Below are positions 1 through 64,000 of a stretch of 64,000 nt of DNA, piece after piece. Positions within the stretch are counted from its first letter, which is position 1, and each line of letters opens with the position of its first letter. The notes below the pieces were generated by a model. The model was not told where the DNA came from and made no database searches. It was given only the letters and a program-made list of their open reading frames with translations. The stretch comes from Methylocystis sp. (GTDB lineage Bacteria > Pseudomonadota > Alphaproteobacteria > Rhizobiales > Beijerinckiaceae), in assembly GCA_002929055.1 (NCBI GenBank), contig PERY01000011.1:1-64000 (forward strand). The letters are read 5' to 3'. Position numbers and translations under genes: made by a program.

Positions 1-345
1 CATGAAACCTCGACCGGGAATTGGCCGGGCGTGACGCCCTACCCGACCCCGCTCGGCATGACCGTCTCCATCCGCGCGATGGACCCGGCGCTCTGCAATG
101 CGCTCAAGGCCCGCGGCATCACGGTTTCGGTTCTGGAAATTCCGTATCCGACCTTCACCAGCCCGAAGCCCTTCGCCGCGAGCCAGGAGTTCAAGGCCAA
201 TGACGCCGTACCCAACCTGCCGACCGCGATGAAGGCCTGCGCCTCGCCGGGCTTCTACCGTCAGGCGGACTCGCCCTCCGACATCGCCGCCGCGATGCAG
301 GACATGTTCGCCCAGGCCGTCCAGTCGGCGCGGCTGACGCAGTAG
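1..345 (+). CDS. TadG-like pilus assembly protein, C-terminal part (truncated by window edge)
   Basis: The reading frame is open from base 1 to the stop at 343-345, giving 114 visible residues, so the start lies outside the window. Internal GTG/ATG codons at 31 and 58 are probably not real starts, because the frame continues upstream without a stop (HETSTGNWPG...). The tail resembles the C-terminus of TadG/TadE-type Flp pilus proteins with a von Willebrand-like region: alternating beta/helical segments, an isolated Cys near CNALKARG and an S-P-S-D-I-A-A-A-M helix at the end. Such proteins are anchored in the inner membrane by an N-terminal helix that is not visible here. The main Tad locus at 6.9-18.3 kb supports the call. 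Family assignment is an inference from a partial sequence. Confidence 0.55.
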   Translation, partial: HETSTGNWPGVTPYPTPLGMTVSIRAMDPALCNALKARGITVSVLEIPYPTFTSPKPFAASQEFKANDAVPNLPTAMKACASPGFYRQADSPSDIAAAMQDMFAQAVQSARLTQ

Positions 346-362
346 GGCTTGGAAAAAAGCCG

Positions 363-384
363 CCGGCCCCTCCCAAGGGGCCGG
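363..384 (+). terminator. Putative intrinsic terminator after the TadG-like gene
   Basis: A 9-bp perfect stem (CCGGCCCCT at 363-371, AGGGGCCGG at 376-384) with a CCCA loop lies 17 bp past the stop codon. The downstream tract on the plus strand (TATTGCC) is only weakly U-rich. An A-run just upstream would form a better U-run on the minus strand. Confidence 0.45.
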
Positions 385-463
385 TATTGCCTTGGATTGC
401 CCTTTGCTATAGCACGGCTCGAAGCGAAGCGCGGCCCAGCCCGCCTCATTCGAGAGCAGCGCC

Positions 464-697
464 ATGAGCCAGAAGCCGATCAATTACCTGCATCTTTCTA
501 CGCTGGTCGCGGTCGCGATCCTCGTCGGAACGGAGCTCGTCGGCGCCTCCTGGGCCGCCGGTTGGGCGCTGGGCGGCCTTTTTCAGCTCGACCCGATGGT
601 CAGCCGCGCGATCGAAGTCGGCTTCTCGTTCCTTGGCCTTGTCGGCCTCTATTTCTTCATGAAGACCGCGATCCGCAACGAGCCGATCCGGGGCTGA
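464..697 (+). CDS. Small two-helix membrane protein of unknown function
   Basis: A 77-residue protein starts at an ATG preceded by a GAG-containing purine stretch. Residues about 10-35 form a hydrophobic helix (LSTLVAVAILVGTELVGASW), and residues about 50-68 form a second helix (VGFSFLGLVGLYFFM). A short basic tail ending RNEPIRG follows, so both termini are probably cytoplasmic. It stands alone between the TadG-like gene and the glucan-biosynthesis gene. I recognise no named family; conserved hypothetical membrane proteins of this size are common in Beijerinckiaceae/Methylocystaceae. Expression is supported only by the clean frame and codon usage like that of its neighbours. Confidence 0.6.
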   Translation: MSQKPINYLHLSTLVAVAILVGTELVGASWAAGWALGGLFQLDPMVSRAIEVGFSFLGLVGLYFFMKTAIRNEPIRG

Positions 698-821
698 GGC
701 TGCGACGTCACGCGCTCGAGGCGCGTCTCCGGGAAAAAGTTTCGCCACGTTTCTAGGCTTGATCTGAGCGGGTCGGGGCTCTCTCGCGCCGTCCCGGCTG
801 AAGGCTGACAGGGATTCCCAG

Positions 822-2405
822 ATGATTGAGAAGCAGGATCGCCGTTCTTTCCTCAAGGTCGCAGCTGCGACGGGCGCGCTCAGCGCCGTCGGCGCGCGCG
901 AGGGCGAAGCCGCGACCGCCGTCACCAACGTCAAGCTCGGCGACGCGCAGCCCTTCTCCTTCGAGGCGCTGAAGCAGGAGGCGCAGCGGCTCATCAAGGA
1001 GCCCTATCGCAAGCCCAACATCCCCTCGCCGGAGATCACCTCGCAGATCGACTACGAGAAGTGGGGTCAGATCACCTACAACACCGATCACGCGCTCTTC
1101 GCCGACACGAAGGAGCGGTTTCCGATCGAGTTCTTCCATCTCGGCATGTTCTTCAAGAAGGCGATCAAGGTCCATGTCGTCGAGAACGGCGCCGCGCGCG
1201 AAGTGCTCTACGACACGAGCTACTTCAACATGCCTGCCGACTCGATCGCGCGTCAGTTGCCGGCCGGCGCCGGCTTCGCCGGATTCCGCATCCAGGAGTC
1301 GAAGGAAGGCTCGCTCGACTGGAAGAAGAACGACTGGGTCGCCTTCCTCGGCGCTTCCTACTTCCGCGCAATCGGCGAACTGCGACAATACGGCCTCTCG
1401 GCGCGCGGCGTCGCGCTCGACACCTGGCAGGCGGGAACGAATGAGGAGTTCCCCGACTTCACACAAATCTATGTGGGGCCGGAGACGGCCGACGGCGTCG
1501 TGCTGCATGCGCTGCTCGAAGGCCCCTCGATCGTCGGGGCCTACAAATTCCTGATGACGCGCGGCAAGGGCGTCGTCATGGACATCGACTGCGCGCTCTA
1601 TCTTCGCGGCAAGTTCACGCGTTTCGGCATCGCGCCGCTGACGTCGATGTACTGGTTCTCCGAGACCGTGAAGCCGACCGGGGTCGACTGGCGCCCCGAG
1701 GTGCACGACTCGGACGGGCTCAGCATGTGGACCGGAACGGGCGAGCGCCTGTGGCGCCCCTTGAACAACCCCGGCCGGGTGATGGCCTCCGCCTTCGGCG
1801 ACAATAATCCGAAGGGCTTCGGCCTTATGCAGCGGGACCGAAACTTCGACCATTATCTCGACGGCGTGTTCTATGACCGCCGCCCGAGCGTGTGGGTGGA
1901 GCCCAAGGGCGACTGGGGCAAGGGAACCATCCAATTGATCGAAATCCCCACCGACGACGAGATTCACGACAACATCGTCGTCGTCTGGGTGCCGGAGAAG
2001 CCCGCCGTCCCCGGCGCGAACTTCGATTTTTCGTACCGTCTGCACTGGCTAGCGGACGAGCCCTACCCCACGCCGCTGGCCCGCTGCGTCGCGACGCGTC
2101 TGGGCAACGGCGGCCAGCCCGGCAGACCCCGCCCGAAAGGCGTGCGCAAATTCATGGTGGAGTTCCTCGGCGAGCCGCTGACCAAGCTCCCCTTCGGCGT
2201 CAAGCCGGAGCCGGCTCTCTGGGCCTCGCGCGGAACCTTCTCATACGTCTTCACGGAAGCGGTGTTCGACGAAGTGCCGGGTCACTGGCGCGCGCAATTC
2301 GATCTCACCGTCGAGGGAACGGAGCCGGTCGAAATGCGGCTCTTCCTGAAGCACGGCGACACCGTGCTGTCCGAGAACTGGCTCTACCAGTATCACCCGT
2401 TCTGA
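822..2405 (+). CDS. Periplasmic glucan biosynthesis protein, MdoG/OpgG-OpgD family
   Basis: The protein has 527 residues, the usual family length. It begins with a twin-arginine signal (QDRRSFLKVAAATGALSAVG), so it is folded before export to the periplasm; in Escherichia coli this Tat route is typical of OpgD rather than OpgG. The mature part matches the MdoG beta-sandwich family: F-S-F-E-A-L near residue 45, the FPIEFFHLG segment near 105, the FLGASYFRA motif near 175 and the WLYQYHPF C-terminus. The family shapes osmoregulated periplasmic glucans made by the membrane synthase OpgH. No opgH lies in the window; the next gene is a convergent glycosyltransferase. Whether it is OpgG-like or OpgD-like cannot be decided here. 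Confidence 0.9.
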   Translation: MIEKQDRRSFLKVAAATGALSAVGAREGEAATAVTNVKLGDAQPFSFEALKQEAQRLIKEPYRKPNIPSPEITSQIDYEKWGQITYNTDHALFADTKERFPIEFFHLGMFFKKAIKVHVVENGAAREVLYDTSYFNMPADSIARQLPAGAGFAGFRIQESKEGSLDWKKNDWVAFLGASYFRAIGELRQYGLSARGVALDTWQAGTNEEFPDFTQIYVGPETADGVVLHALLEGPSIVGAYKFLMTRGKGVVMDIDCALYLRGKFTRFGIAPLTSMYWFSETVKPTGVDWRPEVHDSDGLSMWTGTGERLWRPLNNPGRVMASAFGDNNPKGFGLMQRDRNFDHYLDGVFYDRRPSVWVEPKGDWGKGTIQLIEIPTDDEIHDNIVVVWVPEKPAVPGANFDFSYRLHWLADEPYPTPLARCVATRLGNGGQPGRPRPKGVRKFMVEFLGEPLTKLPFGVKPEPALWASRGTFSYVFTEAVFDEVPGHWRAQFDLTVEGTEPVEMRLFLKHGDTVLSENWLYQYHPF

Positions 2406-2409
2406 CGCC

Positions 2410-3825
2410 TCAGAGCCGCGTCTGGAATGCGCCTTCGCGCACGATGCCGAGAAGCTGGTTTGCGGAGTCGCGCCAGCCTGTGGGCGCAATGACCGGCGCC
2501 GGACGCTTTTCGGCCAATGCTTCCCTCATGCGCGCCGCAAGGCCCCCGGAGTCGAGAAGCGGGAAGTAATCCGCGCTGTCGCCCGCGACTTCGCGAAACA
2601 CGTCGATGTCGGTCGCAATCACCGGCGTGCCGTGGTTCGCGGCCTCGACGATGGGCAGCCCGAAGCCTTCCGCGACGGACGCCAGGACGAGGGCGCGGGC
2701 GTGCTGATAAAGCAGCGCGAGGTCCGCGTCTCCCGCGCGCGGCAACCAGAAAAGCCGCTTGCCGAATTCGGGATGCGCGCGAAGGCGCCGCTCGAACTGC
2801 GTCATGCCCCAGCCGCGGGCGCCGACGATGACATAGGTCGCGTCCACGCCTTCCGACCAGAGCCGCTCGAGCGCGTCGAGAACGACGGGATAGCCCTTGC
2901 GCGGCTCGACCGTGCCGACGCCAAGGAAGAACGGCTTGCCATCCACGATCTGCTGCGCCTGCGGCGACGCGGCTCCGGAAGCCGCGCCCGCGAAGTCAGC
3001 CCCAAGCCGCCACCAGCCGAGCGGAAGGCCGGTGACCGTTCGTTCGTTAGCCGCAAGAAAATCACGAAGGCTCTCGGCAGCCGCGCGTGAATCGGCGACG
3101 ACGCCGTCGCTGTGCAGCACGATCTGCGATAGCCAGCTTTCGAAACGCTGGTTGAGCGCAGGCGGGAAAGCATTGGGATAGATCAGCGGCAGGATGTCGT
3201 AGAGACAGACGACATTCGCCCCGCCCCTGGCTTTGATCTCCCCGAGGATCGGCAGATATTCCTCGGTGTGGTTCCAGCTCGCGTCGAGCATGACGAAGAT
3301 GTCGCCATCCGCGATGTCCACCGTCTCCGGCATGTCGGGGTGACGGTAATAGGTGAAGAGCTTGCCGCGGTGAATCGCGACCGGCAATCCGGCGCCCGTC
3401 TCCCAGGCGTTGCGCGCAATCTCCCGCACGACGCGCTGGATGCCCGTCCGCTTGCCCGAGCGCAGCGTGCTCGTCATGTCGAGCAGCAGGCGGGGCGCTC
3501 CGGTCGGGAGCGCGGCGGGAAGGACGACAGGCCCATCGCTCGCCCGCCAGGCGGGATACCTGTTCTTGCGCTCGACATAGCCGGGAAAAAGGGTCGCTTC
3601 GGCGTTACGCAAGGCGCGCGACAGCGTCCAGTACAGCTCCATCGCGCGCAGCTTGAAGAACGTCTGGATGCGCGTGAACAGACGCCGGCCGTAGGACATG
3701 CCAGCTTCTTCCGCGCGCTCGAGCTGCGTCAGAGCGTTCAGATAGGCGCTTATCTCCAGATCAACGTTTCTTTCCGAGAGCATCTTGTTTACTGCCAGGT
3801 CTTCGTGGATCGAGATTATCGCCAT
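2410..3825 (-). CDS. Glycosyltransferase family 4/1 (GT-B fold)
   Basis: The product has 471 residues from the ATG at 3825 (MAIISIHEDL). The frame stays open upstream to 3972, but that extension looks unlike coding sequence. The C-terminal half carries the GT4 nucleotide-sugar site: a VGTVEPRKGY segment, and EGFGLPIVEA, which supplies the EX7E motif. The central region includes LLDMTSTLRSGKRTGIQRVVRE, split here as a GT-B N-domain segment often seen in O-antigen or capsule mannosyl/rhamnosyl-type transferases. Donor and acceptor cannot be read from the sequence. It converges on the glucan gene with a 4-bp gap, and ModA lies upstream on the same strand about 180 bp away. Confidence 0.85.
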   Translation of the reverse strand: MAIISIHEDLAVNKMLSERNVDLEISAYLNALTQLERAEEAGMSYGRRLFTRIQTFFKLRAMELYWTLSRALRNAEATLFPGYVERKNRYPAWRASDGPVVLPAALPTGAPRLLLDMTSTLRSGKRTGIQRVVREIARNAWETGAGLPVAIHRGKLFTYYRHPDMPETVDIADGDIFVMLDASWNHTEEYLPILGEIKARGGANVVCLYDILPLIYPNAFPPALNQRFESWLSQIVLHSDGVVADSRAAAESLRDFLAANERTVTGLPLGWWRLGADFAGAASGAASPQAQQIVDGKPFFLGVGTVEPRKGYPVVLDALERLWSEGVDATYVIVGARGWGMTQFERRLRAHPEFGKRLFWLPRAGDADLALLYQHARALVLASVAEGFGLPIVEAANHGTPVIATDIDVFREVAGDSADYFPLLDSGGLAARMREALAEKRPAPVIAPTGWRDSANQLLGIVREGAFQTRL

Positions 3826-4006
3826 GTTACACAAAAACCGCTCGGACCTGCGCGCCGGGACGGAGACGTACGGCCGGTCCCAAGACCGAGGAAACCCGCC
3901 AGTCAGTCTTGTATAAGAAGGCCCGTCCGAGACAAGCCAGCGAGCGCCGGAATCACCTGCCGAATTGTCCATCCGTTTTCAGCCGCGCGCCCGCGGCGCG
4001 CGCTGC

Positions 4007-4810
4007 TCAATGCAAAAGCGTAAAGCCCTGCTCGACGAAAACGGACTTGGCGGCTTTGCTCTTGAGGAAGGCGAGCAGCTTCGCGGGCGCCTCGCCCGCC
4101 GCCGTGGTCAACGCGATCGGATAGACGATCGGCGGATGCGAACTGGCAGGGAACGTCGCGACGATTTTGACCTTGGGGTCGGATTTCGCGTCGGTGAAAT
4201 AGACGATGCCCAGCGGCGCCTCTTCGCGCGAGACGAACATCAGCGCGGACCGAACATTGTCGGTGAACGCGAGGTTCGGCTGCGCGGTCGTCCATAAATC
4301 GAGCTTCTCCAGCGCCGCCTTCGCATATTTGCCGGCGGGCACGGACGCAGGGTCTCCGGTCGCGATCTTGCCTGCGCCAATCGCGGCCGAGAGAGCCTCT
4401 TTCGTGAACGCCAGCTTCTCGAGCTTCGAGGATTTCGGCGCAACGACGACAAGCGCGTTGCCCAGGAGATTCGCCCGCGTGTCGGCCTTGATGAGGCCTT
4501 TCCCCGCAAGATGGTCCATCGAGGCCTCGTCCGCGGCGATGAAGACCTCCGCAGGCGCGCCCGACTCAATCTGCTTCGCGAGCGCCATGGAGCCCGCATA
4601 GCTGATCTTGAGTTCGATTCCGGTCTTGGCCGTGAAGGCCGCCGCAGCCCTCTCCAGCGCATTCTTCAGGCTCGCCGCAGCGAAGACTGTGATCGTCGAC
4701 GCGGTGACTTGCCCGCCCGGCGCCGGCGCAGCGACCGGCGCCTCAGCACGAACCGCTCCCGCGCCGAGTACGAGCGTAAGAACGAACCCAATGCCGAAAA
4801 ATTTGAACAC
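4007..4810 (-). CDS. modA: Molybdate ABC transporter substrate-binding protein
   Basis: The protein has 267 residues with a signal peptide (MFKFFGIGFVLTLVLGAGAVRAEA). The ModA core follows: ITVFAAASLKNALE near residue 40, the SYAGSMALAKQIESGAPAEVF segment (S and A contacts to the oxyanion), and the ADEASMD and GNALVVV blocks typical of type 2 periplasmic binding proteins. It would capture molybdate in the periplasm for the ABC importer. That is relevant to FeMo-cofactor synthesis in a diazotroph. No modB or modC lies next to it, so the permease and ATPase must be encoded elsewhere. Expression from the 260-bp region shared with dusA is likely; I could not identify a ModE box. Confidence 0.92.
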   Translation of the reverse strand: MFKFFGIGFVLTLVLGAGAVRAEAPVAAPAPGGQVTASTITVFAAASLKNALERAAAAFTAKTGIELKISYAGSMALAKQIESGAPAEVFIAADEASMDHLAGKGLIKADTRANLLGNALVVVAPKSSKLEKLAFTKEALSAAIGAGKIATGDPASVPAGKYAKAALEKLDLWTTAQPNLAFTDNVRSALMFVSREEAPLGIVYFTDAKSDPKVKIVATFPASSHPPIVYPIALTTAAGEAPAKLLAFLKSKAAKSVFVEQGFTLLH

Positions 4811-5069
4811 GGGATTTTACTCCAACACACGGACGCCAGCGTCGATGGAACAGGCGTAATGTATTCGTCTTTTATATTGCTAACGCGCGTCGATACGGCT
4901 GTCATGCACAAAGATGAAGCAGCGACAGCGGAATGCTCCAGCCGCGCGTCTCCTCGGCAAAAACGCGCTCCCGGCGCGCCAGACGATCGAAAGGTAGCGA
5001 AAAACGTCGTATCGAGGCGTAGAGTAAACTGCGCAAGACGCTACCTGCGCCATTGAGACTGAATCACGA

Positions 5070-6101
5070 ATGTTGACAAATCAGGACATCAGATTCGCCG
5101 TTGCGCCCATGATGGATTGGACCGACCGGCATTGCCGGCGTTTCCATCGGCTGCTCTCGCGCCGCGCGCGGCTTTACACGGAGATGTTGACGACCGGGGC
5201 CGTAATCCACGGCGATCGCGTGCGGCTAATGGGATTCGACGCCTTCGAACAGCCCGTCGCTTTTCAGCTGGGAGGCTCGGAGCCGGACGATCTTGCGCGC
5301 GCGGCGCGCATCGTCGCGGATTTTGGCTATGCCGAGGTCAATCTGAATGTCGGCTGCCCTTCCGACCGCGTACAGAATGGCGCTTTTGGCGCTTGCCTCA
5401 TGCAGCGCCCCGCGCTGGTGGCTGATTGCGTCAGGGCGATGAAGGACGCCGTCCCCCTGCCCGTTACGGTCAAATGCCGCATCGGCGTCGACGATCAGGA
5501 ACCAAGGCAGGCGCTTTTCGAACTTGCGGCGCAATGCGTCGAAGCGGGCGTCGACGCTCTCTTCGTCCATGCGCGCAAGGCCTGGCTGCGGGGTCTCTCC
5601 CCGAAGGAAAACCGTGACATTCCTCCGCTCGATTATGCGATCGTTCACGACCTCAAGCGGGCGTTTCCAGCAACGCCAGTGGCGATCAATGGCGGTCTGA
5701 CGACCATCCCACAGATGCGAGAGCAACTAGCCTTCGTCGATGGAGTCATGATCGGACGCGCCGCCTATCACGATCCGACTCTGCTGCTCGATGTAGACCC
5801 TCATTTCTTTGGCGCGCCGGCGCCATTCCCTGACACCTTCGCGGCCGTCGAGGCATACCTGCCCTACATCGCGCGCGAGTTGGGCAAGGGCGAGAAGCTT
5901 TCGAACATCACGCGCCACCTGCTCGGCCTCTTCTCGGGCCTTCCCGGCGCCCGGAATTTCCGCCGCCGCCTGGCTCTCGAGGCTGTGCGCCAGGGCGCCG
6001 GGCCAGAGGTTCTGATTGCAGCGGTTGACGAGGTGCGCATTGCAACGGAGCGCATGAACGAGGCGCGCTCCGCCCTTCTCACGACGCTGCCAGCGACATG
6101 A
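5070..6101 (+). CDS. dusA: tRNA-dihydrouridine(20/20a) synthase
   Basis: This 343-residue FMN enzyme reduces uridine 20/20a in the tRNA D-loop using NADPH. The DusA pattern is clear: FAVAPMMDWTDRHCRRF at the N-terminus, LYTEMLTTGAV, the QLGGSEPDDLARAARI block, and NVGCPSDRVQNGAFGACLM, which contains the catalytic Cys. The TVKCRIGVDD and NGGLTT segments of the TIM barrel and the helical C-terminal GEKLSNITRHLLGLFSGLPGARNF block complete it, with runs split here for description. The gene overlaps the convergent cobS by 23 bp at its 3' end. It diverges from modA across about 260 bp without another gene. Confidence 0.95.
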   Translation: MLTNQDIRFAVAPMMDWTDRHCRRFHRLLSRRARLYTEMLTTGAVIHGDRVRLMGFDAFEQPVAFQLGGSEPDDLARAARIVADFGYAEVNLNVGCPSDRVQNGAFGACLMQRPALVADCVRAMKDAVPLPVTVKCRIGVDDQEPRQALFELAAQCVEAGVDALFVHARKAWLRGLSPKENRDIPPLDYAIVHDLKRAFPATPVAINGGLTTIPQMREQLAFVDGVMIGRAAYHDPTLLLDVDPHFFGAPAPFPDTFAAVEAYLPYIARELGKGEKLSNITRHLLGLFSGLPGARNFRRRLALEAVRQGAGPEVLIAAVDEVRIATERMNEARSALLTTLPAT

Positions 6102-6852
6102 GCACGGCGATCTCGGCAAGCTGCTGGGCGGCCCCAAGAACATCACCCGTATAGCCGCCAATCTGCCGGTCAGCGATCTTGCCGACGACAAGAGCGGCGC
6201 CGAAAGCCGCCATTTGAGAGACGACGGTTTGCGTGAGCGATGCCCCGGCAAGCAGCGGCGTCAGGCCAATCGCAGACGCAATATAGGACGCGTGACGCAT
6301 TGCTGAAGGAGATGGCGTAGCGGCGGAAGAGCCGGCCCCGTCGACGCGCGCCGGAAGTAAGGTGAGGAGGGGCGAGAGCCCCGCAACCCGTGACAGGGCC
6401 GCCGCGGAAATGATCGCGAAGGCGGCCAGAAAAGCGCCGCGGTCGATGATCGCCGCGATCGCAGAAACCCGCAGCAGAGTCGCAAGGCAAAGAGCGAGCG
6501 CGCCATAGGCGCCGAGGCGGCTGTCCCGCATGATGGCGAGTTTCTGATCGCGGGTGGCGCCGCCGCCGAAGCCGTCGGCGACATCCGCGAGTCCATCCTC
6601 GTGCAGCGCGCCGGTCGCAAGCGCCAGCACACTAACGGCGCAGGCTGCCGACAGGAACGGACCGAGGTGCACGATGTGGGCAGCAAGAATCGAAGCCGAA
6701 CCGAACGCGCCTATGATCGCGCCGGCGAGAGGAGTCGCCCAGACGACGCGCCCGAAATCGGGCATGGAATGGCCGTCCCTGCCAGGTTCGATCGGCAGAC
6801 GGGAATAAAAGCGCAAACAAGCGCGGATATCTGCGGCGGCGCCTTCCTGCAT
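6079..6852 (-). CDS. cobS: Adenosylcobinamide-GDP ribazoletransferase (cobalamin synthase)
   Basis: The 257-residue integral membrane protein joins adenosylcobinamide-GDP and alpha-ribazole in the last steps of B12 synthesis. Evidence: RFYSRLPIEP near the N-terminus, the conserved GALHEDGLADVADGFGGG motif (acidic, Mg-binding) near residue 82, RDSRLGAYGALAL, and several hydrophobic helices. The start ATG at 6852 follows a hairpin (6869-6894). No cobalamin riboswitch (B12 box) is visible upstream, and no other cob gene is in the window. The 3' end overlaps dusA by 23 bp in convergent orientation. Confidence 0.93.
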   Translation of the reverse strand: MQEGAAADIRACLRFYSRLPIEPGRDGHSMPDFGRVVWATPLAGAIIGAFGSASILAAHIVHLGPFLSAACAVSVLALATGALHEDGLADVADGFGGGATRDQKLAIMRDSRLGAYGALALCLATLLRVSAIAAIIDRGAFLAAFAIISAAALSRVAGLSPLLTLLPARVDGAGSSAATPSPSAMRHASYIASAIGLTPLLAGASLTQTVVSQMAAFGAALVVGKIADRQIGGYTGDVLGAAQQLAEIAVLMSLAAS

Positions 6853-6868
6853 GCCCTTTACATCGCCG

Positions 6869-6894
6869 AAGGCGCTCGCTTTGTCGAGCGCCTT
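6869..6894 (-). terminator. Hairpin between tadC and cobS
   Basis: A perfect 10-bp stem (AAGGCGCTCG / CGAGCGCCTT) with a 6-nt loop sits in the 52-bp gap between the tadC stop and the cobS start. It lacks a U-run, so it may be a processing or weak termination signal at the end of the pilus operon rather than a classical terminator. Confidence 0.4.
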
Positions 6895-6904
6895 CCCGGG
6901 AGGA

Positions 6905-7876
6905 TCAGAAGTTCTGCGACACCTGAATCGCAGCGGGGGAAAGAACCACGACCATCAGCACCGGCAGGAAGAAGACGATCATCGGGACGGTCAGCTTGGG
7001 AGGCAGCGCCGCCGCCTTCTTCTCCGCTTCCATCATGCGGGTGTCGCGGCTCTCCTGAGCCGTGATACGCAGCGCCTGACCGAGCGGGGTGCCGTATTTT
7101 TCAGCCTGAATCAGAACGGTGGAAATCTGCTTCACGCCGTCGAGGCCTGTGCGCGCCGATAGATTCATATAAGCGGAGCGCCGGTCGGGCAGATAGGAGA
7201 GTTCGGCGGTGGCCAGCGCGAACTCCTCGGCAAGAGGAATCGACTGGACGCCGATCTCCTGGCCGACCTTCCGGAACGCATGTTCGATGGACATGCCGGA
7301 CTCGACGCAAATGAGCATCAAATCGAGCGCGTCGGGAAAGGCGCGTTGCATCGACAGCTGACGATTGGTGATGGTGTTCCGGATGAACATCTCCGGCGCC
7401 TTGATGCCGGCGTAAGTCGCGCCGAGCACGATGCCCACCTTCATCAATCCGCCCATCTCCGGATCGCCGAGGAAAAGCACGTAAAAGACAGCGCCGAGAA
7501 GAAAGACGATCGGCGTCACGAGCCGGAAAAACAGGAAGGCGATTTCCGCCTGCGGGCCACGAAAGCCCGCGGAGGCGAGCTTCATCTTGGCGTCTTCGGT
7601 GTTTAGCCAGGTCGACAATGAAAACTTGTCGACGACATTCTTCATGTAGAGTTTGGGTTCCTGCCTCAAGCCCTTGCTTTGCGCGCTCTTCGCGAGCGCG
7701 CGCTCACGCTGGCGAATCCTCTCGCGCTCGCTCGACACGCTTTTCATGCGCTTGGTGAGCGAGTCATTGCTTAGGAAAGGCATGGCGATCGTGATGATGG
7801 TCGCTATGATAGCGATCGCCGTCAGCGCGCTCACCACGAACTGACTGTCGGTCACCTTTTCGAGAATGTTTTCCAT
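6905..7876 (-). CDS. tadC: Flp pilus inner-membrane platform protein TadC (type II secretion F family)
   Basis: The 323-residue protein has a hydrophobic N-terminus (residues about 13-35), a central pair of helices around FLFFRLVTPIVFLLGAVFYV, and the T2SSF block. That block includes PDALDLMLICVESGMSIEHAF and GVKQISTVLIQAEKYGTPLGQALRI. A C-terminal membrane helix (TVPMIVFFLPVLMVVVLSP) closes it. With TadB it forms the platform on which the TadA ATPase acts during pilus polymerisation. It is the last gene of the leftward cpaB-to-tadC operon and lies 43 bp after tadB. No TadD follows; cobS is next. Confidence 0.9.
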   Translation of the reverse strand: MENILEKVTDSQFVVSALTAIAIIATIITIAMPFLSNDSLTKRMKSVSSERERIRQRERALAKSAQSKGLRQEPKLYMKNVVDKFSLSTWLNTEDAKMKLASAGFRGPQAEIAFLFFRLVTPIVFLLGAVFYVLFLGDPEMGGLMKVGIVLGATYAGIKAPEMFIRNTITNRQLSMQRAFPDALDLMLICVESGMSIEHAFRKVGQEIGVQSIPLAEEFALATAELSYLPDRRSAYMNLSARTGLDGVKQISTVLIQAEKYGTPLGQALRITAQESRDTRMMEAEKKAAALPPKLTVPMIVFFLPVLMVVVLSPAAIQVSQNF

Positions 7877-7919
7877 ATCGCCAGCCTCGTCCGCGCTTCC
7901 GTCTAACTTCGATGCTGCT

Positions 7920-8894
7920 TCAGATGTCGAAATTGATCATCTTGCGCATCATGAGGACGCCGATGGTCATCCATATCAAACCGCAAGCGACAATGACCTT
8001 CCCGATGTCGGTCGTAAACAGAACCATCATGTAGGACGGCGTTGTCAAATAGACGGAGCCGCCGACCAGAAAGGGAAGGCTACCGATGATGTACGCCGAC
8101 GCCTTCGCCTCGGACGACATCGCCTTGATCTTCCCTTTCATCTTTTTGCGGTCGCGAAGCACGCGAGACAGATTTCCCAGCGCCTCGGACAGATTGCCGC
8201 CCGACTTCTGCTGAATGTTGATGACAATTGAGAAGAACGAAGCTTCAGACACCGGCACGCGCTCGGCAAATCTTTCGACCGCTTCACCGATCGACATGCC
8301 GATCGTCTGCGACTCGATGATCCGACGGAACTCGCTTCGCACCGGCTCCTGGCTTTCCGCTGCGATGACGCGAAAACAGTCGGCGACCGGAAGGCCGGCT
8401 TTCACGCCGCGGATGATGATGTCGATCGCGCCGGGAAACGCGTCGATGAATTTCGCGATGCGCCGCTTGCGCAGGAAGGAGAGGAGCCAATTGGGAACGC
8501 CGAACATACCGACTATCGCGCCGCCGGCGACGATGAGCAGGTCGCCGTTCACCACAAAGAGAAGGAAGGCGACAAGAAGCCCGAAAGCCACGGAACCGAT
8601 AAGGAACATCTGCTTTGTCCAGGTTAAGCCAGCCTGGGTGATCCGCTGTTCAAGGTCGAGACGCTTTTTCTTGTTCCTCTCCTCAACCTCCTTGAGGCTT
8701 TCAGTGATCAGTTTGCGGCGCTTTGCCGGGTCGACGCCCTTCCCGGCGCCTGCGCGATCCGACGAGCCGCCTGTCAGAGCGGCCTGCCGCTTCTGAGCCT
8801 TGATGTCGCCCGAGAGGTAGGGATACACGAAAGCGTACATCAGGCCGGCGACGGTGATCACAATCAGAGCGACAACGACGATCTGCTTATCCAT
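7920..8894 (-). CDS. tadB: Flp pilus inner-membrane platform protein TadB (type II secretion F family)
   Basis: The 324-residue protein has an N-terminal membrane helix (IVVVALIVITVAGLMYAFVYP). A charged coiled-coil-like cytoplasmic part rich in K/R/E follows (residues about 35-90), then helices near 100-135 and the T2SSF domain. Domain features are DAFPGAIDIIIRGVKAGLPVADC, and ASFFSIVINIQQKSGGNLSEAL, the G-G-N-L signature of the family. Two C-terminal membrane helices close it. It is 23 bp downstream of the TadA gene in the same operon and pairs with TadC. Confidence 0.92.
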   Translation of the reverse strand: MDKQIVVVALIVITVAGLMYAFVYPYLSGDIKAQKRQAALTGGSSDRAGAGKGVDPAKRRKLITESLKEVEERNKKKRLDLEQRITQAGLTWTKQMFLIGSVAFGLLVAFLLFVVNGDLLIVAGGAIVGMFGVPNWLLSFLRKRRIAKFIDAFPGAIDIIIRGVKAGLPVADCFRVIAAESQEPVRSEFRRIIESQTIGMSIGEAVERFAERVPVSEASFFSIVINIQQKSGGNLSEALGNLSRVLRDRKKMKGKIKAMSSEAKASAYIIGSLPFLVGGSVYLTTPSYMMVLFTTDIGKVIVACGLIWMTIGVLMMRKMINFDI

Positions 8895-8917
8895 GGCTCT
8901 GAACCCTTTCGCCCATA

Positions 8918-10354
8918 CTAATTCTCGTCACGCACTTCAGAGGCGTCCAACGCCGCTGCGAGGCGCTCATCGTCACCGTAATAGCGCGCGCGTTCCCAGA
9001 ATCTCGGACGGCCGATGCCGGTTGAGCGGTGGCGGCCGATGATCTTGCCGTTCGCATCCTCGCCAAGAATTTCGTAGACGAACAGATCCTGCATGGTGAC
9101 GACGTCGCCCTCGAGACCCATCACCTCGGTGATATGCGTTATCCGGCGAGAGCCGTCACGCAGGCGCGCCGCCTGGATGATCACGTCGATCGAGGAGACG
9201 ATCATGTCGCGGATCGTCTTCGAGGGGAGCGAAAATCCGCCCATGGTGATCATTGACTCGAGACGGCCAAGCGCTTCGCGGGGCGAGTTGGCGTGGAGCG
9301 TTCCCATCGAGCCGTCGTGACCCGTGTTCATCGCCTGCAGAAGATCGAACGCTTCCGGTCCGCGAACCTCGCCCACGATGATCCGTTCAGGACGCATACG
9401 CAGGCAGTTCTTGACAAGGTCGCGCATGGTGACGGCGCCCTGCCCCTCGAGGTTCGGCGGACGCGTTTCCAGACGCACCACGTGCGACTGTTGCAGTTGT
9501 AGCTCCGCGGCGTCCTCGCAGGTGATGACGCGCTCGTCGCCCTCGATATAGTTCGTCAAACAGTTGAGCAGCGTCGTCTTGCCGGAGCCCGTGCCGCCAG
9601 AGATCAGCACGTTACAGCGCACTCGCCCGATAATCTTCAGGACTTCACCGCCTTCCGGCGAGATGGCGCCGAAGCGGATAAGCTGATCGAGAGTAAGCTT
9701 GTCCTTCTTGAACTTACGAATGGTGAGCGCCGGTCCGTCGATCGCCAAGGGAGGCGAGATCACGTTGACGCGCGAGCCGTCGAGAAGACGCGCGTCGCAT
9801 ATCGGCGAGGATTCGTCGACGCGGCGTCCCACCTGCGACACGATGCGCTGACAGATGTTCATCAATTGGGAATTGTCACGGAAGCGAATGTTCGTCAGCT
9901 GGATTTTGCCCGAAACTTCGATGTAGGTCTTGAAGGCTCCGTTGACCATGATGTCGGCGATGTCGTCGCGCGCCAGCAATGGCTCCAGGGGGCCGTAACC
10001 GAGCACGTCATTGCAGATGTCATCGAGCAGTTCCTCCTGCTCGGCGATCGACATGACGACGTTCTTGATCGCGATGATCTCGTTGACGATGTCACGAATT
10101 TCCTCGCGGGCGTTCTCGGCATCCAGCTTCGAAAGCTGCGCGAGGTCGATGGCCTCGATCAGCGCGCCGAAGATCACGCTTTTTGTGACGTAGTATTCCT
10201 CCGACTTCTTCGGCTCGGCAGGGGCGGAGCCCGACGAGGACGCCTCGGAAGGCGCCGGAGAGGGCAGCGGAAGCTGGGGCTTGACCGACGGGGCGGCTGC
10301 CGGCCCCTTTGGACGGGCCGCCGCATCGCCGACATTCGTACGCTTTCCGAACAT
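8918..10354 (-). CDS. cpaF: Flp pilus assembly ATPase TadA/CpaF
   Basis: The 478-residue secretion ATPase powers pilin polymerisation at the inner membrane. A Pro/Ala/Ser-rich N-terminal tail (residues 10-50) precedes the N-domain ([20 protein letters not shown]). The catalytic core has Walker [15 protein letters not shown] near residue 257 and the Asp box CEDAAELQL. The [20 protein letters not shown] Walker B region and the [13 protein letters not shown] His box complete it. This makes it a complete GspE-type hexameric ATPase of the CpaF branch. It lies 35 bp after cpaE and 23 bp before tadB. Confidence 0.95.
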
Positions 10355-10389
10355 TGCCGATTATCCTTGAGTCATTCGAAAACCAGGCC

Positions 10390-11652
10390 TCAGCCCGCTT
10401 TCTTGCGGGAAAGACGCTCGAGGAGCGGCGTCAACAGCGTTTTCTTCACGCGCCGGCTCGTCACACGGCCCATCAACGCGCGGCCGATGTCGTCCAGAGT
10501 TTCGACGATCTTCGATCCGGCTTCGACTTCCGCCAGCATCTGACCGTTGTTGGCGGCGGTGCCGAAAAGCTTCGGCTCGAAAGGCACCACCCCGAACGGA
10601 TCGACCTCGATCGCCTTGGTGAACTCGGAGAGCGAAATCTCTGGACGGCGCGGAACCCCGACCATGTTGAGGACGACCCGCGGCGGATGGTCGTTCGCGC
10701 GCGATGCGCGAAGCGAGTCGATTATCGTCTTGGTGTTGCGCAGATTGGCGAGGTCTGGCGCCGCGACGATCACCACTTCGTCAGCCGCCACGAGCACGCG
10801 CTTGGACCACGCCGTCCACTGATGAGGAACGTCGAGGACCGCGCAGGGGACCGTTGAGCGGAGAATGTCGAGCGTCGCGTCGAAGGCCTGCTCGGGAAGA
10901 TCATAGAGGCGATCAACCGTCGCCGGCGCGGCCAGGATGCTCAGAGTGTCGCTGCACTTCGACAGCAGACGGTCGACGAAGTTCGCATCGAGACGCTCGG
11001 GCGCAAACACCGCGTCGGCGACGCCCTGCGGAGGGTCCTGGTTGAAATCAAGGCCTGCCGTGCCGAATGGGAGATCGAGATCGACGATGACGGTTTGATA
11101 CTCGAGCAGACGAGAGATCGACCACGCTATATTGTGGGCGACAGTCGATGCTCCGACGCCGCCCTTCGCGCCGACAACCGCAATCACGCGGCCGAGCACT
11201 TCCGCGCTCGTCCCGTTGTAGAGATGCGACACCTGTCCGATGAAGCCGAGGATGTCGATGGGAGCGACAACGTAATCGCTCACGCCGCGCATCGTCAGCT
11301 CCCGGTAGAGGGAGATGTCGTTCTCATGGCCGATGACCATGACCTTCGTCCCGGCGTCGCAGAACTCCGACAGACTATCGAGCTGGTCCACCAGCGTTCC
11401 GCGTTCCGAATAGGTCTCGAGAACGATGAGATTGGGCGTAGGCGCGGTGCGATAGGCCTCGATCGCCGCGGGAACCCCGCCCATGTGAACCTTCACATGG
11501 GCTTTTGACATCCTGCGATCGGCTGCGGCGCTCTCGATGACCTCCGCGACCTCTGCCGATTCGCAGAAAGCCTGGATCGAGATTCTCGGGACCGGCGCAA
11601 TCTGATTGACGACATCGCTGTGCGACGCGCGCTCGATAGCTGAATCAGCCAT
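10390..11652 (-). CDS. cpaE: Pilus localisation ATPase CpaE/TadZ (receiver-like plus MinD/ParA-like)
   Basis: The product has 420 residues from the ATG at 11652, which overlaps the cpaD stop in a TAATG junction. The frame is open to 11700, but the coupled start is preferred. The N-terminal part (to about 130) is an atypical receiver-like domain. Residues from about 150 form a P-loop ATPase with the deviant Walker A VVGAKGGVGASTVAHN, in which the signature Lys is followed by GGVGAS rather than GGVGKT. A DLDLPFGTAGLDFNQDP switch region follows. CpaE/TadZ positions the pilus machine at the cell pole. It forms part of the cpa operon. Confidence 0.92.
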   Translation of the reverse strand: MADSAIERASHSDVVNQIAPVPRISIQAFCESAEVAEVIESAAADRRMSKAHVKVHMGGVPAAIEAYRTAPTPNLIVLETYSERGTLVDQLDSLSEFCDAGTKVMVIGHENDISLYRELTMRGVSDYVVAPIDILGFIGQVSHLYNGTSAEVLGRVIAVVGAKGGVGASTVAHNIAWSISRLLEYQTVIVDLDLPFGTAGLDFNQDPPQGVADAVFAPERLDANFVDRLLSKCSDTLSILAAPATVDRLYDLPEQAFDATLDILRSTVPCAVLDVPHQWTAWSKRVLVAADEVVIVAAPDLANLRNTKTIIDSLRASRANDHPPRVVLNMVGVPRRPEISLSEFTKAIEVDPFGVVPFEPKLFGTAANNGQMLAEVEAGSKIVETLDDIGRALMGRVTSRRVKKTLLTPLLERLSRKKAG

Positions 11653-12428
11653 TAGTTGCCACCTCCCACATTGCTGATGTCGGTCGATTTCAGACGCCAC
11701 TTGGTGCTCGGATCTTCGCCGCGGCGCATCTGGTTGATGTTGCGCATGCGCATCTCGATGTCTGACGCCGTCTCGCCGCGCGGGTTGGCGAGATCGCGCG
11801 GGTCAGCGACCTGCGCCGAGAGAGTCGCCTGGGACGCGCAGCCGAAGTTCCAATAGCTTTCGTTCTGCCAGCCGTCGAGCGTGCTGCCGGAGGCAAGGTC
11901 ACGAGGCCACTCGCCACAGCGATCGGCGACCTTCGCCTTGATCGAGCTGAACGACAGGCGGATCGGCGCCGCAAGTTTGGGATCGGTCACGGGATAGGAG
12001 CCCATCATGATGTTGCCGCCAAGCCCTGCCGACGCAAGCGCGCGACGCACGCTGCCCGCCTCGGCGGCCATCGCCGCGGCGGCCGGACTTCCGGTTGGCG
12101 TCAGCATGGTGATGCGGCCATGACCGAGTTCATGATACCGCGCGACAAATTCACGAAGGCGGCCTGCCGTGTCCTGATCGACGCGCCCGTGGACCGTCGC
12201 AGGAAAAATATCGAGCACCTGCGGCGCGTCGCTGAGAACCACCGGATGGCGATCACGATAGTCGTAGGGCGTGGTCGGCGGCGGCAGCGTTCGCTGCACG
12301 CCGCAGGCGCCGAGCGGCGCCATCATGAGCAGCGCCAGCGCCTTCGCGTAGCGGCCCGCGCTCCGGCCTTTCGCTTTCTCATCAACAAAGCCCGTGCTGG
12401 TCTTTGCGCTCTTGGTGTTGGTCGGCAT
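11652..12428 (-). CDS. cpaD: Pilus assembly lipoprotein CpaD/RcpB-like
   Basis: The ATG at 12428 is chosen because GAGGG lies 9 nt upstream; another ATG at 12437 sits directly against that ribosome-binding site. The product has 258 residues and starts with a basic region, then a hydrophobic stretch ending in lipobox LGAC (AKALALLMMAPLGAC), predicting an outer-membrane lipoprotein. The CpaD features are the PPTTPYDYRDRHPVVL block, an OmpA-like RITMLTPTGSPAA segment, and the CGEWPRDLASG and NFGCASQATLSAQVADPRDL segments (C...C pair) near the end. It supports secretin CpaC. It lies 27 bp downstream of cpaC and overlaps cpaE by one base. Confidence 0.9.
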   Translation of the reverse strand: MPTNTKSAKTSTGFVDEKAKGRSAGRYAKALALLMMAPLGACGVQRTLPPPTTPYDYRDRHPVVLSDAPQVLDIFPATVHGRVDQDTAGRLREFVARYHELGHGRITMLTPTGSPAAAAMAAEAGSVRRALASAGLGGNIMMGSYPVTDPKLAAPIRLSFSSIKAKVADRCGEWPRDLASGSTLDGWQNESYWNFGCASQATLSAQVADPRDLANPRGETASDIEMRMRNINQMRRGEDPSTKWRLKSTDISNVGGGN

Positions 12429-12455
12429 TTTCGTCATCCCTCGGGGCCGTAGCGG

Positions 12456-14027
12456 TTAGTCGTGAATGAAGCCGATACGGCCTTTGAAGTTCTGCATCAT
12501 CTGCGGATTGCTGCGCGTCGAGTAAATCCGGTTCACGCGGCCAAGCAGCCAGCCCTGGGGATCGGTCGCTTCTGCGAAGCCATCGTCGGGGCGCGACACT
12601 TCCTGCTGCGTCAGCGGGCGGGCGATATAGGGCGTCACGATCACGAGAAGCTCGGTTTCGTTGCGCAGGTAATCGCGAGAGCGGAAGAGCGCGCCGAGGA
12701 TTGGCACGTTGAGGAGGCCCGGAAGCCCATTGATCGCCTGCGCGGACTTCTGCTGAATGAGGCCCGCAGTCGCGATCGACCCGCCCGAGGGCAGCTCGAT
12801 CGTCGTTTCGTTCTTGCGGGTGCGGAAACCCGGGACCGAGACGTTGGCGTAAGTGAACGTGTTCTGCAGATCGACTTCCGTGACTTCCGTCGTCAGCCGC
12901 AGCGAAATGCGCCCCTCGGAGAGAACGACCGGCGTGAAGTTCAAGGACACGCCATAGGATTTGAACACGATGCCTGGAGTACAGGCCGGCTGTGCGCCGC
13001 CGGTGAAAAAGGTACAGGCGCCGGACCCGGGTACGGCGATTTCGCCGCCAACCAGCATCTTGGCCTGTTCACCGGAAATTGCGGTGAGGGTCGGTTCCGC
13101 GAGCAGGCGCGACACGCCGTAGCGCTCGAAAGCTTTCAGCGTCGCCGTCGTGTTGTTCGGCCCGTTGATCTGGAGGCCGGTGTTGGTCAGCGGTGAGTTG
13201 ATCGCGAAGGGATTCTCCTGGATCAGCTTGCCCCAGCCGCCCTGCAGGATCGTCTCGCCATTCGCCTGCGCGGAGAAGCCAAGCTGTTTGAGAACCTTGC
13301 GCTCGACTTCGGCGATCGTGACCTTCAGCATCACCTGTTCTTCGCCGCGAATGGTCAGGGCGTTGATGACGTTGCCGTCCGCCGAGCCACCCACGCCGCC
13401 GGAGATCGAACTGGCCTGAATGCCGCCGCCTCCACCGCCACCGCCGCCGCCGCCGCCGCCCATGGCTCGGGACGCAAAGCCCTTGGCGATGTCCACCGCG
13501 CGCTGCGCCTCGCCGGCCGACGAGACGTTGCCCGTGAGGATGATAATGTCGTTGATGGTGCGCGCCGTGATATTCGAGGTCGGCAGCGCCGCCTTCAGGA
13601 GCGGCATGAGCTGACCAACGTCGCGACCAATGCTGATTTCGAGATTGGCGACCTGTCTGCCAGACGAGTCGAGGGCGATGACCGTCGTCACGCCCGGTTC
13701 GCCAGCGATGATATAAATCTTGCGGGGCGTGCGGACGACGGCGTCCGCCACCTTCGGATTGCCGATCACGACCTCGGCCGCGTCTCTGGGCAGGTCCACA
13801 ATAATCGACTTGCCGGCGCCCATGGAGATCTGGCGGTGGAACGATGCGCTCGAGCTCGCCTCTACGCCCGCGGGAACCTGAGCGAAGGCGGGGACGCTCG
13901 CCGCGCCGATCGCGACCGCCATTGTCGCTATCGCGGCGCCGACCATGTTTTTCATCAAACGGCTCATCTGCGGCGTTCCTCGCAACATCGTGGATTTGGG
14001 GTCGACAGGATTCATGACGGCGCTCAC
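12456..14027 (-). CDS. cpaC: Outer-membrane secretin CpaC/RcpA of the Flp pilus
   Basis: The 523-residue protein starts at a GTG overlapping the cpaB stop (GTGA); an ATG at 14015 is an alternative. After a signal region (AAIATMAVAIGAASVPAFA) comes the pilus N-domain (SIIVDLPRDAAEVVIGNPKVADAVV). A BON-like region (ARTINDIIILTGNVSSAGEAQRAVDIA) follows, then the secretin core with LLAEPTLTAISGEQAKMLVGGE and the TELLVIVTPYIARPL C-terminus. It forms the outer-membrane channel for the pilus. An uninterrupted run of 13 Gly codons near residue 190 is encoded by a GCC/GGC triplet tract and is discussed as a finding. Confidence 0.95.
   Translation of the reverse strand: MSAVMNPVDPKSTMLRGTPQMSRLMKNMVGAAIATMAVAIGAASVPAFAQVPAGVEASSSASFHRQISMGAGKSIIVDLPRDAAEVVIGNPKVADAVVRTPRKIYIIAGEPGVTTVIALDSSGRQVANLEISIGRDVGQLMPLLKAALPTSNITARTINDIIILTGNVSSAGEAQRAVDIAKGFASRAMGGGGGGGGGGGGGIQASSISGGVGGSADGNVINALTIRGEEQVMLKVTIAEVERKVLKQLGFSAQANGETILQGGWGKLIQENPFAINSPLTNTGLQINGPNNTTATLKAFERYGVSRLLAEPTLTAISGEQAKMLVGGEIAVPGSGACTFFTGGAQPACTPGIVFKSYGVSLNFTPVVLSEGRISLRLTTEVTEVDLQNTFTYANVSVPGFRTRKNETTIELPSGGSIATAGLIQQKSAQAINGLPGLLNVPILGALFRSRDYLRNETELLVIVTPYIARPLTQQEVSRPDDGFAEATDPQGWLLGRVNRIYSTRSNPQMMQNFKGRIGFIHD
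13426..13461. repeat. GGC/GCC triplet microsatellite inside cpaC
   Basis: A tract of nearly pure CCG/CCT/CCA triplets on the plus strand encodes 13 consecutive glycines in CpaC between the BON-like and secretin domains. The last seven triplets are identical, so slippage could change the linker length in steps of one residue without shifting frame. Confidence 0.8.
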
Positions 14028-14821
14028 TTCGATCGCAGATTCGCGGCGACGCCGTGCCGCACGACTGTCAGCGTGTCGTCAGCGTTCGGATCAGTAGGGA
14101 TTTCCGCCGCGGCGTTCTTGTTGATCGCATCGGTAATTGGGCGCAGGGAGAGGACGAGCTGGCCGGTGCGCTGGGCGAGCACGACGAGTTCCGCCTGGCG
14201 CGGGTCGAGTTCGAGAGTCGCTGTCGTGCCGGTGACAACGGGCTCGTTGCCCTTCTTCTCGATGGTCTGACCCATCGCGAGCACCCGCACGTTCGAGAGA
14301 ACGACTTCCGAACCGTAGACTTCGTGGCCGGCGTCGCGGGTTGCATCCGTGTCGCGGAAAGTGCGAATCACATCGACCCGGTCGTTGGGAAGAATGAAGC
14401 CGCCTGCTGTGTTGTTGAGAGTGACGTCGATCGCGATCGCGCGCTTGCCGGGCGACAGCATCGTCGACATCAGGCCCGCGGTCACGCCCTTGACCAACCG
14501 CTCCTTGCGCATCGGCTCACCGCCGGAAATCGGGATGCGCACATAGGAGGTCTTGAGATCTTCCTTGGCGCCGGGCGCTTCGCTTTTCACCAAAGCTCCC
14601 GCCGGAACGGCGGTCTTCGGCCAATCGACCCAGGAGGTGTCGGCGTCGGTGATCTCCGTGCCGTAATCGAGATCGCGGGCCGCGACCAACACCTGATCGA
14701 GATCCGTCCTGGGAGCGACGACCGGCACTTCGGGAGGCGGGCTCGAGCTGTTCATCATCATGAACGCGGCGCCGCCGGCGGCGACTGCGACTGCGAGAAC
14801 TGCGATTTGTGCCTTATTCAT
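14024..14821 (-). CDS. cpaB: Flp pilus assembly protein CpaB/RcpC
   Basis: The 265-residue first gene of the leftward operon has one N-terminal membrane helix (IAVLAVAVAAGGAAFMMM). An SAF/beta-clip domain follows: VLVAARDLDYGTEITDADTSW, a conserved PMRKERLVKGV segment, and LSPGKRAIAIDVTLNNTAGGFILPNDRVDVI, split here for description. The ATLELDPRQAELVVLAQRTGQLVLSLRP tail is typical of CpaB. The protein is periplasmic and works with secretin CpaC. Its stop overlaps the cpaC start. The 276 bp upstream hold no gene and should contain the operon promoter. Confidence 0.93.
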   Translation of the reverse strand: MNKAQIAVLAVAVAAGGAAFMMMNSSSPPPEVPVVAPRTDLDQVLVAARDLDYGTEITDADTSWVDWPKTAVPAGALVKSEAPGAKEDLKTSYVRIPISGGEPMRKERLVKGVTAGLMSTMLSPGKRAIAIDVTLNNTAGGFILPNDRVDVIRTFRDTDATRDAGHEVYGSEVVLSNVRVLAMGQTIEKKGNEPVVTGTTATLELDPRQAELVVLAQRTGQLVLSLRPITDAINKNAAAEIPTDPNADDTLTVVRHGVAANLRSK

Positions 14822-15097
14822 CGTGCGATATCCAGCTCCTCGCCAAATCGAGGCTGGACACGATTGAAGCCGATAAACGTCAAATTAGGGTTAATCAGAT
14901 GTTACAAGCTGTCTCTATTCGAACTTGGGCTACACAATTATTAAGCCATTGATGAAAAAGCTGCTCTGCCGGCAGATGCCTCCCCGTACCGGTTAATTTC
15001 CGTTAGTTTGATGGCGGCTGCGGCAAGAGGCCGGCAAGAGGCCAGGCCAAAAATATAACCCAACCGCACGGATCGCTTACGGCGTCTTCTGAATCGA

Positions 15098-15604
15098 TCA
15101 GAGGCCGCCGAGCTTCGACCAGACGAGAGTCTGCGGATAGATGAGGAGTCCTGCGAGCGCGAGCGCGACTCCATAGGGCACGCCGTTCGCCTTATCGGCA
15201 AGGCGCGCGATGAACGGCACTTCGAGGACTCGGCGGGGAAGATCGTTCCAGCGAAGCGCCATGATCGCGACGGTGAGGAGGCCGCCGGCGACAGAGGCGA
15301 TCACGCCATAATCGAGCAGATTGTCCCAGCCGATCCAAAGCGACGTCGCTGTCGCGAGCTTCGCGTCTCCACCGCCGACCCATGCAAATTGCCACATGAC
15401 GAAGACGATCCCGAACACCACAAGCGCGCAAGTGACATGACTGACAAGCGCTTCCCAGGACATCGGCAGATACGCGGCGAGCGCGAAGAACATCACCGCA
15501 AGGATCAGCGACACCCGGTTCGGGATCAGCATCGTGAAAAGATCCGAGAAGGCGGCAAAAATCATAAGCGCGGGGAAAACGACAAACGCCAGAGCTTCTA
15601 TCAT
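15098..15604 (-). CDS. cpaA: Prepilin peptidase CpaA/TadV (A24 family)
   Basis: The 168-residue polytopic membrane aspartic protease would cleave the leader of the Flp pilin encoded just upstream. Key features are the first catalytic Asp region (FAAFSDLFTMLIPNRVSL) and the second, WQFAWVGGGDAKLATATSLWIG, containing GGGD. Five to six hydrophobic segments are present. It has only the C-terminal peptidase half found in TadV-type enzymes and no N-methyltransferase domain. It sits between the pilin gene, with its terminator, and cpaB; gaps of 161 bp and 276 bp suggest its own transcription or read-through from the pilin gene. Confidence 0.92.
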   Translation of the reverse strand: MIEALAFVVFPALMIFAAFSDLFTMLIPNRVSLILAVMFFALAAYLPMSWEALVSHVTCALVVFGIVFVMWQFAWVGGGDAKLATATSLWIGWDNLLDYGVIASVAGGLLTVAIMALRWNDLPRRVLEVPFIARLADKANGVPYGVALALAGLLIYPQTLVWSKLGGL

Positions 15605-15709
15605 GGACAGGATCCTAACCGCCTTGGCGCTCCAGGCGCCGTCATCCTTCTGAAAAACTATGCTGCAAACATTAACCTGTCGTTAAGGGCTCGCGCAGCT
15701 TCGGCCACA

Positions 15710-15738
15710 AAAAGCAACGGCCCCGTTTCCGGGGCCGT
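15710..15738 (-). terminator. Intrinsic terminator downstream of the Flp pilin gene
   Basis: Read leftward, a 9-bp perfect stem (CGGGGCCGT complement pair, 15717-15725 and 15730-15738) with a 4-nt loop is followed by TTGCTTTTT. It lies 27 bp past the pilin stop and would terminate the abundant pilin transcript before cpaA. Confidence 0.8.
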
Positions 15739-15765
15739 CAAATTATAACGTCGCGAGATACGGTA

Positions 15766-15930
15766 TTAGGCGAGGTTGCCCGAAACCGCGGCGAACGTGG
15801 ACGACAGCCTGGTGCCGAGGGCGCGAACGCCACCGATGATGGCGACGCCGATGAGCGCAGCGATCAGGCCATACTCGATCGCCGTGGCGCCCGACTCGTC
15901 GTTGATGAAACGCGCGAAAATGTTCTTCAT
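15766..15930 (-). CDS. Flp/Fap-type major pilin subunit
   Basis: The 54-residue prepilin begins MKNIFARFINDESGATAIEYG. The leader is basic, the cleavage site is the typical G/ATAIEYGLIAAL motif with the conserved Glu and Tyr of Flp pilins, and a hydrophobic helix (GLIAALIGVAIIGGV) follows. The chosen ATG at 15930 gives a standard-length pilin; the frame extends upstream to 16221, but without pilin features. CpaA would process it and the TadA/B/C machine would polymerise it into adhesive pili. Its own strong terminator follows. This is the only Flp pilin gene visible in the window. Confidence 0.93.
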   Translation of the reverse strand: MKNIFARFINDESGATAIEYGLIAALIGVAIIGGVRALGTRLSSTFAAVSGNLA

Positions 15931-16354
15931 GTTTCTGCTCCGAACTTTGACTTCCATCCGTCGAGCCGTGCTCCTGGCCCGGTCGAACAATGCGAAACTA
16001 GCCACAGAACCTTTCAAGATCGTTGATTGAGAGATGGACGAATTGCATTTTTCTTGAGCCCCGGCGCGCGATTTGAGACAAATCCACGACGACGGGATCG
16101 CACCATCGCAAAGGCGCATACGGCCAAGCGGCCGCGATTCTCTATATATGCATACGGTCAGGCTCATGATTGAAGGCTCGAAGACAGGCCCTGCGAGAGC
16201 CGTCGCGCTTTTAGCAATCATTCACCATTAGCTGCTTTAATTGATCAAAGCCGCCCTAGACGGAGGTGGTCGCCGCCGCGAGCGGTTGCACACTCAACCG
16301 TCCACCGCGCGGACCGGCAGAATTTTTCCAGCATGGCGCTGCAAGGTGAACCGC
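15931..16354. other. Divergent non-coding region between pilin and secretin-domain gene
   Basis: This 424-bp stretch contains no convincing gene. It must hold the promoters of the leftward pilin gene and the rightward minor-pilin operon. It is locally AT-rich around 16140-16240 (TATATATGCATA, TTAATTGATCAAAG). I could not define -35/-10 boxes with confidence. Confidence 0.6.
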
Positions 16355-16831
16355 ATGACATTCATTCCGTCTTTCCTTCGGGGGGCCCTGCTTCTGGCCT
16401 CTGGACTTCTCGCTTGCGAGGCGTTCGTCGGAGCAGCCAATGCAAATGAGCGTGCGATCCGCGTCGATCTCGACTATGCGCGCATCGTCAAAATCCCTCA
16501 GGGGGCGCAGACGCTCGTCATCGGCAATCCTCTGGTCGCCGACGTCACGATGCTCAAGAACAGCCAATTGATGGTCATCACCGGCAAAAGCTTTGGAACG
16601 ACGAATCTCATCGTTCTCGATCGTTCGGGCGCACAGGTCGGCGAGTCGATCGTCACCGTCGTGCCGGCGCAGGACAAAGTCGTCGTCAATCGCGGCGTCC
16701 ATCGGGAATCGCTCTCCTGTGCGCCGAACTGCGCGCGCACGGTCGATCTGGCGGACGACGTTCAGTATATGACCAACGCCATCCAGGCGGTCACGGCGCA
16801 CGACGCCGCGGCGAATCTCTCGCGTCGCTGA
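16355..16831 (+). CDS. Secretin N-terminal-domain protein (pilus assembly protein N-domain family)
   Basis: The ATG at 16355 follows AAGGTGA at good spacing and gives a 158-residue protein; the open frame extends further upstream, but without a signal peptide. Residues 1-30 form a signal peptide (GALLLASGLLACEAFVGAANA). Residues 33-105 match the short domain found at the N-terminus of CpaC-type secretins: RVDLDYARIVKIPQGAQTLV, GNPLVADVTMLKN, VITGKSFGTTNLIVLD. It therefore resembles a free-standing secretin N0-like domain, probably periplasmic, helping CpaC assembly. Two Cys (SCAPNC) lie near residue 128. It precedes two TadE-type genes and may be co-transcribed with them. Confidence 0.8.
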   Translation: MTFIPSFLRGALLLASGLLACEAFVGAANANERAIRVDLDYARIVKIPQGAQTLVIGNPLVADVTMLKNSQLMVITGKSFGTTNLIVLDRSGAQVGESIVTVVPAQDKVVVNRGVHRESLSCAPNCARTVDLADDVQYMTNAIQAVTAHDAAANLSRR

Positions 16832-16987
16832 TTGGATCAGCGAGTCGGTAACCAACTCCTGTCTGCCTGCTTGTTCCAGGCCGGTCAGACGAAATTGGTA
16901 ACGCACCCGCAACCAATAAGCGTCAGTTTGTGTGCATTAGCGGGGACGGAGCTTCGCTCTGTTCCATCTACGCTTCAGGACACGAAC

Positions 16988-17620
16988 ATGACCACCGCCA
17001 GCCGCTTCAAGAATCGACTTGCGAAACTCCGGAACATTGCTCCGCGGAAGGGCTTCCTCAAAGACCGAAGAGGCACGACGGCGATTGAATTCGCGATGAT
17101 CTCAGTGCCATTCCTCGGCATCATCGGCGCAATTTTCGAAACCGGGACCGCTTACTTCCGCACTGCGCAACTGCAAATGGCGACGGAAACCGCCAGCCGC
17201 GCGGTTCTGACCAACCGAACGGCGGCCGGCCTCACCTACAAACAGTTTGTTGAACAGAGCGTGTGCACCTGGCAGCTTTCGGGCACGGTCAAGCCCGGCA
17301 CTCTCGGAAAGATGTTCGACTGTTCGAAAATCCTCGTCGACGTTCGTAGGGCGGCGAGCTGGGGTGCTGCGGACACCGGCAACAATTTCTATAACACGCC
17401 TAACGATCCCAACGGCGCGATCAATGTGCCGAAGTCCGGGGAAATCGCGATTGTGCGTATAGCCTATCCGATGACGGTTCTGTCCGGTCTGCTCGGCGGC
17501 AGCGTTTTCAAAGGCGCCCCGCAGGGCCAGGTTCGCGCCGGACAGATTCAGTATGGCGGCAACTGGACGACCATGCTGATGGGCATGGCCGCCTTCCGCG
17601 TGGAGCCGGGAGGCCCCTGA
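16988..17620 (+). CDS. tadE: TadE-type minor pilin/pilus assembly protein
   Basis: The 210-residue product starts at the ATG at 16988, with AGGA 7 nt upstream. After a basic N-terminus comes DRRGTTAIEFAMISVPFLGIIGAIFETG: a TadE domain with the invariant Gly-x-x-Ala-x-Glu-Phe processing and helix motif, here split for description. The rest is a periplasmic domain with two Cys (SVCTWQ, FDCSKI). TadE-like pseudopilins are cleaved by TadV and needed for Flp pilus formation. The stop overlaps the next start (TGATG), indicating translational coupling to the second minor pilin. Confidence 0.88.
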   Translation: MTTASRFKNRLAKLRNIAPRKGFLKDRRGTTAIEFAMISVPFLGIIGAIFETGTAYFRTAQLQMATETASRAVLTNRTAAGLTYKQFVEQSVCTWQLSGTVKPGTLGKMFDCSKILVDVRRAASWGAADTGNNFYNTPNDPNGAINVPKSGEIAIVRIAYPMTVLSGLLGGSVFKGAPQGQVRAGQIQYGGNWTTMLMGMAAFRVEPGGP

Positions 17621-18339
17621 TGAGCCACAGCCATTCACAGCACGTTCGGCCGAGCATGCAGCAGAAGATGCGAGATGACGAGCGCGGCATCGCCGCAGTC
17701 GAATTCGCGCTGATCCTGCCCTTGATGCTGGTGATCTACATGGGCCTGGTCCAAGTGTCGCGCGGCATGCGCACCGCGCAGAAGCTCGACCTTGTCGCCC
17801 ATACGCTTTCGGATCTGACGGCGCAGCAACTTGCTGGTGGACAGGCCACCGGCCAGGCCGGTCTTACCGAAGCCGACATATCGTCGATCTTCGCAGCGGC
17901 CAATACGCTGATGGGCTTGCCTGCGAACAGCACCGCCATGAAGATGACGATCTCGGAGGTGAACATCACCGGCACGCCGACCCTCGCGCCGACATCATGG
18001 CAAGCAAGGACCGTATGGACCGTCACGCGAAATGGAGCGACCCCTCGCCCGTGCCAGGTGTTGACCGCAGCCGACGTCCCGCCCGTGTCTTTCAACACCG
18101 TTCCGTCGAGCTACATCACGGTTACGGCAGGGGTGAACCCGACGGTTGGGCCCATTATCGTTGCCGACGTCGTCTACGCCTATTCGCCGGGGGTCAACTT
18201 CCAGTTCATGAAATGGAACTCGCCGCCGACATGGACCATGTCGCGCACGAGCTATGCGCCAGTGAGAAATACCTATGTGCCGAGCCATATCCAGTATTTC
18301 ATGACATCGGGCACCAATTGCCAGGCGCCTACGCCCTGA
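17620..18339 (+). CDS. TadF/TadE-type minor pilin
   Basis: The 239-residue protein is translationally coupled to the preceding tadE. Residues 22-50 hold DDERGIAAVEFALILPLMLV, the TadE/TadF transmembrane motif with conserved Glu after the processing Gly. A periplasmic domain follows with QKLDLVAHTLSDLTAQQL, a helix common in this family, and a single pair of Cys (RPCQVLT, GTNCQAP). It ends close to the convergent phosphomannomutase gene. It is likely processed by CpaA and acts with TadE in pilus biogenesis. Confidence 0.85.
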   Translation: MSHSHSQHVRPSMQQKMRDDERGIAAVEFALILPLMLVIYMGLVQVSRGMRTAQKLDLVAHTLSDLTAQQLAGGQATGQAGLTEADISSIFAAANTLMGLPANSTAMKMTISEVNITGTPTLAPTSWQARTVWTVTRNGATPRPCQVLTAADVPPVSFNTVPSSYITVTAGVNPTVGPIIVADVVYAYSPGVNFQFMKWNSPPTWTMSRTSYAPVRNTYVPSHIQYFMTSGTNCQAPTP

Positions 18340-18345
18340 GAAGAA

Positions 18346-18374
18346 AGCGCTGGGGGCGCATGGTCGCCAGCGCT
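18346..18374. terminator. Possible bidirectional terminator between convergent genes
   Basis: Inverted repeat AGCGCT (18346-18351) / AGCGCT (18369-18374) with an inner GGCG/CGCC pairing lies in the 40-bp gap between the minor-pilin gene and the phosphomannomutase gene. On the minus strand it is followed by CTTTCTTCTC. The stem contains a bulge. Confidence 0.4.
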
Positions 18375-18379
18375 CCTGT

Positions 18380-19879
18380 TCAGATGGTCTGGTTGTAGGC
18401 GCCCACCTCGGGATTTTCCCGCAGGATCGCGTCGACTGCGGCGAACATGTCGCGCATACCCTGCTCGGACGCCGGGCTCTCCACCACGACGACGAGTTCC
18501 GGCTTGTTGGAGGACGCGCGCACGAGCCCCCATGTGCCGTCCGCGACCGTCACGCGCACGCCATTCACCGTCACGACGTCGCGGATCGGCTGGCCGATAA
18601 GCTGCTCGCCGCGTTGATGCATCGACTCGATGCGCGCGATCACCTTCTTGACGACCTCATATTTGATCTCGTCGTCGCAATGGGGCGACATGGTCGGCGA
18701 TCCCCAGGTCCTGGGAATTGCGGAGTAGAGATCGGACATGCTCTTTCCCGGATTACGGTCGAGCATTTCGAGAATGTGCACCGCGGTCAGCAGGCCGTCG
18801 TCGTAGCCGCGTCCGATCGGCGCGTTGAAGAAGAAGTGGCCCGACTTCTCGAAGCCAGCGAGAGCGCCGAGGTCGTTGACGCGCCGCTTGATGTAGGAAT
18901 GGCCCGTCTTCCAATATTCCGTATGCACGCCCCGCGAGATGAGCTCCGGATCGGTCGCAAAGAGGCCGGTCGACTTCACGTCGACGACGAATCTGGCGCC
19001 GGGGTAGACCTTGGAGAGGTCGCGCGCGAGCATCACGCCGATCTTGTCGGCGAAGATTTCCTCGCCATGATTGTCGACGACGCCGCAACGGTCGCCATCG
19101 CCGTCAAAGCCGAGCCCGACATCGGCGCCCGTCTCGCGGACCTTGTCCGCCATGGCGTGCAGCATGTGAAGGTCTTCGGGATTGGGATTGTAGCGCGGGA
19201 AGGTGTAGTCCGGCGCGACGTCGAGCGGGATGACCTCGCAGCCGAGCCGCTCCAGCATTTGCGGCGCAAAGGCGCCCGCCGTGCCGTTGCCGCAGGCCGC
19301 CACGACTTTCATCTTCCGGGCGAAGTTGGGACGGCGCGTCAGATCGTCGAGATAGCGCGCGCCGAAATTCTCCACATAGCGATAGGCGCCGCCGCCCGCC
19401 TCCCGGAATTTGCCCGAGAGCACGATCTCCTTCAGCCGCCCCATTTCGTCCGGCCCGAAGGTCACGGGGCGCTGCGCGCCCATCTTCACGCCGGTCCAGC
19501 CATTGTCGTTGTGAGACGCGGTGACCATGGCCACCGCCGGGGCGTCGAGCTCGAACTGCGCGAAATAGGCCATCGGCGACAGCGCAAGGCCGATGTCGCG
19601 CACGCGCACGCCCGAAGCCATGAGCCCGGCGATGAGCGCCAGCTTGATGGAGGCCGAATAGGACCGATAGTCGTGCCCGGTCACTATGTCCGGCGCGACG
19701 CCCATTTCGTGCATCAGCGTGCCGAGCCCCATGCCGAGCGCCTGCACGCCCATCAGATTCAGCTCCGGTCCGAAAAGCCAGCGGGCGTCATATTCGCGAA
19801 AGCCGGTCGGTTTCACGAGCGGCTTCTGCTCATATTCGAACGTGTTGGGGGTCAGCGCGTGTACCGGCTTGGGAAACAT
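18380..19879 (-). CDS. Phosphomannomutase/phosphoglucomutase
   Basis: The 499-residue alpha-D-phosphohexomutase starts at the ATG at 19879 (MFPKPVHALTPNTFEYE). It interconverts hexose 1- and 6-phosphates, supplying GDP-mannose or UDP-glucose precursors for surface polysaccharides and glucans. The four-domain pattern is complete. It includes FREYDARWLFG, the phosphoserine loop VTASHNDNGWTGVK, the metal-binding loop GFDGDGDRCGVVDN, and the sugar-binding GFEKSGHFFF (E-K-S-G-H). The phosphate-binding RASSNKPELVVVVES loop lies near the C-terminus. It is most like the ManB/AlgC group. The window also carries several glycosyltransferases that could use its products. Confidence 0.9.
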   Translation of the reverse strand: MFPKPVHALTPNTFEYEQKPLVKPTGFREYDARWLFGPELNLMGVQALGMGLGTLMHEMGVAPDIVTGHDYRSYSASIKLALIAGLMASGVRVRDIGLALSPMAYFAQFELDAPAVAMVTASHNDNGWTGVKMGAQRPVTFGPDEMGRLKEIVLSGKFREAGGGAYRYVENFGARYLDDLTRRPNFARKMKVVAACGNGTAGAFAPQMLERLGCEVIPLDVAPDYTFPRYNPNPEDLHMLHAMADKVRETGADVGLGFDGDGDRCGVVDNHGEEIFADKIGVMLARDLSKVYPGARFVVDVKSTGLFATDPELISRGVHTEYWKTGHSYIKRRVNDLGALAGFEKSGHFFFNAPIGRGYDDGLLTAVHILEMLDRNPGKSMSDLYSAIPRTWGSPTMSPHCDDEIKYEVVKKVIARIESMHQRGEQLIGQPIRDVVTVNGVRVTVADGTWGLVRASSNKPELVVVVESPASEQGMRDMFAAVDAILRENPEVGAYNQTI

Positions 19880-20039
19880 GAACAAGTCCTTGGCGAGGCT
19901 TTTCGGAGTCGACGAACCGTTTACACCCCTGCGGCGCACCCGCAAAGTCGGGCCGCAATTGGCTCTTGCCGGCAGGCGAGGCTGGTCGTAGACTGTTCGC
20001 TAATTGCATATCAGAAATAGCTTTTTATCCAAGGCGACA

Positions 20040-21695
20040 ATGACCAAGAGAATTGTGCTCCTCGCGGATGGCACCGGCAACGGGCTTCTTCATCAGCTCT
20101 CCAACATCTACCGACTGTCGACTGCGCTGGACAGGACGAGCAAGGACCAGCTCGTCTATTACATCCCCGGCGTCGGAACACAGGATTTCAAGCTGGTCGC
20201 GCTGCTGGACGGCGCGACGGGCTGGGGCGTGCCGTCGAATGTGAGAAAGCTGCACCGCTTCCTGTCGTGGAACTGGGAGCCCGGCGACGCCATCTACATG
20301 TTCGGCTTCAGCCGCGGAGCCTTCACTATCCGCATGCTGGTGGATCTGATCGCGAAAGAGGGCTTGCTTCCCACGAGCATCGGGGGGCGGCGCGTGTCGC
20401 ATCTGGAAATGGAGCGGCAGTCCGAGCAATACTGGCGCGCCTTTTGCGCCAAGGATCGCACGCGCGACACCAATCTCTGGGTGAGACTCGGTGTGCGCAA
20501 GCTCCGAGACGCGTTTCTGACACGGCGAGCCAGGCTTCAGTCTCAGCCCTCGTACGAAGACATCAAAAACGCGGCGAAGGACCGAGCCCCGCCGGACGTC
20601 AAGATTCAATTCGTCGGCCTATTCGACACCGTCGAAGCCTATGGGGTGCCGATCGAAGAGCTGCGCGACCTCATCCACTTCCTCACGATCCCGATAAAAT
20701 TCGGCGGGGACCACTCCATCTCCGACAACGTGCTTCGCGTGCGGCAGGCCCTTTCGCTCGATGACGAACGGCGCACCTTCCACCCGATCCGCATATCGCT
20801 CCAGCAGCGCGATCAGGAGGAACATCGCGAGGCGGCCGAGACATCTGCGGCGGTCGCGAAGCGCAAGCCTCTGCGCATCGACGAGGTCTGGTTCGCGGGG
20901 GTGCATTCGGACGTCGGCGGCGGCTATCCCGACGACCTGACGGCCCACTGCCCGCTTACATGGATGATTGCGGAAGCCGAGAAGGCCGCCAATGACGACG
21001 CGGCCTGCAAGCTCGTCTACCGCGACGGAACAGTGGAGAGCTTCAAGGAGATCGCGACCGCCTTCGGGCCGCTGCATGACTCGCGGTCGGGCCTCGCGGT
21101 CATCTACAGATATGCGCCGCGCAAGGTTGTCGAGAAGGACATGAACGGCCACTCCTACTGCAGCCCCCAGGTTCACCACACGGTGGTAGAGCGGCTCGTC
21201 GAGGGAGGCGACGACTATGCCCCGCTGGCCATGGGCGCCGCGAATGTCATCATGCCTGACGGCTCCGTCGCGGGGCCCCGGACCGGCGAGGGATACGAGC
21301 CTCTGGCGCCCCCGGATCCCACAGAAACGCCCGCCAACCCGAAGGGCGACGAATCGCCCGAACTTGCGCACGCAAAGAGCGCGATGGGCCAGATCGACGA
21401 ACCTGATCGCGAAGACATGGAGCGCGCGAGGGATTATGTCTGGCTGAATACGCAGGTCTATGTCGCTTCTGCCGTAGCGATCGGCCTGCTCATCCTGCTT
21501 CTCATCCACTATCGCTGGGCGCCGGCGCTGGTCCTGATTCCGTTCCTGTGGCTGATGAGCACTCTCAAGAGCCAGTTCAGCGACAAGATTCGCTACCACG
21601 CGCGGCGCGCATGGAGCGTGCAAGGCGACAAGAACCGGGCGCTGGCGCTCGCATCATCCTCGACGCCGCCCGCCTCTCGGTCGGCCGCGGAATAG
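20040..21695 (+). CDS. DUF2235 alpha/beta-hydrolase-like protein with C-terminal membrane helices
   Basis: The 551-residue protein runs from the ATG at 20040 (MTKRIVLLADGTGNG). It has the DUF2235 pattern: DGTGN at the N-terminus, YYIPGVGT, and the nucleophile elbow MFGFSRGAFTIR (G-x-S-x-G) near residue 97. FVGLFDTVEAYG and WFAGVHSDVGGGYPDD, with the likely catalytic His, complete it. Residues about 475-515 contain hydrophobic helices (VYVASAVAIGLLILLLIHY). Relatives include Tle1-type phospholipase effectors of type VI secretion, but no VgrG, Hcp or immunity-like gene is nearby, so a housekeeping lipase/esterase or membrane-bound hydrolase role is equally possible. It converges on the protease gene with a 2-bp gap. 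Confidence 0.8.
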   Translation: MTKRIVLLADGTGNGLLHQLSNIYRLSTALDRTSKDQLVYYIPGVGTQDFKLVALLDGATGWGVPSNVRKLHRFLSWNWEPGDAIYMFGFSRGAFTIRMLVDLIAKEGLLPTSIGGRRVSHLEMERQSEQYWRAFCAKDRTRDTNLWVRLGVRKLRDAFLTRRARLQSQPSYEDIKNAAKDRAPPDVKIQFVGLFDTVEAYGVPIEELRDLIHFLTIPIKFGGDHSISDNVLRVRQALSLDDERRTFHPIRISLQQRDQEEHREAAETSAAVAKRKPLRIDEVWFAGVHSDVGGGYPDDLTAHCPLTWMIAEAEKAANDDAACKLVYRDGTVESFKEIATAFGPLHDSRSGLAVIYRYAPRKVVEKDMNGHSYCSPQVHHTVVERLVEGGDDYAPLAMGAANVIMPDGSVAGPRTGEGYEPLAPPDPTETPANPKGDESPELAHAKSAMGQIDEPDREDMERARDYVWLNTQVYVASAVAIGLLILLLIHYRWAPALVLIPFLWLMSTLKSQFSDKIRYHARRAWSVQGDKNRALALASSSTPPASRSAAE

Positions 21696-21697
21696 GG

Positions 21698-22258
21698 TCA
21701 CGGCTTCAAGACAAGCGAGCCGGACTCCACCGAGAAGCGTGAAAGCTTCGAGAGGAAGGTCATGCCGAGCAGGCTGTTGCCGAGCGCGCCCCGCTCGCCG
21801 ACCACGGCGTCGACGTCATGTACGACGAGATTTCCGATCCTGACGTCATGCAGCCTGACCTTTGCGACATGAGCCACGCCATTGGCGGTGCTGACCTGGT
21901 ACCGGTAATCCGCCGGCGAAGGAAACAGGCCGGCCGCCGAGGCGTCCTCATAGGAGAGAGCCACCAGCGTCGCGCCGGTGTCCACGAGCATACCGGAGAT
22001 GCGCGCGCCATTCACCTCTGCATCGGTCGAGAACTGGCCCCCCCGGTCCGCAGCGATGCGTATTTCATCGCTCCTGCGGGCGGGAAGAATTGCGCGCGTC
22101 GGCGCCGGCGCAATGGACGCCGACTGGAGTGCGGGCCGTCCGGCCTTCGCGCCCTTCCCCATATCCGGGCGGGCGGATTGGAAACGGGATACGCCGGACG
22201 CGGCGAGAACGCTTAGAACAATTGCGATGACTGCGATTTTTATCTGCGTCTCGAGCAT
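21698..22258 (-). CDS. Retropepsin-like clan AA aspartic protease (TIGR02281 type)
   Basis: The 186-residue protein has an N-terminal membrane anchor (IKIAVIAIVLSVLAASGV), a proline/alanine-rich linker to about residue 65, and one retroviral-protease-like domain. The active-site triad is GMLVDTGATLVALS near residue 92 (Asp-Thr-Gly). RLHDVRIGNLVVHDVDAVVG, and GNSLLGMTFLSKLSRFSVESG with the G-N-S-L-L-G-M motif of this family, follow. It probably acts as a periplasm-facing dimeric protease. Substrates are unknown. It may be transcribed alone from the 135-bp gap before hrpB. Confidence 0.85.
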   Translation of the reverse strand: MLETQIKIAVIAIVLSVLAASGVSRFQSARPDMGKGAKAGRPALQSASIAPAPTRAILPARRSDEIRIAADRGGQFSTDAEVNGARISGMLVDTGATLVALSYEDASAAGLFPSPADYRYQVSTANGVAHVAKVRLHDVRIGNLVVHDVDAVVGERGALGNSLLGMTFLSKLSRFSVESGSLVLKP

Positions 22259-22393
22259 GACGCGAGCCTCGGCGATGATGATCGATCAAGCCAATTGTCG
22301 CGCAAAACCTTTGCGCGGATACTAAAGCGAATAACGGAAAGCCCTCCTTCCCCGGTTGGCGCCCTCGAGACCGCGCGCGTACTTAACGAAATG

Positions 22394-24958
22394 CTAAGCG
22401 CGCGGCTTCGCTCGCGTCGTCGGCGCGGCGCCTGCCGGGTCGTCCGGCCAGAGATGGCGCGGATAGCGGCCCTTCATTTCTTTCTTCACATCGTTCCACG
22501 AGCCGGTCCAGAAGCTCGGAAGGTCGCGCGTCGTCTGGATCGGCCGGTGCGCCGGCGAAAGCAGTTCGAGCGTCAGCGGCGCGCGGCCGCGCGCGAGCGT
22601 CGGATGCTTCGACAGCCCGTAAAGCTCCTGCACCCGCACGGAGAGAAGTGGACCGTTGGGCGCGGCGTAATCCAGCGCATGGCGCGAACCCGCGGGCGTC
22701 TCGAAATGCGAGGGCGCCTCGGCGTCTAGCCGGCGCATAAGCTCGTATGGCAGCAGATGCGCCAAGGCCGCGTCGAGATCGCCCGGCGCGATGTCGTCGA
22801 CCCTCGCGCGGCCAAGAATATACGGCGCAAGCCAGTCCTCGACGCTCGTGGCCAGCGCCGCATCGGAAAGATCGGGCCACTCCTCTCCCTCCGCCCTGCG
22901 CAGGAACGCCACACGATCGCGCAACTGAGTCTGGCCCTTTGTCCACCGAAGGCGCGAGACGCCGATCGCCGCGATCCCCCGCGCAAGCGCCGCTGCGCTC
23001 TCCTCGCTCGCCTCGACCGGCAGGTTCTGCTCGCTGAGGCGGATAGCGCCGAGCCGCCGGAAGCGCCGGCGGCGCAGGCTCTCGCTCGCGGGATCGAAGA
23101 CGGATTCCTCGCGCGCCTCGATGCGTTCGCCGGCGATGTCCTCCACCTCTTCCGGGCTGAGAGCGCAGGCGGCGAGGATGCGCGCCTGCGCCGCACGGCC
23201 GGTGAGTTCGGCGACGGCGAGGAAAGGCGCACGGGAGAGCGGGTCTTCGATCGGAAGGCTTGCGGCGCGCCCATTGGCCATCAGGAAGTCGCCTTTTCCG
23301 CCGCGAGATTTTGCAAGCCTGTCAGGAAAGGCGAGCGCGATGAGCGCGCCGTCGGAGAACCCCCTCCCTACCCCTCCCCCGCTGGCGCGGGAGAGAGGAC
23401 GCTCACGATCGGCACTCTCGATGAAAGCCGCAGCCTGCTCCCTCTCCCGCGCAGCGGGGGAGGGTTGGGGCGGGGGCGAGGCCGCTTTCGCCAGCCGCGC
23501 CCAGTTCGCCGCCAGCCGCTTGGCGTCCCGCGCCCGCTTCGAGCCGTCGCCCTGCAATCGGTCGAGCCGATGCGAGAGGTCGGCGTCGTTTCCTCCAAGC
23601 CCGCGCTCGGAAAGCAGCATGGCGAGTTCCGCCGCCCGCGCCGCCTCGCCGCGCCGCGCCGCCTCCAGCACCATGCGGGCGAGGCGCGGCGGCAATGGCA
23701 GGGCGCGCAGCGCCCTGCCCCCCTCCGTGAGGCGCCCGTCGGCGCCCAATGCGCCGAGGTCGCGGTCGAGCGCCGTCGCCTCTTTCCAGGCGGGCGCCGG
23801 CGGCGGATCGAGCCATTTGAGCTGGCCGGGATCGCTGACGCCCCAGGCGGCGAGATCGAGCGCGAGGCTGGAGAGGTCCGCCGCCAGAATCTCCGGCGCG
23901 GCGAAGGCGGGGAGCGAGGCCGTCTGCGGTTCGTCCCAGAGCCGGTAGCAGACGCCGGGCTCGGTGCGGCCCGCGCGGCCCCGGCGCTGGTCGACGCTGG
24001 CCCGGGCGGCGCGCACCGTCTCCAGCCGCGAGAGGCCGAGGTCGGGCTCATAGAGTTGCACGCGCGAGAGCCCCGAATCGACCACGACGCGAACGCCCTC
24101 GATGGTCAGCGACGTCTCGGCGATGGAGGTCGCGAGCACGACCTTGCGGCGACCCTTTGGCGCCGGTGAAATGGCGCGGTCCTGTTCGCCCTTGTCGAGC
24201 GCGCCATACAGCGGCGCGATCTCCACGCCCTCGAGCCGCGCCTCGGCGAGGCGGGACGCGACGCGCATGATCTCCCCCTGCCCCGGCAGGAAGGCGAGGA
24301 CGGAGCCCGTCTCTTCGCGCAGCGCGCGCAGCACGGCGCGGGTCATGGCGTCGTCGAGCCGCTCGTTCGGGTCGCGGCCGAGATGGCGCGTCTCCACGTC
24401 GAACGCGCGGCCTTCGGAGATAACGGTGGGCGCCTCGCCCATCAGCGCCGAGACGCGCGCGCCGTCCAGCGTCGCCGACATGGCGATGAGGCGCAGGTCG
24501 TCGCGCAGGCCGGATTGCGCATCGAGCGCGAGCGCCAGCCCCAGATCCGCGTCGAGCGAGCGCTCGTGATATTCATCGAAGAGCACGCCCGCGACGCCCT
24601 CTAGCGAAGGATCGTCCAGGATCATGCGCGCGAAGACGCCTTCGGTGACGACCTCTATGCGGGTCTTCGCCGACACCTTCGACTCCAGCCGCATGCGCAG
24701 GCCGACAGTCTCGCCCATCTGCTCGCCAAGCGTCGCGGCCATGCGGTTGGCGGCGGCGCGCGCGGCGAGGCGGCGCGGCTCCAGCAGGATGAGCTTTCCG
24801 CCCTTCGCCCAGTCGGCGCTCATCAGCGCCAGCGGCACGCGCGTCGTCTTGCCCGCGCCGGGGGGCGCGACGATCACGAGATTGGGCGAGGCCGCGAGCG
24901 CCGCTTGTATGTCCGGCAGCACGGCGTCGATCGGCAGCAAGGCTGTGTCGAACGGCAT
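22394..24958 (-). CDS. hrpB: ATP-dependent RNA helicase HrpB
   Basis: The 854-residue DEAH/RHA helicase has Walker A IVAPPGAGKTTRVPLALM near residue 30 and motif II LFDEYHERSLDADLGLAL (DEYH). The SAT motif appears as AMSATLDGARV. Motif V/VI regions are present (ATSIAETSLTIEGVRVVVDSG, and DQRRGRAGRTEPGVCYRLW). The C-terminal HrpB domain ends PIQTTRDLPSFWTGSWNDVKKEMKGRYPRHLWPDDP, split here for description. Residues about 494-533 (PPPQPSP...SGGGVGRGF) are foreign to the family and are encoded by a palindromic repeat at 23359-23478. HrpB roles in bacteria are poorly defined. Confidence 0.94.
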   Translation of the reverse strand: MPFDTALLPIDAVLPDIQAALAASPNLVIVAPPGAGKTTRVPLALMSADWAKGGKLILLEPRRLAARAAANRMAATLGEQMGETVGLRMRLESKVSAKTRIEVVTEGVFARMILDDPSLEGVAGVLFDEYHERSLDADLGLALALDAQSGLRDDLRLIAMSATLDGARVSALMGEAPTVISEGRAFDVETRHLGRDPNERLDDAMTRAVLRALREETGSVLAFLPGQGEIMRVASRLAEARLEGVEIAPLYGALDKGEQDRAISPAPKGRRKVVLATSIAETSLTIEGVRVVVDSGLSRVQLYEPDLGLSRLETVRAARASVDQRRGRAGRTEPGVCYRLWDEPQTASLPAFAAPEILAADLSSLALDLAAWGVSDPGQLKWLDPPPAPAWKEATALDRDLGALGADGRLTEGGRALRALPLPPRLARMVLEAARRGEAARAAELAMLLSERGLGGNDADLSHRLDRLQGDGSKRARDAKRLAANWARLAKAASPPPQPSPAAREREQAAAFIESADRERPLSRASGGGVGRGFSDGALIALAFPDRLAKSRGGKGDFLMANGRAASLPIEDPLSRAPFLAVAELTGRAAQARILAACALSPEEVEDIAGERIEAREESVFDPASESLRRRRFRRLGAIRLSEQNLPVEASEESAAALARGIAAIGVSRLRWTKGQTQLRDRVAFLRRAEGEEWPDLSDAALATSVEDWLAPYILGRARVDDIAPGDLDAALAHLLPYELMRRLDAEAPSHFETPAGSRHALDYAAPNGPLLSVRVQELYGLSKHPTLARGRAPLTLELLSPAHRPIQTTRDLPSFWTGSWNDVKKEMKGRYPRHLWPDDPAGAAPTTRAKPRA
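23359..23478. repeat. Palindromic repeat element inserted in frame in hrpB
   Basis: Two imperfect inverted arms of about 40 bp flank a central unique stretch of roughly 40 bp. The left arm has CCCTCCCCCGCTGGCGCGGG and the right arm is its near complement, with CCCGCGCAGCGGGGGAGGG. The element keeps the reading frame and adds about 40 Pro/Arg/Gly-rich residues between helicase domains. The unit resembles the GC-rich CCCTCCCC...GCGCGGGAGAGGG palindromes common in alphaproteobacterial genomes. No other copy lies in this window. Confidence 0.75.
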
Positions 24959-24993
24959 GCGTCCATATGCACAGGAGTCGCGGCATCCCCAAC

Positions 24994-25024
24994 GAAAAAA
25001 GCCCCTCCCTTGCGGGGAGGGGCT
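24994..25024 (-). terminator. Intrinsic terminator downstream of the Tim44-like gene
   Basis: Read leftward, a 10-bp perfect stem (AGCCCCTCCC at 25000-25009 with GGGAGGGGCT at 25015-25024) with a 5-nt loop is followed directly by TTTTTT. It lies 21 bp past the Tim44-like stop and separates it from hrpB. Confidence 0.88.
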
Positions 25025-25045
25025 CTCGCGGGGGCGCGGGTTAGC

Positions 25046-26053
25046 TTACGCCGCCTGCTGAATCGCCGAAAGCTTCCAGGCGTCCGGGCCGGAGCCCGCC
25101 GGACGGCGGAAGGTCCACACCTCCGTCGCCTGCGATTCGCCAGTCGAACCCGTCGCCGGAGTGCCGGTCGTCCGGTCCTCCATCACGTCGTTGAGCGAGA
25201 AACGCATGGCGACGGTGGCGTATTCGTCCGAGCCCTCGCGCCAGGCCTCCGACAGGTCGCCCTGCAGGAGCTTCACGTCCGTGACGCGGTTGACGACGCC
25301 TTTCGCCCGGTTGGCCGCGAGGTCGTCTTCGAACTGGCGGACCATCTCCGGCGTGGCCAAGGCGCGCAGGGCGTCAGAGTCCTCCCGGCTGTAGGCGGCC
25401 TGAGACGCGCCCAGCAGGCGCTCGAAGGCGTTGAAGTCTGTCGTCTCGACCTTGATCGGCGTCGCCCGCGGGCGCTGTTGCGCCGCGCCGCCGCCCAAAC
25501 CCATCGGACCCGCGCCAAAGCCCGCCCCCGTCGGACGGCCGCCAAAGGGCGAACCGCCGCCGAAGGAGAAGCTAGAGCCCTGCGGGCCGGCCCCTGCGGC
25601 CGCATTGCGGCCCTGCCACCAGGCGAAGGCCATGCGGGCCAGGAAGACGATCAGGGCGATCTGCAGCAGGAAGCCGATGATCGACATGAAGCCGCCCATG
25701 CCGCCGAAGAAGCCATTCCCCGTCAGCATGCCGAAGAGGCCCGCGCCGAGCAGGCCGCCGGCGAGGCCGCCCATAAGCCCGCGCCCGAAGGACGGGCCGC
25801 CATACGACGGGTTATAACCCGGCTGGTTCATGCCATAGCCCGGTCGCGCGGTGTCGCTGCGCTCGAAGGGCGAGGCCCCCGGAGCCGTGCGGGTCGACGG
25901 CGGGGCCGACCATGTGCGCGAGCCGCGCGAGCCGAAGCTGCCGCCCCCGCCCATACGCGCCTCGGCGATGGCCGGCGCCAGCGCCAGCAGCGCCGCGAAA
26001 ACCAGTGAAACCAGCGATCCGCGCTTTAGCGCAAGAAACCGCAACATATGCAT
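25046..26053 (-). CDS. Tim44-like domain membrane protein
   Basis: The 335-residue protein has a signal sequence (LVSLVFAALLALAPAIAEA) and a Gly/Ser/Pro-rich low-complexity stretch. A double hydrophobic segment (LMGGLAGGLLGAGLFGMLTG, and FMSIIGFLLQIALIVFLARM) ends near residue 140, and a Gly-rich linker follows. From residue 200 a Tim44-like domain is present (FNAFERLLGASQAAYSREDSDALRALATPEM and a final EVWTFRR). Alphaproteobacterial Tim44-like (TimA) proteins bind the inner membrane and have been linked to protein translocation or membrane-protein assembly. Two ATGs (26053, 26047) fit the AAGGGG ribosome-binding site; either start is possible. Confidence 0.85.
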   Translation of the reverse strand: MHMLRFLALKRGSLVSLVFAALLALAPAIAEARMGGGGSFGSRGSRTWSAPPSTRTAPGASPFERSDTARPGYGMNQPGYNPSYGGPSFGRGLMGGLAGGLLGAGLFGMLTGNGFFGGMGGFMSIIGFLLQIALIVFLARMAFAWWQGRNAAAGAGPQGSSFSFGGGSPFGGRPTGAGFGAGPMGLGGGAAQQRPRATPIKVETTDFNAFERLLGASQAAYSREDSDALRALATPEMVRQFEDDLAANRAKGVVNRVTDVKLLQGDLSEAWREGSDEYATVAMRFSLNDVMEDRTTGTPATGSTGESQATEVWTFRRPAGSGPDAWKLSAIQQAA

Positions 26054-26158
26054 TTCCCCTTTTCGCAGGGAGCGTGGCTCCCTCTCGACCGACTCATATA
26101 GGAAGTGGGAAGCTCTGCTGCAAAGGCGGGGGCGAGAAAATCGGACAAGGCGCCGGTT

Positions 26159-28012
26159 TTAGAGGCCTTCAGCCTCGGCGGCCGCCTCCAGCCACTGCTC
26201 TTCGGCGGCCGCGAGCGCCTCGGCCAGATCCTCGCGCTGCGCGGCGAGCTTGGCCGCCTCCTGCGGATTGCGGGAAAAAGCGTCCGGCGCGGCGAGCGCC
26301 TCGTCCACGCGCGCCAGCAACTGCGTGAATTTCTCGACCTTCTCCTCGGCCGCGGCAAGCTTGCGGCGGTAGAAGCCGGCATCGCGGCGCTTCAGCGCTT
26401 CCCTGGCGGCTTCCGGCGCCGGCGCTTCGCGTTCGGGCTCCTCTGTCTTGGTCTTTGAGAGAACGAGCTTCGCGTATTCGTCCATATCGCCGTCGAAGGG
26501 CTTCACCGTCCCCTCGCCCACGAGCCACAGGCGGTCGGCGCAGGCCTCCAGCAGATAGCGGTCGTGGGACACCAGCACGACGGCGCCCTGATAGTCGTTG
26601 ATCGCCTCGATCAGCGCCGCGCGGCTGTCGATGTCGAGATGGTTTGTCGGCTCGTCGAGAATCAGGAGATGCGGGGCGTTGAAGGCCGTGACGCCGAGCA
26701 GCAGCCGCGCCTTTTCTCCACCGGAGAGATTCGCCACCCTGGTGTCCGAACGCGCGCCCGAAAAGCCAGTCTGCGCCGCCTTGGCGCGCACCCGCGCCTC
26801 CGGCGCATCCGGCATCAGCCGCGAGAAGACGAGATAGGGCGTGTCCCGGTCGTTCAGATCATCGACCTGATGCTGGGCGAAGAAGCCAGCCTCCAGCTTC
26901 GCGGCCCGCACCATATTGCCGGCCATCGTCGGAAGCCGCCCGCCGAGCAGCCTGGCGAAGGTCGACTTTCCGTTGCCATTCGCGCCGAGCAGGCCGATGC
27001 GGTCGTCGTTGGAGATCGACAATGTCAGCCGCGACAGCACCACGCGCTCGCCATAACCGACGCTCGCCCGCTCCAGCGCGATGATGGGCGGCGACAGCGG
27101 CTTTTCGGGCGAGGGCAGATGAATCGGCAGGACGCTATCGTCGACGATCGCGGCGACCGGCTCCATGCGCTCCAGCATCTTGAGGCGCGACTGCGCCTGG
27201 CGGGCCTTGGTGGCCTTGGCGCGGAAGCGGTCGACGAATTCCTGAAGATGCTTCCTTTGCTCCTCCTGCTTCTTTGCGCCCTTTGCGGCGAGCAATTGCG
27301 CCTCGCGCCGCTGCTTCTCGAAGGAGGTGTAGTCGCCCTTGTAGAGCGTCAGCTTGCCGCGTTCGAGATGCAGAATATGCGTCGCCACGTCGTCGAGCAG
27401 GTCGCGGTCGTGGCTGATGACCAGCACGCTCGCCGGATAGCGCGCGAGATAGTCGACGAGCCAGAGCGTGCCTTCGAGATCGAGATAGTTGGTCGGCTCG
27501 TCCAGCAGCAAGAGATCGGGCGCCGAGAACAGCACCGCTGCAAGCGCGACGCGCATGCGCCAGCCGCCGGAGAACTCCGAAAGCGGGCGCTGCTGCGCCT
27601 GCGCATCGAAGCCAAGGCCGTGCAGAATCGCCGCGGCCCGGGCCGGGGCCGAATGAGCGTCGATGTCGGCGAGGCGGGTCTGGATTTCGGCGATGTCGTG
27701 GGCGTCATGCGCGGTCTCGGCGCGCGCGAGCAATTCGGCGCGTTCGACGTCCGCCGCCAGCACGAAGTCGATGAGCTTCGTCGGCCCGCCCGGCGCCTCC
27801 TGCTCGACGCGCCCGAGCCTTGTGCGGGCGGGCAGCGCAATATTGCCCGATTCGGCGGCGATCTCCCCGGCGATCAGCCGGAACAGCGTCGTCTTGCCGG
27901 CGCCGTTGCGCCCGACGAAACCCGCGCGCGAGCGGCCCGGGAGAAAGACTCCCGCATGATCGAAGAGCAGCCTGTCGCCAAGCCGGTAGGTGAGATCGTT
28001 GATGGTGAGCAT
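26159..28012 (-). CDS. ABC-F family ATP-binding protein (Uup/YheS-like)
   Basis: The start at 28012 (MLTINDLTYRLGD) gives 617 residues; the open frame extends to 28075 without conserved sequence. Two ABC cassettes are present. The first has Walker A FVGRNGAGKTTLFRL and signature LSEFSGGWRMRVALA; the second has LLGANGNGKSTFARL and LSGGEKARLLLG. They are joined by the ABC-F linker (residues about 235-300, RREAQLLAAKGAKKQEEQRKH). There are no membrane domains. The C-terminus (510-617) is a charged helical pair like the Uup coiled coil. ABC-F proteins act on ribosomes, in translation quality control or antibiotic protection. The length and linker suggest the housekeeping YheS/Uup group. Confidence 0.9.
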   Translation of the reverse strand: MLTINDLTYRLGDRLLFDHAGVFLPGRSRAGFVGRNGAGKTTLFRLIAGEIAAESGNIALPARTRLGRVEQEAPGGPTKLIDFVLAADVERAELLARAETAHDAHDIAEIQTRLADIDAHSAPARAAAILHGLGFDAQAQQRPLSEFSGGWRMRVALAAVLFSAPDLLLLDEPTNYLDLEGTLWLVDYLARYPASVLVISHDRDLLDDVATHILHLERGKLTLYKGDYTSFEKQRREAQLLAAKGAKKQEEQRKHLQEFVDRFRAKATKARQAQSRLKMLERMEPVAAIVDDSVLPIHLPSPEKPLSPPIIALERASVGYGERVVLSRLTLSISNDDRIGLLGANGNGKSTFARLLGGRLPTMAGNMVRAAKLEAGFFAQHQVDDLNDRDTPYLVFSRLMPDAPEARVRAKAAQTGFSGARSDTRVANLSGGEKARLLLGVTAFNAPHLLILDEPTNHLDIDSRAALIEAINDYQGAVVLVSHDRYLLEACADRLWLVGEGTVKPFDGDMDEYAKLVLSKTKTEEPEREAPAPEAAREALKRRDAGFYRRKLAAAEEKVEKFTQLLARVDEALAAPDAFSRNPQEAAKLAAQREDLAEALAAAEEQWLEAAAEAEGL

Positions 28013-28171
28013 GTCCGCACGGCAGTAACAGGCTCGCAAAGGCGTCGCCAGCCCAGATTTGAGGGGCCGCGCCACAGCCGAATCGCTGGCATGTCGCTTG
28101 CTTTATGACCGATGCGGTCAAGACGGAGGATAACCCAAGGCGCATGAACCCGAAAGGACAGGCGCCAGATC

Positions 28172-28294
28172 ATGCATCCGGACATGGAAGGATTTCTGTG
28201 GATCACAGTGAAGGCGTTCGGGGTCGCGCTCATTGGAATCTACGCGACGCGGATCGCCTTCTACGCCTATGAAGCGATGAAATGGGGCGTCTGA
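28172..28294 (+). CDS. Small single-helix membrane protein (40 aa)
   Basis: A 40-codon frame from ATG 28172 encodes MHPDMEGFLWITVKAFGVAL followed by IGIYATRIAFYAYEAMKWGV. It has one amphipathic to hydrophobic helix and no charged clusters, with codon usage like its neighbours. It lies between the ABC-F gene (divergent) and tRNA-Glu. The ribosome-binding site is weak, with AAAGGA about 15 nt upstream. I do not recognise the family. The hydrophobic design argues for a real small membrane protein, but the call rests on composition alone. Confidence 0.45.
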   Translation: MHPDMEGFLWITVKAFGVALIGIYATRIAFYAYEAMKWGV

Positions 28295-28424
28295 CGGTGA
28301 AGCGGGAGTCCTCTCCCTGCCCCGCCCCTGAGACGAAAAAGCGCGCTCAGACGAGGCTTGTCTTGCGCGCCGCGCGCCTCTATACAGCCCTCGGTTCGCG
28401 CCGCTTCAGGGCGGCGCGGCTCAC

Positions 28425-28500
28425 GCGCCCATCGTCTAGCGGTCCAGGACGTCGCCCTTTCACGGCGAAAACAGGGGTTCGATTCCCCTTGGGCGCGCCA
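28425..28500 (+). tRNA. tRNA-Glu (anticodon UUC)
   Basis: The sequence folds as a full cloverleaf. The 7-bp acceptor is GCGCCCA/TGGGCGC. The D-arm has GTCTAGCGGTCCAGGAC. The 5-bp anticodon stem TCGCC/GGCGA encloses loop CTTTCAC with anticodon TTC. The T-arm is AGGGG-TTCGATT-CCCCT, followed by discriminator G and an encoded CCA. Its 3' end borders a short block of accessory genes. Confidence 0.96.
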
Positions 28501-28577
28501 GAATGTTGGAGCCGACAGTTTTGCGGTCTCTGCCTTCGGCAAGCGTCGCACGCTCCATGAAACGTCCAGGCTGAGAG

Positions 28578-28829
28578 CTACGCGCCTTCGCCGATTTTCT
28601 GGAAATGAGTAGCGAAATATGTCTCTTCCAGAACGAAGAGCGCCGAGCCGTCATGCACCAGCCAGTCGCCGGGCAGCGCTGCAGCCTCGCCCTCCGGAGT
28701 GATGACCGTGACCGCCTTTGAGCCGGGTTTGATTCGGACGAGATCCCTGGCAATCCAGCCTGGAGCGAAGTCGAGGCTCCCCTGAAACTGCCAAGCTTCT
28801 ACCTCAAATGGGATACGTTGATACTTCAT
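28578..28829 (-). CDS. Small phage-like hypothetical protein
   Basis: Starting at ATG 28829, the product has 83 residues (MKYQRIPFEVEAWQFQG...). The layout resembles a family of small phage proteins: an MKYR/Q-x-x-P-x-x-x-E-A-x-Q-x opening, a central PGDWLV motif (here ALPGDWLVHDG near residue 60), and a terminal F-x-x-x-Y/F-x-x pattern (EETYFATHFQKI). Their function is unknown. It sits 78 bp downstream of tRNA-Glu in the opposite orientation, a usual place for integrated DNA, but no integrase is present. The frame is open to 28913, without conserved sequence. Confidence 0.55.
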   Translation of the reverse strand: MKYQRIPFEVEAWQFQGSLDFAPGWIARDLVRIKPGSKAVTVITPEGEAAALPGDWLVHDGSALFVLEETYFATHFQKIGEGA

Positions 28830-28913
28830 AGCCTTGAAATTCATGAACCTGAGACAGTGGTAAGATATACTCAACGAAGTTGAAAAATCAAAGTTGGAAT
28901 CTGCGCGCGCCAC

Positions 28914-29329
28914 GTTTCACCGAACAGCCAGGTTACAGTTCGAGATTGCAAGCTCATACCCGCAAGATTGTTGAATACTGGCCAGTTCAGCTTTTTGTCG
29001 GCATGTCTCAACCCTTGGCTTCCTGTCCGGCCGCGGCGACATGACGCAACCGGGACGGCTGTCGCCGCGGCCACCGAACGGTTCAGATTGGCGCCTTTCA
29101 ATTGGAGAGAATCGAGTTGCCGAGACAGTCCGGGATTTGAACGCTGGACGCAATCTTCGAGTAGCGCGAAGGCCTCGATCGCCGGCATTTTCTAAGGCAC
29201 GACAGAGCTAAATCACAGCAAAAGCCAGCCTTGCCCGCATCATAGCGATGAATTAAAAGCGGCGTTGACTCAGCTTCGATCGTTCTGATCGGTTCCTCAC
29301 CAGAATTTCCCGCGACGGGGACAGCTAAA
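28914..29329. other. Non-coding stretch with a strong inverted repeat
   Basis: The 416 bp between the phage-like gene and the GT2 gene contain only short overlapping frames on both strands with no family resemblance or ribosome-binding site. The one clear structure is the hairpin at 29029-29072. The stretch may be remnant or regulatory DNA of the island. Confidence 0.55.
29029..29072. repeat. 13-bp perfect inverted repeat with 18-nt loop
   Basis: GGCCGCGGCGACA (29029-29041) is exactly complementary to TGTCGCCGCGGCC (29060-29072). No U-run follows on either strand within 10 nt. It could form a stable RNA hairpin or a cruciform. Confidence 0.75.
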
Positions 29330-30451
29330 TTGAACCTTTTTTCGCGTTGGCGATGGCGCGCCATTCCCCCATCCATCATGTGCGACCGGGACCTTTCGCT
29401 TATTGTCGAGTTCGCGTTCCTCTCGATATTGGGGCGGGCAGCCGACCCCGGCGCACTGAATTATTTCAAGCGGCAACTACGATCCGGAATGACGGTCGAA
29501 GATCTGGCGATCCATCTCGCGGGATCCGACGAGGCTCGCGGCTCCAGTCCTGGGTCAAATGCGTCTTTCGCCATTCCCATCATGGGCTCTGACCAAATTT
29601 TGACCCGTCAAATCTGGAATCAAAAGTTGGCGACTCTCGATGCCTGCTCGTCCGCGCCAGCAGCGATCGAGATCGCGCCCTTTCGCCACTCCGGACGATA
29701 TGACGTTACAGCGATCGCAAGCATCTACAAGGCCGGGCCTTACATCGAGCGTCTGCTTGAAAACATCACCTCGCAATCGATCTTCGACCGCAGCGAACTC
29801 ATCATCATAGACGCCAATTCACCAGACGGCGAAGGCCGCATCATCGAGAAATACCAGGAACGCTTCCCCAACATTGTTTACCGGCGCGAACCCACTCGCA
29901 TCAGCATTTACGAGGCGTGGAACGTCGGGGTCGGCCTGTCGCGCGGGAAATACATCACCAATACGAACGCCGATGACTTGCGGCGGCGCGACTCGTTCGA
30001 ATTGCAGGCGTGCGCGCTCGACGAGAGCGGCGCAGATGTCGTCTATCAAAATTTTTATTACAGTCTCGATCCGACGTTCAGTTTTGAAAAAGTAGCCGAG
30101 ATGGGGTTCGTCAGCACGCTTCCGCAAGTCAACTCCGATAATCTGATCCGCTTCAACGCGCCTCATAATGCGCCGATGTGGAAACGTGACCTCCATTTGG
30201 ACGTGGGATTGTTCGACTCGTCCTTGAAGTCGGCGGGAGACTGGGAGTTTTGGCTGAGGTGTCTGACCCGCGGGAAGCGCTTCCATCGGGTCGACGCGGC
30301 GCATGTCAGCTATTTCGTCAATCCCGATGGGGTCTCCACTTCGGGCAATTCCTCTGGTCCCGAGGAAATCAGAACGGTCTCGGCGCGCTATAGGACGATG
30401 ATCATCGATTCGTATCTGGGGCGGAACGAGTCGCCGCGAACGAACGGATAG
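29330..30451 (+). CDS. DUF4214 plus family 2 glycosyltransferase
   Basis: The 373-residue protein starts at TTG 29330; an ATG at 29378 is an alternative start that keeps both domains. Residues about 20-75 look like a DUF4214 helical module (FLSILGRAADPGALNYFKRQL, GMTVEDLAIHLAGSDEA), often attached to surface-glycan enzymes. Residues 120-340 are a GT2 fold: ITSQSIFDRSELIIIDANS, NVGVGLSRGKYITNTNADDLR with the D-x-D-like ADD, and GDWEFWLRCLTRG with the acceptor-side E/W. It probably transfers a sugar to a cell-surface polymer. It is the first of three surface-modification genes at 29.3-32.2 kb. Confidence 0.85.
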   Translation: MNLFSRWRWRAIPPSIMCDRDLSLIVEFAFLSILGRAADPGALNYFKRQLRSGMTVEDLAIHLAGSDEARGSSPGSNASFAIPIMGSDQILTRQIWNQKLATLDACSSAPAAIEIAPFRHSGRYDVTAIASIYKAGPYIERLLENITSQSIFDRSELIIIDANSPDGEGRIIEKYQERFPNIVYRREPTRISIYEAWNVGVGLSRGKYITNTNADDLRRRDSFELQACALDESGADVVYQNFYYSLDPTFSFEKVAEMGFVSTLPQVNSDNLIRFNAPHNAPMWKRDLHLDVGLFDSSLKSAGDWEFWLRCLTRGKRFHRVDAAHVSYFVNPDGVSTSGNSSGPEEIRTVSARYRTMIIDSYLGRNESPRTNG

Positions 30452-30551
30452 ACTTCATCTTTCTCGACGGATATATTGTTACGCCTAAACCGAACCGATA
30501 TCCGGAAGCCGCAACCGGGGCATAGAGCCCTCCGAAACGGAGCGTCAGTTC

Positions 30552-31448
30552 TTGAGCGATACAAAGAGCTTCTTCGACAAATGGCGCTCGGCGACCTTCT
30601 GGCCATCAAAAGACGACATCGAGTGGCGCCACGCCGAGACGGTCAGGGGTCTGGGCTCAATCGACCAGAGGCTCGATGTCGTTGAAGGCCTGCTCGCCCA
30701 GCCCGGCATCAAGAACCGCAGGATGAAAGTTGAGGAACTCGCCGAGCTGTTCCCCCGTTTCCGGCCCTATACAACTGATACGCCCCTCATTCGATGTGGC
30801 GGAGAGGGCGACGGCGGATATCTCATTCCTGATGACCTCTCCGGCATCGAGGCGTGCTTTTCCCCGGGCGTCAACGATATCGCGCATTTCGAGACGGACA
30901 TGGTGGAGAGAGGCATTCGCTGCTTTCTCGCCGACGCTTCAGTGAACTCGAGCCCCGTCTATCATCCGCTCATCGAGTTCGACAAGCTGTTCCTTGGCGC
31001 GAACACGCAAGGCTCATTCGTCACACTTGACGATTGGATCGCCGGCAAGAATGTCGGCAATGGCGACCTGCTCCTCCAGATGGACATCGAGGGCGCTGAA
31101 TATGACGTTCTGTTCGCCGCGCAAGAGAGCACGCTTCGTCGATGCCGCATCATGGTCATCGAATTCCATCATCTCACAAGCCTTCTCGACCCGCTTGGAG
31201 CCAAGCTTATTCAACTGTGTTTTGATAAACTTCTGAGACTGTTCGATATTGTCCACATCCACCCGAACAATTGCTGCCCGCCGTCGACTCTTGGGCCATT
31301 CACCGTTCCTCCCGTGATGGAATTTACCTTTCTGCGGAAGGATCGGGTGAAAAAGCGAGTTCCGACATCCCGTTTTCCTCACGAACTCGACCGGCCGAAC
31401 GTCGCGATCCATGAGGACATTGAGCTACCGCGCTGCTGGTACGGCTGA
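30552..31448 (+). CDS. FkbM-type SAM-dependent methyltransferase (first copy)
   Basis: The 298-residue protein starts at TTG 30552, after an ACGGAG ribosome-binding site. A short helical N-terminus (FFDKWRSATFWPSKDD, QRLDVVEGLL) precedes the methyltransferase domain. GEGDGGYLIPDDLSGIEACFSPGVND is a glycine-rich cofactor region, described here in pieces. LLLQMDIEGAEYDVLFAA carries the FkbM hallmark D-I-E-G-A-E, and a terminal EFTFLRK strand follows. FkbM enzymes O-methylate sugars or secondary metabolites; adjacent GT2 and FkbM genes suggest glycan methylation. It converges on a second FkbM gene 68 bp away; sequence identity between the two looks low. Confidence 0.85.
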   Translation: MSDTKSFFDKWRSATFWPSKDDIEWRHAETVRGLGSIDQRLDVVEGLLAQPGIKNRRMKVEELAELFPRFRPYTTDTPLIRCGGEGDGGYLIPDDLSGIEACFSPGVNDIAHFETDMVERGIRCFLADASVNSSPVYHPLIEFDKLFLGANTQGSFVTLDDWIAGKNVGNGDLLLQMDIEGAEYDVLFAAQESTLRRCRIMVIEFHHLTSLLDPLGAKLIQLCFDKLLRLFDIVHIHPNNCCPPSTLGPFTVPPVMEFTFLRKDRVKKRVPTSRFPHELDRPNVAIHEDIELPRCWYG

Positions 31449-31515
31449 TCCCATCGATGATGATGAGGCTTCCTCCTCTGCACGCGATAGATCGGATTTC
31501 GGGCAGTCAGCTTTC

Positions 31516-32190
31516 CTATCTTCCGTAGACGACATCGTAATAGCTTCCGCCGGCTTCGCGTTCGGCGAATTTGTTCCGGTGGATTTCACGGAAGCCAAAG
31601 CCCTCAAGATAGGACTTCATCTCGTCGAGGACGCAACAACCTTTGTAGGCTTCGAAGTCGGGGACTTCGGTTTTGACAAACTTGAAGTTGACCATCAAGT
31701 CTTCCGCGCCCTTGAGGACAAGCAGCTCCGAGCCCTGAGTGTCCATTACGAGGGCTTGATAATCACGAATGTCGATCGCCTGATCTTTGATGAGATCTGA
31801 CAGCGTAGTGCTGCACAAGCTGATCTTGTCCGTATAGGTCACATCCGGCCAAATATCTTTGTGGAGTTCCAGCTCCAGTATAGACGATGACACGCCGCTG
31901 TTGTTCGAGATGTGGAAATCGTACGCTTTTCCGGCAATGTCCGTCAGCAGCGCCTGAACCGCTTTCTGACGCGGAAACCTCGCGATATTTGCCTGCAGCT
32001 TCTGAAATACGTCCGGAATCGGCTCGACCCAGATCACCCGCAGGCCGAGCTTGTCATATTGCTCCCTTTCCTGGCCTTCGTTAGCGCCGACATGGATCAC
32101 GCCACCAACGCTTTTCAAGAAAGCATCGTCAGGGGATCCGCCAAGATGTCGAGTGAGTCTTCTAAATCCGGCGCGAATGTCGTCTAACAC
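31516..32190 (-). CDS. FkbM-type SAM-dependent methyltransferase (second copy)
   Basis: The 224-residue protein starts at GTG 32190 with AGGAG 6 nt upstream. The Rossmann cofactor motif is VIHVGANEGQEREQYDKLG, with the acidic ribose ligand in VIWVEPIPDVFQKLQANI. The D-T-Q-G-S-E signature (LVMDTQGSELLVLKG) marks the FkbM family. It ends GSYYDVVYGR. It likely methylates a hydroxyl of a surface sugar, as its convergent neighbour may do. The protein is cytoplasmic with no signal or membrane segment. Confidence 0.87.
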   Translation of the reverse strand: MLDDIRAGFRRLTRHLGGSPDDAFLKSVGGVIHVGANEGQEREQYDKLGLRVIWVEPIPDVFQKLQANIARFPRQKAVQALLTDIAGKAYDFHISNNSGVSSSILELELHKDIWPDVTYTDKISLCSTTLSDLIKDQAIDIRDYQALVMDTQGSELLVLKGAEDLMVNFKFVKTEVPDFEAYKGCCVLDEMKSYLEGFGFREIHRNKFAEREAGGSYYDVVYGR

Positions 32191-32386
32191 GAGAAGCTCC
32201 TGTGGTTGACCGCCTAGAATAGACGCCCGACTTTCTCATATCATACAAAATTGTCTGGGAGTTCAAAGCCGAGGGCAAGGGCGTGATCGATCACGGCGCG
32301 CCGGCGAAGGGCGATACGCCGGCGCCTCGGACAGAATGATCGCGCTGCTCTACGGCATGTGCGGCGGCGCAGAAGCGGCGAGTTTA

Positions 32387-35188
32387 TCAGGCGCTCCGGG
32401 CGATGATTTTGCTTTCCGCCTCAGTGACAACTGCCGGCGACTCTTCGGGCTGCTGATAGAGGCGGATGGCGGCGCAGGTCGCCGCCAGCCTGGCCTCCAG
32501 GTCGTCGACATGCGCGGGCGCAAGGTCTGGCGATCCGTCATTGGCCAAGCGCTCCAACTCCTCCGCCTTCGCGACGACGCTGTCGGCGCCGATACTGAGG
32601 CTCATGGATCGCAACGCATGCGCCGCCCTTCCAACCGCGACCATGTCGCCGGCCATCATTGCGCGACGCATTTCTGTCGCGTTCTTCGGCGCGTGATCGA
32701 GATAGAGGCCGAAGACGCGGCGCAGGAAGCTGCTCGGGCCGTCGTCGGACAAAAGCCTGAGCTGGCGCAGGGTGTCTTCGTTGAGGAAATCGGGGGACGC
32801 CGCCGGCGCGGCTTCGTCTTGCGGCCGCGGGGTCGCGGGCGGCGCTTCCTGCATCTGATCCGGTTCGGCCGCTGGCTGCTCAGGCAGAACACCCGAGAGG
32901 CAATCCGCCAGAGATCGGATCGTGTACGGCTTGTGCAATACGGCGTCCATGCCGGCGCTGCGCCAGGCGTCGGCGGCGGCGCCCACGACATGGGCCGTCA
33001 ATGCGACAATCGGCATGCGCGCGCCGCCCGATTGCGCCTCGAGCGCGCGAATGCGGCGCGTGGCCTCGAAACCGTCGAGTTCCGGCATGCTGACGTCCAT
33101 CAGCACGACATCGAAGCGCTGCGCCTCCAATGCGGCAAGCGCTTCAAGCCCGTTTTCCGCCGTGGCCACCACGGCGCCGAGCTGCTGAAGCGTCTCGATC
33201 GCCACTTCGCGGTTGATCGCCGTGTCGTCTGCGACCAGCACCCGCAAACCGTCGCGACGGGAGACGCCGGCGACCGGCTTTGTCTCTGCCCCCCCTGTCT
33301 GGGACAACTTCAGACCCGCCCTGATCCTTCTGAGCATCAGGACGATTTCCGACCGGCGGAGCGGACGGGACAGCATGGCGTCCGCGCGACCTTCCCGGAC
33401 GAATTGATGCGCGGCAGGATCGCCGAAGGTCGCAAGGCACAGGAGCGCACCGCCTTCAATACGCTCGACGAGATGAACCTGCGCCGGATCGGCGATGACG
33501 AGGTCGGCTCTGATCGGCGCGCCGTCGCTCGCGGCCGCCGCCTGATATCCAGCCTCGGCGAGATAGCGCAGCAGCGTCGCACGCGTAGCGTCGCCGTTAA
33601 CGGCGACGACGGCCGTCGCCTCCGCCGCCTTGGCGCGGGGCCAGCGCTCCGCCGCTTCGTTCTCGCCAGCGGGGATGGTGAAGGAAAAAGTCGAGCCTCT
33701 CCCGTAGACGCTTTTGACCTCGAAGGCGCCGCCCATCGCATCGACAAGCCGCTTGCTGATTGCAAGACCCAGCCCCGTCCCGCCGAAACGGCGAGTCGTC
33801 GATTGATCGGCCTGCGTAAAGGCCCCGAAAATGGCCTGCAACTTGTGAGCCCGGATTCCGATGCCGGTGTCTGTCACGGCGAAGCGAATGCGCGCGGGAT
33901 CTTTCGGATCAGGGCCAACTTTCAGGATCACCGATCCCTTCTCTGTGAATTTCAGCGCGTTATTGACGAGGTTGCTGATGACCTGATTGATCCGGACGGG
34001 ATCGCCGGAAATGAACTTCGGAGTCGCCGGCGACACATAGGAAACGAGGTCGACGCCCTTCTCGCGCCCGCGCGCGCCGAATAGGCTGGTGACGTCTTCC
34101 GCGATCGTCGCCGGCTCGAGCGCCAGGCTCTCGAGGTTCAACTTCCCAGACTCGATCTTCGAGAAGTCCAGAATGTCGTTGATGATGGCCAGAAGGCTCT
34201 GGCCCGATTTCGAGATGACTTCTGCGTAGCGACGCTGCCGCTCGGGCAGGTCCGACGCGGCGAGAAGTTCCGCCATCACCATGACGCCATTCATGGGCGT
34301 GCGAATTTCATGGCTCATGGTCGCGAGGAAGTCGGACTTTGCGTCGTTGGCGGTTTCAGCCGCCTCCTTGGCGAGCTTGAGATCCTGCGTGCGATCGGAC
34401 ACTTCATTTTCGAGGTTGCGCCGATGCGAGGCAAGGCTCTTGTCACGCTCGTCGAGCTCTTCGAGCATCGCGTTGAACCCCTCGATCAGGAGCCCGACTT
34501 CGTCGTTGCTCCTGACTGTCACACGGTCCGAATAATTGTGATTGCGGCGGATGCGCCAGATCGTCTCGTTGAGATCGCGCAGCGGCTGGGTGAGCCCCTT
34601 CTGGAGTTGCATGGCGACAAGAAGGCCGAGCGCCAGCGCCGCTACGGCGCCGAGCGCCATGCCGCGCAAGGAGGCTTGAAGCTGCTCGGCCAAATCGTTC
34701 GTATCGGCGACAAGCGTGAACCGCCCCACTTCGACTCCGCTCTCGACGATCGGAACCTCGGCCTGGATGCTGTGGCTCGACAACAGGGCGAGTGGCGAGA
34801 TCGAACCGGCGTCGGCCTCATTGACCCGGATGTCGCCGTCGAGCTGGGTCGCGCCGCCGATTGTCGCAAGGGGGCGTCCCCGCGCGTCTACGCGGGCGAA
34901 GGTCAGACCGGGAACCTTGGCGATCGCCTTGATCGCCTGATAAACTCCCGCCTGATCTCTGGAAGCCGTCGCCTTTGCGGAAGCGACGGCGAAAACATGC
35001 GCCGTTCCAAGCAGGGTGCGCGCCTTGGTTTGCGCGTAACGGTCGATCTCCTGCCAGACGAGCACGCCGCTCATCATGACGGCGGAGGTCAACACCGCGA
35101 CGGCGACCAGCAACCCCATCTTTCGCGCGATCGAGATGCGCGGCGTTCTGTTGGCGGCGGCGCGCGGCGCCGAGAGTTCATCCGTCAT
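32387..35188 (-). CDS. Membrane hybrid histidine kinase with receiver and Hpt domains
   Basis: The 933-residue phosphorelay kinase has a membrane helix at 25-45 ([19 protein letters not shown]), a periplasmic sensor of about 120 residues, a second helix ([17 protein letters not shown]) and a HAMP domain. The HisKA H-box is [14 protein letters not shown] with His293. HATPase motifs follow ([40 protein letters not shown]). A degenerate receiver-like segment then lacks a phospho-Asp ([13 protein letters not shown]). A full receiver ([29 protein letters not shown]) and a C-terminal Hpt ([18 protein letters not shown]) complete a His-Asp-His relay. The output regulator is not adjacent. The start follows a usual spacing to upstream DNA. 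Confidence 0.92.
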
Positions 35189-35218
35189 CGTCCGGCAGCC
35201 GGTTGCTTTCGCGTGTTG

Positions 35219-36520
35219 TCATTTGGTCAGATAGCTGTAGCCGGGCGTCAGCCCGCCGGGGGCCGGCACGTTGGTCGAGCCGTAGTCAGAGTTCAGCACA
35301 AGGTTGGGCCCCGCCATCAGCATCAGTCTGCGCGCGACGATGATCGTGAAAGCCGATTGCTGCGCAACGGGGCTGTTGGCGTCCACGACAAGGATCCCTT
35401 GCGGCATATAGATCGTGCCGAGAAGCAGGGGCGCATTGTTGCTCGTGAGCTTGTGGGTCTGGTACGGGGTCGCGGCCCGGTCTTCGAAGAACAGGATGCC
35501 GGCGAGCGGCCCGGTGACAGGCGCGGTCATCTTGATCGTGCTGTTGGCGGCGAACTGCAAGGTAGCCTTGACGCCCGTGAGATAGACGCCCGCATTGCTG
35601 GCGTTGAGCGTCGCTCCCCCGTCGACCGTCAGCGGACCGTCCTTCATGACATATTCGCCTGGCGACAGCGTGACGATCGCGCCATTGGTCGCCTTGAGGC
35701 CTCCGCAATAGGTTCCAGGCATTAACGTCACAGTGCCGCCGTCGATCACCTCGTTGGTGCGCGAGCAGCCGCCGACCGGCGGCGGCGGCCGCGAAGCGAG
35801 GGGGTCTGGAACAATCGGGCAGTCGTTTTGCGGCAAGGGGCTGAAGCTGGCCTGGATTCCAAGCGTGCCGCCCGCGGAGCATATCTGCCCCGCAGTGAGC
35901 TTCGAACTGCTCAGCGCCGTGATGCCGACAGGCGATTTGGAATTGGACTGCACCGCGCAGAACTGCGCCGTCACCTGCGCCTTCGACTCGAGGTAGAGGG
36001 TTGCGACGCCCAGCGCCGTCTGATCTAGCCCGAGAGCGCAAATTGGAAAGCCTTTGGTCCGCGCCGTGGACTGGACGCCGATCTTTATGGCGTTCCCGTA
36101 GAAGACGCGAAGCACGCGCGGCTCATAGAGCGCGGAGATATTCACCTGCACCGCGCTGTTGTTGTCGGTCAGCGTCGCCTTGATATCGATCGCGCGCAGG
36201 GGCTGGGTCGAACGTTGCAAGACCGCTCTCGCCGCGCTTTGCGCGATCGGTCCCAGATCGTAGGTTCCGCTGCGTGCAAGGCGCAGTTCACGCGCCGCTC
36301 GCAACGCGCCCGCGTCGGCCGCGGCCTGAAGCTGGCTCTTCAGATTGCTGACCGTCAAAAAGTCGAAGCCCGCGCCCGCTAGCGCGAGAAGAGGGAGAAC
36401 CGAAATCGAAAAGACGATTGCTACGCCGCCAGCCGTGTCCTCAAGGTAATCCCTGCTCCTGCGCAGGAGCGCTCGAACGCCACGCGCCGGCAGGCCGTCG
36501 TCGCCGTGCGCGCGCATCAA
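35219..36520 (-). CDS. TadG/TadE-like protein with Tad N-domain and beta-helix-like body
   Basis: The 433-residue protein begins with a basic segment and the putative Flp TadE/G motif: DTAGGVAIVFSISVLPLLALAGAGFDFLTVSNLKSQLQAAADAGAL, described in pieces. That is a transmembrane helix plus the A-A-D-A-A-A-L signature. The body contains short repeated beta units (DGGTVTLMPGTYCGG, NGAIVTLSPGEYV, DGGATLNASNAGVYLTG), suggesting a parallel beta-helix exposed in the periplasm or outside. Its start overlaps the upstream regulator stop by 4 bp (ATGA), so the two are coupled. It lies far from the main Tad locus. Function in pilus assembly or adhesion is an inference. Confidence 0.75.
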   Translation of the reverse strand: MMRAHGDDGLPARGVRALLRRSRDYLEDTAGGVAIVFSISVLPLLALAGAGFDFLTVSNLKSQLQAAADAGALRAARELRLARSGTYDLGPIAQSAARAVLQRSTQPLRAIDIKATLTDNNSAVQVNISALYEPRVLRVFYGNAIKIGVQSTARTKGFPICALGLDQTALGVATLYLESKAQVTAQFCAVQSNSKSPVGITALSSSKLTAGQICSAGGTLGIQASFSPLPQNDCPIVPDPLASRPPPPVGGCSRTNEVIDGGTVTLMPGTYCGGLKATNGAIVTLSPGEYVMKDGPLTVDGGATLNASNAGVYLTGVKATLQFAANSTIKMTAPVTGPLAGILFFEDRAATPYQTHKLTSNNAPLLLGTIYMPQGILVVDANSPVAQQSAFTIIVARRLMLMAGPNLVLNSDYGSTNVPAPGGLTPGYSYLTK

Positions 36521-37683
36521 GCTGCCTCATTTGAAGTCGCTTGAGGGGCCGGCTGAACGCGTCTCGCGGGCAGATAGATGTTCATGACGGCTCCCCCTTC
36601 CGGTCGATTTTCCATGATCAGTTCGCCCTGATGCAATTCGATGACGCAGCGGGCGAAGGACACGCCAATCCCCATGCCATGCCGCACACTCTCAAGAGAA
36701 ACCGGTGGCCGGGACTGTACGCCCCCGGTCGCCGGAGCCTTGGCCACGATCGCGGTCTTCAGGCCGCCATCGGATATAAGGCTCATCGTAATGTCGACCT
36801 CGGTCACGCCGGCGCCGCCGACCGCCGCCTGCACCAGATGCCTGATGGCCCGCGCAAGCCACATCAGGTCACAGGTCAGATAGAGGTTCGCACTCGGTTT
36901 GCCGACGAGCACTTCAACCGTCCCGGCTGCGGTCTGCGTGGGCACGCCCGATACGGCGGCGTCCATCAGCTTGCTGACGGGATATTCGTCCTCCGACAGC
37001 TTCGCTGAGCCCGAAGTCAACTGCGCATATTGCACGAGGTCGAGAAAATTGTCCTGAAGCTGCCGCGCGGCGGCGTCGATCTGCTCCGCATATGTAAGAT
37101 AACTCGGCGCTCCAATCGGTCCGTCGATCTCCTGCTTGATGCAATCGCAAAAACCGATGATCGCGCTCAAGGGCGTGCGCGACTCCAGCCGGATGAGGGA
37201 CAGGAGATTGTTGGTCAGCTTGAGCAGTTCGTCCGACCGGCTGCGCTCCCGGGTCAGTTCCGCCTCTATGCGCGTCGTGCGCAGGACGTAACGGAGCGCA
37301 TAGCTGAGCTGGCGCCAGTTGATCGGCTTGTTGATGAAGGAGTTCGCGCCAAGCTGGAAGGCCCGGTCGATCGAGGCGATGTCTTCGCGCCCGGTGAGCA
37401 TCACAACCGGAAGCTGAACGAAGCGCGGGTCGCTGCGAAGCCTTTCGAGCAGCCCGAACCCGTCGAGCTTCGGCATTTCAATGTCGAGCAGCACAAGGCT
37501 GAAGGACGATTGGCAGAGACGCTCCCAGGCGGCCTCTCCATCCTGAGCGGATTCCACTGTGGTCGAGGGCGTCGAGAGATGAACCTTGGCGAACTCGGCG
37601 AGGATCAAGTCGTCGTCAACAAAGAGAATCTTGGTCTCTTCGTCGAGAACGAAACTCCAGCGATCTCCAATTTTGCCTGACAC
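36517..37683 (-). CDS. Receiver domain fused to degenerate histidine-kinase-like domain
   Basis: The 388-residue protein has an N-terminal receiver with an intact acidic pocket (KILFVDDDLIL), phospho-acceptor Asp67 in LVLLDIEMPKLDGF, and conserved Lys119 in INKP. A helical linker leads to a HisKA-like segment whose H-box reads RLESRTPLSAIIGF. The expected His is Leu166. The ATP domain keeps a G2-like GMGIGVSFARCVIELHQGEL, but its N-box (HLVQAAVGGAG) lacks the Asn. It is therefore probably a response regulator with a pseudokinase output that may bind partners. It is translationally coupled to the TadG-like gene. It diverges from the EAL gene across 213 bp. Confidence 0.85.
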   Translation of the reverse strand: MSGKIGDRWSFVLDEETKILFVDDDLILAEFAKVHLSTPSTTVESAQDGEAAWERLCQSSFSLVLLDIEMPKLDGFGLLERLRSDPRFVQLPVVMLTGREDIASIDRAFQLGANSFINKPINWRQLSYALRYVLRTTRIEAELTRERSRSDELLKLTNNLLSLIRLESRTPLSAIIGFCDCIKQEIDGPIGAPSYLTYAEQIDAAARQLQDNFLDLVQYAQLTSGSAKLSEDEYPVSKLMDAAVSGVPTQTAAGTVEVLVGKPSANLYLTCDLMWLARAIRHLVQAAVGGAGVTEVDITMSLISDGGLKTAIVAKAPATGGVQSRPPVSLESVRHGMGIGVSFARCVIELHQGELIMENRPEGGAVMNIYLPARRVQPAPQATSNEAA

Positions 37684-37896
37684 ATCCAGCTCCGCGTGAT
37701 CGACGAAGCTATAGCGCCGGCGCCTTTAAGATTACGTTATTTGACTATGTTTGATTGCCCTAACGGTGAACTACTACGATCGGTTGAGTGTCGAGCCAAA
37801 ACAATAGCTAAGCAAACAGCCGAGGGAATTCATATTCTGTTAAGCACCACAGGAAAACAGCACAGTTTTCGTTTGCCTTAAGGCGCTCTCAGCGCA

Positions 37897-38751
37897 ATGC
37901 TATCAATTGCAACTAAAGCGCGAGACATGTTCATCATGCCCCAGATGCTCCCGCCGACGACCCATGAGCGCGAAGACCTTGCACGGGATTTACATGATGC
38001 GATTCAAGAGGGTGGCCTTCATCTAAACTATCAACCGGTCTTCGACTCCCGCTCGGAAAGGATACTGGGCGTGGAGGCGCTCTGCCGGTGGCGGCATCCC
38101 AGTCGTGGCGACATTCCGCCGCTGACCTTCATCCCTCTCGCGGAAGACAAGGGACTGATCTCGGCGCTTGGCGATTTCGTAATCCGGCAGGCCTGCATCG
38201 ACGCTCTGGACTGGCCGGGCGTAATGGTCGCAGTCAACGTCTCGCCGCAGCAGTTTCAGAAGCCGGAATTCGTCGAACGCATTCGACACATCCTGCTCGA
38301 GACCGGTCTGGCGCCCAGCAGGCTGGAGCTGGAAATCACCGAGAACCTCCTCATCGAAGACATCGAGGACGCAAGGACCAAGATGCAGGCGCTGCAGAGC
38401 GACGGAATTCGCTTTGCCCTCGACGACTTCGGCTCGGGATATTCGAGCTTGAACTATCTTCTCTCCCTGCCATTCGACAAGCTCAAGGTTGACCGGAGCT
38501 TCGTGCTCAGGCTGGAGGGTGGCGCGGCGAGCGTTGCAATCATTCACGCGATCGTCAGCATCGGCCGCGCGCTCGGCATGCATGTCACGGCGGAAGGAAT
38601 CGAAACCGCCGAGCAACAGCAGTTCCTGCGGGTCGCCGGCGTCCACTCCTTCCAGGGATTCAGGTTCAGCCGTCCTGTGCCATCGGAAATCATCTCGCGA
38701 ATGGTCGGTGAAGAACGACAATTCGCCAAGCTGAGCATGCACGCGAAATAA
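37897..38751 (+). CDS. EAL-domain cyclic-di-GMP phosphodiesterase
   Basis: The 284-residue protein is a single EAL domain of about 240 residues after a short N-terminus. All catalytic residues are present: LGVEALCRW (EAL), VAVNVSPQQF (Asn), LELEITEN (Glu), FALDDFGSGYSSL (Asp-Asp), KLKVDRSF (Lys), VTAEGIET (Glu) and VHSFQGFRFSRP (Gln). It should hydrolyse c-di-GMP to pGpG in the cytoplasm. There is no sensor domain or membrane segment. It lies next to the NfrB-like synthase and diverges from the receiver/pseudokinase gene, so it may locally tune polysaccharide secretion. Confidence 0.9.
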   Translation: MLSIATKARDMFIMPQMLPPTTHEREDLARDLHDAIQEGGLHLNYQPVFDSRSERILGVEALCRWRHPSRGDIPPLTFIPLAEDKGLISALGDFVIRQACIDALDWPGVMVAVNVSPQQFQKPEFVERIRHILLETGLAPSRLELEITENLLIEDIEDARTKMQALQSDGIRFALDDFGSGYSSLNYLLSLPFDKLKVDRSFVLRLEGGAASVAIIHAIVSIGRALGMHVTAEGIETAEQQQFLRVAGVHSFQGFRFSRPVPSEIISRMVGEERQFAKLSMHAK

Positions 38752-38766
38752 GCTGTGGAGCTCGCG

Positions 38767-40227
38767 CTACGCCTGCTCCAGCGCGCGCGTCGCTCCTTTC
38801 GGGATCGTGTGCTGTGTCTTGTCCCAGGACAAAGGCTGCTTCTCGATCCTGTGGCGCCAGTAGAAGATGTAAAGCGCCCGAAGCGCGGCGCAAAAGTTGA
38901 GGCAGTTCGAAAAGACGACGCGAGGGGCGGCCATCAACCCTTGCGCGATGCCGTATACATGGGTCGTAAAGATCGTGCGCTGAAGGAGCCGGTTGGCCAG
39001 CAGCACGACGTTGATCAGGAACACCGTCTGCAGAACGGGGTGCAGCAGGACATAAGCTGCAATGCGCCAGTCGTCGCTGACCGTGGTGAGGATAGCGATC
39101 AAAACGGCGTTGAAGGTCAGAAAGTAGCCGGTGATCGCAATCAGCCCTGACGCAATGCCCTTCCGGTCGCGCAGAAAGAATATCCTCTCCAGCAAGTTGT
39201 CGCCCCAGCCGAGGTTGTTCGCGCCCTGGAAGCCGATACCGAGAATCCAGCGCGCTCTTTGGCGGTAGGCGGCGCGGAAGTCGTCCGGAAAATATTCTCG
39301 CGTCGCGATCGCCAGACGCTGCTCGATACGCGTCAGCGTCGCCGAACCCTCGGGGATGTCGAGCGTGAAGGACGCATCGTTCCGGATGAAGGCGGACCGC
39401 AGTCCGAGTTTCTTGATCCTGAAGGCGACGTCGTAGTCTTCGGTCAACGCCGCCGGATCGAAAACCTCTTCCGCGCGATCTTCGCTCAGAGCCTTGATGG
39501 CGCGCCTGCTGAAGCAGGCGGCGACGCCTGCACATGGGATGAAACCCGTCAGCCGCTCGCGGACCACGAGATCCTTGTTATGGAATTCCGCGAACTCGTC
39601 CATGTAGGAGCCGGCGACCATGTGGGTCAGCGACCGGCTGAAGGAGAAGACGGGAAGCTGAATGAAGTCCGTCTCGTCCAGAAGCGCATTGAAGAGCGCG
39701 AACTCCAGCGGATGGACGACATCCTCGCTGTCATGCAGCGCGCAGCCGACAAATTCGACTCCATGACCCTTCTCATACTCCGCAATGTGCCTCAGCACTC
39801 CGTTCAGGCAGTCGGCCTTGGTCGTGGGGCCATTCCTTGGGCCTACGACGAGCTTGACGTTGTAGGGATAATCCGCCGCCGCCCGCAACACTTCCTTCTG
39901 GGTGGCCAGATCATTTGGATAGGCGCCGACGAAGAAGACGACATAGGGCGTGTGAATGACATTGGCTTTCAGCATGGCGTAGATCACGTCATGCTCGTGC
40001 CATGCCGGAACCATCACGGCGATCGGGCGCATCGGCATGGAACGCAGACGCTCCTCGGGGATAGCCGGATGCCGGTTCGCTTCCAGCCCGAAAAGCCTCA
40101 TGGACCAGAAGACGACATCCACGAAAACATCATCGAGGCTGTAAACTATTATGGTCACGCCGGTGATGAGGAACAGCACAGCCACCGCATCTACGTAAGC
40201 GATTACAGCATCCGTCATGTCGTACAT
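38767..40227 (-). CDS. NfrB-like membrane glycosyltransferase (family 2) without MshEN domain
   Basis: Starting at ATG 40227 (MYDMTDAVIAYVDAVAV), the product has 486 residues. An N-terminal membrane helix is followed by a GT2 catalytic domain with VMVPAWHEHDVIYAML, the D-x-D region LHDSEDVVHPLEF, ALTEDYDVAF (acidic base) and YRQRARWILGI (Q-x-x-R-W of processive synthases). Three to four C-terminal helices follow. It resembles the GT half of Escherichia coli NfrB. The C-terminal MshEN c-di-GMP-binding domain of NfrB appears to be missing, as the gene ends after the membrane helices. It is downstream of wecB (16-bp gap) and opposite nfrA, matching a polysaccharide secretion locus. Confidence 0.85.
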   Translation of the reverse strand: MYDMTDAVIAYVDAVAVLFLITGVTIIVYSLDDVFVDVVFWSMRLFGLEANRHPAIPEERLRSMPMRPIAVMVPAWHEHDVIYAMLKANVIHTPYVVFFVGAYPNDLATQKEVLRAAADYPYNVKLVVGPRNGPTTKADCLNGVLRHIAEYEKGHGVEFVGCALHDSEDVVHPLEFALFNALLDETDFIQLPVFSFSRSLTHMVAGSYMDEFAEFHNKDLVVRERLTGFIPCAGVAACFSRRAIKALSEDRAEEVFDPAALTEDYDVAFRIKKLGLRSAFIRNDASFTLDIPEGSATLTRIEQRLAIATREYFPDDFRAAYRQRARWILGIGFQGANNLGWGDNLLERIFFLRDRKGIASGLIAITGYFLTFNAVLIAILTTVSDDWRIAAYVLLHPVLQTVFLINVVLLANRLLQRTIFTTHVYGIAQGLMAAPRVVFSNCLNFCAALRALYIFYWRHRIEKQPLSWDKTQHTIPKGATRALEQA

Positions 40228-40243
40228 TGAATAGCCCCCCGGC

Positions 40244-41434
40244 TCAGTTTGGAACGAAATTGAGTGCGCGCGCCTCGTGCCCGACCAGCCGGGCGCGCAT
40301 CTCACCGACAATTCTCTCCGCCGCCCGGCCGTCGCCATAAGGAAAGACGGGGACCGCCATGCGAGCGTAATGACGCGAATCGCAGTGAAGCTCAGAGATG
40401 GCGTCCAGCACTGCGATGGAGTCCGTGCCGATGATGCGCACGGCTCCGGCGTCGACCGCCTCCGGACGCTCGGTCGCGTCTCTGAGCACGAGCACCGGCT
40501 TGCCGAGCGCCGGCGCCTCCTCCTGCAAACCGCCGCTGTCCGTCACGACGATCCAGCAGCGCTGCATCGCAGCCACAAGGTCCGTATAGCCTAGAGCGTC
40601 GGTGACGGTGATGCGGGGGTGGCCGCCGAGGATTCTCTTTGCGGGCTCATGCGCCTTTGGATTGGGATGGGTGAGAAAGAAGAGCCCGAGGTCGTCATAG
40701 GTGTCGACGGCGGCGCGCAAGCCGGTCAACGCATCCTCGAGAGGCGCGCCGAAGCTTTCCCGGCGGTGGGCCGTGGACAGGATCACGCGCGGCTGGTCGG
40801 GAAAGCCGGGAGGCGCGGGCAGTTCGCGCGACGCGGTCTGCAGCAGCGCGTCGATCACCGTATTGCCGGTGACGAGACAGTTTCCCGGATCGACGCCCTC
40901 GCGCAGCAAATTGTCACGGGAGCGCTCGGTCGGCGCACAGTGAAGAGCGGAGGTCAGGCCGGCGATACGACGATTGAGCTCTTCCGGGAAAGGCTCGTCC
41001 ATATTCCCGGTGCGCAGCCCGGCCTCGACATGAATGAAGGGCACGCGGTTGTGGAAGGTTGCCAGCGACGCGGCCGCAACCGAACTCGTATCGCCCTGCC
41101 CCACGACGCAGATGGGCCGGATGAGTTCAATCAGCCTGTCGATCTCCATGATCGCCTTGCCAAAGAGTTCGTTGAGGGAACCGCTGCTGCGGTCGATCAC
41201 CAGCGCCCGGTTCGGCGTCACTCCGAATTCCTTCAGCGGCGCTTCTACGAGATGGGCGTGCTGTCCGGTCGTCACGACATAGGGAACGGCCCAGTCCGAC
41301 GCCTGTAGCGCCTGGATGACCGGGGCCATCTTGATGGCTTCGGGACGCGTTCCGACGACGCAGAGGCATCGCGCCCGGCGAGGCTCAAGTAAAAACTCAG
41401 CCGCGAAGCACGGGTCTTCTGGTGAATATGCCAT
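40244..41434 (-). CDS. wecB: UDP-N-acetylglucosamine 2-epimerase (non-hydrolysing)
   Basis: The 396-residue cytoplasmic enzyme converts UDP-GlcNAc to UDP-ManNAc. Features: LCVVGTRPEAIKMAPVIQAL at the N-terminus, TTGQHAHLVEAPLKEFGV, VVGQGDTSSVAAASLATF, and IHVEAGLRTGNMDEPFPEELNRR (catalytic His/Glu region), split for description. STAHRRESFG, VTDSGGLQEEAPALGKPVLVLR and ERPEAVDAG follow near the C-terminus. The start at 41434 (MAYSPEDPCF) is favoured. It is the middle gene of a leftward trio: small membrane protein, wecB, nfrB-like. In E. coli, WecB is the NfrC needed for phage N4 adsorption, which supports the NfrA/NfrB assignment here. Confidence 0.94.
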   Translation of the reverse strand: MAYSPEDPCFAAEFLLEPRRARCLCVVGTRPEAIKMAPVIQALQASDWAVPYVVTTGQHAHLVEAPLKEFGVTPNRALVIDRSSGSLNELFGKAIMEIDRLIELIRPICVVGQGDTSSVAAASLATFHNRVPFIHVEAGLRTGNMDEPFPEELNRRIAGLTSALHCAPTERSRDNLLREGVDPGNCLVTGNTVIDALLQTASRELPAPPGFPDQPRVILSTAHRRESFGAPLEDALTGLRAAVDTYDDLGLFFLTHPNPKAHEPAKRILGGHPRITVTDALGYTDLVAAMQRCWIVVTDSGGLQEEAPALGKPVLVLRDATERPEAVDAGAVRIIGTDSIAVLDAISELHCDSRHYARMAVPVFPYGDGRAAERIVGEMRARLVGHEARALNFVPN

Positions 41435-41503
41435 ATTACTCACTCTGTTACGCTTACGCCCACTCAACTTGAGCATTGTTATAATATAAATCCACTTTGG
41501 TGT

Positions 41504-41662
41504 CTATTGTCTGCCAATATCGAATGCAATCTTGATGAACGATAAGCTCAGACCTAGCAATAACATAAACGAAGCTGCAGCTGGACCGACAAAAAATCCG
41601 GCTGCAAAGGCCAAGACACAGGTCATAATGAACATAACTGTCAGAATAAACAACACTCTCAT
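41504..41662 (-). CDS. 52-aa membrane protein upstream of wecB
   Basis: A 52-codon frame begins at ATG 41662 behind GAGGA (6 nt spacing) and ends at TAG 41504-41506. The product is MRVLFILTVMFIMTCVLAFA, then AGFFVGPAAASFMLLLGL and SLSFIKIAFDIGRQ. It has two hydrophobic helices and a short basic tail. The sequence is much less GC-rich than its neighbours. It lies 69 bp upstream of wecB on the same strand and probably opens that operon. I do not recognise its family. Its strong ribosome-binding site and perfect membrane-protein design make it a credible gene too short for usual cut-offs. Confidence 0.65.
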   Translation of the reverse strand: MRVLFILTVMFIMTCVLAFAAGFFVGPAAASFMLLLGLSLSFIKIAFDIGRQ

Positions 41663-41755
41663 TGGATTTTCCTCGATGTTGCACTTTTGCTCTATTGAAA
41701 GTAATGCAGCTTCGGTATCAATTTGTCAGCACATTGATGCGATAAAGGTTATTCA

Positions 41756-44700
41756 GTGAAACAGCTAAGCTATATTTGGCCGGCAGGCCGGAGATCTTCA
41801 GCGGAGTCGATGATGAGCGGCTTACTTCGGACAGCGGCGGCCTCGGCGATTCTCTTGCAGATGGTCGCCACCCCGCTCGCGCCAGCGGCCGCGCAGCCGA
41901 AGGCGCCGCTCGCAGAAGGTCCGCAGCCCGGTGGGCCCGGCTTCGAGGAGTTGGCTTATGCCTATGATCGGCTTGCGAAGGGCGATCTGGACGGCGCGAT
42001 AAGATTCGCCCGCCGCGCCCGTGAATTGTCGCCGGACGCCGAAGCGCCCGTGCGCGTCCTTGCGGACGCTCTGTCGAAAGCGGGGCAGGACAAAGAGGCG
42101 CTCGACGTCGCTAACGCCTATGCATCGTCACACAAGCCGTCGAGCCAATTGCTCGCGCAGCGCGGCTATCTGCGCAGCCGTCTCAAGGATGAGGCGGGCG
42201 CCGAATCGGATCTTCGCAGCGCACGGCAATCCGGGGGGTTGAGCAAGGAACAGGACACGGCCGCGGCAGCCTCGCTTTTCGATCTCGCGCTGTCGCCGGC
42301 CTACAGAAACGTTCAGCTCGGGAAATTCGAGGAGGCCATCGTCGCCGCCGAGAAGGCGCGCAAGCTCGATCCCGACGCCGAAGCGCCTGTTCGCATTATC
42401 GTCGAAGCCTACAGCCGGATGGGCAGGACGCAACAGGCGCTCGCCGAAGCGGACCGCTACATCGCCGACCACAAGGCGAGCGGGAAGCTCTACGCGCAGC
42501 GCGGCTATCTGCGCCGCGCGACGAAGGACGTGAAAGGCGCGCAGGAGGATTTTGAAACCGCACTCGCGACGAACGACAACGACGAAAGCGATACGGGAAG
42601 AATGCGCGACGCCCTCGGCGAGGCGAAGAAGGCCGGAAGTCCAGGCTACGCCGAGATCGAGCGCGCGTACAAGGCGATCGAAATCGGCGATTTCAGCAAG
42701 GCCGCCGATGCGGCGCGGGAAGCGCGGTCGAAAGACCCGAAGGCGGAGGCGCCCGTGCTCATACTGATGAGCGCGCTCAATCGACTGAAGCAGCCGCAGG
42801 CGGCCATCGACGAAGCGAATCGCTTCATCTCCGGGAATCAGCCGAGCGCTGCGCTTCTCGCGCAGCGGGGCTACCTGCGCCGCGCAACGAAGGATTTGAA
42901 AGGCGCCGCCGAAGATTTCAAGGCCGCTCTGGCGCGCCAGGGATTGCCGCCCGCGCAGGAGAAGCGAATCCGGCTGGCCCTCTCCGAAGCGGAGCGCGCC
43001 CAGAACCCTGGAGCCGCACCAGCCAGCGCGCCGGCGCAAGCGGAGCCGACCGCCTCGCCGCTCGATCAGGCGTTGAACCGCGCCTATGAGGCCTATAACG
43101 CCGGCGACATGAGGGACGCCCTTCTCGCCGCCCGCGAGGCCGCGTCGCTCGATCCCAAAGCGGAGCAACCCCCGCTCATCGCAATGAATGCGCTGACGCG
43201 CCTTGGCCGCAAGGGTGAGGCGCTCGCGGAAGCAAACCGCTTCCTGTCGAGGAACAAAAGCGCCGACGTGTATGCGCAACGCGGCTTTCTGCGGCGCCAG
43301 ACAAAGGACGTCAGCGGCGCCATAGCGGATTTCAGCGAGGCGCTGAAGCTCGGGACTCTGAAAGGCAAGCAACGGACGGTCGTCGCTGAGGCGCTGAACG
43401 AGGCGCGCTACTTCATCGTTGCGGACAAGGCCTTCAAGGCTTCCGCCGCGCGCGATTGGCCGGCGGCGCTGCGCTATTCACGGCAGGCTCAGGCGCTCGG
43501 CCGCGCCGATGAAGCGATGTATCGCGTGACCATCGAAGCGCTGGCGCAACTCGGTCGCGTGGACGATGCGCTGCAAGCCTCGAACGCGCTCATCGCAAAT
43601 GGCAAGGCGAGCGGACAGGCCTATGCGCAGCGCGGCTATCTGCACGCCCGCATGGAAGACCACGCCGGCGCAGTCTCGGACTTCTCCACGGCGCTGGCCA
43701 AAGGCGGCCTGCCGCCGCAGCAGCGGCTGTCGGTCGCGCGGGGCCTCTCATTCGAGAAAGCGAAGCTTTACGAAGCGAATGGCGAGCCGGAGCGCGCACT
43801 CGCCGAACTCGGGAATTTCTGCCGAGCCTATCCTCATGACGCGGAAGGCTGGTCGACGCTGGGGCAGTTCCATCATCGCTACGGCCATCACGCTCGGGCG
43901 GTGGCGGCTTATGAAAACAGCCTCGCCATCGAGCGCCGGGGCGAAGTTCTGCTCAACGCCGGCTACGCCAGCGTCTATGTGAACCGCGCGCAGGAATCGA
44001 AATATTTTCGTGAGGCGATCGACCGCTGGTCGAGCGATCCTTCGCTGAAGCTGCGGCCCGCCCTCGACGAGGAAGTCGTGCGGACGCAAATCACCGACGC
44101 GGAATGGAGCGTGCGCACCAATGTCGTCTTCGGCGCCATCGTCGATCGCTCGAAGCGCTGGGGCGGACACCAGATTCAGCCGAGCTTCGAGACCGCGATG
44201 CGTTTCGACGGCCGCTATCTTCCTTACCTTTTCGGCCTCGAGACCTTCGTCGGCGGCTTCTGGTCGCAGGACCAGACCCGCTTCACTGAAGCCTTCTCGC
44301 GCATCGGCCTGCGCGTGCGGCCCTTCGACGGCGTTGATTTCAGCATCAGCGGCGAATATCAGCACCATTTCGCCGGAGGGCCGCCCAATCAGTTCGCGCT
44401 CTCCTGGGGTTATGGCTATGGCGGCTTCGCCTATTCGAGCACGCCGAGCGCGGCGGCTCAGGGCGCTACGCAGCCGACGATGATGGCCTATCCGTTCCAG
44501 TCCGGCTGGCAGCCGCTGACGAGCTTTGCGACTTACGGAACCTTCCGCACGGGCGAGAGTCGCTATCTCCAAAATGCGACCGGACTTCTCGGCTACGCTT
44601 ATTGGAGCCGGAATCCGCGATTCGTGATAGGCCCCACGGCGATGGCGATGGCTTCCTATGACAGCGCGGACCGGCGGCGCTCGGCCTTTGGCGTCGGTCC

Positions 44701-44845
44701 GGGCGTAGTCTTCCGGGCATGGCTTGGCGGCGACGACTATCGGGCCTTCGACGGTCTGGTCACGCTTCAGCTCGGCTACCTCTTTCCCTTCGGGGAAAGT
44801 CGCCGGCTCGGCGGGCTGAATGCAACGCTTGGCGTCACCTTCTGA
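41756..44845 (+). CDS. NfrA-like TPR outer-membrane protein
   Basis: The 1029-residue protein has a signal peptide (residues about 18-48, AASAILLQMVATPLAPAAA). A long TPR region follows, with five super-repeats each containing a QRGYLR-type motif near residues 135, 248, 370, 508 and 625. The C-terminal beta-rich domain (residues about 780-1029) ends GGLNATLGVTF. This architecture (periplasmic TPR plus C-terminal NfrA domain) matches NfrA, the outer-membrane receptor of phage N4, which works with NfrB. Here it is divergent from the wecB/nfrB-like operon and would export or anchor a ManNAc-type polymer. It starts at GTG 41756 after AAAGG; a later ATG at 41810 is an alternative. Confidence 0.82.
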   Translation: MKQLSYIWPAGRRSSAESMMSGLLRTAAASAILLQMVATPLAPAAAQPKAPLAEGPQPGGPGFEELAYAYDRLAKGDLDGAIRFARRARELSPDAEAPVRVLADALSKAGQDKEALDVANAYASSHKPSSQLLAQRGYLRSRLKDEAGAESDLRSARQSGGLSKEQDTAAAASLFDLALSPAYRNVQLGKFEEAIVAAEKARKLDPDAEAPVRIIVEAYSRMGRTQQALAEADRYIADHKASGKLYAQRGYLRRATKDVKGAQEDFETALATNDNDESDTGRMRDALGEAKKAGSPGYAEIERAYKAIEIGDFSKAADAAREARSKDPKAEAPVLILMSALNRLKQPQAAIDEANRFISGNQPSAALLAQRGYLRRATKDLKGAAEDFKAALARQGLPPAQEKRIRLALSEAERAQNPGAAPASAPAQAEPTASPLDQALNRAYEAYNAGDMRDALLAAREAASLDPKAEQPPLIAMNALTRLGRKGEALAEANRFLSRNKSADVYAQRGFLRRQTKDVSGAIADFSEALKLGTLKGKQRTVVAEALNEARYFIVADKAFKASAARDWPAALRYSRQAQALGRADEAMYRVTIEALAQLGRVDDALQASNALIANGKASGQAYAQRGYLHARMEDHAGAVSDFSTALAKGGLPPQQRLSVARGLSFEKAKLYEANGEPERALAELGNFCRAYPHDAEGWSTLGQFHHRYGHHARAVAAYENSLAIERRGEVLLNAGYASVYVNRAQESKYFREAIDRWSSDPSLKLRPALDEEVVRTQITDAEWSVRTNVVFGAIVDRSKRWGGHQIQPSFETAMRFDGRYLPYLFGLETFVGGFWSQDQTRFTEAFSRIGLRVRPFDGVDFSISGEYQHHFAGGPPNQFALSWGYGYGGFAYSSTPSAAAQGATQPTMMAYPFQSGWQPLTSFATYGTFRTGESRYLQNATGLLGYAYWSRNPRFVIGPTAMAMASYDSADRRRSAFGVGPGVVFRAWLGGDDYRAFDGLVTLQLGYLFPFGESRRLGGLNATLGVTF

Positions 44846-44923
44846 AGATTTTGATCAAATCCTCGGCGTCGCCGATACGGATTGTTGCGGCGAATGCGGC
44901 AGGCTCCTCTCCAGGAGCCGCCC

Positions 44924-45130
44924 ATGCCCAACAAGACCGCGTTTCGCTTCAACCAGCTTATGACGATCACCGCCGGATGGTGCCTGCTTTATCTCGTCTG
45001 GAGCTACCCCGTGCTGCAACTCGCTGCGCCTCCGGCGCTTTGGCTCGCGTCTGTCGCGCACGCCCGCCGCACCGCCCCAAGACTGCGACACGCGCCCAGC
45101 GCCGTTGGAAAGCCTTCGCCGGCGCATTAG
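44924..45130 (+). CDS. Small single-helix membrane protein downstream of nfrA
   Basis: The 68-residue product starts at ATG 44924 with AGGAG 6 nt upstream. Residues about 14-42 (ITAGWCLLYLVWSYPVLQL then AAPPALWLASVAHA) form one or two membrane helices. The C-terminal 25 residues are Arg/Pro/Ala-rich and overlap the next gene. It follows nfrA by 78 bp and is probably co-transcribed. No family is recognised. The basic tail in the other gene's overlap may be poorly conserved. Confidence 0.55.
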   Translation: MPNKTAFRFNQLMTITAGWCLLYLVWSYPVLQLAAPPALWLASVAHARRTAPRLRHAPSAVGKPSPAH

Positions 45131-45777
45131 CCCGCATCGCTCTCGCCTGCGCCGCAACGGGCGCCGCGAGCGCCGAGAACAGGATGCTCATCCTCACCCC
45201 GGCCGTCGCGGACCGCCCGCAGGATACGCATGCAGCCCTCGCGCTGGCCCCCGCTGTTTTCCATTCTCCCGTGCTCTTCAGCGGGCGCGTCGCGACGCTC
45301 TCGCAACTGCGGCGCGGAACCCCCGCGAATCCATGGGAATGCGCCTGGCTCGTCTGGAATTACACAGACGACGAGCATTTCTATTACCTAGCGCTGAAGC
45401 CCGGCGGCTGGGAGTTAGGGAAGCGAGACCCGGCCTACCCCGGCGGCCAGCGCTTTGTGGCGACGGGATCGCTCGCCTCTCCAGTCGGCTTGTGGCGCTC
45501 GTTTCAAATCAAGCAGAAGGGCGACGAGATCGCGATCGCGATCGACGGGCGGCGGCTGGTCTCCTTCGAAGACATTGTGCCGCCCATATACAAGTCGGGG
45601 AGACTGGGCCTCTACACCGAGGACGCCCGAGTCGCGCTGGACGACGTGACGCAGCCGCTCGCAGAAAACTTCGACGACATGCCACGCCAGACGACGGCGC
45701 AGGACGGAACGACTCTCGGCGGCTGGTCGCTGCCCTTTCTGGGCTTCGGGACCGCATCGATCGCGCCGCGCCCCTAG
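45040..45777 (+). CDS. Secreted concanavalin-like/DUF1080-type protein (start uncertain)
   Basis: The frame encodes a signal peptide (KAFAGALARIALACAATGAASA), so it needs a start upstream of it. The only usual candidate is TTG 45040, which has no ribosome-binding site and overlaps the previous gene; ATG 45184 would remove the signal. The mature part resembles a laminin/DUF1080-like jelly-roll. VLFSGRVATLSQLRRG, WLVWNYTDDEHFYYLALKPGGWELGKRDP, FQIKQKGDEIAIAIDGRRL and GRLGLYTEDARVALDDV are typical of glycan-binding concanavalin-like domains, described in pieces. It may bind or trim the polymer made by the NfrA/B locus; that is an inference from location. It overlaps the convergent next gene by 4 bp. 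Confidence 0.65.
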   Translation: MARVCRARPPHRPKTATRAQRRWKAFAGALARIALACAATGAASAENRMLILTPAVADRPQDTHAALALAPAVFHSPVLFSGRVATLSQLRRGTPANPWECAWLVWNYTDDEHFYYLALKPGGWELGKRDPAYPGGQRFVATGSLASPVGLWRSFQIKQKGDEIAIAIDGRRLVSFEDIVPPIYKSGRLGLYTEDARVALDDVTQPLAENFDDMPRQTTAQDGTTLGGWSLPFLGFGTASIAPRP

Positions 45778-46178
45778 CGCTTCAGCTGGCCGACGCTTTG
45801 CACGAGAATGTCGGTGGCCTCTGGCCGTCCGCGCGTGATGACAGAGTTGATGATGGTGCTGATGAACACGAGCCGGCCGTCGACGAGGCCGCGCGCCGAA
45901 ACGGCGTACATGTGCGACGGGTCGATACGGGCCGGATCGTAGCCCAACTTATAGCGAACCGGCAGTGGCCGCTTTGGCCGCATCTCGACAAAGGCGATCT
46001 CCTCGGAAGCGACGTCCTGCCGGGAAATGTCGCGCAGCTCGATCCTCAGCACATAGCCGGGCGGCGGTGCGATGCGCTCGCGGGAGAATACTTTGCCGCT
46101 CACAACGGCGGGCGCGGCGAAGGAAGGCGCCGCCGTAAATGCAAGAAAGCCGAATAGGAAAAGCCGGACGCCCTTCAT
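45774..46178 (-). CDS. YbaY/YscW-like secreted protein
   Basis: The 134-residue product starts at ATG 46178, five nt after GGAGG. Residues 1-22 form a signal peptide (GVRLFLFGFLAFTAAPSFA). The body shows the YbaY beta-sandwich pattern: VVSGKVFSRERIAPPPGYVLRIELRDIS, SEEIAFVEMRPKRPLPVRYKLGYD and YAVSARGLVDGRLVFIS, split for description, then DILVQSVGQ at the end. Unlike E. coli YbaY, no lipobox Cys is present, so it should be periplasmic. The family's function is poorly understood. It is followed, after a 4-bp convergent overlap, by the concanavalin-like gene. It is downstream of the metallopeptidase gene on the same strand. Confidence 0.8.
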   Translation of the reverse strand: MKGVRLFLFGFLAFTAAPSFAAPAVVSGKVFSRERIAPPPGYVLRIELRDISRQDVASEEIAFVEMRPKRPLPVRYKLGYDPARIDPSHMYAVSARGLVDGRLVFISTIINSVITRGRPEATDILVQSVGQLKR

Positions 46179-46187
46179 GATCACCTC

Positions 46188-46625
46188 CTACGCCGAGGAG
46201 CCGGCGTCTTTCTCAATGGCCTCCATATCCGCGTCGGAAAGGCCGAAATGATGGCCGATTTCATGGACGAGGACATGGGTGACGATCGCCCCCAATGTGT
46301 CGTCGCCTTCGGCCCAGAAATCGAGGATTGGCCGCCGGTAGAGCCAAACCATGTTAGGCTGGTCGCCCGTCTGCGCGAGGTGCTCACCCTCGACGAGGCC
46401 GCGGCCGCGAAACAGCCCGAGAAGATCGAACTCAGTCTCGCAGTCCATCTCCTCCAACGTTTCGTCGTCGGGAAAATCCTCGACCCGGATGACGACGCCT
46501 TCGCAAAGCTTTGTAAACCTCTCCGGCAAACCGGCGAAGGCGGCGTCCGCAAAGGCTTCCAGATCGGAAAGGGTCGGGGCGCTGAGCAGCGCCCAATTGG
46601 ATGTCTCGGCCATGCCGTATGCCAT
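46188..46625 (-). CDS. Metallopeptidase family protein (zincin, DUF1025-like)
   Basis: The 145-residue cytoplasmic protein has the zinc motif VLVHEIGHHFGLSDADMEAIE near the C-terminus (H-E-x-x-H-x-x-G). The family opening is FADAAFAGLPERFTKL, and VIRVEDFPDDE follows. The N-terminal strand and the LLGLFRG and YRRPILDFWAEG segments are typical of this compact zincin group. Substrates are unknown. It lies 9 bp upstream of the YbaY-like gene, a likely two-gene unit. Confidence 0.85.
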   Translation of the reverse strand: MAYGMAETSNWALLSAPTLSDLEAFADAAFAGLPERFTKLCEGVVIRVEDFPDDETLEEMDCETEFDLLGLFRGRGLVEGEHLAQTGDQPNMVWLYRRPILDFWAEGDDTLGAIVTHVLVHEIGHHFGLSDADMEAIEKDAGSSA

Positions 46626-46877
46626 TCCCTTCCAGCTGCGAATAAGTTCCTGCCGTCCAATAGCATTTTAGCGGAGCCTGCTTCCATAAATTCAACAATC
46701 GTCGGCGATTTTTCAGTCAGCTGGACGTGATCGAGGGGCGGGAGCGCTCGACGCATTGCATTCCAGGCGGAACCTCGCGCGCAGCGCAGTAACCAGTCAG
46801 TAAGAGCGTTTGCAGGATGAGCCCCGGTCGCGCTCAACTTGTGAGAAGCTTGCGACCCCAAACCAGAGCTAAGAGCG

Positions 46878-47624
46878 ATGTTTGCGTCCGTCAGCCGTCT
46901 GAACGAGCCGAAATCACAGCGCGAGGCCTACCGCCTTGTCGTCACCTACACGGCTGTCTCGGTCGCTGTATCCGCCGGAGTGACCTATCTTTTCGCGCTC
47001 AGCAACAACTGGCCGGTCGGCAACGCCCTGATCCCCGGCGTCGGCATCCCCTTGCTCGTCGCGCCCTGGATGACATGGACGACCTCCAGCTATGCGCTGC
47101 GACTGCACAACATGCGCGGCGAACTCGAAAGGCTTGCTCGGACCGATCCGCTAAGCGGCGCGCTCAACCGCCGGGGCCTGAAGGAATACGCCGACAAGGC
47201 CTTCGCGGACAGGCGACGGGCGGGCGGCTTTTCAGCCATCGTCATGGATGTCGATAAGTTCAAGTCGGTGAACGACACTTACGGACATTCAGCGGGCGAC
47301 ACGGTCATCGCGCGAGTTGCGGAGATCACCCGCCACATTGCCGGCGAAAACTGCGTCGTCGGCCGTCTTGGCGGCGATGAAATGGTCGCATTCTTCACCG
47401 GCCGATCACTGGAAGAGACATTGATCACGGCCGAGCGCATACGCGGCGCCATAGAACACATGATCTTCATTCACGAGGATCGGGCGCTGCGCGTGACCGC
47501 GAGCATCGGCGTCGCTGCGGCGGACGCGGACGACGAATCCGCGGAAGCCATTCTCAAGCGCGCCGACCAGTTCCTCTATGCGGCCAAGACGGAAGGCCGC
47601 AACCGGGTGCGCGCGGCGGCCTGA
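46878..47624 (+). CDS. Membrane GGDEF diguanylate cyclase (GGDEM variant)
   Basis: The 248-residue protein has two membrane helices (YRLVVTYTAVSVAVSAGVTYLFAL, and ALIPGVGIPLLVAPWMTW) and then a GGDEF domain starting LARTDPLSGALNRRGL. The catalytic loop is VGRLGGDEMVAFF: GGDEM instead of GGDEF, with the essential Gly-Gly-Asp-Glu kept, so c-di-GMP synthesis is possible. The Mg/Asp segment VMDVDKFKSVNDTYGHSAGD is intact. No RxxD inhibitory site is visible upstream of the loop. It may supply c-di-GMP for the nearby polysaccharide locus, a proximity-based inference. Confidence 0.9.
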   Translation: MFASVSRLNEPKSQREAYRLVVTYTAVSVAVSAGVTYLFALSNNWPVGNALIPGVGIPLLVAPWMTWTTSSYALRLHNMRGELERLARTDPLSGALNRRGLKEYADKAFADRRRAGGFSAIVMDVDKFKSVNDTYGHSAGDTVIARVAEITRHIAGENCVVGRLGGDEMVAFFTGRSLEETLITAERIRGAIEHMIFIHEDRALRVTASIGVAAADADDESAEAILKRADQFLYAAKTEGRNRVRAAA

Positions 47625-47641
47625 GCCAGCCTGCTGCGGAA

Positions 47642-47672
47642 GAAAAAAGAGGGGCCCGCTGGCGAGCCCCTC
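47642..47672 (-). terminator. Intrinsic terminator downstream of leuC
   Basis: Read leftward, a 7-bp stem (GAGGGGC/GCCCCTC, 47649-47655 with 47666-47672) and 10-nt loop are followed by TTTTTTCTT. It lies 22 bp past the leuC stop, in the gap shared with the convergent cyclase gene. Confidence 0.85.
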
Positions 47673-47694
47673 AGAGAAGGAAAAGACCCGGACC

Positions 47695-49113
47695 TCAGCG
47701 CCAGTTTCGCACATCCACGAAGCGGCCCTCGATCGCCGCCGCCGCCGCCATCGCAGGCGAGACGAGATGGGTGCGGCCCTTGAAGCCCTGGCGCCCCTCG
47801 AAATTGCGGTTCGAGGTCGAGGCGCAGCGCTCGCCCGGCGCGAGACGGTCCGGGTTCATCGCCAGACACATGGAGCATCCCGGTTCACGCCACTCGAAGC
47901 CGGCGGCCGTGAATATCTTGTCGAGCCCCTCGGCTTCCGCCTGCGCCTTCACAAGGCCGGAGCCCGGAACCACCATGGCGTTGACGCGGCTGTTGACCTT
48001 CTTGCCCTCCACCATCTTGGCGGCGGCCCGCAGATCCTCGATGCGGCCGTTGGTGCAGGAGCCGATGAAGACGCGGTCGATCTCGATGTCCGTCATCTTC
48101 TCCCCGCCCTTCAGGCCCATATAGGCCAGCGCGCGCTCGATGGCGGCGCGCTTCTGCGGCGACTTGGCGGAATCGGGCGTGGGAACCGTCCCGTCCACCC
48201 GCGCGACGTCTTCCGGGCTCGTGCCCCAGGTGACGATCGGCGGCAGATTGGCGGCGTCGAGCTTGATCACCTTGTCGAAATGCGCGCCCTCGTCGGAGTA
48301 GAGCGTCTCCCAATATTTGCGCGCCATGTCGAAGGCCTCGCCCCTGGGCGCCTTCGGGCGGTCCTTGATATACGCAAAGGTCTTCTCGTCCGGCGCGATC
48401 AGGCCTGCGCGGGCGCCGCCCTCGATCGACATGTTGCAGACCGTCATGCGGCCTTCCATGGAAAGGTCGCGGATTGCTTCGCCCGCATATTCGATCACGT
48501 AGCCGGTGCCGCCCGCCGTGCCGATCTCGCCGATGATGGCGAGGATGATGTCCTTGGCCGTGGCGCCGTCGGCGAGCTTGCCGTCGACCTGCACCAGCAT
48601 GTTCTGGGCTTGCCTCTGGATCAGCGTCTGCGTCGCGAGCACGTGCTCGACTTCCGACGTGCCGATGCCATGCGCCAGCGCGCCGAATGCGCCATGCGTG
48701 GACGTGTGGCTGTCGCCGCAGACGATGGTCATCCCGGGAAGCGTGAAGCCCTGCTCCGGCCCGACGATATGGACAACGCCCTGACGCTCGTCGTGCTCGT
48801 CGAAATATTCGACGCCGAACTCGCGCGCGTTCTCGGCGAGCTGCTCGACCTGCGCCTTGCTCTCCGGGTCTTCGATCGGCAGCGAGCGATCGGTCGTCGG
48901 CACATTATGGTCGACGACGGCCAGCGTCTTTTGCGGGGCGCGAACCTTGCGGCCAGCCATGCGCAGCCCCTCGAAGGCCTGCGGGCTCGTCACCTCGTGA
49001 ACGAGATGGCGGTCAATGTAGAGCAGGCAGGAGCCGTCATCCTGGCGGTCGACGACGTGGTCGTCGAAGATCTTGTCGTAAAGCGTGCGCGGCCCATTGG
49101 AATTCGCGGACAT
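47695..49113 (-). CDS. leuC: 3-isopropylmalate dehydratase large subunit
   Basis: The 472-residue aconitase-family subunit of leucine biosynthesis isomerises 2- to 3-isopropylmalate using a [4Fe-4S] cluster. The N-terminus [13 protein letters not shown] and the [31 protein letters not shown] motif, given in pieces, are diagnostic. The cluster cysteines lie in [14 protein letters not shown] and [13 protein letters not shown]. Its length is normal. The partner leuD is not in the window. The 110-bp upstream gap contains small GC hairpins, but no leader peptide rich in Leu codons was found. A strong terminator follows. Confidence 0.97.
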
Positions 49114-49223
49114 GACTCTTTCCTCAACGCCGCAGGTGCGGCCCTCTTGAATTGAGGGTCTTCTAACCGTAACGCAAGCGTCATGGAAGAGTGTTCGCGC
49201 CCCCGCCCCGCCGGGAGGCGGCC

Positions 49224-50225
49224 ATGAGCGGGCCGTCGCCCGCCTTGCCTGCCGCCCTCGCCGCGGCGATAGAGGCGCAGCTCGAACGCCGGCCGCGCAA
49301 GGCGCTGGCGGAGAGCGCCCTGCGGCTCTCCGAGACTTATCGCGCCAGAAAGCCGACGAGCGACGCGATCCGCGACGAGACCGACGCGCTGGCCTACGCC
49401 CTCACCCGCATGCCGGCGACCTACGCGGCGGTCGTGACGGCGCTGGGCCGGCTCGCGGCCGAGCAGCCGGCGTTCAGACCGGCGAGCCTTCTCGACGTCG
49501 GCTGTGGCCTCGGCGCGGCCGCCTATGCCGCAAGCGCGGTCTGGCCCGGTCTTGGAGCGGTCGAGATGGTAGACCGCAGCCGGGCCTTTCTGGCGCTGGC
49601 GGAGAGCCTCGCCGACCGGAGCGGCCCAATTTTGCCCGCGCGGATACGGATCACGCGGGCTGATCTGACTCGCCTCCCCGAGCCGCAGACCGCCGACGAC
49701 CTCGTCGTGGCCGCCTATGCCCTCACCGAGCTTGCCGACGGCGACCTCCCGCGCGTGACCGCCTCTCTGTGGGCCCGCGCCGGCGGGGCGCTCGTGATCG
49801 TCGAGCCCGGAACGCCCCGCGACCATATGCGGCTCCTCGGCGTCCGCGATCAGTTGATCCGAGAGGGCGCACGAATCGTCGCCCCCTGCCCTCATGCCGG
49901 CCCCTGTCCGCTCGCCGCGCCGGACTGGTGCCACTTCTCCGTGCGGCTGCCCCGGTCCCGTGAGCATAAATTGCTGAAAGGAGCCGCCGCGCCCTTCGAG
50001 GACGAGAAATTCTCCTATCTCATCGCCATGCGGGCCGGCGAAACGGAAGCGGCGCGCATTCTCGCGCCGGTGCGCCACAGCAAGGCAGGAATCACGCTAA
50101 AGCTATGCACCACTGTTGGATTGCGCGAAATTTTTCTGCCAAAGCGCGATAAGGCTCGCTATGAAGGGACTCGGAAGAAGGATTGGGGCGACGTCCTGGC
50201 GGCCCTCCCGGAGGATCCTGCATGA
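49224..50225 (+). CDS. Rsm22-type methyltransferase-like ribosome assembly protein
   Basis: The 333-residue product starts at ATG 49224 after GGGAGG. The N-terminus is helical. A Rossmann methyltransferase motif follows ([18 protein letters not shown], and [15 protein letters not shown]). The family Cys set that can hold an Fe-S cluster appears as [19 protein letters not shown] near residue 220. [14 protein letters not shown], and a C-terminal [17 protein letters not shown], complete the Rsm22 pattern. Mitochondrial homologues (Rsm22/METTL17) act in small-subunit assembly; the bacterial role is less clear. The stop overlaps the next start (ATGA). Confidence 0.85.
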
Positions 50226-50629
50226 CACGACCGAGGGTTGCGCCTTATCTGACCGTTAGCCCGGCCGCCGCCGCGATCGCCTTTTATACAGGCGCTTTCG
50301 ACGCCAAGCAGCGGGCGATAATGCCGTCGGTCGACGGCCTGCGCATCGCGCATTGCGAACTCGACATCAATGGCGGCGCGGTCATGCTCGCGGATTTCTT
50401 CCCGGAATTCGGCCAGACCCGCATTCCCATGCCGGGCGACAACGCCACCGTTTCGGTAAGCCTGGAATATGACACGGCGCAGCAGGTCGATGAGAGCTGC
50501 GCGCGCGCCGCCAAGCTCGGCGCGAAAATCGAAACGCAGCCGATGAACTCCTTCTGGGGCACGCGATACGCCAGCCTGCGAGACCCATTCGGGCATCGGT
50601 GGATTCTGAACGGCTCGCTGGACAAGTAG
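50222..50629 (+). CDS. VOC (glyoxalase/PhnB-like) family protein
   Basis: The 135-residue product is coupled to the upstream Rsm22-like gene by a 4-bp ATGA overlap. Two beta-alpha-beta-beta-beta modules are visible: APYLTVSPAAAAIAFYTGAF...MLADFFPEFG, and SVSLEYDTAQQVDESCARAAKLG...DPFGHRWILNG, described in pieces. The pattern fits PhnB-like VOC proteins, and the C-terminal H-R-W-I is typical. The metal ligands are incomplete, so enzymatic activity cannot be inferred. Confidence 0.88.
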   Translation: MTRPRVAPYLTVSPAAAAIAFYTGAFDAKQRAIMPSVDGLRIAHCELDINGGAVMLADFFPEFGQTRIPMPGDNATVSVSLEYDTAQQVDESCARAAKLGAKIETQPMNSFWGTRYASLRDPFGHRWILNGSLDK

Positions 50630-50631
50630 GC

Positions 50632-50668
50632 AAAAAAAACCGCCCGGGGCAGTAGGCGCCGGGCGGTT
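50632..50668 (-). terminator. Intrinsic terminator downstream of rplS
   Basis: Read leftward, a 10-bp stem (AACCGCCCGG / CCGGGCGGTT) with an 11-nt loop is followed by eight T residues. It lies about 18 bp past the rplS stop. On the plus strand it could weakly end the VOC transcript. Confidence 0.88.
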
Positions 50669-50685
50669 GAAAATAGCCGCGGGCC

Positions 50686-51072
50686 TTACTTGGCCGGCGC
50701 GGCCTTGGGCTTGTTGTCCACTCGCTCGGCGATGCGGGCCGACTTGCCGCGGCGGTCGCGCAGATAATAGAGCTTGGCGCGGCGGACCTTGCCGCGGCGG
50801 ACGACCTTGATCGAATCGATCAGCGGCCCGTGGATGGGGAAGACGCGCTCGACGCCCTCGCCGTAAGAAATCTTGCGAACGGTAAAGCTCTCGTTGAGCC
50901 CGCCGCCGTTGCGCGCGATCACGACGCCTTCATAGGCCTGGACGCGCGAGCGCTCGCCTTCCTTCACCTTGACGTTCACGATGATCGTGTCGCCCGGGCG
51001 AAAATCCGGGATCGTCTTGCCTTCGATGAGCTTGGCGGCCTGCTCGGCCTCGAGCTGCTCTATGATGTTCAT
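50686..51072 (-). CDS. rplS: 50S ribosomal protein L19
   Basis: The 128-residue protein at the 30S/50S interface opens [15 protein letters not shown]. It carries the L19 core: [29 protein letters not shown], and [43 protein letters not shown], split here. Its length is normal, with an Ala/Lys tail. The usual trmD/rimM neighbours are not in the window. Its terminator follows, and leuC lies beyond a convergent pair. Confidence 0.97.
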
Positions 51073-51286
51073 AACCGTAAACTCCTGCCGTTTCGTCCTA
51101 GCCTTTCGGCCGACGAGCGTTTCGGAACGCTGTTTTAGTTGAGGCCGTCCCCCATACCGGAGACCGGCCGATTTGTCGAGTGTGCAGCGCGAAAGAAACT
51201 GGACCCCGGAAGGGCCCCATCGCGCGCAGGCGACCTATATAGCCTTGCCGGGGCTGGCCATCTTAAACTCGCCAAGGGAGCATAGC

Positions 51287-51670
51287 ATGACCCAGCAGGA
51301 GGAGCGCCAGGGAGACCGCGGCGGAGCCGCGGCGCGCGCATCGGAGTTCGTCGCCGAGGGCCGGCACCGCCTGGAGGAGATCGCCGACGTCCAGACCCAG
51401 TTCTGGGACAAGGTGCAGGACTCCAACCGCAAATGGATGGACCGCATACAGAATGAGGCGACCATGGCGGCCGATCTCGCCAACCGGCTGACCTCCGCCA
51501 AATCCCTCACCGAGACGGCGAATATTTTCCAGAGCTGGACGGTCAAGCATATGGAACTGGCCGCCGACGACGCCCGCCGCATGCTTACCGACACACAGGA
51601 GATCATGTCCGCCGGCGCGCGTTTCTGGACTGGCTCCGGCGGCGGGAACGGTCGCCGCGGCATGCAGTAA
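51287..51670 (+). CDS. Phasin family protein
   Basis: The 127-residue product starts at ATG 51287 (AGGGAG upstream); the frame extends to 51173 without a second plausible start. It is highly helical and amphipathic (EGRHRLEEIADVQTQFWDKV, LANRLTSAKSLTETANIFQSW, and VKHMELAADDARRMLTDTQE). The pattern matches Phasin_2 proteins that coat polyhydroxyalkanoate granules. It ends in a Gly-rich tail. PHB storage is typical of type II methanotrophs, which fits the organism guess. Confidence 0.85.
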   Translation: MTQQEERQGDRGGAAARASEFVAEGRHRLEEIADVQTQFWDKVQDSNRKWMDRIQNEATMAADLANRLTSAKSLTETANIFQSWTVKHMELAADDARRMLTDTQEIMSAGARFWTGSGGGNGRRGMQ

Positions 51671-51715
51671 GGCGCTTGGGCGCTTCTCCGTCCCCAGCCC
51701 GGGCGACAAGGGTGA

Positions 51716-51740
51716 GCGGAGGCTCCTCGGGAGTCTCCGC
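51716..51740 (+). terminator. Possible terminator after the phasin gene
   Basis: An 11-bp stem (with one G-T pair) and a 3-nt loop runs from GCGGAG at 51716 to CTCCGC at 51740, 45 bp past the phasin stop. A short GCTTTACT follows. The U-tract is weak. It lies immediately before the dodecin stop on the other strand. Confidence 0.5.
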
Positions 51741-51743
51741 GCT

Positions 51744-51962
51744 TTACTGCTCCTCCCGATCGTGGGTGAAACCGACCTTCATCCCCACCTGGTATCTTTC
51801 GACATTCCCCTTGTCGATGCGTCCCCGGATCTGCGTGACCTCGAACCACTGGAGATTTCGCAGCGTCAGTCCTGCGCGCTGAATGGCCGATCCGATAGCG
51901 TCCTCTATGCTGTCGGGCGACGTGCCGATGAGTTCGACAACCTTGTAGACTGAATTCTCCAT
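51744..51962 (-). CDS. Dodecin family flavin-binding protein
   Basis: The 72-residue product from ATG 51962 (MENSVYKVVELIGTS) carries the dodecin fold: SIEDAIGSAIQRAGLTLRNLQWFEVTQIRG, described in pieces, then YQVGMKVGFT. Dodecins assemble as 12-mers that store FMN/riboflavin or coenzyme A and may buffer flavins. The Trp and Gln in LQWFEVTQ are the flavin-stacking residues. It stands alone, with the phasin gene convergent and nifA upstream on the same strand. Confidence 0.93.
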   Translation of the reverse strand: MENSVYKVVELIGTSPDSIEDAIGSAIQRAGLTLRNLQWFEVTQIRGRIDKGNVERYQVGMKVGFTHDREEQ

Positions 51963-52062
51963 GAACCGCTCCCGCTTCAACCTGCTGCGTCATTGAATCT
52001 AACGCGGCGCGGCCTCGCGTCATCATGGTCTTTGCACTTATTGGTGAGAGACTGCAGACCGC

Positions 52063-53805
52063 CTAGAATTTCTTGACCTCGATGCCGTGCTTTTGCAGGG
52101 CGTACCCAATCTGGCGCGGCGTGAGGCCGAGGAGCCTCGCCGCCTTCGCCTTGACCCAGCCCGCCCGCTCCATGGCGTCCACGAGCTTCTCGTAATCCGT
52201 ACGTGGATCCTTATCGATGACCGTGCAATTCTCGGCGCCGGGACAAGCATCTCCGACGATAGGGGCGCTTGCCTCCACGGGCGCCGGCGCCGGCGCTGGC
52301 TGCGCAACCGGGGGGCGCGGCGTCTGGGACGCGACGATCGGCAGCGGCGTCACGCCGGCCGGCCATTTGGATGTCGAGCCGCTCCAAAGGATGGATGAGA
52401 GGCACCCATCCTTGCGGCAGGAGAAATCCTTGTCGATGATTACCTCGCCGCCCGCGAGCGTCGCCGTGCGGTACACGCAGTTCTCCAACTCGCGGATATT
52501 GCCGGGGAAGCCGCACTCGTTGAGCACGTCCATCGCAGACTCGGAGAATTTGAGCTTGCCGCCCTGCTCCGAGTTGAAGCGCCGCAGGAATTCGGTCGCC
52601 AGCAACTCCATGTCGCCCTTGCGTTCGCGCAGGGCCGGCAGGAAAATCGGCACTACGCTGATGCGATAATAGAGATCGGCGCGGAACTCTCCCTTCTGAA
52701 CCGCTTCTTCGAGATTTCGGTTCGTCGCGCAGACGAGGCGCACGTCGACTTTGAGCGTGCGCGTGCCGCCGACGCGTTCGAATTCGCCTTCCTGCAGCAC
52801 GCGCAGGAGCTTCGCCTGAAAGGCAGGCGTGATCTCGCCGATTTCGTCGAGGAACAGCGTGCCGCCGTCGGCAAGCTCAAAGCGGCCCTTGCGCAGATTG
52901 GCGGCGCCGGTGAAGGCGCCGCGTTCATGCCCGAAAAGTTCCGACTCGAGCACACTCTCCGGAAGAGCCGCGCAATTCAGTTTGACGAAGGGCTTGTTGC
53001 GCCGCGGCGACTGGTCGTGGATCGCGGCGGCGAAAAGCTCCTTGCCGGTGCCGGATTCACCGCGCAGCAGAACGGTCGATTTCGCCTTGGCGACGATGCG
53101 GATTTTCTCGATGACGGCGCGCACGGCGGGGCTGTCCCCCACAATGCCCTTGAGCCTCTCAGCCTTGACCTCGGGCGGGATGGCGCGGTCGGCCTTTTCG
53201 CGCCAGGCGCTCTCCTGCATCAGCCGCTCCCGGTCACGCGCGATCAACTTGTGAAGGCGTAGCGTCTGTCCGACCAGATTGGCGATCATGGTTAGAAAGC
53301 GCACGTCGTGATCGAAGAGAACGGACGAGCGACTGTTGCGCGCGCGGTCGACCGTCAAGGTGCCGACCACGGCGTCGCCATCCTTGATCGGCACGCCGAT
53401 CATGGAGAAGGACTGGCCGTCCTGCGGCCCCCACTCCGAAAGATCGACGCCCTCGAAGAGCGGAGACGCCGCGACATCTTCGATGACGACCGGCATTTTG
53501 GTCGCCACGATCTGCCCCACGGCGCGCTCCGGCAAACGATCGAAAAACACCTTCGCCGCGCCTTCGCTCCAACCGGAGCCCACAACGACCTCGGGCGACC
53601 CTTTTGCATCGAGCAGGGCGATCAGCCCGTGCCGCATGTCGAGGAAGCTCGATAGCAGCGTGAGCACGCCCGCGAGAACGCTCTCCAATCGATTGGGAGA
53701 GGCGAGCAGCTTGGAGATTTCGTAGATGCCTACAAGCGCTGTTTCGCCGGAGACCATCGCACGCGCGGGCGGGGCGCTAAGGGAGCCGCCGATTTCAAGA
53801 CCCAT
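52063..53805 (-). CDS. nifA: Nif-specific sigma-54 activator NifA
   Basis: This 580-residue enhancer-binding protein activates nif promoters with RpoN. A GAF domain spans residues about 25-185. The AAA+ domain (about 215-450) has Walker A at 249-256 (GESGTGKE), GAFTGA at 296-301 for sigma-54 contact, and Walker B near 317-321. Cys431, Cys443, Cys463 and Cys468 form the C-X11-C-X19-C-X4-C motif that marks the directly oxygen-sensitive NifA class of rhizobia and relatives. A Pro/Ala linker precedes the Fis-type helix-turn-helix (GWVKAKAARLLGLTPRQIGYAL). A sigma-54 promoter at 53844-53859 lies 39 bp before the start, consistent with autoregulation or other RpoN control. Confidence 0.97.
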   Translation of the reverse strand: MGLEIGGSLSAPPARAMVSGETALVGIYEISKLLASPNRLESVLAGVLTLLSSFLDMRHGLIALLDAKGSPEVVVGSGWSEGAAKVFFDRLPERAVGQIVATKMPVVIEDVAASPLFEGVDLSEWGPQDGQSFSMIGVPIKDGDAVVGTLTVDRARNSRSSVLFDHDVRFLTMIANLVGQTLRLHKLIARDRERLMQESAWREKADRAIPPEVKAERLKGIVGDSPAVRAVIEKIRIVAKAKSTVLLRGESGTGKELFAAAIHDQSPRRNKPFVKLNCAALPESVLESELFGHERGAFTGAANLRKGRFELADGGTLFLDEIGEITPAFQAKLLRVLQEGEFERVGGTRTLKVDVRLVCATNRNLEEAVQKGEFRADLYYRISVVPIFLPALRERKGDMELLATEFLRRFNSEQGGKLKFSESAMDVLNECGFPGNIRELENCVYRTATLAGGEVIIDKDFSCRKDGCLSSILWSGSTSKWPAGVTPLPIVASQTPRPPVAQPAPAPAPVEASAPIVGDACPGAENCTVIDKDPRTDYEKLVDAMERAGWVKAKAARLLGLTPRQIGYALQKHGIEVKKF

Positions 53806-53843
53806 GGGAGTCCTCGTGAAGGCGTTGCTTTGAACTAATTGAA

Positions 53844-53859
53844 TGCAATCGCCGCGCCA
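53844..53859 (-). promoter_or_regulatory. Sigma-54 (-24/-12) promoter of nifA
   Basis: On the minus strand TGGCGCGGCGATTGCA matches TGGCACG-N4-TTGCW except for one base, with exact GG-N10-GC spacing. Predicted start is near 53834, giving a leader of about 29 nt. The single UAS lies about 155 bp upstream. Confidence 0.8.
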
Positions 53860-53906
53860 ATTTTGGAGAGCAACGCTTTCATAACTGATTCAAACCGTTG
53901 CATATC

Positions 53907-53922
53907 TCGGCGGGCCCGCCGA
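53907..53922. repeat. 16-bp perfect palindrome upstream of nifA
   Basis: TCGGCGGGCCCGCCGA is its own reverse complement. It lies about 50 bp beyond the nifA -24 element. It could be an operator or stem. Confidence 0.65.
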
Positions 53923-53960
53923 AAACTTGGCCTTGGATTGGATCGGACTAAATTCGCGTC

Positions 53961-53985
53961 GTGGCGCCAATTCATCTGGCGCCAC
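53961..53985. repeat. 9-bp inverted repeat in the nifA-nifB region
   Basis: GTGGCGCCA and TGGCGCCAC are separated by 7 nt. Each arm also contains the palindrome TGGCGCCA, so this is both a direct and an inverted repeat. Confidence 0.65.
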
Positions 53986-54013
53986 TCGGAACGCCGAAAG
54001 CGGCAATGCCGAA

Positions 54014-54029
54014 TGTCGCCTTGCAGACA
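54014..54029. promoter_or_regulatory. NifA upstream activator site (TGT-N10-ACA)
   Basis: TGTCGCCTTGCAGACA fits the NifA UAS consensus exactly. It is 102 bp upstream of the nifB -24 element and 155 bp from that of nifA, both workable with DNA looping. One site may serve both divergent genes. Confidence 0.8.
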
Positions 54030-54035
54030 TATCTC

Positions 54036-54059
54036 CGACGCCTTTGCGACAAGGCGTCG
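54036..54059. repeat. 9-bp inverted repeat upstream of nifB
   Basis: CGACGCCTT and AAGGCGTCG are perfect complements separated by 6 nt, seven bases after the NifA site and about 72 bp before the nifB -24 element. Confidence 0.65.
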
Positions 54060-54130
54060 CGCGCGCAGAGATTGCCCGCGGCACGAATTATTCCCTTTCA
54101 TATCAATGCGCTTCGCGTGTCCAAATCCTG

Positions 54131-54146
54131 TGGCACGCTTGTTGCG
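54131..54146 (+). promoter_or_regulatory. Sigma-54 (-24/-12) promoter of the nifB operon
   Basis: TGGCACGCTTGTTGCG matches the RpoN consensus with GG-N10-GC spacing. Predicted start is near 54157, about 80 nt before nifB. Confidence 0.88.
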
Positions 54147-54237
54147 CTCCAACCGCCAACGCCGTCGCCAGACATTGGAATTGTTCCAGCCGCACCCTTC
54201 TCGCGGGGTCAAACAACAAGCCTGAGAGGTTTAACCA

Positions 54238-55806
54238 ATGGACGACTCTCGCTCCTTCGACACATACGAGTCCGAGCCCGCTTCCGCCCCGCTCGACGAC
54301 ATCATGCAAAAGATGGCCGAGCACAAAGGTTGTGGCACCAGCGGCGGCAGCGGCAAGGCGAGTTGCGGCTCCGGCGCCGGTCCGGCCGACATGCCGCAGG
54401 ACATCTGGGACAAGGTGAAGAACCATCCCTGTTACAGCGAAGAAGCGCATCATCACTACGCCCGCATGCATGTCGCCGTCGCCCCGGCCTGCAACATCCA
54501 ATGCAACTACTGCAATCGCAAATATGATTGCGCCAACGAATCGCGCCCCGGCGTCGTTTCGGAGAAGCTGACGCCCGAACAGGCGGCGAAGAAAGTGCTC
54601 GCCGTCGCCTCCGCCATTCCGCAGATGACGGTGCTCGGCATCGCAGGCCCCGGCGATCCGCTCGCCAATCCGGGCAAGACCTTCAAGACCTTCGAGCTGA
54701 TTTCCGAGGCCGCGCCCGACATCAAGCTCTGCCTCTCGACCAACGGCCTTGCGCTGCCCGACCATGTCGAGACGATCAAGAAGTTCAACGTCGACCACGT
54801 CACGATCACGATCAACATGACCGATCCCGACATCGGCGCGGAAATCTATCCGTGGGTGTTCTGGAAGCATAAGCGCGTCACCGGCAGGGAGGCCGCAAAA
54901 ATACTCACCGACCGCCAGTTGCAGGGCCTCGAGATGCTGACCGCAAACGGCATCCTCTGCAAGGTGAACTCGGTGATGATCCCGGGCGTCAACGACGATC
55001 ATCTCGTGACCGTGAATCGTGAAGTGAAGTCGCGCGGCGCCTTCCTGCACAACATCATGCCGCTCATCTCCGCGCCGGAACACGGCACGGTGTTCGGACT
55101 CAACGGCCAGCGCGGCCCCTCCGCGCAGGAGCTGAAAGCCCTGCAGGACAGCTGCGAAGGCGAGATGAACATGATGCGCCATTGCCGGCAGTGCCGCGCC
55201 GATGCGGTGGGCCTGCTCGGCGAGGACCGCAGCGCGGAGTTCACCACCGACAAGATCATGGAGATGGATGTCGAATACGACCTCACCGCGCGCCAGGCCT
55301 ATCAGGAGAAGGTCGAGGAAGATCGTCAGGCGAAAGTCGCCGCACGCAACGCCGAGCTCGAAGATCTCGCCGGGGAGAACGCCGATCTCAAGATTCTCGT
55401 CGCAGTCGCCACCAAGGGCTCGGGCCGCATCAACGAACACTTCGGTCACGCGACGGAGTTCCAGATTTACGAACTCTCCGCCGAAGGCGCAAAATTCGTC
55501 GGACATCGACGCGTCGATCTCTACTGCCAGGGCGGCTATGGCGAGGAGGATGCGCTCGAGACGGTCATCCGCGCAATCAACGATTGCACGGCCGTCTTCG
55601 TCGCCAAGATCGGCCACTGCCCGAAGGACGATCTGACGAAGGCCGGCATCGATCCTGTCGATCAACACGCCTATGAGTTCATCGAGCAGTCGGCGATCTC
55701 CTACTTCAAGGATTATCTCGCCAAGGTGAAGAGCGGCGAGATCGTCCATGTCACGCGCGGCGACGCCGACATCCGTCAAGGCGCCTTCGCGCCAGTGACC
55801 GCCTGA
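54238..55806 (+). CDS. nifB: Nitrogenase cofactor biosynthesis protein NifB
   Basis: The 522-residue radical-SAM enzyme builds NifB-co, the 8Fe core with central carbide, from two 4Fe clusters. The SAM cluster motif is Cys85-x3-Cys89-x2-Cys92, followed by [11 protein letters not shown]. The N-terminal Cys-rich stretch (CGTSGG, SCGSG) and [16 protein letters not shown] are typical. The C-terminal domain from about residue 380 is NifX/NafY-like ([22 protein letters not shown]). This is the long NifB form with fused NifX domain. Its start ATG follows GAGAGG. It opens an operon of about 14 genes. Confidence 0.98.
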
Positions 55807-55827
55807 AGCCAGCAAAGGAGCTGAATC

Positions 55828-56052
55828 ATGACCTACAAGATCGTCGCTTCCCAATGCACGTCGTGCTCCGCCTGCGAGGCGGAATGCCCGAACGTCGCAA
55901 TCACAGAAAAGAACGGCACCTTCGTCATCAATCCGAAGAAGTGCACCGAATGCATCGGCTACTTCGACATTCCCCAATGCGTTGCGGTCTGCCCGGTGGA
56001 CAACACCTGCATCATCGACACCTCCCTCCCCCGCTATCAGCCGAGCGCCTGA
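55828..56052 (+). CDS. fdxN: 2[4Fe-4S] ferredoxin FdxN
   Basis: The 74-residue ferredoxin starts 21 bp after nifB with a GGAG ribosome-binding site. Two cluster motifs are seen: [12 protein letters not shown] near the N-terminus, and [18 protein letters not shown]. The extended spacing in the second motif is typical of nif-linked FdxN. It supplies low-potential electrons to NifB and/or nitrogenase. It is directly adjacent to the hesB-like gene, with no gap. Confidence 0.95.
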
Positions 56053-56394
56053 ATGAAACTTGAAATCACTCCCGCCGCCGCGAAGTTCATCCGCCGCCTC
56101 GTCATGTTCGACGGCGGACCGGGCTATGGCCTTCGCCTCTTCGTCTCGCCGGGCGGCTGCTCGGGCATGTCGGCGGAATTTTCCGTTCAGCCGGCGCCGG
56201 CGGAAGGCGACCAGGTCTTTGCGCATGAACAGTTCAAACTGTTTCTGCCGGCCCAGAGCCGCCTGCTGCTCGACGGCGTCACGATCGACTTCAAGGAGAC
56301 GGCGACCTCTACTGGCTTCGTCTTCATCGATCCGAAAGCGAAGAGCTGCGGTTGTTCGACGACCGAGGCGCCCGCCTTCGAGGAAACAGTGTGA
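56053..56394 (+). CDS. HesB/IscA-type Fe-S cluster assembly protein (nif-associated)
   Basis: The 113-residue A-type carrier begins immediately after the fdxN stop. It has MKLEITPAAAKFIRRLV, the first ligand region GLRLFVSPGGCSGMS, and the C-terminal KAKSCGCSTTE motif (C-G-C). It would carry clusters to NifB or FdxN under nitrogen-fixing conditions. Related nif-linked proteins are called NifIscA or HesB. Confidence 0.93.
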   Translation: MKLEITPAAAKFIRRLVMFDGGPGYGLRLFVSPGGCSGMSAEFSVQPAPAEGDQVFAHEQFKLFLPAQSRLLLDGVTIDFKETATSTGFVFIDPKAKSCGCSTTEAPAFEETV

Positions 56395-56403
56395 GAGTGT
56401 GAC

Positions 56404-56940
56404 ATGGCGCGTGACGCGGCGATGCAGAGTGGCGCAATGGCGGAGCAGGATTTCCTTGCTTCCGTCGTACTCGGAGAGGGGCTTCCGCAAGAAGCCGAGC
56501 GCCTTCTGCACGCCGCGGCCTTGTCTTACGATCAGGACGCAGTCGCGCTGCGCCACCTGATGGAGGCCCGGCTTCTCGCGCCGACGCATCCGGCGACGCT
56601 CATCGGCCTCTATCGCTTCTATTTCTATAAGGGCCGCCTCAAAGAGTGCCTCTCTGTCGCGGAGGCTTGCCTCACGCGCGCCGCGATCGACAACTCCCTG
56701 CCGCTCAACTGGCGCGACGTTCGTTCCAAGGACGCGCCCTTTGGTGATTTCGACGCCATCGGCTCCCGCTTCTTCATTTTCTCGCTGAAGGGCTACGCCT
56801 ATCTCACAATGCGCCTCGGCGACTTCGATGAAAGCGCCGCTGCGATCGACAAGCTGCTGGAGCTCGACCCCGCCGACAAGATCGGCGCGAAGGTGCTTCT
56901 CGACGTCCTCGAACGACGGGGGCTGGAAGATGTCGACTGA
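56404..56940 (+). CDS. Nif-cluster TPR-like protein
   Basis: The 178-residue helical protein has tandem helical pairs typical of TPR folds: SYDQDAVALRHLMEARLLAPTHPATLIGLYRFYFYKGRLKECLSVAEACLTRA, described in pieces, and YAYLTMRLGDFDESAAAIDKLLELDPADKIGA near the end. It contains no Cys cluster and no signal. Similar proteins occur between nifB/fdxN and the LRV gene in many alphaproteobacteria, always in nif operons, but none is characterised to my knowledge. Its stop overlaps the LRV start by 11 bp. Confidence 0.8.
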   Translation: MARDAAMQSGAMAEQDFLASVVLGEGLPQEAERLLHAAALSYDQDAVALRHLMEARLLAPTHPATLIGLYRFYFYKGRLKECLSVAEACLTRAAIDNSLPLNWRDVRSKDAPFGDFDAIGSRFFIFSLKGYAYLTMRLGDFDESAAAIDKLLELDPADKIGAKVLLDVLERRGLEDVD

Positions 56941-57730
56941 CGACATTGACGCAGCCGTAGACTGGCTCGGCGCTCCCGTCGATTGCGGCGCCTGTGCGCA
57001 TCACGACAGACTTGCGGCGGGCAAGTGCAAGCCGCTGCGCGCCTGTGTCTTCGACCGCTACGCGCGCCGTATCGACCGCTTCTTCGACTGGAACCCGGAT
57101 CTCGCGCGCGACTATGTCGCGCACGACTATTTCGAGGTGCGCGCCTGCGCGGCCAAGGCGGCGGAAATCTTTCTCCTGCCCGCCATGCTGGACGATCCGG
57201 AAGAAGCAGTTCGATGGAGCGCAGCGCGTCGTCTGCCGCGCCGCTACATTCTCAGGCTGCGGAGCGATCCGCACCGCGAGGTGCGAATCCGCATCGCCGG
57301 GCGACTCGAAGGCGCCGACCTCCTCCCCATGATGAGCGACGTGGATTACGCCGTGCGTCAGGCGGTCGCGAAGAAGCTTCCGCCCGACATGCTTGTGCTG
57401 ATGATAAACGACGCCGATCCCGCCGTGCGCCGCGTGGTCGCGAGCCGCATTGCGCAGGCGGCGCTGATGCGCCTCGCCGGGGACGCCGACCCTGTCGTCC
57501 GACTCGAAGCCGCCAAGCGTCTGGAACCTGTCGACCTCAGGGCGCTGCGCAAAGATCCAGATTGGCGGATTCGTTACGAAGTCGCACAGCGCGCGGAGGC
57601 TGAAGCGATAGGCCCGCTCGTCAACGACGATGATCCTCTCGTGCGCGAATGCGCGACACAGCGTCGCACGGCTGCGGGTCTCGACCTCCCGTCTAACGTC
57701 ATCGTCGCACAAAAGCGGAGCGATCCATGA
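56930..57730 (+). CDS. 4Fe-4S leucine-rich-repeat-variant (LRV) protein
   Basis: The 266-residue product starts at ATG 56930, inside the end of the previous gene, after GGAAG. An N-terminal Cys set (VDCGACAHHDRLAAGKCKPLRAC near residues 18-39, four Cys) can hold a [4Fe-4S] cluster. It is followed by about eight short alpha-helical LRV repeats (DDPEEAVRWSAARRLP, SDPHREVRIRIAGRLE, NDADPAVRRVVASRIA, GDADPVVRLEAAKRL, KDPDWRIRYEVAQRA, NDDDPLVRECA). The homologue next to Azotobacter nifB was crystallised as LRV protein. Its role in nitrogen fixation is undefined. Confidence 0.92.
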   Translation: MSTDDIDAAVDWLGAPVDCGACAHHDRLAAGKCKPLRACVFDRYARRIDRFFDWNPDLARDYVAHDYFEVRACAAKAAEIFLLPAMLDDPEEAVRWSAARRLPRRYILRLRSDPHREVRIRIAGRLEGADLLPMMSDVDYAVRQAVAKKLPPDMLVLMINDADPAVRRVVASRIAQAALMRLAGDADPVVRLEAAKRLEPVDLRALRKDPDWRIRYEVAQRAEAEAIGPLVNDDDPLVRECATQRRTAAGLDLPSNVIVAQKRSDP

Positions 57731-58020
57731 CCAATATCAGCAGAGACAGCGATCATGTTGAAGTCGATGGCCCGCCCTATTTCGACTACGGCGACAAGGT
57801 GCGCGCCAGGCGCACGATCCGCAATGACGGCACCTTCCCCGGCAAGGACATCGGCGAGGTTCTCGCGAAGAAAGGCGAGATTGGCTACGTCGTGAATATC
57901 GGTACGTTTCTCCAGCAATTCTACATCTACGGCGTCGAATTCGAAGAGACCGGCAACCGTGTCGGCATGAAGCGCAAGGAGCTGGAGATGGTCGAACTTG
58001 TCGGCGAGGAGGACGAATAG
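57727..58020 (+). CDS. nifZ: NifZ (first copy)
   Basis: The 97-residue NifZ-family protein has an SH3-like beta-barrel signature: PYFDYGDKVRARRTIRNDGT, GEVLAKKGEIGYVVNIGTFLQQFYIYGVEF, split here, and VGMKRKELEMVE. NifZ helps mature the second P-cluster of the MoFe protein in Azotobacter. It overlaps the LRV stop by 4 bp and is directly followed by a second, shorter nifZ. Confidence 0.93.
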   Translation: MTNISRDSDHVEVDGPPYFDYGDKVRARRTIRNDGTFPGKDIGEVLAKKGEIGYVVNIGTFLQQFYIYGVEFEETGNRVGMKRKELEMVELVGEEDE

Positions 58021-58254
58021 ATGAGCGGACCAAACCGGTATGACTGGGGCCAGCGCGTGCGCGCGATCACCGACCTCACCAACGACGGCTCCTATCCCGA
58101 CAAGGCCGACGACGAACTGCTCGTGAAGACCGGCGACACGGGCGAGATCGTCAATGTTGGCACGCATGTTGAAACGGAAACGGTCGTCTACCTCGTGGAG
58201 TTCTCGACGAAGCTCGTGGTGGGCTGCCTCGAGGACGAAATCGAACCCGCTTGA
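58021..58254 (+). CDS. NifZ-like protein (second copy)
   Basis: The 77-residue protein starts at the base after the first nifZ stop. It shows the same barrel: YDWGQRVRAITDLTNDGSYP, LLVKTGDTGEIVNVGTHVETETVVYLVEF, described in pieces, and LVVGCLEDEIEPA. Tandem nifZ genes (or a split nifZ) probably reflect duplication and divergence; the two share the pattern but not close identity. Both lie in the same operon, so redundancy or distinct partners are possible. Confidence 0.88.
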   Translation: MSGPNRYDWGQRVRAITDLTNDGSYPDKADDELLVKTGDTGEIVNVGTHVETETVVYLVEFSTKLVVGCLEDEIEPA

Positions 58255-58288
58255 ACCATTCACACCTGGTGAAAGAAAGAGGCGCAAC

Positions 58289-58507
58289 GTGAAAGTCATG
58301 ATCCGCAGAGACTCAGAGGGCGTCCTCTCGGCCTATGTTCCCAAGAAGGATCTCGAAGAGCCAATCGTCGAGGTGGAGACGCCCGAGCTGTGGGGCGGCT
58401 CCGTCACGCTCGCCAATGGCTGGAAGCTGCAACTGCCAGCAATGGCGGCCGGAACATCTCTGCCGATTACAGTCGAAGCCAGGAAGATCAGCGGAGGCGT
58501 CGAATGA
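58289..58507 (+). CDS. nifT: NifT/FixU family protein
   Basis: The 72-residue product starts at GTG 58289 with AGAGG upstream (KVMIRRDSEGVLSAYVPKKD). The family pattern is clear: VPKKDLEEPIVEVE, LWGGSVTLANGWKLQLP and ITVEARKISGGVE. NifT is present in most nif clusters; its biochemical role is unknown. Its stop overlaps the next start (ATGA). Confidence 0.93.
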   Translation: MKVMIRRDSEGVLSAYVPKKDLEEPIVEVETPELWGGSVTLANGWKLQLPAMAAGTSLPITVEARKISGGVE

Positions 58508-58776
58508 CGCTCGCCCCGGCGCAGGTTTCGCAAATTGACGCGGCGCTCGCTTCGGCCGGCGCCGACTCGCAGACGATCACATCTCTTCGCACGCTTGCGC
58601 CGGGCATCGCCGTCACGCGTTGCGACGCGCTCGACATGCGCGATGAAACGCCGTTCCGCATATACGAAAAGTGCTCGCTCTTCCTCATCGACGGACGCGA
58701 CCACTGCTGGAAGATCACGCAGGATCCCGGCTGCGCGACAGGCATCGCGCTGGCTCCCAACGGAGGCGCAGCATGA
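58504..58776 (+). CDS. Small nif-associated protein (DUF6129-like)
   Basis: The 90-residue product is coupled to nifT by ATGA. It starts MTLAPAQVSQIDAAL and contains an ITSLRTLAPGIAVTRCDALDM segment, then YEKCSLFLIDGRDHCWKITQDP and ATGIALAPN. The F-L-I-D-G-R-D-H-C-W and D-P-x-x-A-T-G elements resemble a small conserved nif-cluster family that I recall as DUF6129. Three Cys are present (RCDAL, KCSLF, HCWKI), plus one in GCATG. Function unknown. Its stop overlaps the DegT-like start (ATGA). Confidence 0.75.
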   Translation: MTLAPAQVSQIDAALASAGADSQTITSLRTLAPGIAVTRCDALDMRDETPFRIYEKCSLFLIDGRDHCWKITQDPGCATGIALAPNGGAA

Positions 58777-59924
58777 GGACGACTCTTCTGCCCCTGAACG
58801 ACCCGGACCTCGTCCAGACCGATCTCGATGCCGTTCTGGAGATTCTCCGATCGCAACGACTCTCCATGGGCGAGGCGGTCGTCGCCTTTGAAGAGGAATT
58901 CGCGCGCTATCTCGGCCGCAGGCATGCTGTCGCAGCTTCCAGCGGCACGATAGCGCTGCTGCTGACCCTGCGCGCCCTGGGAATCGAGACGGGCGACGAA
59001 GTCGTCACATCCGCATACTCCTTCCGAGAAGTCACGCACGCGATCACGCTCGCCGGCGCAAGGCCGGTGTTCGCGGACATCGATTACTGGGCCGGGACGC
59101 TCGACCCCGAGAAGGCGCGCAAAGTCGTCACCGAGAAAACCCGCGCCATCGTCGCCGCCAACACCAATGGTCATCCCGCGCCATGGGGACCGTTGCGGAC
59201 GCTCGCGACAGATAAGAATATCGCGCTCATCGAGGATTCGAGCGAAGCGATCGGCTCCATTTACAAGGGTAAACTCGTCGGCAGTTTTGGCGACTGCTCG
59301 ATCTTCGACTTTTCGCAGCCCGGCCCACTCGTCTGCGGTGAAGGCGCAATGATCGTCACCGACAATGACGACACCGCGCTCATGCTGCGACGCCTGCGCC
59401 ACCGCAAGACGGAGGAGCGCTCCTCCGTGGTCCTCGGCGCTTTTGCGCCGCTGCAGGCAGGTCTTTCCGACATCGCCGCCGCGCTTGGCCTCGCGCAACT
59501 GCGCCGCCTCGAGCTGCTGCTCGCACGGCGCAAGCGCGTGGAGCGATGGTTTCACGAATACGTCCGATCCTTCGAGGGGATCAAGGATCCTTACATCGCG
59601 CCTGATGTAGACCAGGTGAACTGGTTCCTCTACGTCGTGCATCTTGGAACTCGTTTCTCGCGCTCGAGCCGAGATGCGATCGTCGATGATCTGCGTCAGG
59701 AGAAGATCGAGGCCAGCGCCTATGCGCATCCACTGCATCTTCAGAGCCATTATCACGATCTCGGCTATCGCCGAGGCCAGTTGTTCGTGACGGAGAAGGT
59801 CGCGGACCGAGCCGTCGCCCTGCCTTTCCACGCCCATCTCACCGAAGATCAGGTCGCTTTCATCGTCGGCACGATGAAGGACGCCTCGATCAACATCGGC
59901 GCTGGAACGGCAATTTATCTTTAG
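58773..59924 (+). CDS. DegT/DnrJ/EryC1/StrS-fold protein lacking the PLP lysine
   Basis: The 383-residue protein has the fold-type I aminotransferase pattern of the DegT family: SMGEAVVAFEEEFARYLG, AASSGTIALLLTLRALGI (phosphate-binding SGT), TSAYSF, DIDYWAGTLDP and IALIEDSSEAIGSIYKGK (Asp for the pyridine N). The lysine segment normally reads F-S-F-x-x-T-K-x-x-x-x-G-E-G-G. Here it is FDFSQPGPLVCGEGAMIVT. The catalytic Lys position is Gly184 and no nearby Lys replaces it. It is therefore unlikely to be a usual transaminase; it may bind another ligand or act as a scaffold. It lies within the nifB operon. DegT-type genes recur in nif clusters of several alphaproteobacteria, as far as I recall. 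Confidence 0.85.
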   Translation: MRTTLLPLNDPDLVQTDLDAVLEILRSQRLSMGEAVVAFEEEFARYLGRRHAVAASSGTIALLLTLRALGIETGDEVVTSAYSFREVTHAITLAGARPVFADIDYWAGTLDPEKARKVVTEKTRAIVAANTNGHPAPWGPLRTLATDKNIALIEDSSEAIGSIYKGKLVGSFGDCSIFDFSQPGPLVCGEGAMIVTDNDDTALMLRRLRHRKTEERSSVVLGAFAPLQAGLSDIAAALGLAQLRRLELLLARRKRVERWFHEYVRSFEGIKDPYIAPDVDQVNWFLYVVHLGTRFSRSSRDAIVDDLRQEKIEASAYAHPLHLQSHYHDLGYRRGQLFVTEKVADRAVALPFHAHLTEDQVAFIVGTMKDASINIGAGTAIYL

Positions 59925-59955
59925 CGGCCCCGGCCCAAATAGAAGGAGCGCAACG

Positions 59956-60261
59956 ATGCCCACTGTCACTATCCTTCCTTCCGGCAAGACCGTGGAGGCG
60001 GCGCCAGGCGTCCGTCTTCTCGACGCCTTGCTGGCCGCTGGCGAGGCTATCGCCACCAAATGCGGCGGCGAAGCGAAATGCGGCAAGTGCCATGTCTTCG
60101 TGCAGGAAGGAAAGAAGAGCCTCTCCAAGACGAGCCGCGACGAGAACGAAATGCTCGACTCGATTCCCGGCGTCGGCTCCAAATCGCGCCTTTCCTGCCA
60201 GGCCCTTCTCGGCGCCGAAAATGTAACTGTCGAATTGCTGGGCTTCGGCTCGGGGTTCTGA
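59956..60261 (+). CDS. Nif-associated [2Fe-2S] ferredoxin
   Basis: The 101-residue plant-type ferredoxin has the cluster loop ATKCGGEAKCGKCHVFV (C-x5-C-x2-C) and a fourth Cys in SRLSCQALLG near residue 82. The beta-grasp core opens PTVTILPSGKTVEAAPG. An insertion rich in S/K/D/E lies between the third and fourth Cys (SKTSRDENEML). It starts 31 bp after the DegT-like gene with AGGAG. It may supply electrons to nitrogenase or to maturation enzymes. Confidence 0.92.
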   Translation: MPTVTILPSGKTVEAAPGVRLLDALLAAGEAIATKCGGEAKCGKCHVFVQEGKKSLSKTSRDENEMLDSIPGVGSKSRLSCQALLGAENVTVELLGFGSGF

Positions 60262-60280
60262 TCAAGCAAAGGAGACAAAA

Positions 60281-60493
60281 ATGACCGACAAAATCCTCAT
60301 CCACGTCCGCTTCAACAACGACGGCACGGTGTCCGAGATCAGTGAGCGCCCCGCGGGGCTCTCTCCTCAGGAGTGGTTCACCAAACTGACCGAGAAAGCC
60401 GGCAGCGCCTTCCAGGCGCTCACCGGCGGGCGCGGCCTCTTCCGCGTCACGGCCGACGAGATCGCAGCGCTCAAGGCGGCGGTTCTGCAGTAG
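60281..60493 (+). CDS. Conserved small protein of the nif operon
   Basis: The 70-residue product starts after AAAGGAGA (MTDKILIHVRFNNDGTVSEI). Its sequence SERPAGLSPQEWFTKLTEKAG, in pieces, then GGRGLFRVTADEIAALKAAVLQ suggests a small alpha/beta domain with no Cys and no membrane segment. It sits between the ferredoxin and SIR2-like genes with tight spacing (19 and 36 bp). It is likely a nif-specific accessory protein. I recognise no named family. Confidence 0.75.
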   Translation: MTDKILIHVRFNNDGTVSEISERPAGLSPQEWFTKLTEKAGSAFQALTGGRGLFRVTADEIAALKAAVLQ

Positions 60494-60529
60494 CAATTGG
60501 CGTAAGACGACTGGCGAAAGGATGATGCG

Positions 60530-61414
60530 ATGATCGGTGAAGTTTCAGCTGCCTTTCGTCGAGGCGACGTCATCCCCTATCTCGGGCCGGGGGTCACCGG
60601 CCTGCCAGGGGAAGCGGCCCCTCCGTCGCTTCCCGAAAAGCTGGTGCAGGAGCTCGTCGCCGGCGCCACCGTCCCGCACAAGATTCGCAACAATCTCACG
60701 GCGGCGTCGCAGTACATCGAGAATTTCAAGCACCGCAAGACGCTCACCTGCCTGATGGCGAAAGCCTTCGCGAGCGACAGCGCACCCAGCGCGTTCCATC
60801 AATGGATCGCCGAGCAGAACCAGTTGCCGCTCGTGGTTCATGCCTGGTATGACGATCTCCTTCTGAAGGCATTCGCAAATCGCGATGATTGGGGCCTTGT
60901 CCAGGGCGTCACCCAGAGCGAACATTTCGGCGACTGGGTGAACTGGTTCCGGCCCGACGGCTCCCTCGTGCCGACGAAGGAATTCATCCGCGACGGCTCC
61001 GGGGCCAAAGCTCCCGCCGAGGCGCCGCAGGAGGCGCTCTCGTGGCGAACGCTCGTCTATGAACCGCTCGGCGGCGTGAAGCCTGCGTCGAACTTCATCG
61101 TATCGGACTCCGATTATGTCGAGGTTCTGACGGAAATCGACATTCAGACTCCGATCCCGGACCTGGTTCAGGACATCCGCAAGGGTCGAAGCTTCTTCTT
61201 CATCGGCTGCCGATTCACGAACCAACTCGAACGCAGCTTCGCCCGGCAAATCATGAAGCGTTCCTCCGATGTCCATTGGGCGGTCATCGACGGCGAATTG
61301 ACGAAGAATGAGGAGAAGTTTCTGCGCGAGCAGAACATCAAGCGGGTCGACGCGAGCCTCGCAGACTTCACGACCGCCCTCGTTGATTCGAACCTGGCCG
61401 CCGCGGCCGAATGA
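60530..61414 (+). CDS. SIR2-like NAD-binding-fold protein in the nif operon
   Basis: The 294-residue protein starts after AAAGGA. The opening AFRRGDVIPYLGPGVTGLPGEAAPPSLPEKLVQELV, described in pieces, resembles the SIR2 N-terminus in which a G-x-G loop binds NAD. VVHAWYDDLLLKAFANRD, PLGGVKPASNFIVSDSDYVEVL, and IPDLVQDIRKGRSFFFIGCRFTNQLE follow the order of SIR2_2-type proteins. It has no zinc Cys set and no fused effector domain. SIR2-like domains occur in deacylases and in NAD-depleting defence proteins; the operon position instead suggests a nitrogen-fixation link. Its activity cannot be predicted. Confidence 0.8.
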   Translation: MIGEVSAAFRRGDVIPYLGPGVTGLPGEAAPPSLPEKLVQELVAGATVPHKIRNNLTAASQYIENFKHRKTLTCLMAKAFASDSAPSAFHQWIAEQNQLPLVVHAWYDDLLLKAFANRDDWGLVQGVTQSEHFGDWVNWFRPDGSLVPTKEFIRDGSGAKAPAEAPQEALSWRTLVYEPLGGVKPASNFIVSDSDYVEVLTEIDIQTPIPDLVQDIRKGRSFFFIGCRFTNQLERSFARQIMKRSSDVHWAVIDGELTKNEEKFLREQNIKRVDASLADFTTALVDSNLAAAAE

Positions 61415-61433
61415 ACCTTCGGAAGGACAAAGA

Positions 61434-61766
61434 ATGATCGAAGACCTTCCGCAGGTTTTCAAATACCACGTCTTCACATGCTTCCAGCAGCGTCCGGCGG
61501 GACACCCGCGCGGAAGCTGCATGAGCGCCGGCGCCAAGCCGTTGTGGGACCGCCTGCAGGCGAAACTTACAGCCCAGCCGATGCCGGACGTCTCCGTCAC
61601 CGCCACCGGCTGCCTCGGCTTTTGCCGCGCAGGCCCGCTCATGGTGGTCTATCCGCAGGGCGTCTGGTACGTGCCGCGCACGGAAGCGGACATCGATGAA
61701 ATCATCCAGTCGCATTTCGTGGATGGAAAGCCGGTCGAGCGGCTCATCATCGTTCCGCAGCTCTGA
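61434..61766 (+). CDS. Thioredoxin-like [2Fe-2S] ferredoxin (Shethna-type)
   Basis: The 110-residue product starts at ATG 61434 behind GGAAGGA. It has YHVFTCFQQRPAGHPRGSCMSAGAKPLWDRL with two Cys (C...C about 12 apart), and TATGCLGFCRAGPLMVVYPQGVWY with the C-x3-C pair, described in pieces. This is the arrangement of thioredoxin-like 2Fe-2S ferredoxins. In Azotobacter the related FeSII protein protects nitrogenase from oxygen; most nif-linked members are electron carriers. It is the last gene of the rightward nif operon; a leftward terminator follows. Confidence 0.88.
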   Translation: MIEDLPQVFKYHVFTCFQQRPAGHPRGSCMSAGAKPLWDRLQAKLTAQPMPDVSVTATGCLGFCRAGPLMVVYPQGVWYVPRTEADIDEIIQSHFVDGKPVERLIIVPQL

Positions 61767-61779
61767 AAGCCGCGCCATG

Positions 61780-61808
61780 AAAAAAAGCCGCCAGAGCGAT
61801 CCGGCGGC
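61780..61808 (-). terminator. Intrinsic terminator downstream of the truncated haemoglobin gene
   Basis: Read leftward, GCCGCC/GGCGGC (61803-61808 with 61787-61792) and a 10-nt loop are followed by TTTTTTT. It lies 22 bp past the globin stop. It could also end the rightward nif operon, where the U-run is poor. Confidence 0.82.
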
Positions 61809-61830
61809 ATTCTTGTCTCTCGCTCGATGA

Positions 61831-62250
61831 TCAGACAGGAACGTTGGAGGGCCGCCCCTCAGCATCCTTGAAGGGGAACAGTCCAGACTGGAAGCACTGC
61901 GTCATATGCTCGGCGCGCGCGACCGCGGCCGCCGCGAGCGGCTCGGGCATCGTCTCTTTCGCCGTCTCGACAAAGAGCGACAGCCAGCGCGAGAAATGCT
62001 GCGGCTCAAGCGGCAGGTTCACATGGACGCCAAAAGGCGTGCCCTGATAGCGCGTCGTGCCCAGCAAGGCATGCGACCAGAAATTCGCAACGACATCGAG
62101 ATGCGGCTCGAGATCGGGTATCGCCCTGGCGAAAATCGGCCCCAGCAAGGGATCGGCGTCGCCCTTCTCATAGAAGCGCTTCACGCAGGCGCGGATCGCC
62201 GCCTCCGCAGCGTCAACGTCCACAGGCGCTTCCGTCACCATCGCTTCCAT
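61831..62250 (-). CDS. Group III truncated haemoglobin
   Basis: The 139-residue product from ATG 62250 has GGGAGG at good spacing; starts at 62271 or 62403 lack one. It is a 2-on-2 globin with AIRACVKRFYEKGDADPLLGPIFARAI, LEPHLDVVANFWSHALLGTTRYQGTPFGVHVNLPLEPQHFSRWL, described in pieces. PHL and the proximal-His region EPQHFSRWL are diagnostic for group III. It probably binds oxygen or NO. It shares a leftward unit with a receiver-domain gene under a sigma-54 promoter opposite nifH, which suggests a role in oxygen or NO handling during nitrogen fixation. Confidence 0.92.
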   Translation of the reverse strand: MEAMVTEAPVDVDAAEAAIRACVKRFYEKGDADPLLGPIFARAIPDLEPHLDVVANFWSHALLGTTRYQGTPFGVHVNLPLEPQHFSRWLSLFVETAKETMPEPLAAAAVARAEHMTQCFQSGLFPFKDAEGRPSNVPV

Positions 62251-62267
62251 CTCCGCCTCCCGTTGAA

Positions 62268-63946
<1,679 letters not shown>

Positions 63947-63958
63947 TCCACGCCAATC

Positions 63959-63982
63959 GCCCGGCTCCTCACGGAGCCGGGC
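63959..63982 (+). other. Stem-loop downstream of nifH
   Basis: A 10-bp perfect stem (GCCCGGCTCC / GGAGCCGGGC) with TCAC loop starts 13 bp past the nifH stop. No U-run follows, so it is probably an mRNA-stabilising or attenuating element between nifH and nifD rather than a terminator. Confidence 0.7.
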
Positions 63983-64000
63983 CTACCACCAGCCATATGA

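Follow-up and report, generated by a model that had tools for sequence, protein, structure and literature searches.

On balance, the locus described here is probably an Nfr/NGR-type cassette for a putative ManNAc polymer, with a glycosyltransferase (GT) that is likely to have been freed of direct gating by c-di-GMP. It lies in a 64,000-nucleotide stretch of a Methylocystis sp. contig (hereafter the window), from a genome assembly of 3.0 Mb in 63 contigs that is 89% complete. The locus and its neighbours comprise the following features:

38767..40227, minus strand: NfrB-like family-2 GT, 486 aa from the likely start ATG at 40227, assigned by profiles and alignment
40244..41476, minus strand: WecB-type non-hydrolysing UDP-GlcNAc 2-epimerase, assigned by Pfam and TIGR00236
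41504..41662, minus strand: 52-aa hydrophobic small membrane protein, kept in Methylocystis cassettes
41663..41809, no strand: divergent intergenic region between the small protein/WecB/GT unit and NfrA
41756 (GTG) or, more likely, 41810 (ATG) to 44845, plus strand: NfrA-like protein with TPRs and NfrA_C
about 45130..45777, plus strand: putative secreted accessory protein, start not fixed (frame open 44662-45777), recognised by likeness to the relatives' gene
37897..38751, plus strand: EAL phosphodiesterase (Pfam EAL, 1.2e-71), a neighbour and not a conserved cassette member
46878..47624, plus strand: GGDEF diguanylate cyclase (Pfam GGDEF, 2e-36), likewise a neighbour and not a conserved cassette member

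The gene coordinates and the Pfam and profile matches (window proteins were scanned with Pfam at E<=1) agree with the original prediction that WecB, an NfrB-like GT2 and an NfrA-like protein adjoin one another. The NfrA gene is divergent from the small protein/WecB/GT unit, and the secreted-protein gene lies downstream of NfrA. All four cassette genes listed in that prediction are present, but a fifth gene of the locus that is kept in the genus, at about 45130-45777, had been overlooked. Its statement that nfrA, nfrB and wecB are all encoded apart in E. coli was wrong: nfrB and nfrA overlap and form one operon with ybcH, and of the trio only wecB is encoded elsewhere. The EAL gene is indeed adjacent and the GGDEF gene about 2 kb off, but the EAL gene and the GT converge, with 15 bp separating the ends of their stop codons, and the EAL gene therefore stands outside the GT operon. 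Two further genes were observed between the cassette and the GGDEF gene, one resembling a YscW-family lipoprotein (PF09619; 45774-46184) and one with the sequence HEIGH (46188-46625), which we take to be an HExxH motif.

The GT matched Glyco_tranf_2_3 in Pfam (4e-35), and its best family profiles were those of the NfrB, PRK14716 and PRK15489 types, not cellulose synthase; judged by these profiles, it had been rightly placed with NfrB. It passes the curated cut-off of NCBIfam NF011305 (463.3 versus 409) and has the same length as this profile of 486 positions, a family (PRK14716.1-3, glycosyl transferase family protein) whose name carries no assigned function. Its top-scoring profile, NF012033, was narrowly below cut-off (522.3 versus 537), and the cut-off of the NfrB equivalog NF008411 was not reached (454.9 bits versus 1170). 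The GT aligns with E. coli NfrB over its full length at 38% identity, and the DxD/TED/QxxRW positions (D166/E168/D169, T262-D264 and Q323/R326/W327) are invariant in 18/18 sequences of an alignment of the window GT with 17 relatives, E. coli NfrB included. No PDB sequence matched the GT at E<=0.001.

The C-terminal end of the protein reads WDKTQHTIPKGATRALEQA, with only 10 residues between the WDKTxHxxP motif and the stop, at the point where E. coli NfrB continues into its c-di-GMP region. Pfam at E<=1 found in the GT neither MshEN nor PilZ, the domain of the cellulose synthase BcsA; as a positive control, it detected MshEN in E. coli NfrB with 52.9 bits. For residues 414-745 of E. coli NfrB, a c-di-GMP Kd of 1.0 uM has been published. 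No c-di-GMP-binding domain was found at the C-terminus by Pfam or by a search for the pattern LGxxL. Sequence comparison thus confirmed the earlier view of this GT as an NfrB relative minus the c-di-GMP domain.

Our survey drew GTs from the genus, from each of the 16 genomes with a match among 387 in the class, from 30 of the 38 such genomes among 397 in the phylum, and from named matches, of which the best 80 of at least 578 were taken. Tail length separated these GTs into three classes: up to 35 aa, 64-88 aa, and at least 150 aa. Pfam alone was too blunt a score for MshEN: of 13 distinct GTs in the 64-88-aa class five were scanned and none of the five had a Pfam MshEN, yet 11 of the 13 tails (e.g., L034, L049, L135 and L152) retain two LG motifs by eye, another has an LG plus an IG, and the last (L062) is degenerate. 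Because Pfam missed the short tails scanned, the LGxxL search of the tails was added, and this pattern was absent from every tail of 35 aa or less, that of the window GT included. The LG motifs of the 64-88-aa tails look similar to two sites in E. coli NfrB, G491 and G519. According to the available part of PMC8669472, N4 killing was abolished or reduced by substitutions of G491 and G519 and was unaffected by most of the other substitutions made there.

A quick maximum-likelihood tree was built from 125 GTs (42 tail-less, 13 short-tailed and 70 long-tailed), after removal of repeated entries for a locus, of identical sequences and of rows in which fewer than 380 residues aligned; it has no bootstrap or outgroup, and its root is arbitrary. 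The window GT falls in a 25-row tail-less clade (SH-aLRT 99) nested among tailed GTs. This clade contains the window's genus, a MAG titled Rhodoblastus, Bradyrhizobium, Pseudolabrys, a Phyllobacteriaceae MAG, a Rhizobiaceae MAG and a record titled Frankia, members that we take to be Hyphomicrobiales. Other Hyphomicrobiales (Beijerinckia L095, Microvirga L132 and Pseudoxanthobacter L123) have long-tailed GTs on a separate branch. Another sixteen of the tail-less rows represent short, distantly related GTs, the majority of them belonging to a single family of the class (f36). L096, though counted among the 42 tail-less rows, was rejected as a true tail loss, being cut by a contig end. The tail-less label requires three changes on the tree, one of them the L096 contig-end artefact; on a quick tree with an arbitrary root and this number of changes, the preference for loss over gain rests on the nesting. 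These observations point to a probable loss of the c-di-GMP-binding tail in the ancestor of one NfrB clade. The printed counts in the available text of PMC8669469, 1,705 of 1,841 NfrB homologues carrying MshEN, imply 136 homologues without it. The Frankia record, L088 (Frankia sp. RB7), groups within Bradyrhizobium and is probably mislabelled or contaminated.

Within the genus, the GT occurs in 15/37 genomes, and it was found in 0/24 genomes from other families of the order. The loci of 11 relatives were compared over 15-20 kb each: the five genes (secreted protein, NfrA, small protein, WecB and GT) stand together in ten, and in the eleventh the GT lies at a contig edge. The neighbours of the named loci were counted where at least 5.5 kb of context was present on each side, and 19 of the 80 loci were set aside for short context. 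Within 8 kb of the GT, WecB, NfrA, YbcH-like and BcsB-like proteins were encoded at 17, 9, 0 and 1 of 17 tail-less loci, at 5, 6, 2 and 4 of 6 short-tailed loci, and at 28, 36, 24 and 24 of 38 long-tailed loci, respectively. WecB was thus encoded near the GT in every tail-less named locus with context. A YbcH-like (DUF4434) gene was found neither among the window's ORFs nor near the GT in the 17 tail-less loci. In the Methylocystis loci L017-L027, the divergent intergenic region between the small gene and NfrA was seen to contain conserved blocks around CCTGATTCGCGTGA; the window's shorter region is mostly without them.

The NfrA-like protein contains TPRs and NfrA_C, the latter at 35.0 bits against a Pfam cut-off of 25, and a putative signal peptide recognised by eye. 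Its five TPR super-repeats are 113-138 aa apart and are also visible in the DNA, at a spacing of 339-414 bp. At E<=0.01, NfrA_C was matched in 12/15 GT-positive genomes of the genus and in 0/22 GT-negative ones; only 3 of these 12 matches reach the Pfam cut-off, the window's among them, and 9 of the other 11 are below it. One of the three GT-positive genomes lacking a match (G026) nevertheless has NfrA by tblastn. The Bradyrhizobium GTs have no NfrA nearby, and NfrA_C occurs elsewhere in the genome in all four searched. The putative secreted protein is 37-40% identical to the gene product encoded beside NfrA in relatives; its gene is on the same strand as NfrA in the window and convergent with NfrA in the 10 complete relatives. 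A role as an enzyme was considered but not adopted: the match to the Pfam 3-keto-disaccharide hydrolase family (18.8 bits) is below the 26.8 cut-off, neither of two scanned relatives matched, and the best PDB hit had an E of 0.071. Neither accessory protein, small or secreted, belonged to a Pfam family above cut-off in the members scanned.

Under the reading that we prefer, WecB, by family only, would make UDP-ManNAc, which the membrane GT would polymerise while moving the chain through the inner membrane; NfrA would then carry the chain across the periplasm and outer membrane. In the periplasm, the putative secreted protein may take the place of YbcH by binding or trimming the chain, and the 52-aa protein probably serves the synthase as a small structural subunit. 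As its c-di-GMP-binding tail was probably lost, the GT would probably not be gated directly by c-di-GMP, and polymer output would be set by expression and by UDP-ManNAc supply.

As an alternative, the GT might use another sugar while WecB serves a different pathway. The epimerase is assigned as a family member (Pfam Epimerase_2, 1.8e-91; TIGR00236, 371.3 bits versus a cut-off of 210.15), and by family only would supply UDP-ManNAc. It adjoins the GT in 10 of the 11 GT-bearing genomes searched, and a second copy elsewhere in 3 of these 10 relatives leaves some room for a separate function. However, in the window's genome wecB is the sole copy found, with its end 16 bp upstream of the GT start; together with the WecB genes near the GT in all 17 tail-less loci, this makes us regard a different sugar as unlikely. 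A WecB was found in 1 of 5 GT-negative genomes. It is rather unlikely, though somewhat less so, that c-di-GMP continues to control the synthase in this species by way of the local EAL and GGDEF proteins and an unrecognised receptor, e.g., a PilZ protein encoded elsewhere. The two genes do flank the cassette above density expectation: with 13 EAL/GGDEF proteins in 3.0 Mb, an estimated ~0.03-0.06 would be expected within 3 kb, and 2 were observed. The genome also has nine EAL domains, compared with 2-3 in each of the 11 relatives, so that c-di-GMP signalling looks expanded in the species, and it contains six PilZ matches. However, all six lie off the cassette's contig, one of them beside a BcsB match on contig C14, and this separate locus is a more obvious c-di-GMP target; the convergent orientation of the EAL gene argues in the same direction. 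Moreover, a search of 12 genomes found no EAL or GGDEF gene closer than 10 kb to the cassette in any of the 11 relatives, to the extent that their contigs cover this distance (the L079 contig is only 10 kb and the shorter flank in G012 about 9 kb); the nearest, in G026, lies 21 kb away from the GT and some 15 kb beyond the cassette edge. The suggestion that control has moved to a neighbouring protein was not upheld by these data, and relocated c-di-GMP control is not supported. MshEN was absent genome-wide from 6 of the 11 GT-bearing genomes searched (the window's own among the 11), so that a separate MshEN partner is not required; all five GT-negative genomes have MshEN. The single MshEN protein of the window's genome was rejected as a GT regulator, being a type II/IV secretion ATPase.

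The 52-aa protein, named in the original prediction as a possible new switch, invites comparison with the PNAG synthase PgaC/PgaD, in which a GT without its own c-di-GMP domain stands with a small membrane protein and the site is shared by both. All 10 complete relatives, as well as L079 (titled Rhodoblastus), encode a 51-52-aa membrane protein in the interval from NfrA to WecB. The pairwise differences at the three codon positions (456/138/844 over 11 relatives), together with AGGAG upstream of 7 of the 12 small-gene starts and purine-rich stretches before the others, indicate a real gene. On this precedent, the protein might form a ligand site together with the GT, but we hold this to be the least probable of the alternatives. 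Over 13 sequences the invariant residues are F, F, G, G, L, S, F, I, A and G, with a single serine and no charged residue among them, and only the terminal R is a nearly invariant charged one; by eye, almost nothing of the protein is outside the membrane. It was found in just 6 of the 17 tail-less named loci with context, all six Methylocystis. Such residues are more in keeping with a structural helix hairpin than with a nucleotide receptor, and with no invariant charged residue the proposal of a new c-di-GMP switch is not supported. A broader version, in which the small protein and the tail-less GT constitute a new regulated synthase, the small subunit replacing MshEN and the secreted protein replacing YbcH/BcsB, seems to us very unlikely as well; its switch would be an interfacial ligand site or the gating of the translocation channel. 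Described side by side, PgaC/PgaD and the window locus both place a GT beside a small membrane protein, and differ in that the 52-aa protein has no invariant charged residue.

Of the known systems, the E. coli NfrB-NfrA-YbcH pathway with WecB (PMC8669469 and PMC8669472, in the parts available) is alike in its NfrB-type GT2 catalytic motifs, its NfrA-like TPR/outer-membrane protein and WecB. In contrast to that NGR pathway, the window locus lacks MshEN and a YbcH-like (DUF4434) gene, has a linked WecB and a divergent NfrA, and includes an extra small membrane protein and a different putative secreted protein. BgsA, the mixed-linkage glucan synthase of Rhizobiales, is described in the available part of PMC5567048 as binding c-di-GMP through a tail without a predictable domain. 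It resembles the window GT as a Rhizobiales GT lacking a predictable c-di-GMP domain, but it has a c-di-GMP-binding C-terminal cytoplasmic domain, whereas the window GT has 10 residues after WDKTxHxxP. By analogy, c-di-GMP could also be bound here by a receptor that has no known domain.

The points still of interest are that one clade of NfrB synthases lacks the c-di-GMP tail and that the genus keeps two undescribed accessory proteins; among the literature matches listed, no paper dealt with the Methylocystis cassette or the tail-less clade. The MshEN-less NfrBs form a natural comparison group for the role of the c-di-GMP domain and for GT activity without it. In Methylocystis the genes form one small cassette, often with a single WecB, so that the putative ManNAc product could be tested by a one-gene deletion. 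A laboratory strain that carries the cassette is M. rosea SV97 (locus L077).

The compact layout is common in the NfrB family and is not particular to the window. The linkage of wecB and GGDEF genes to nfr operons was published in 2021 (PMC8669469, available part), and clustering of nfrA, nfrB and wecB with a BcsB homologue in Achromobacter xylosoxidans is reported in the available part of PMC8669472; the main text of PMC8669469, as far as available, does not mention BcsB. In many nfr loci of our survey, a BcsB-like protein of about 650-750 aa is encoded between WecB and the GT (e.g., L080:5965-7986, L091:5569-7554 and L147:5715-7952).
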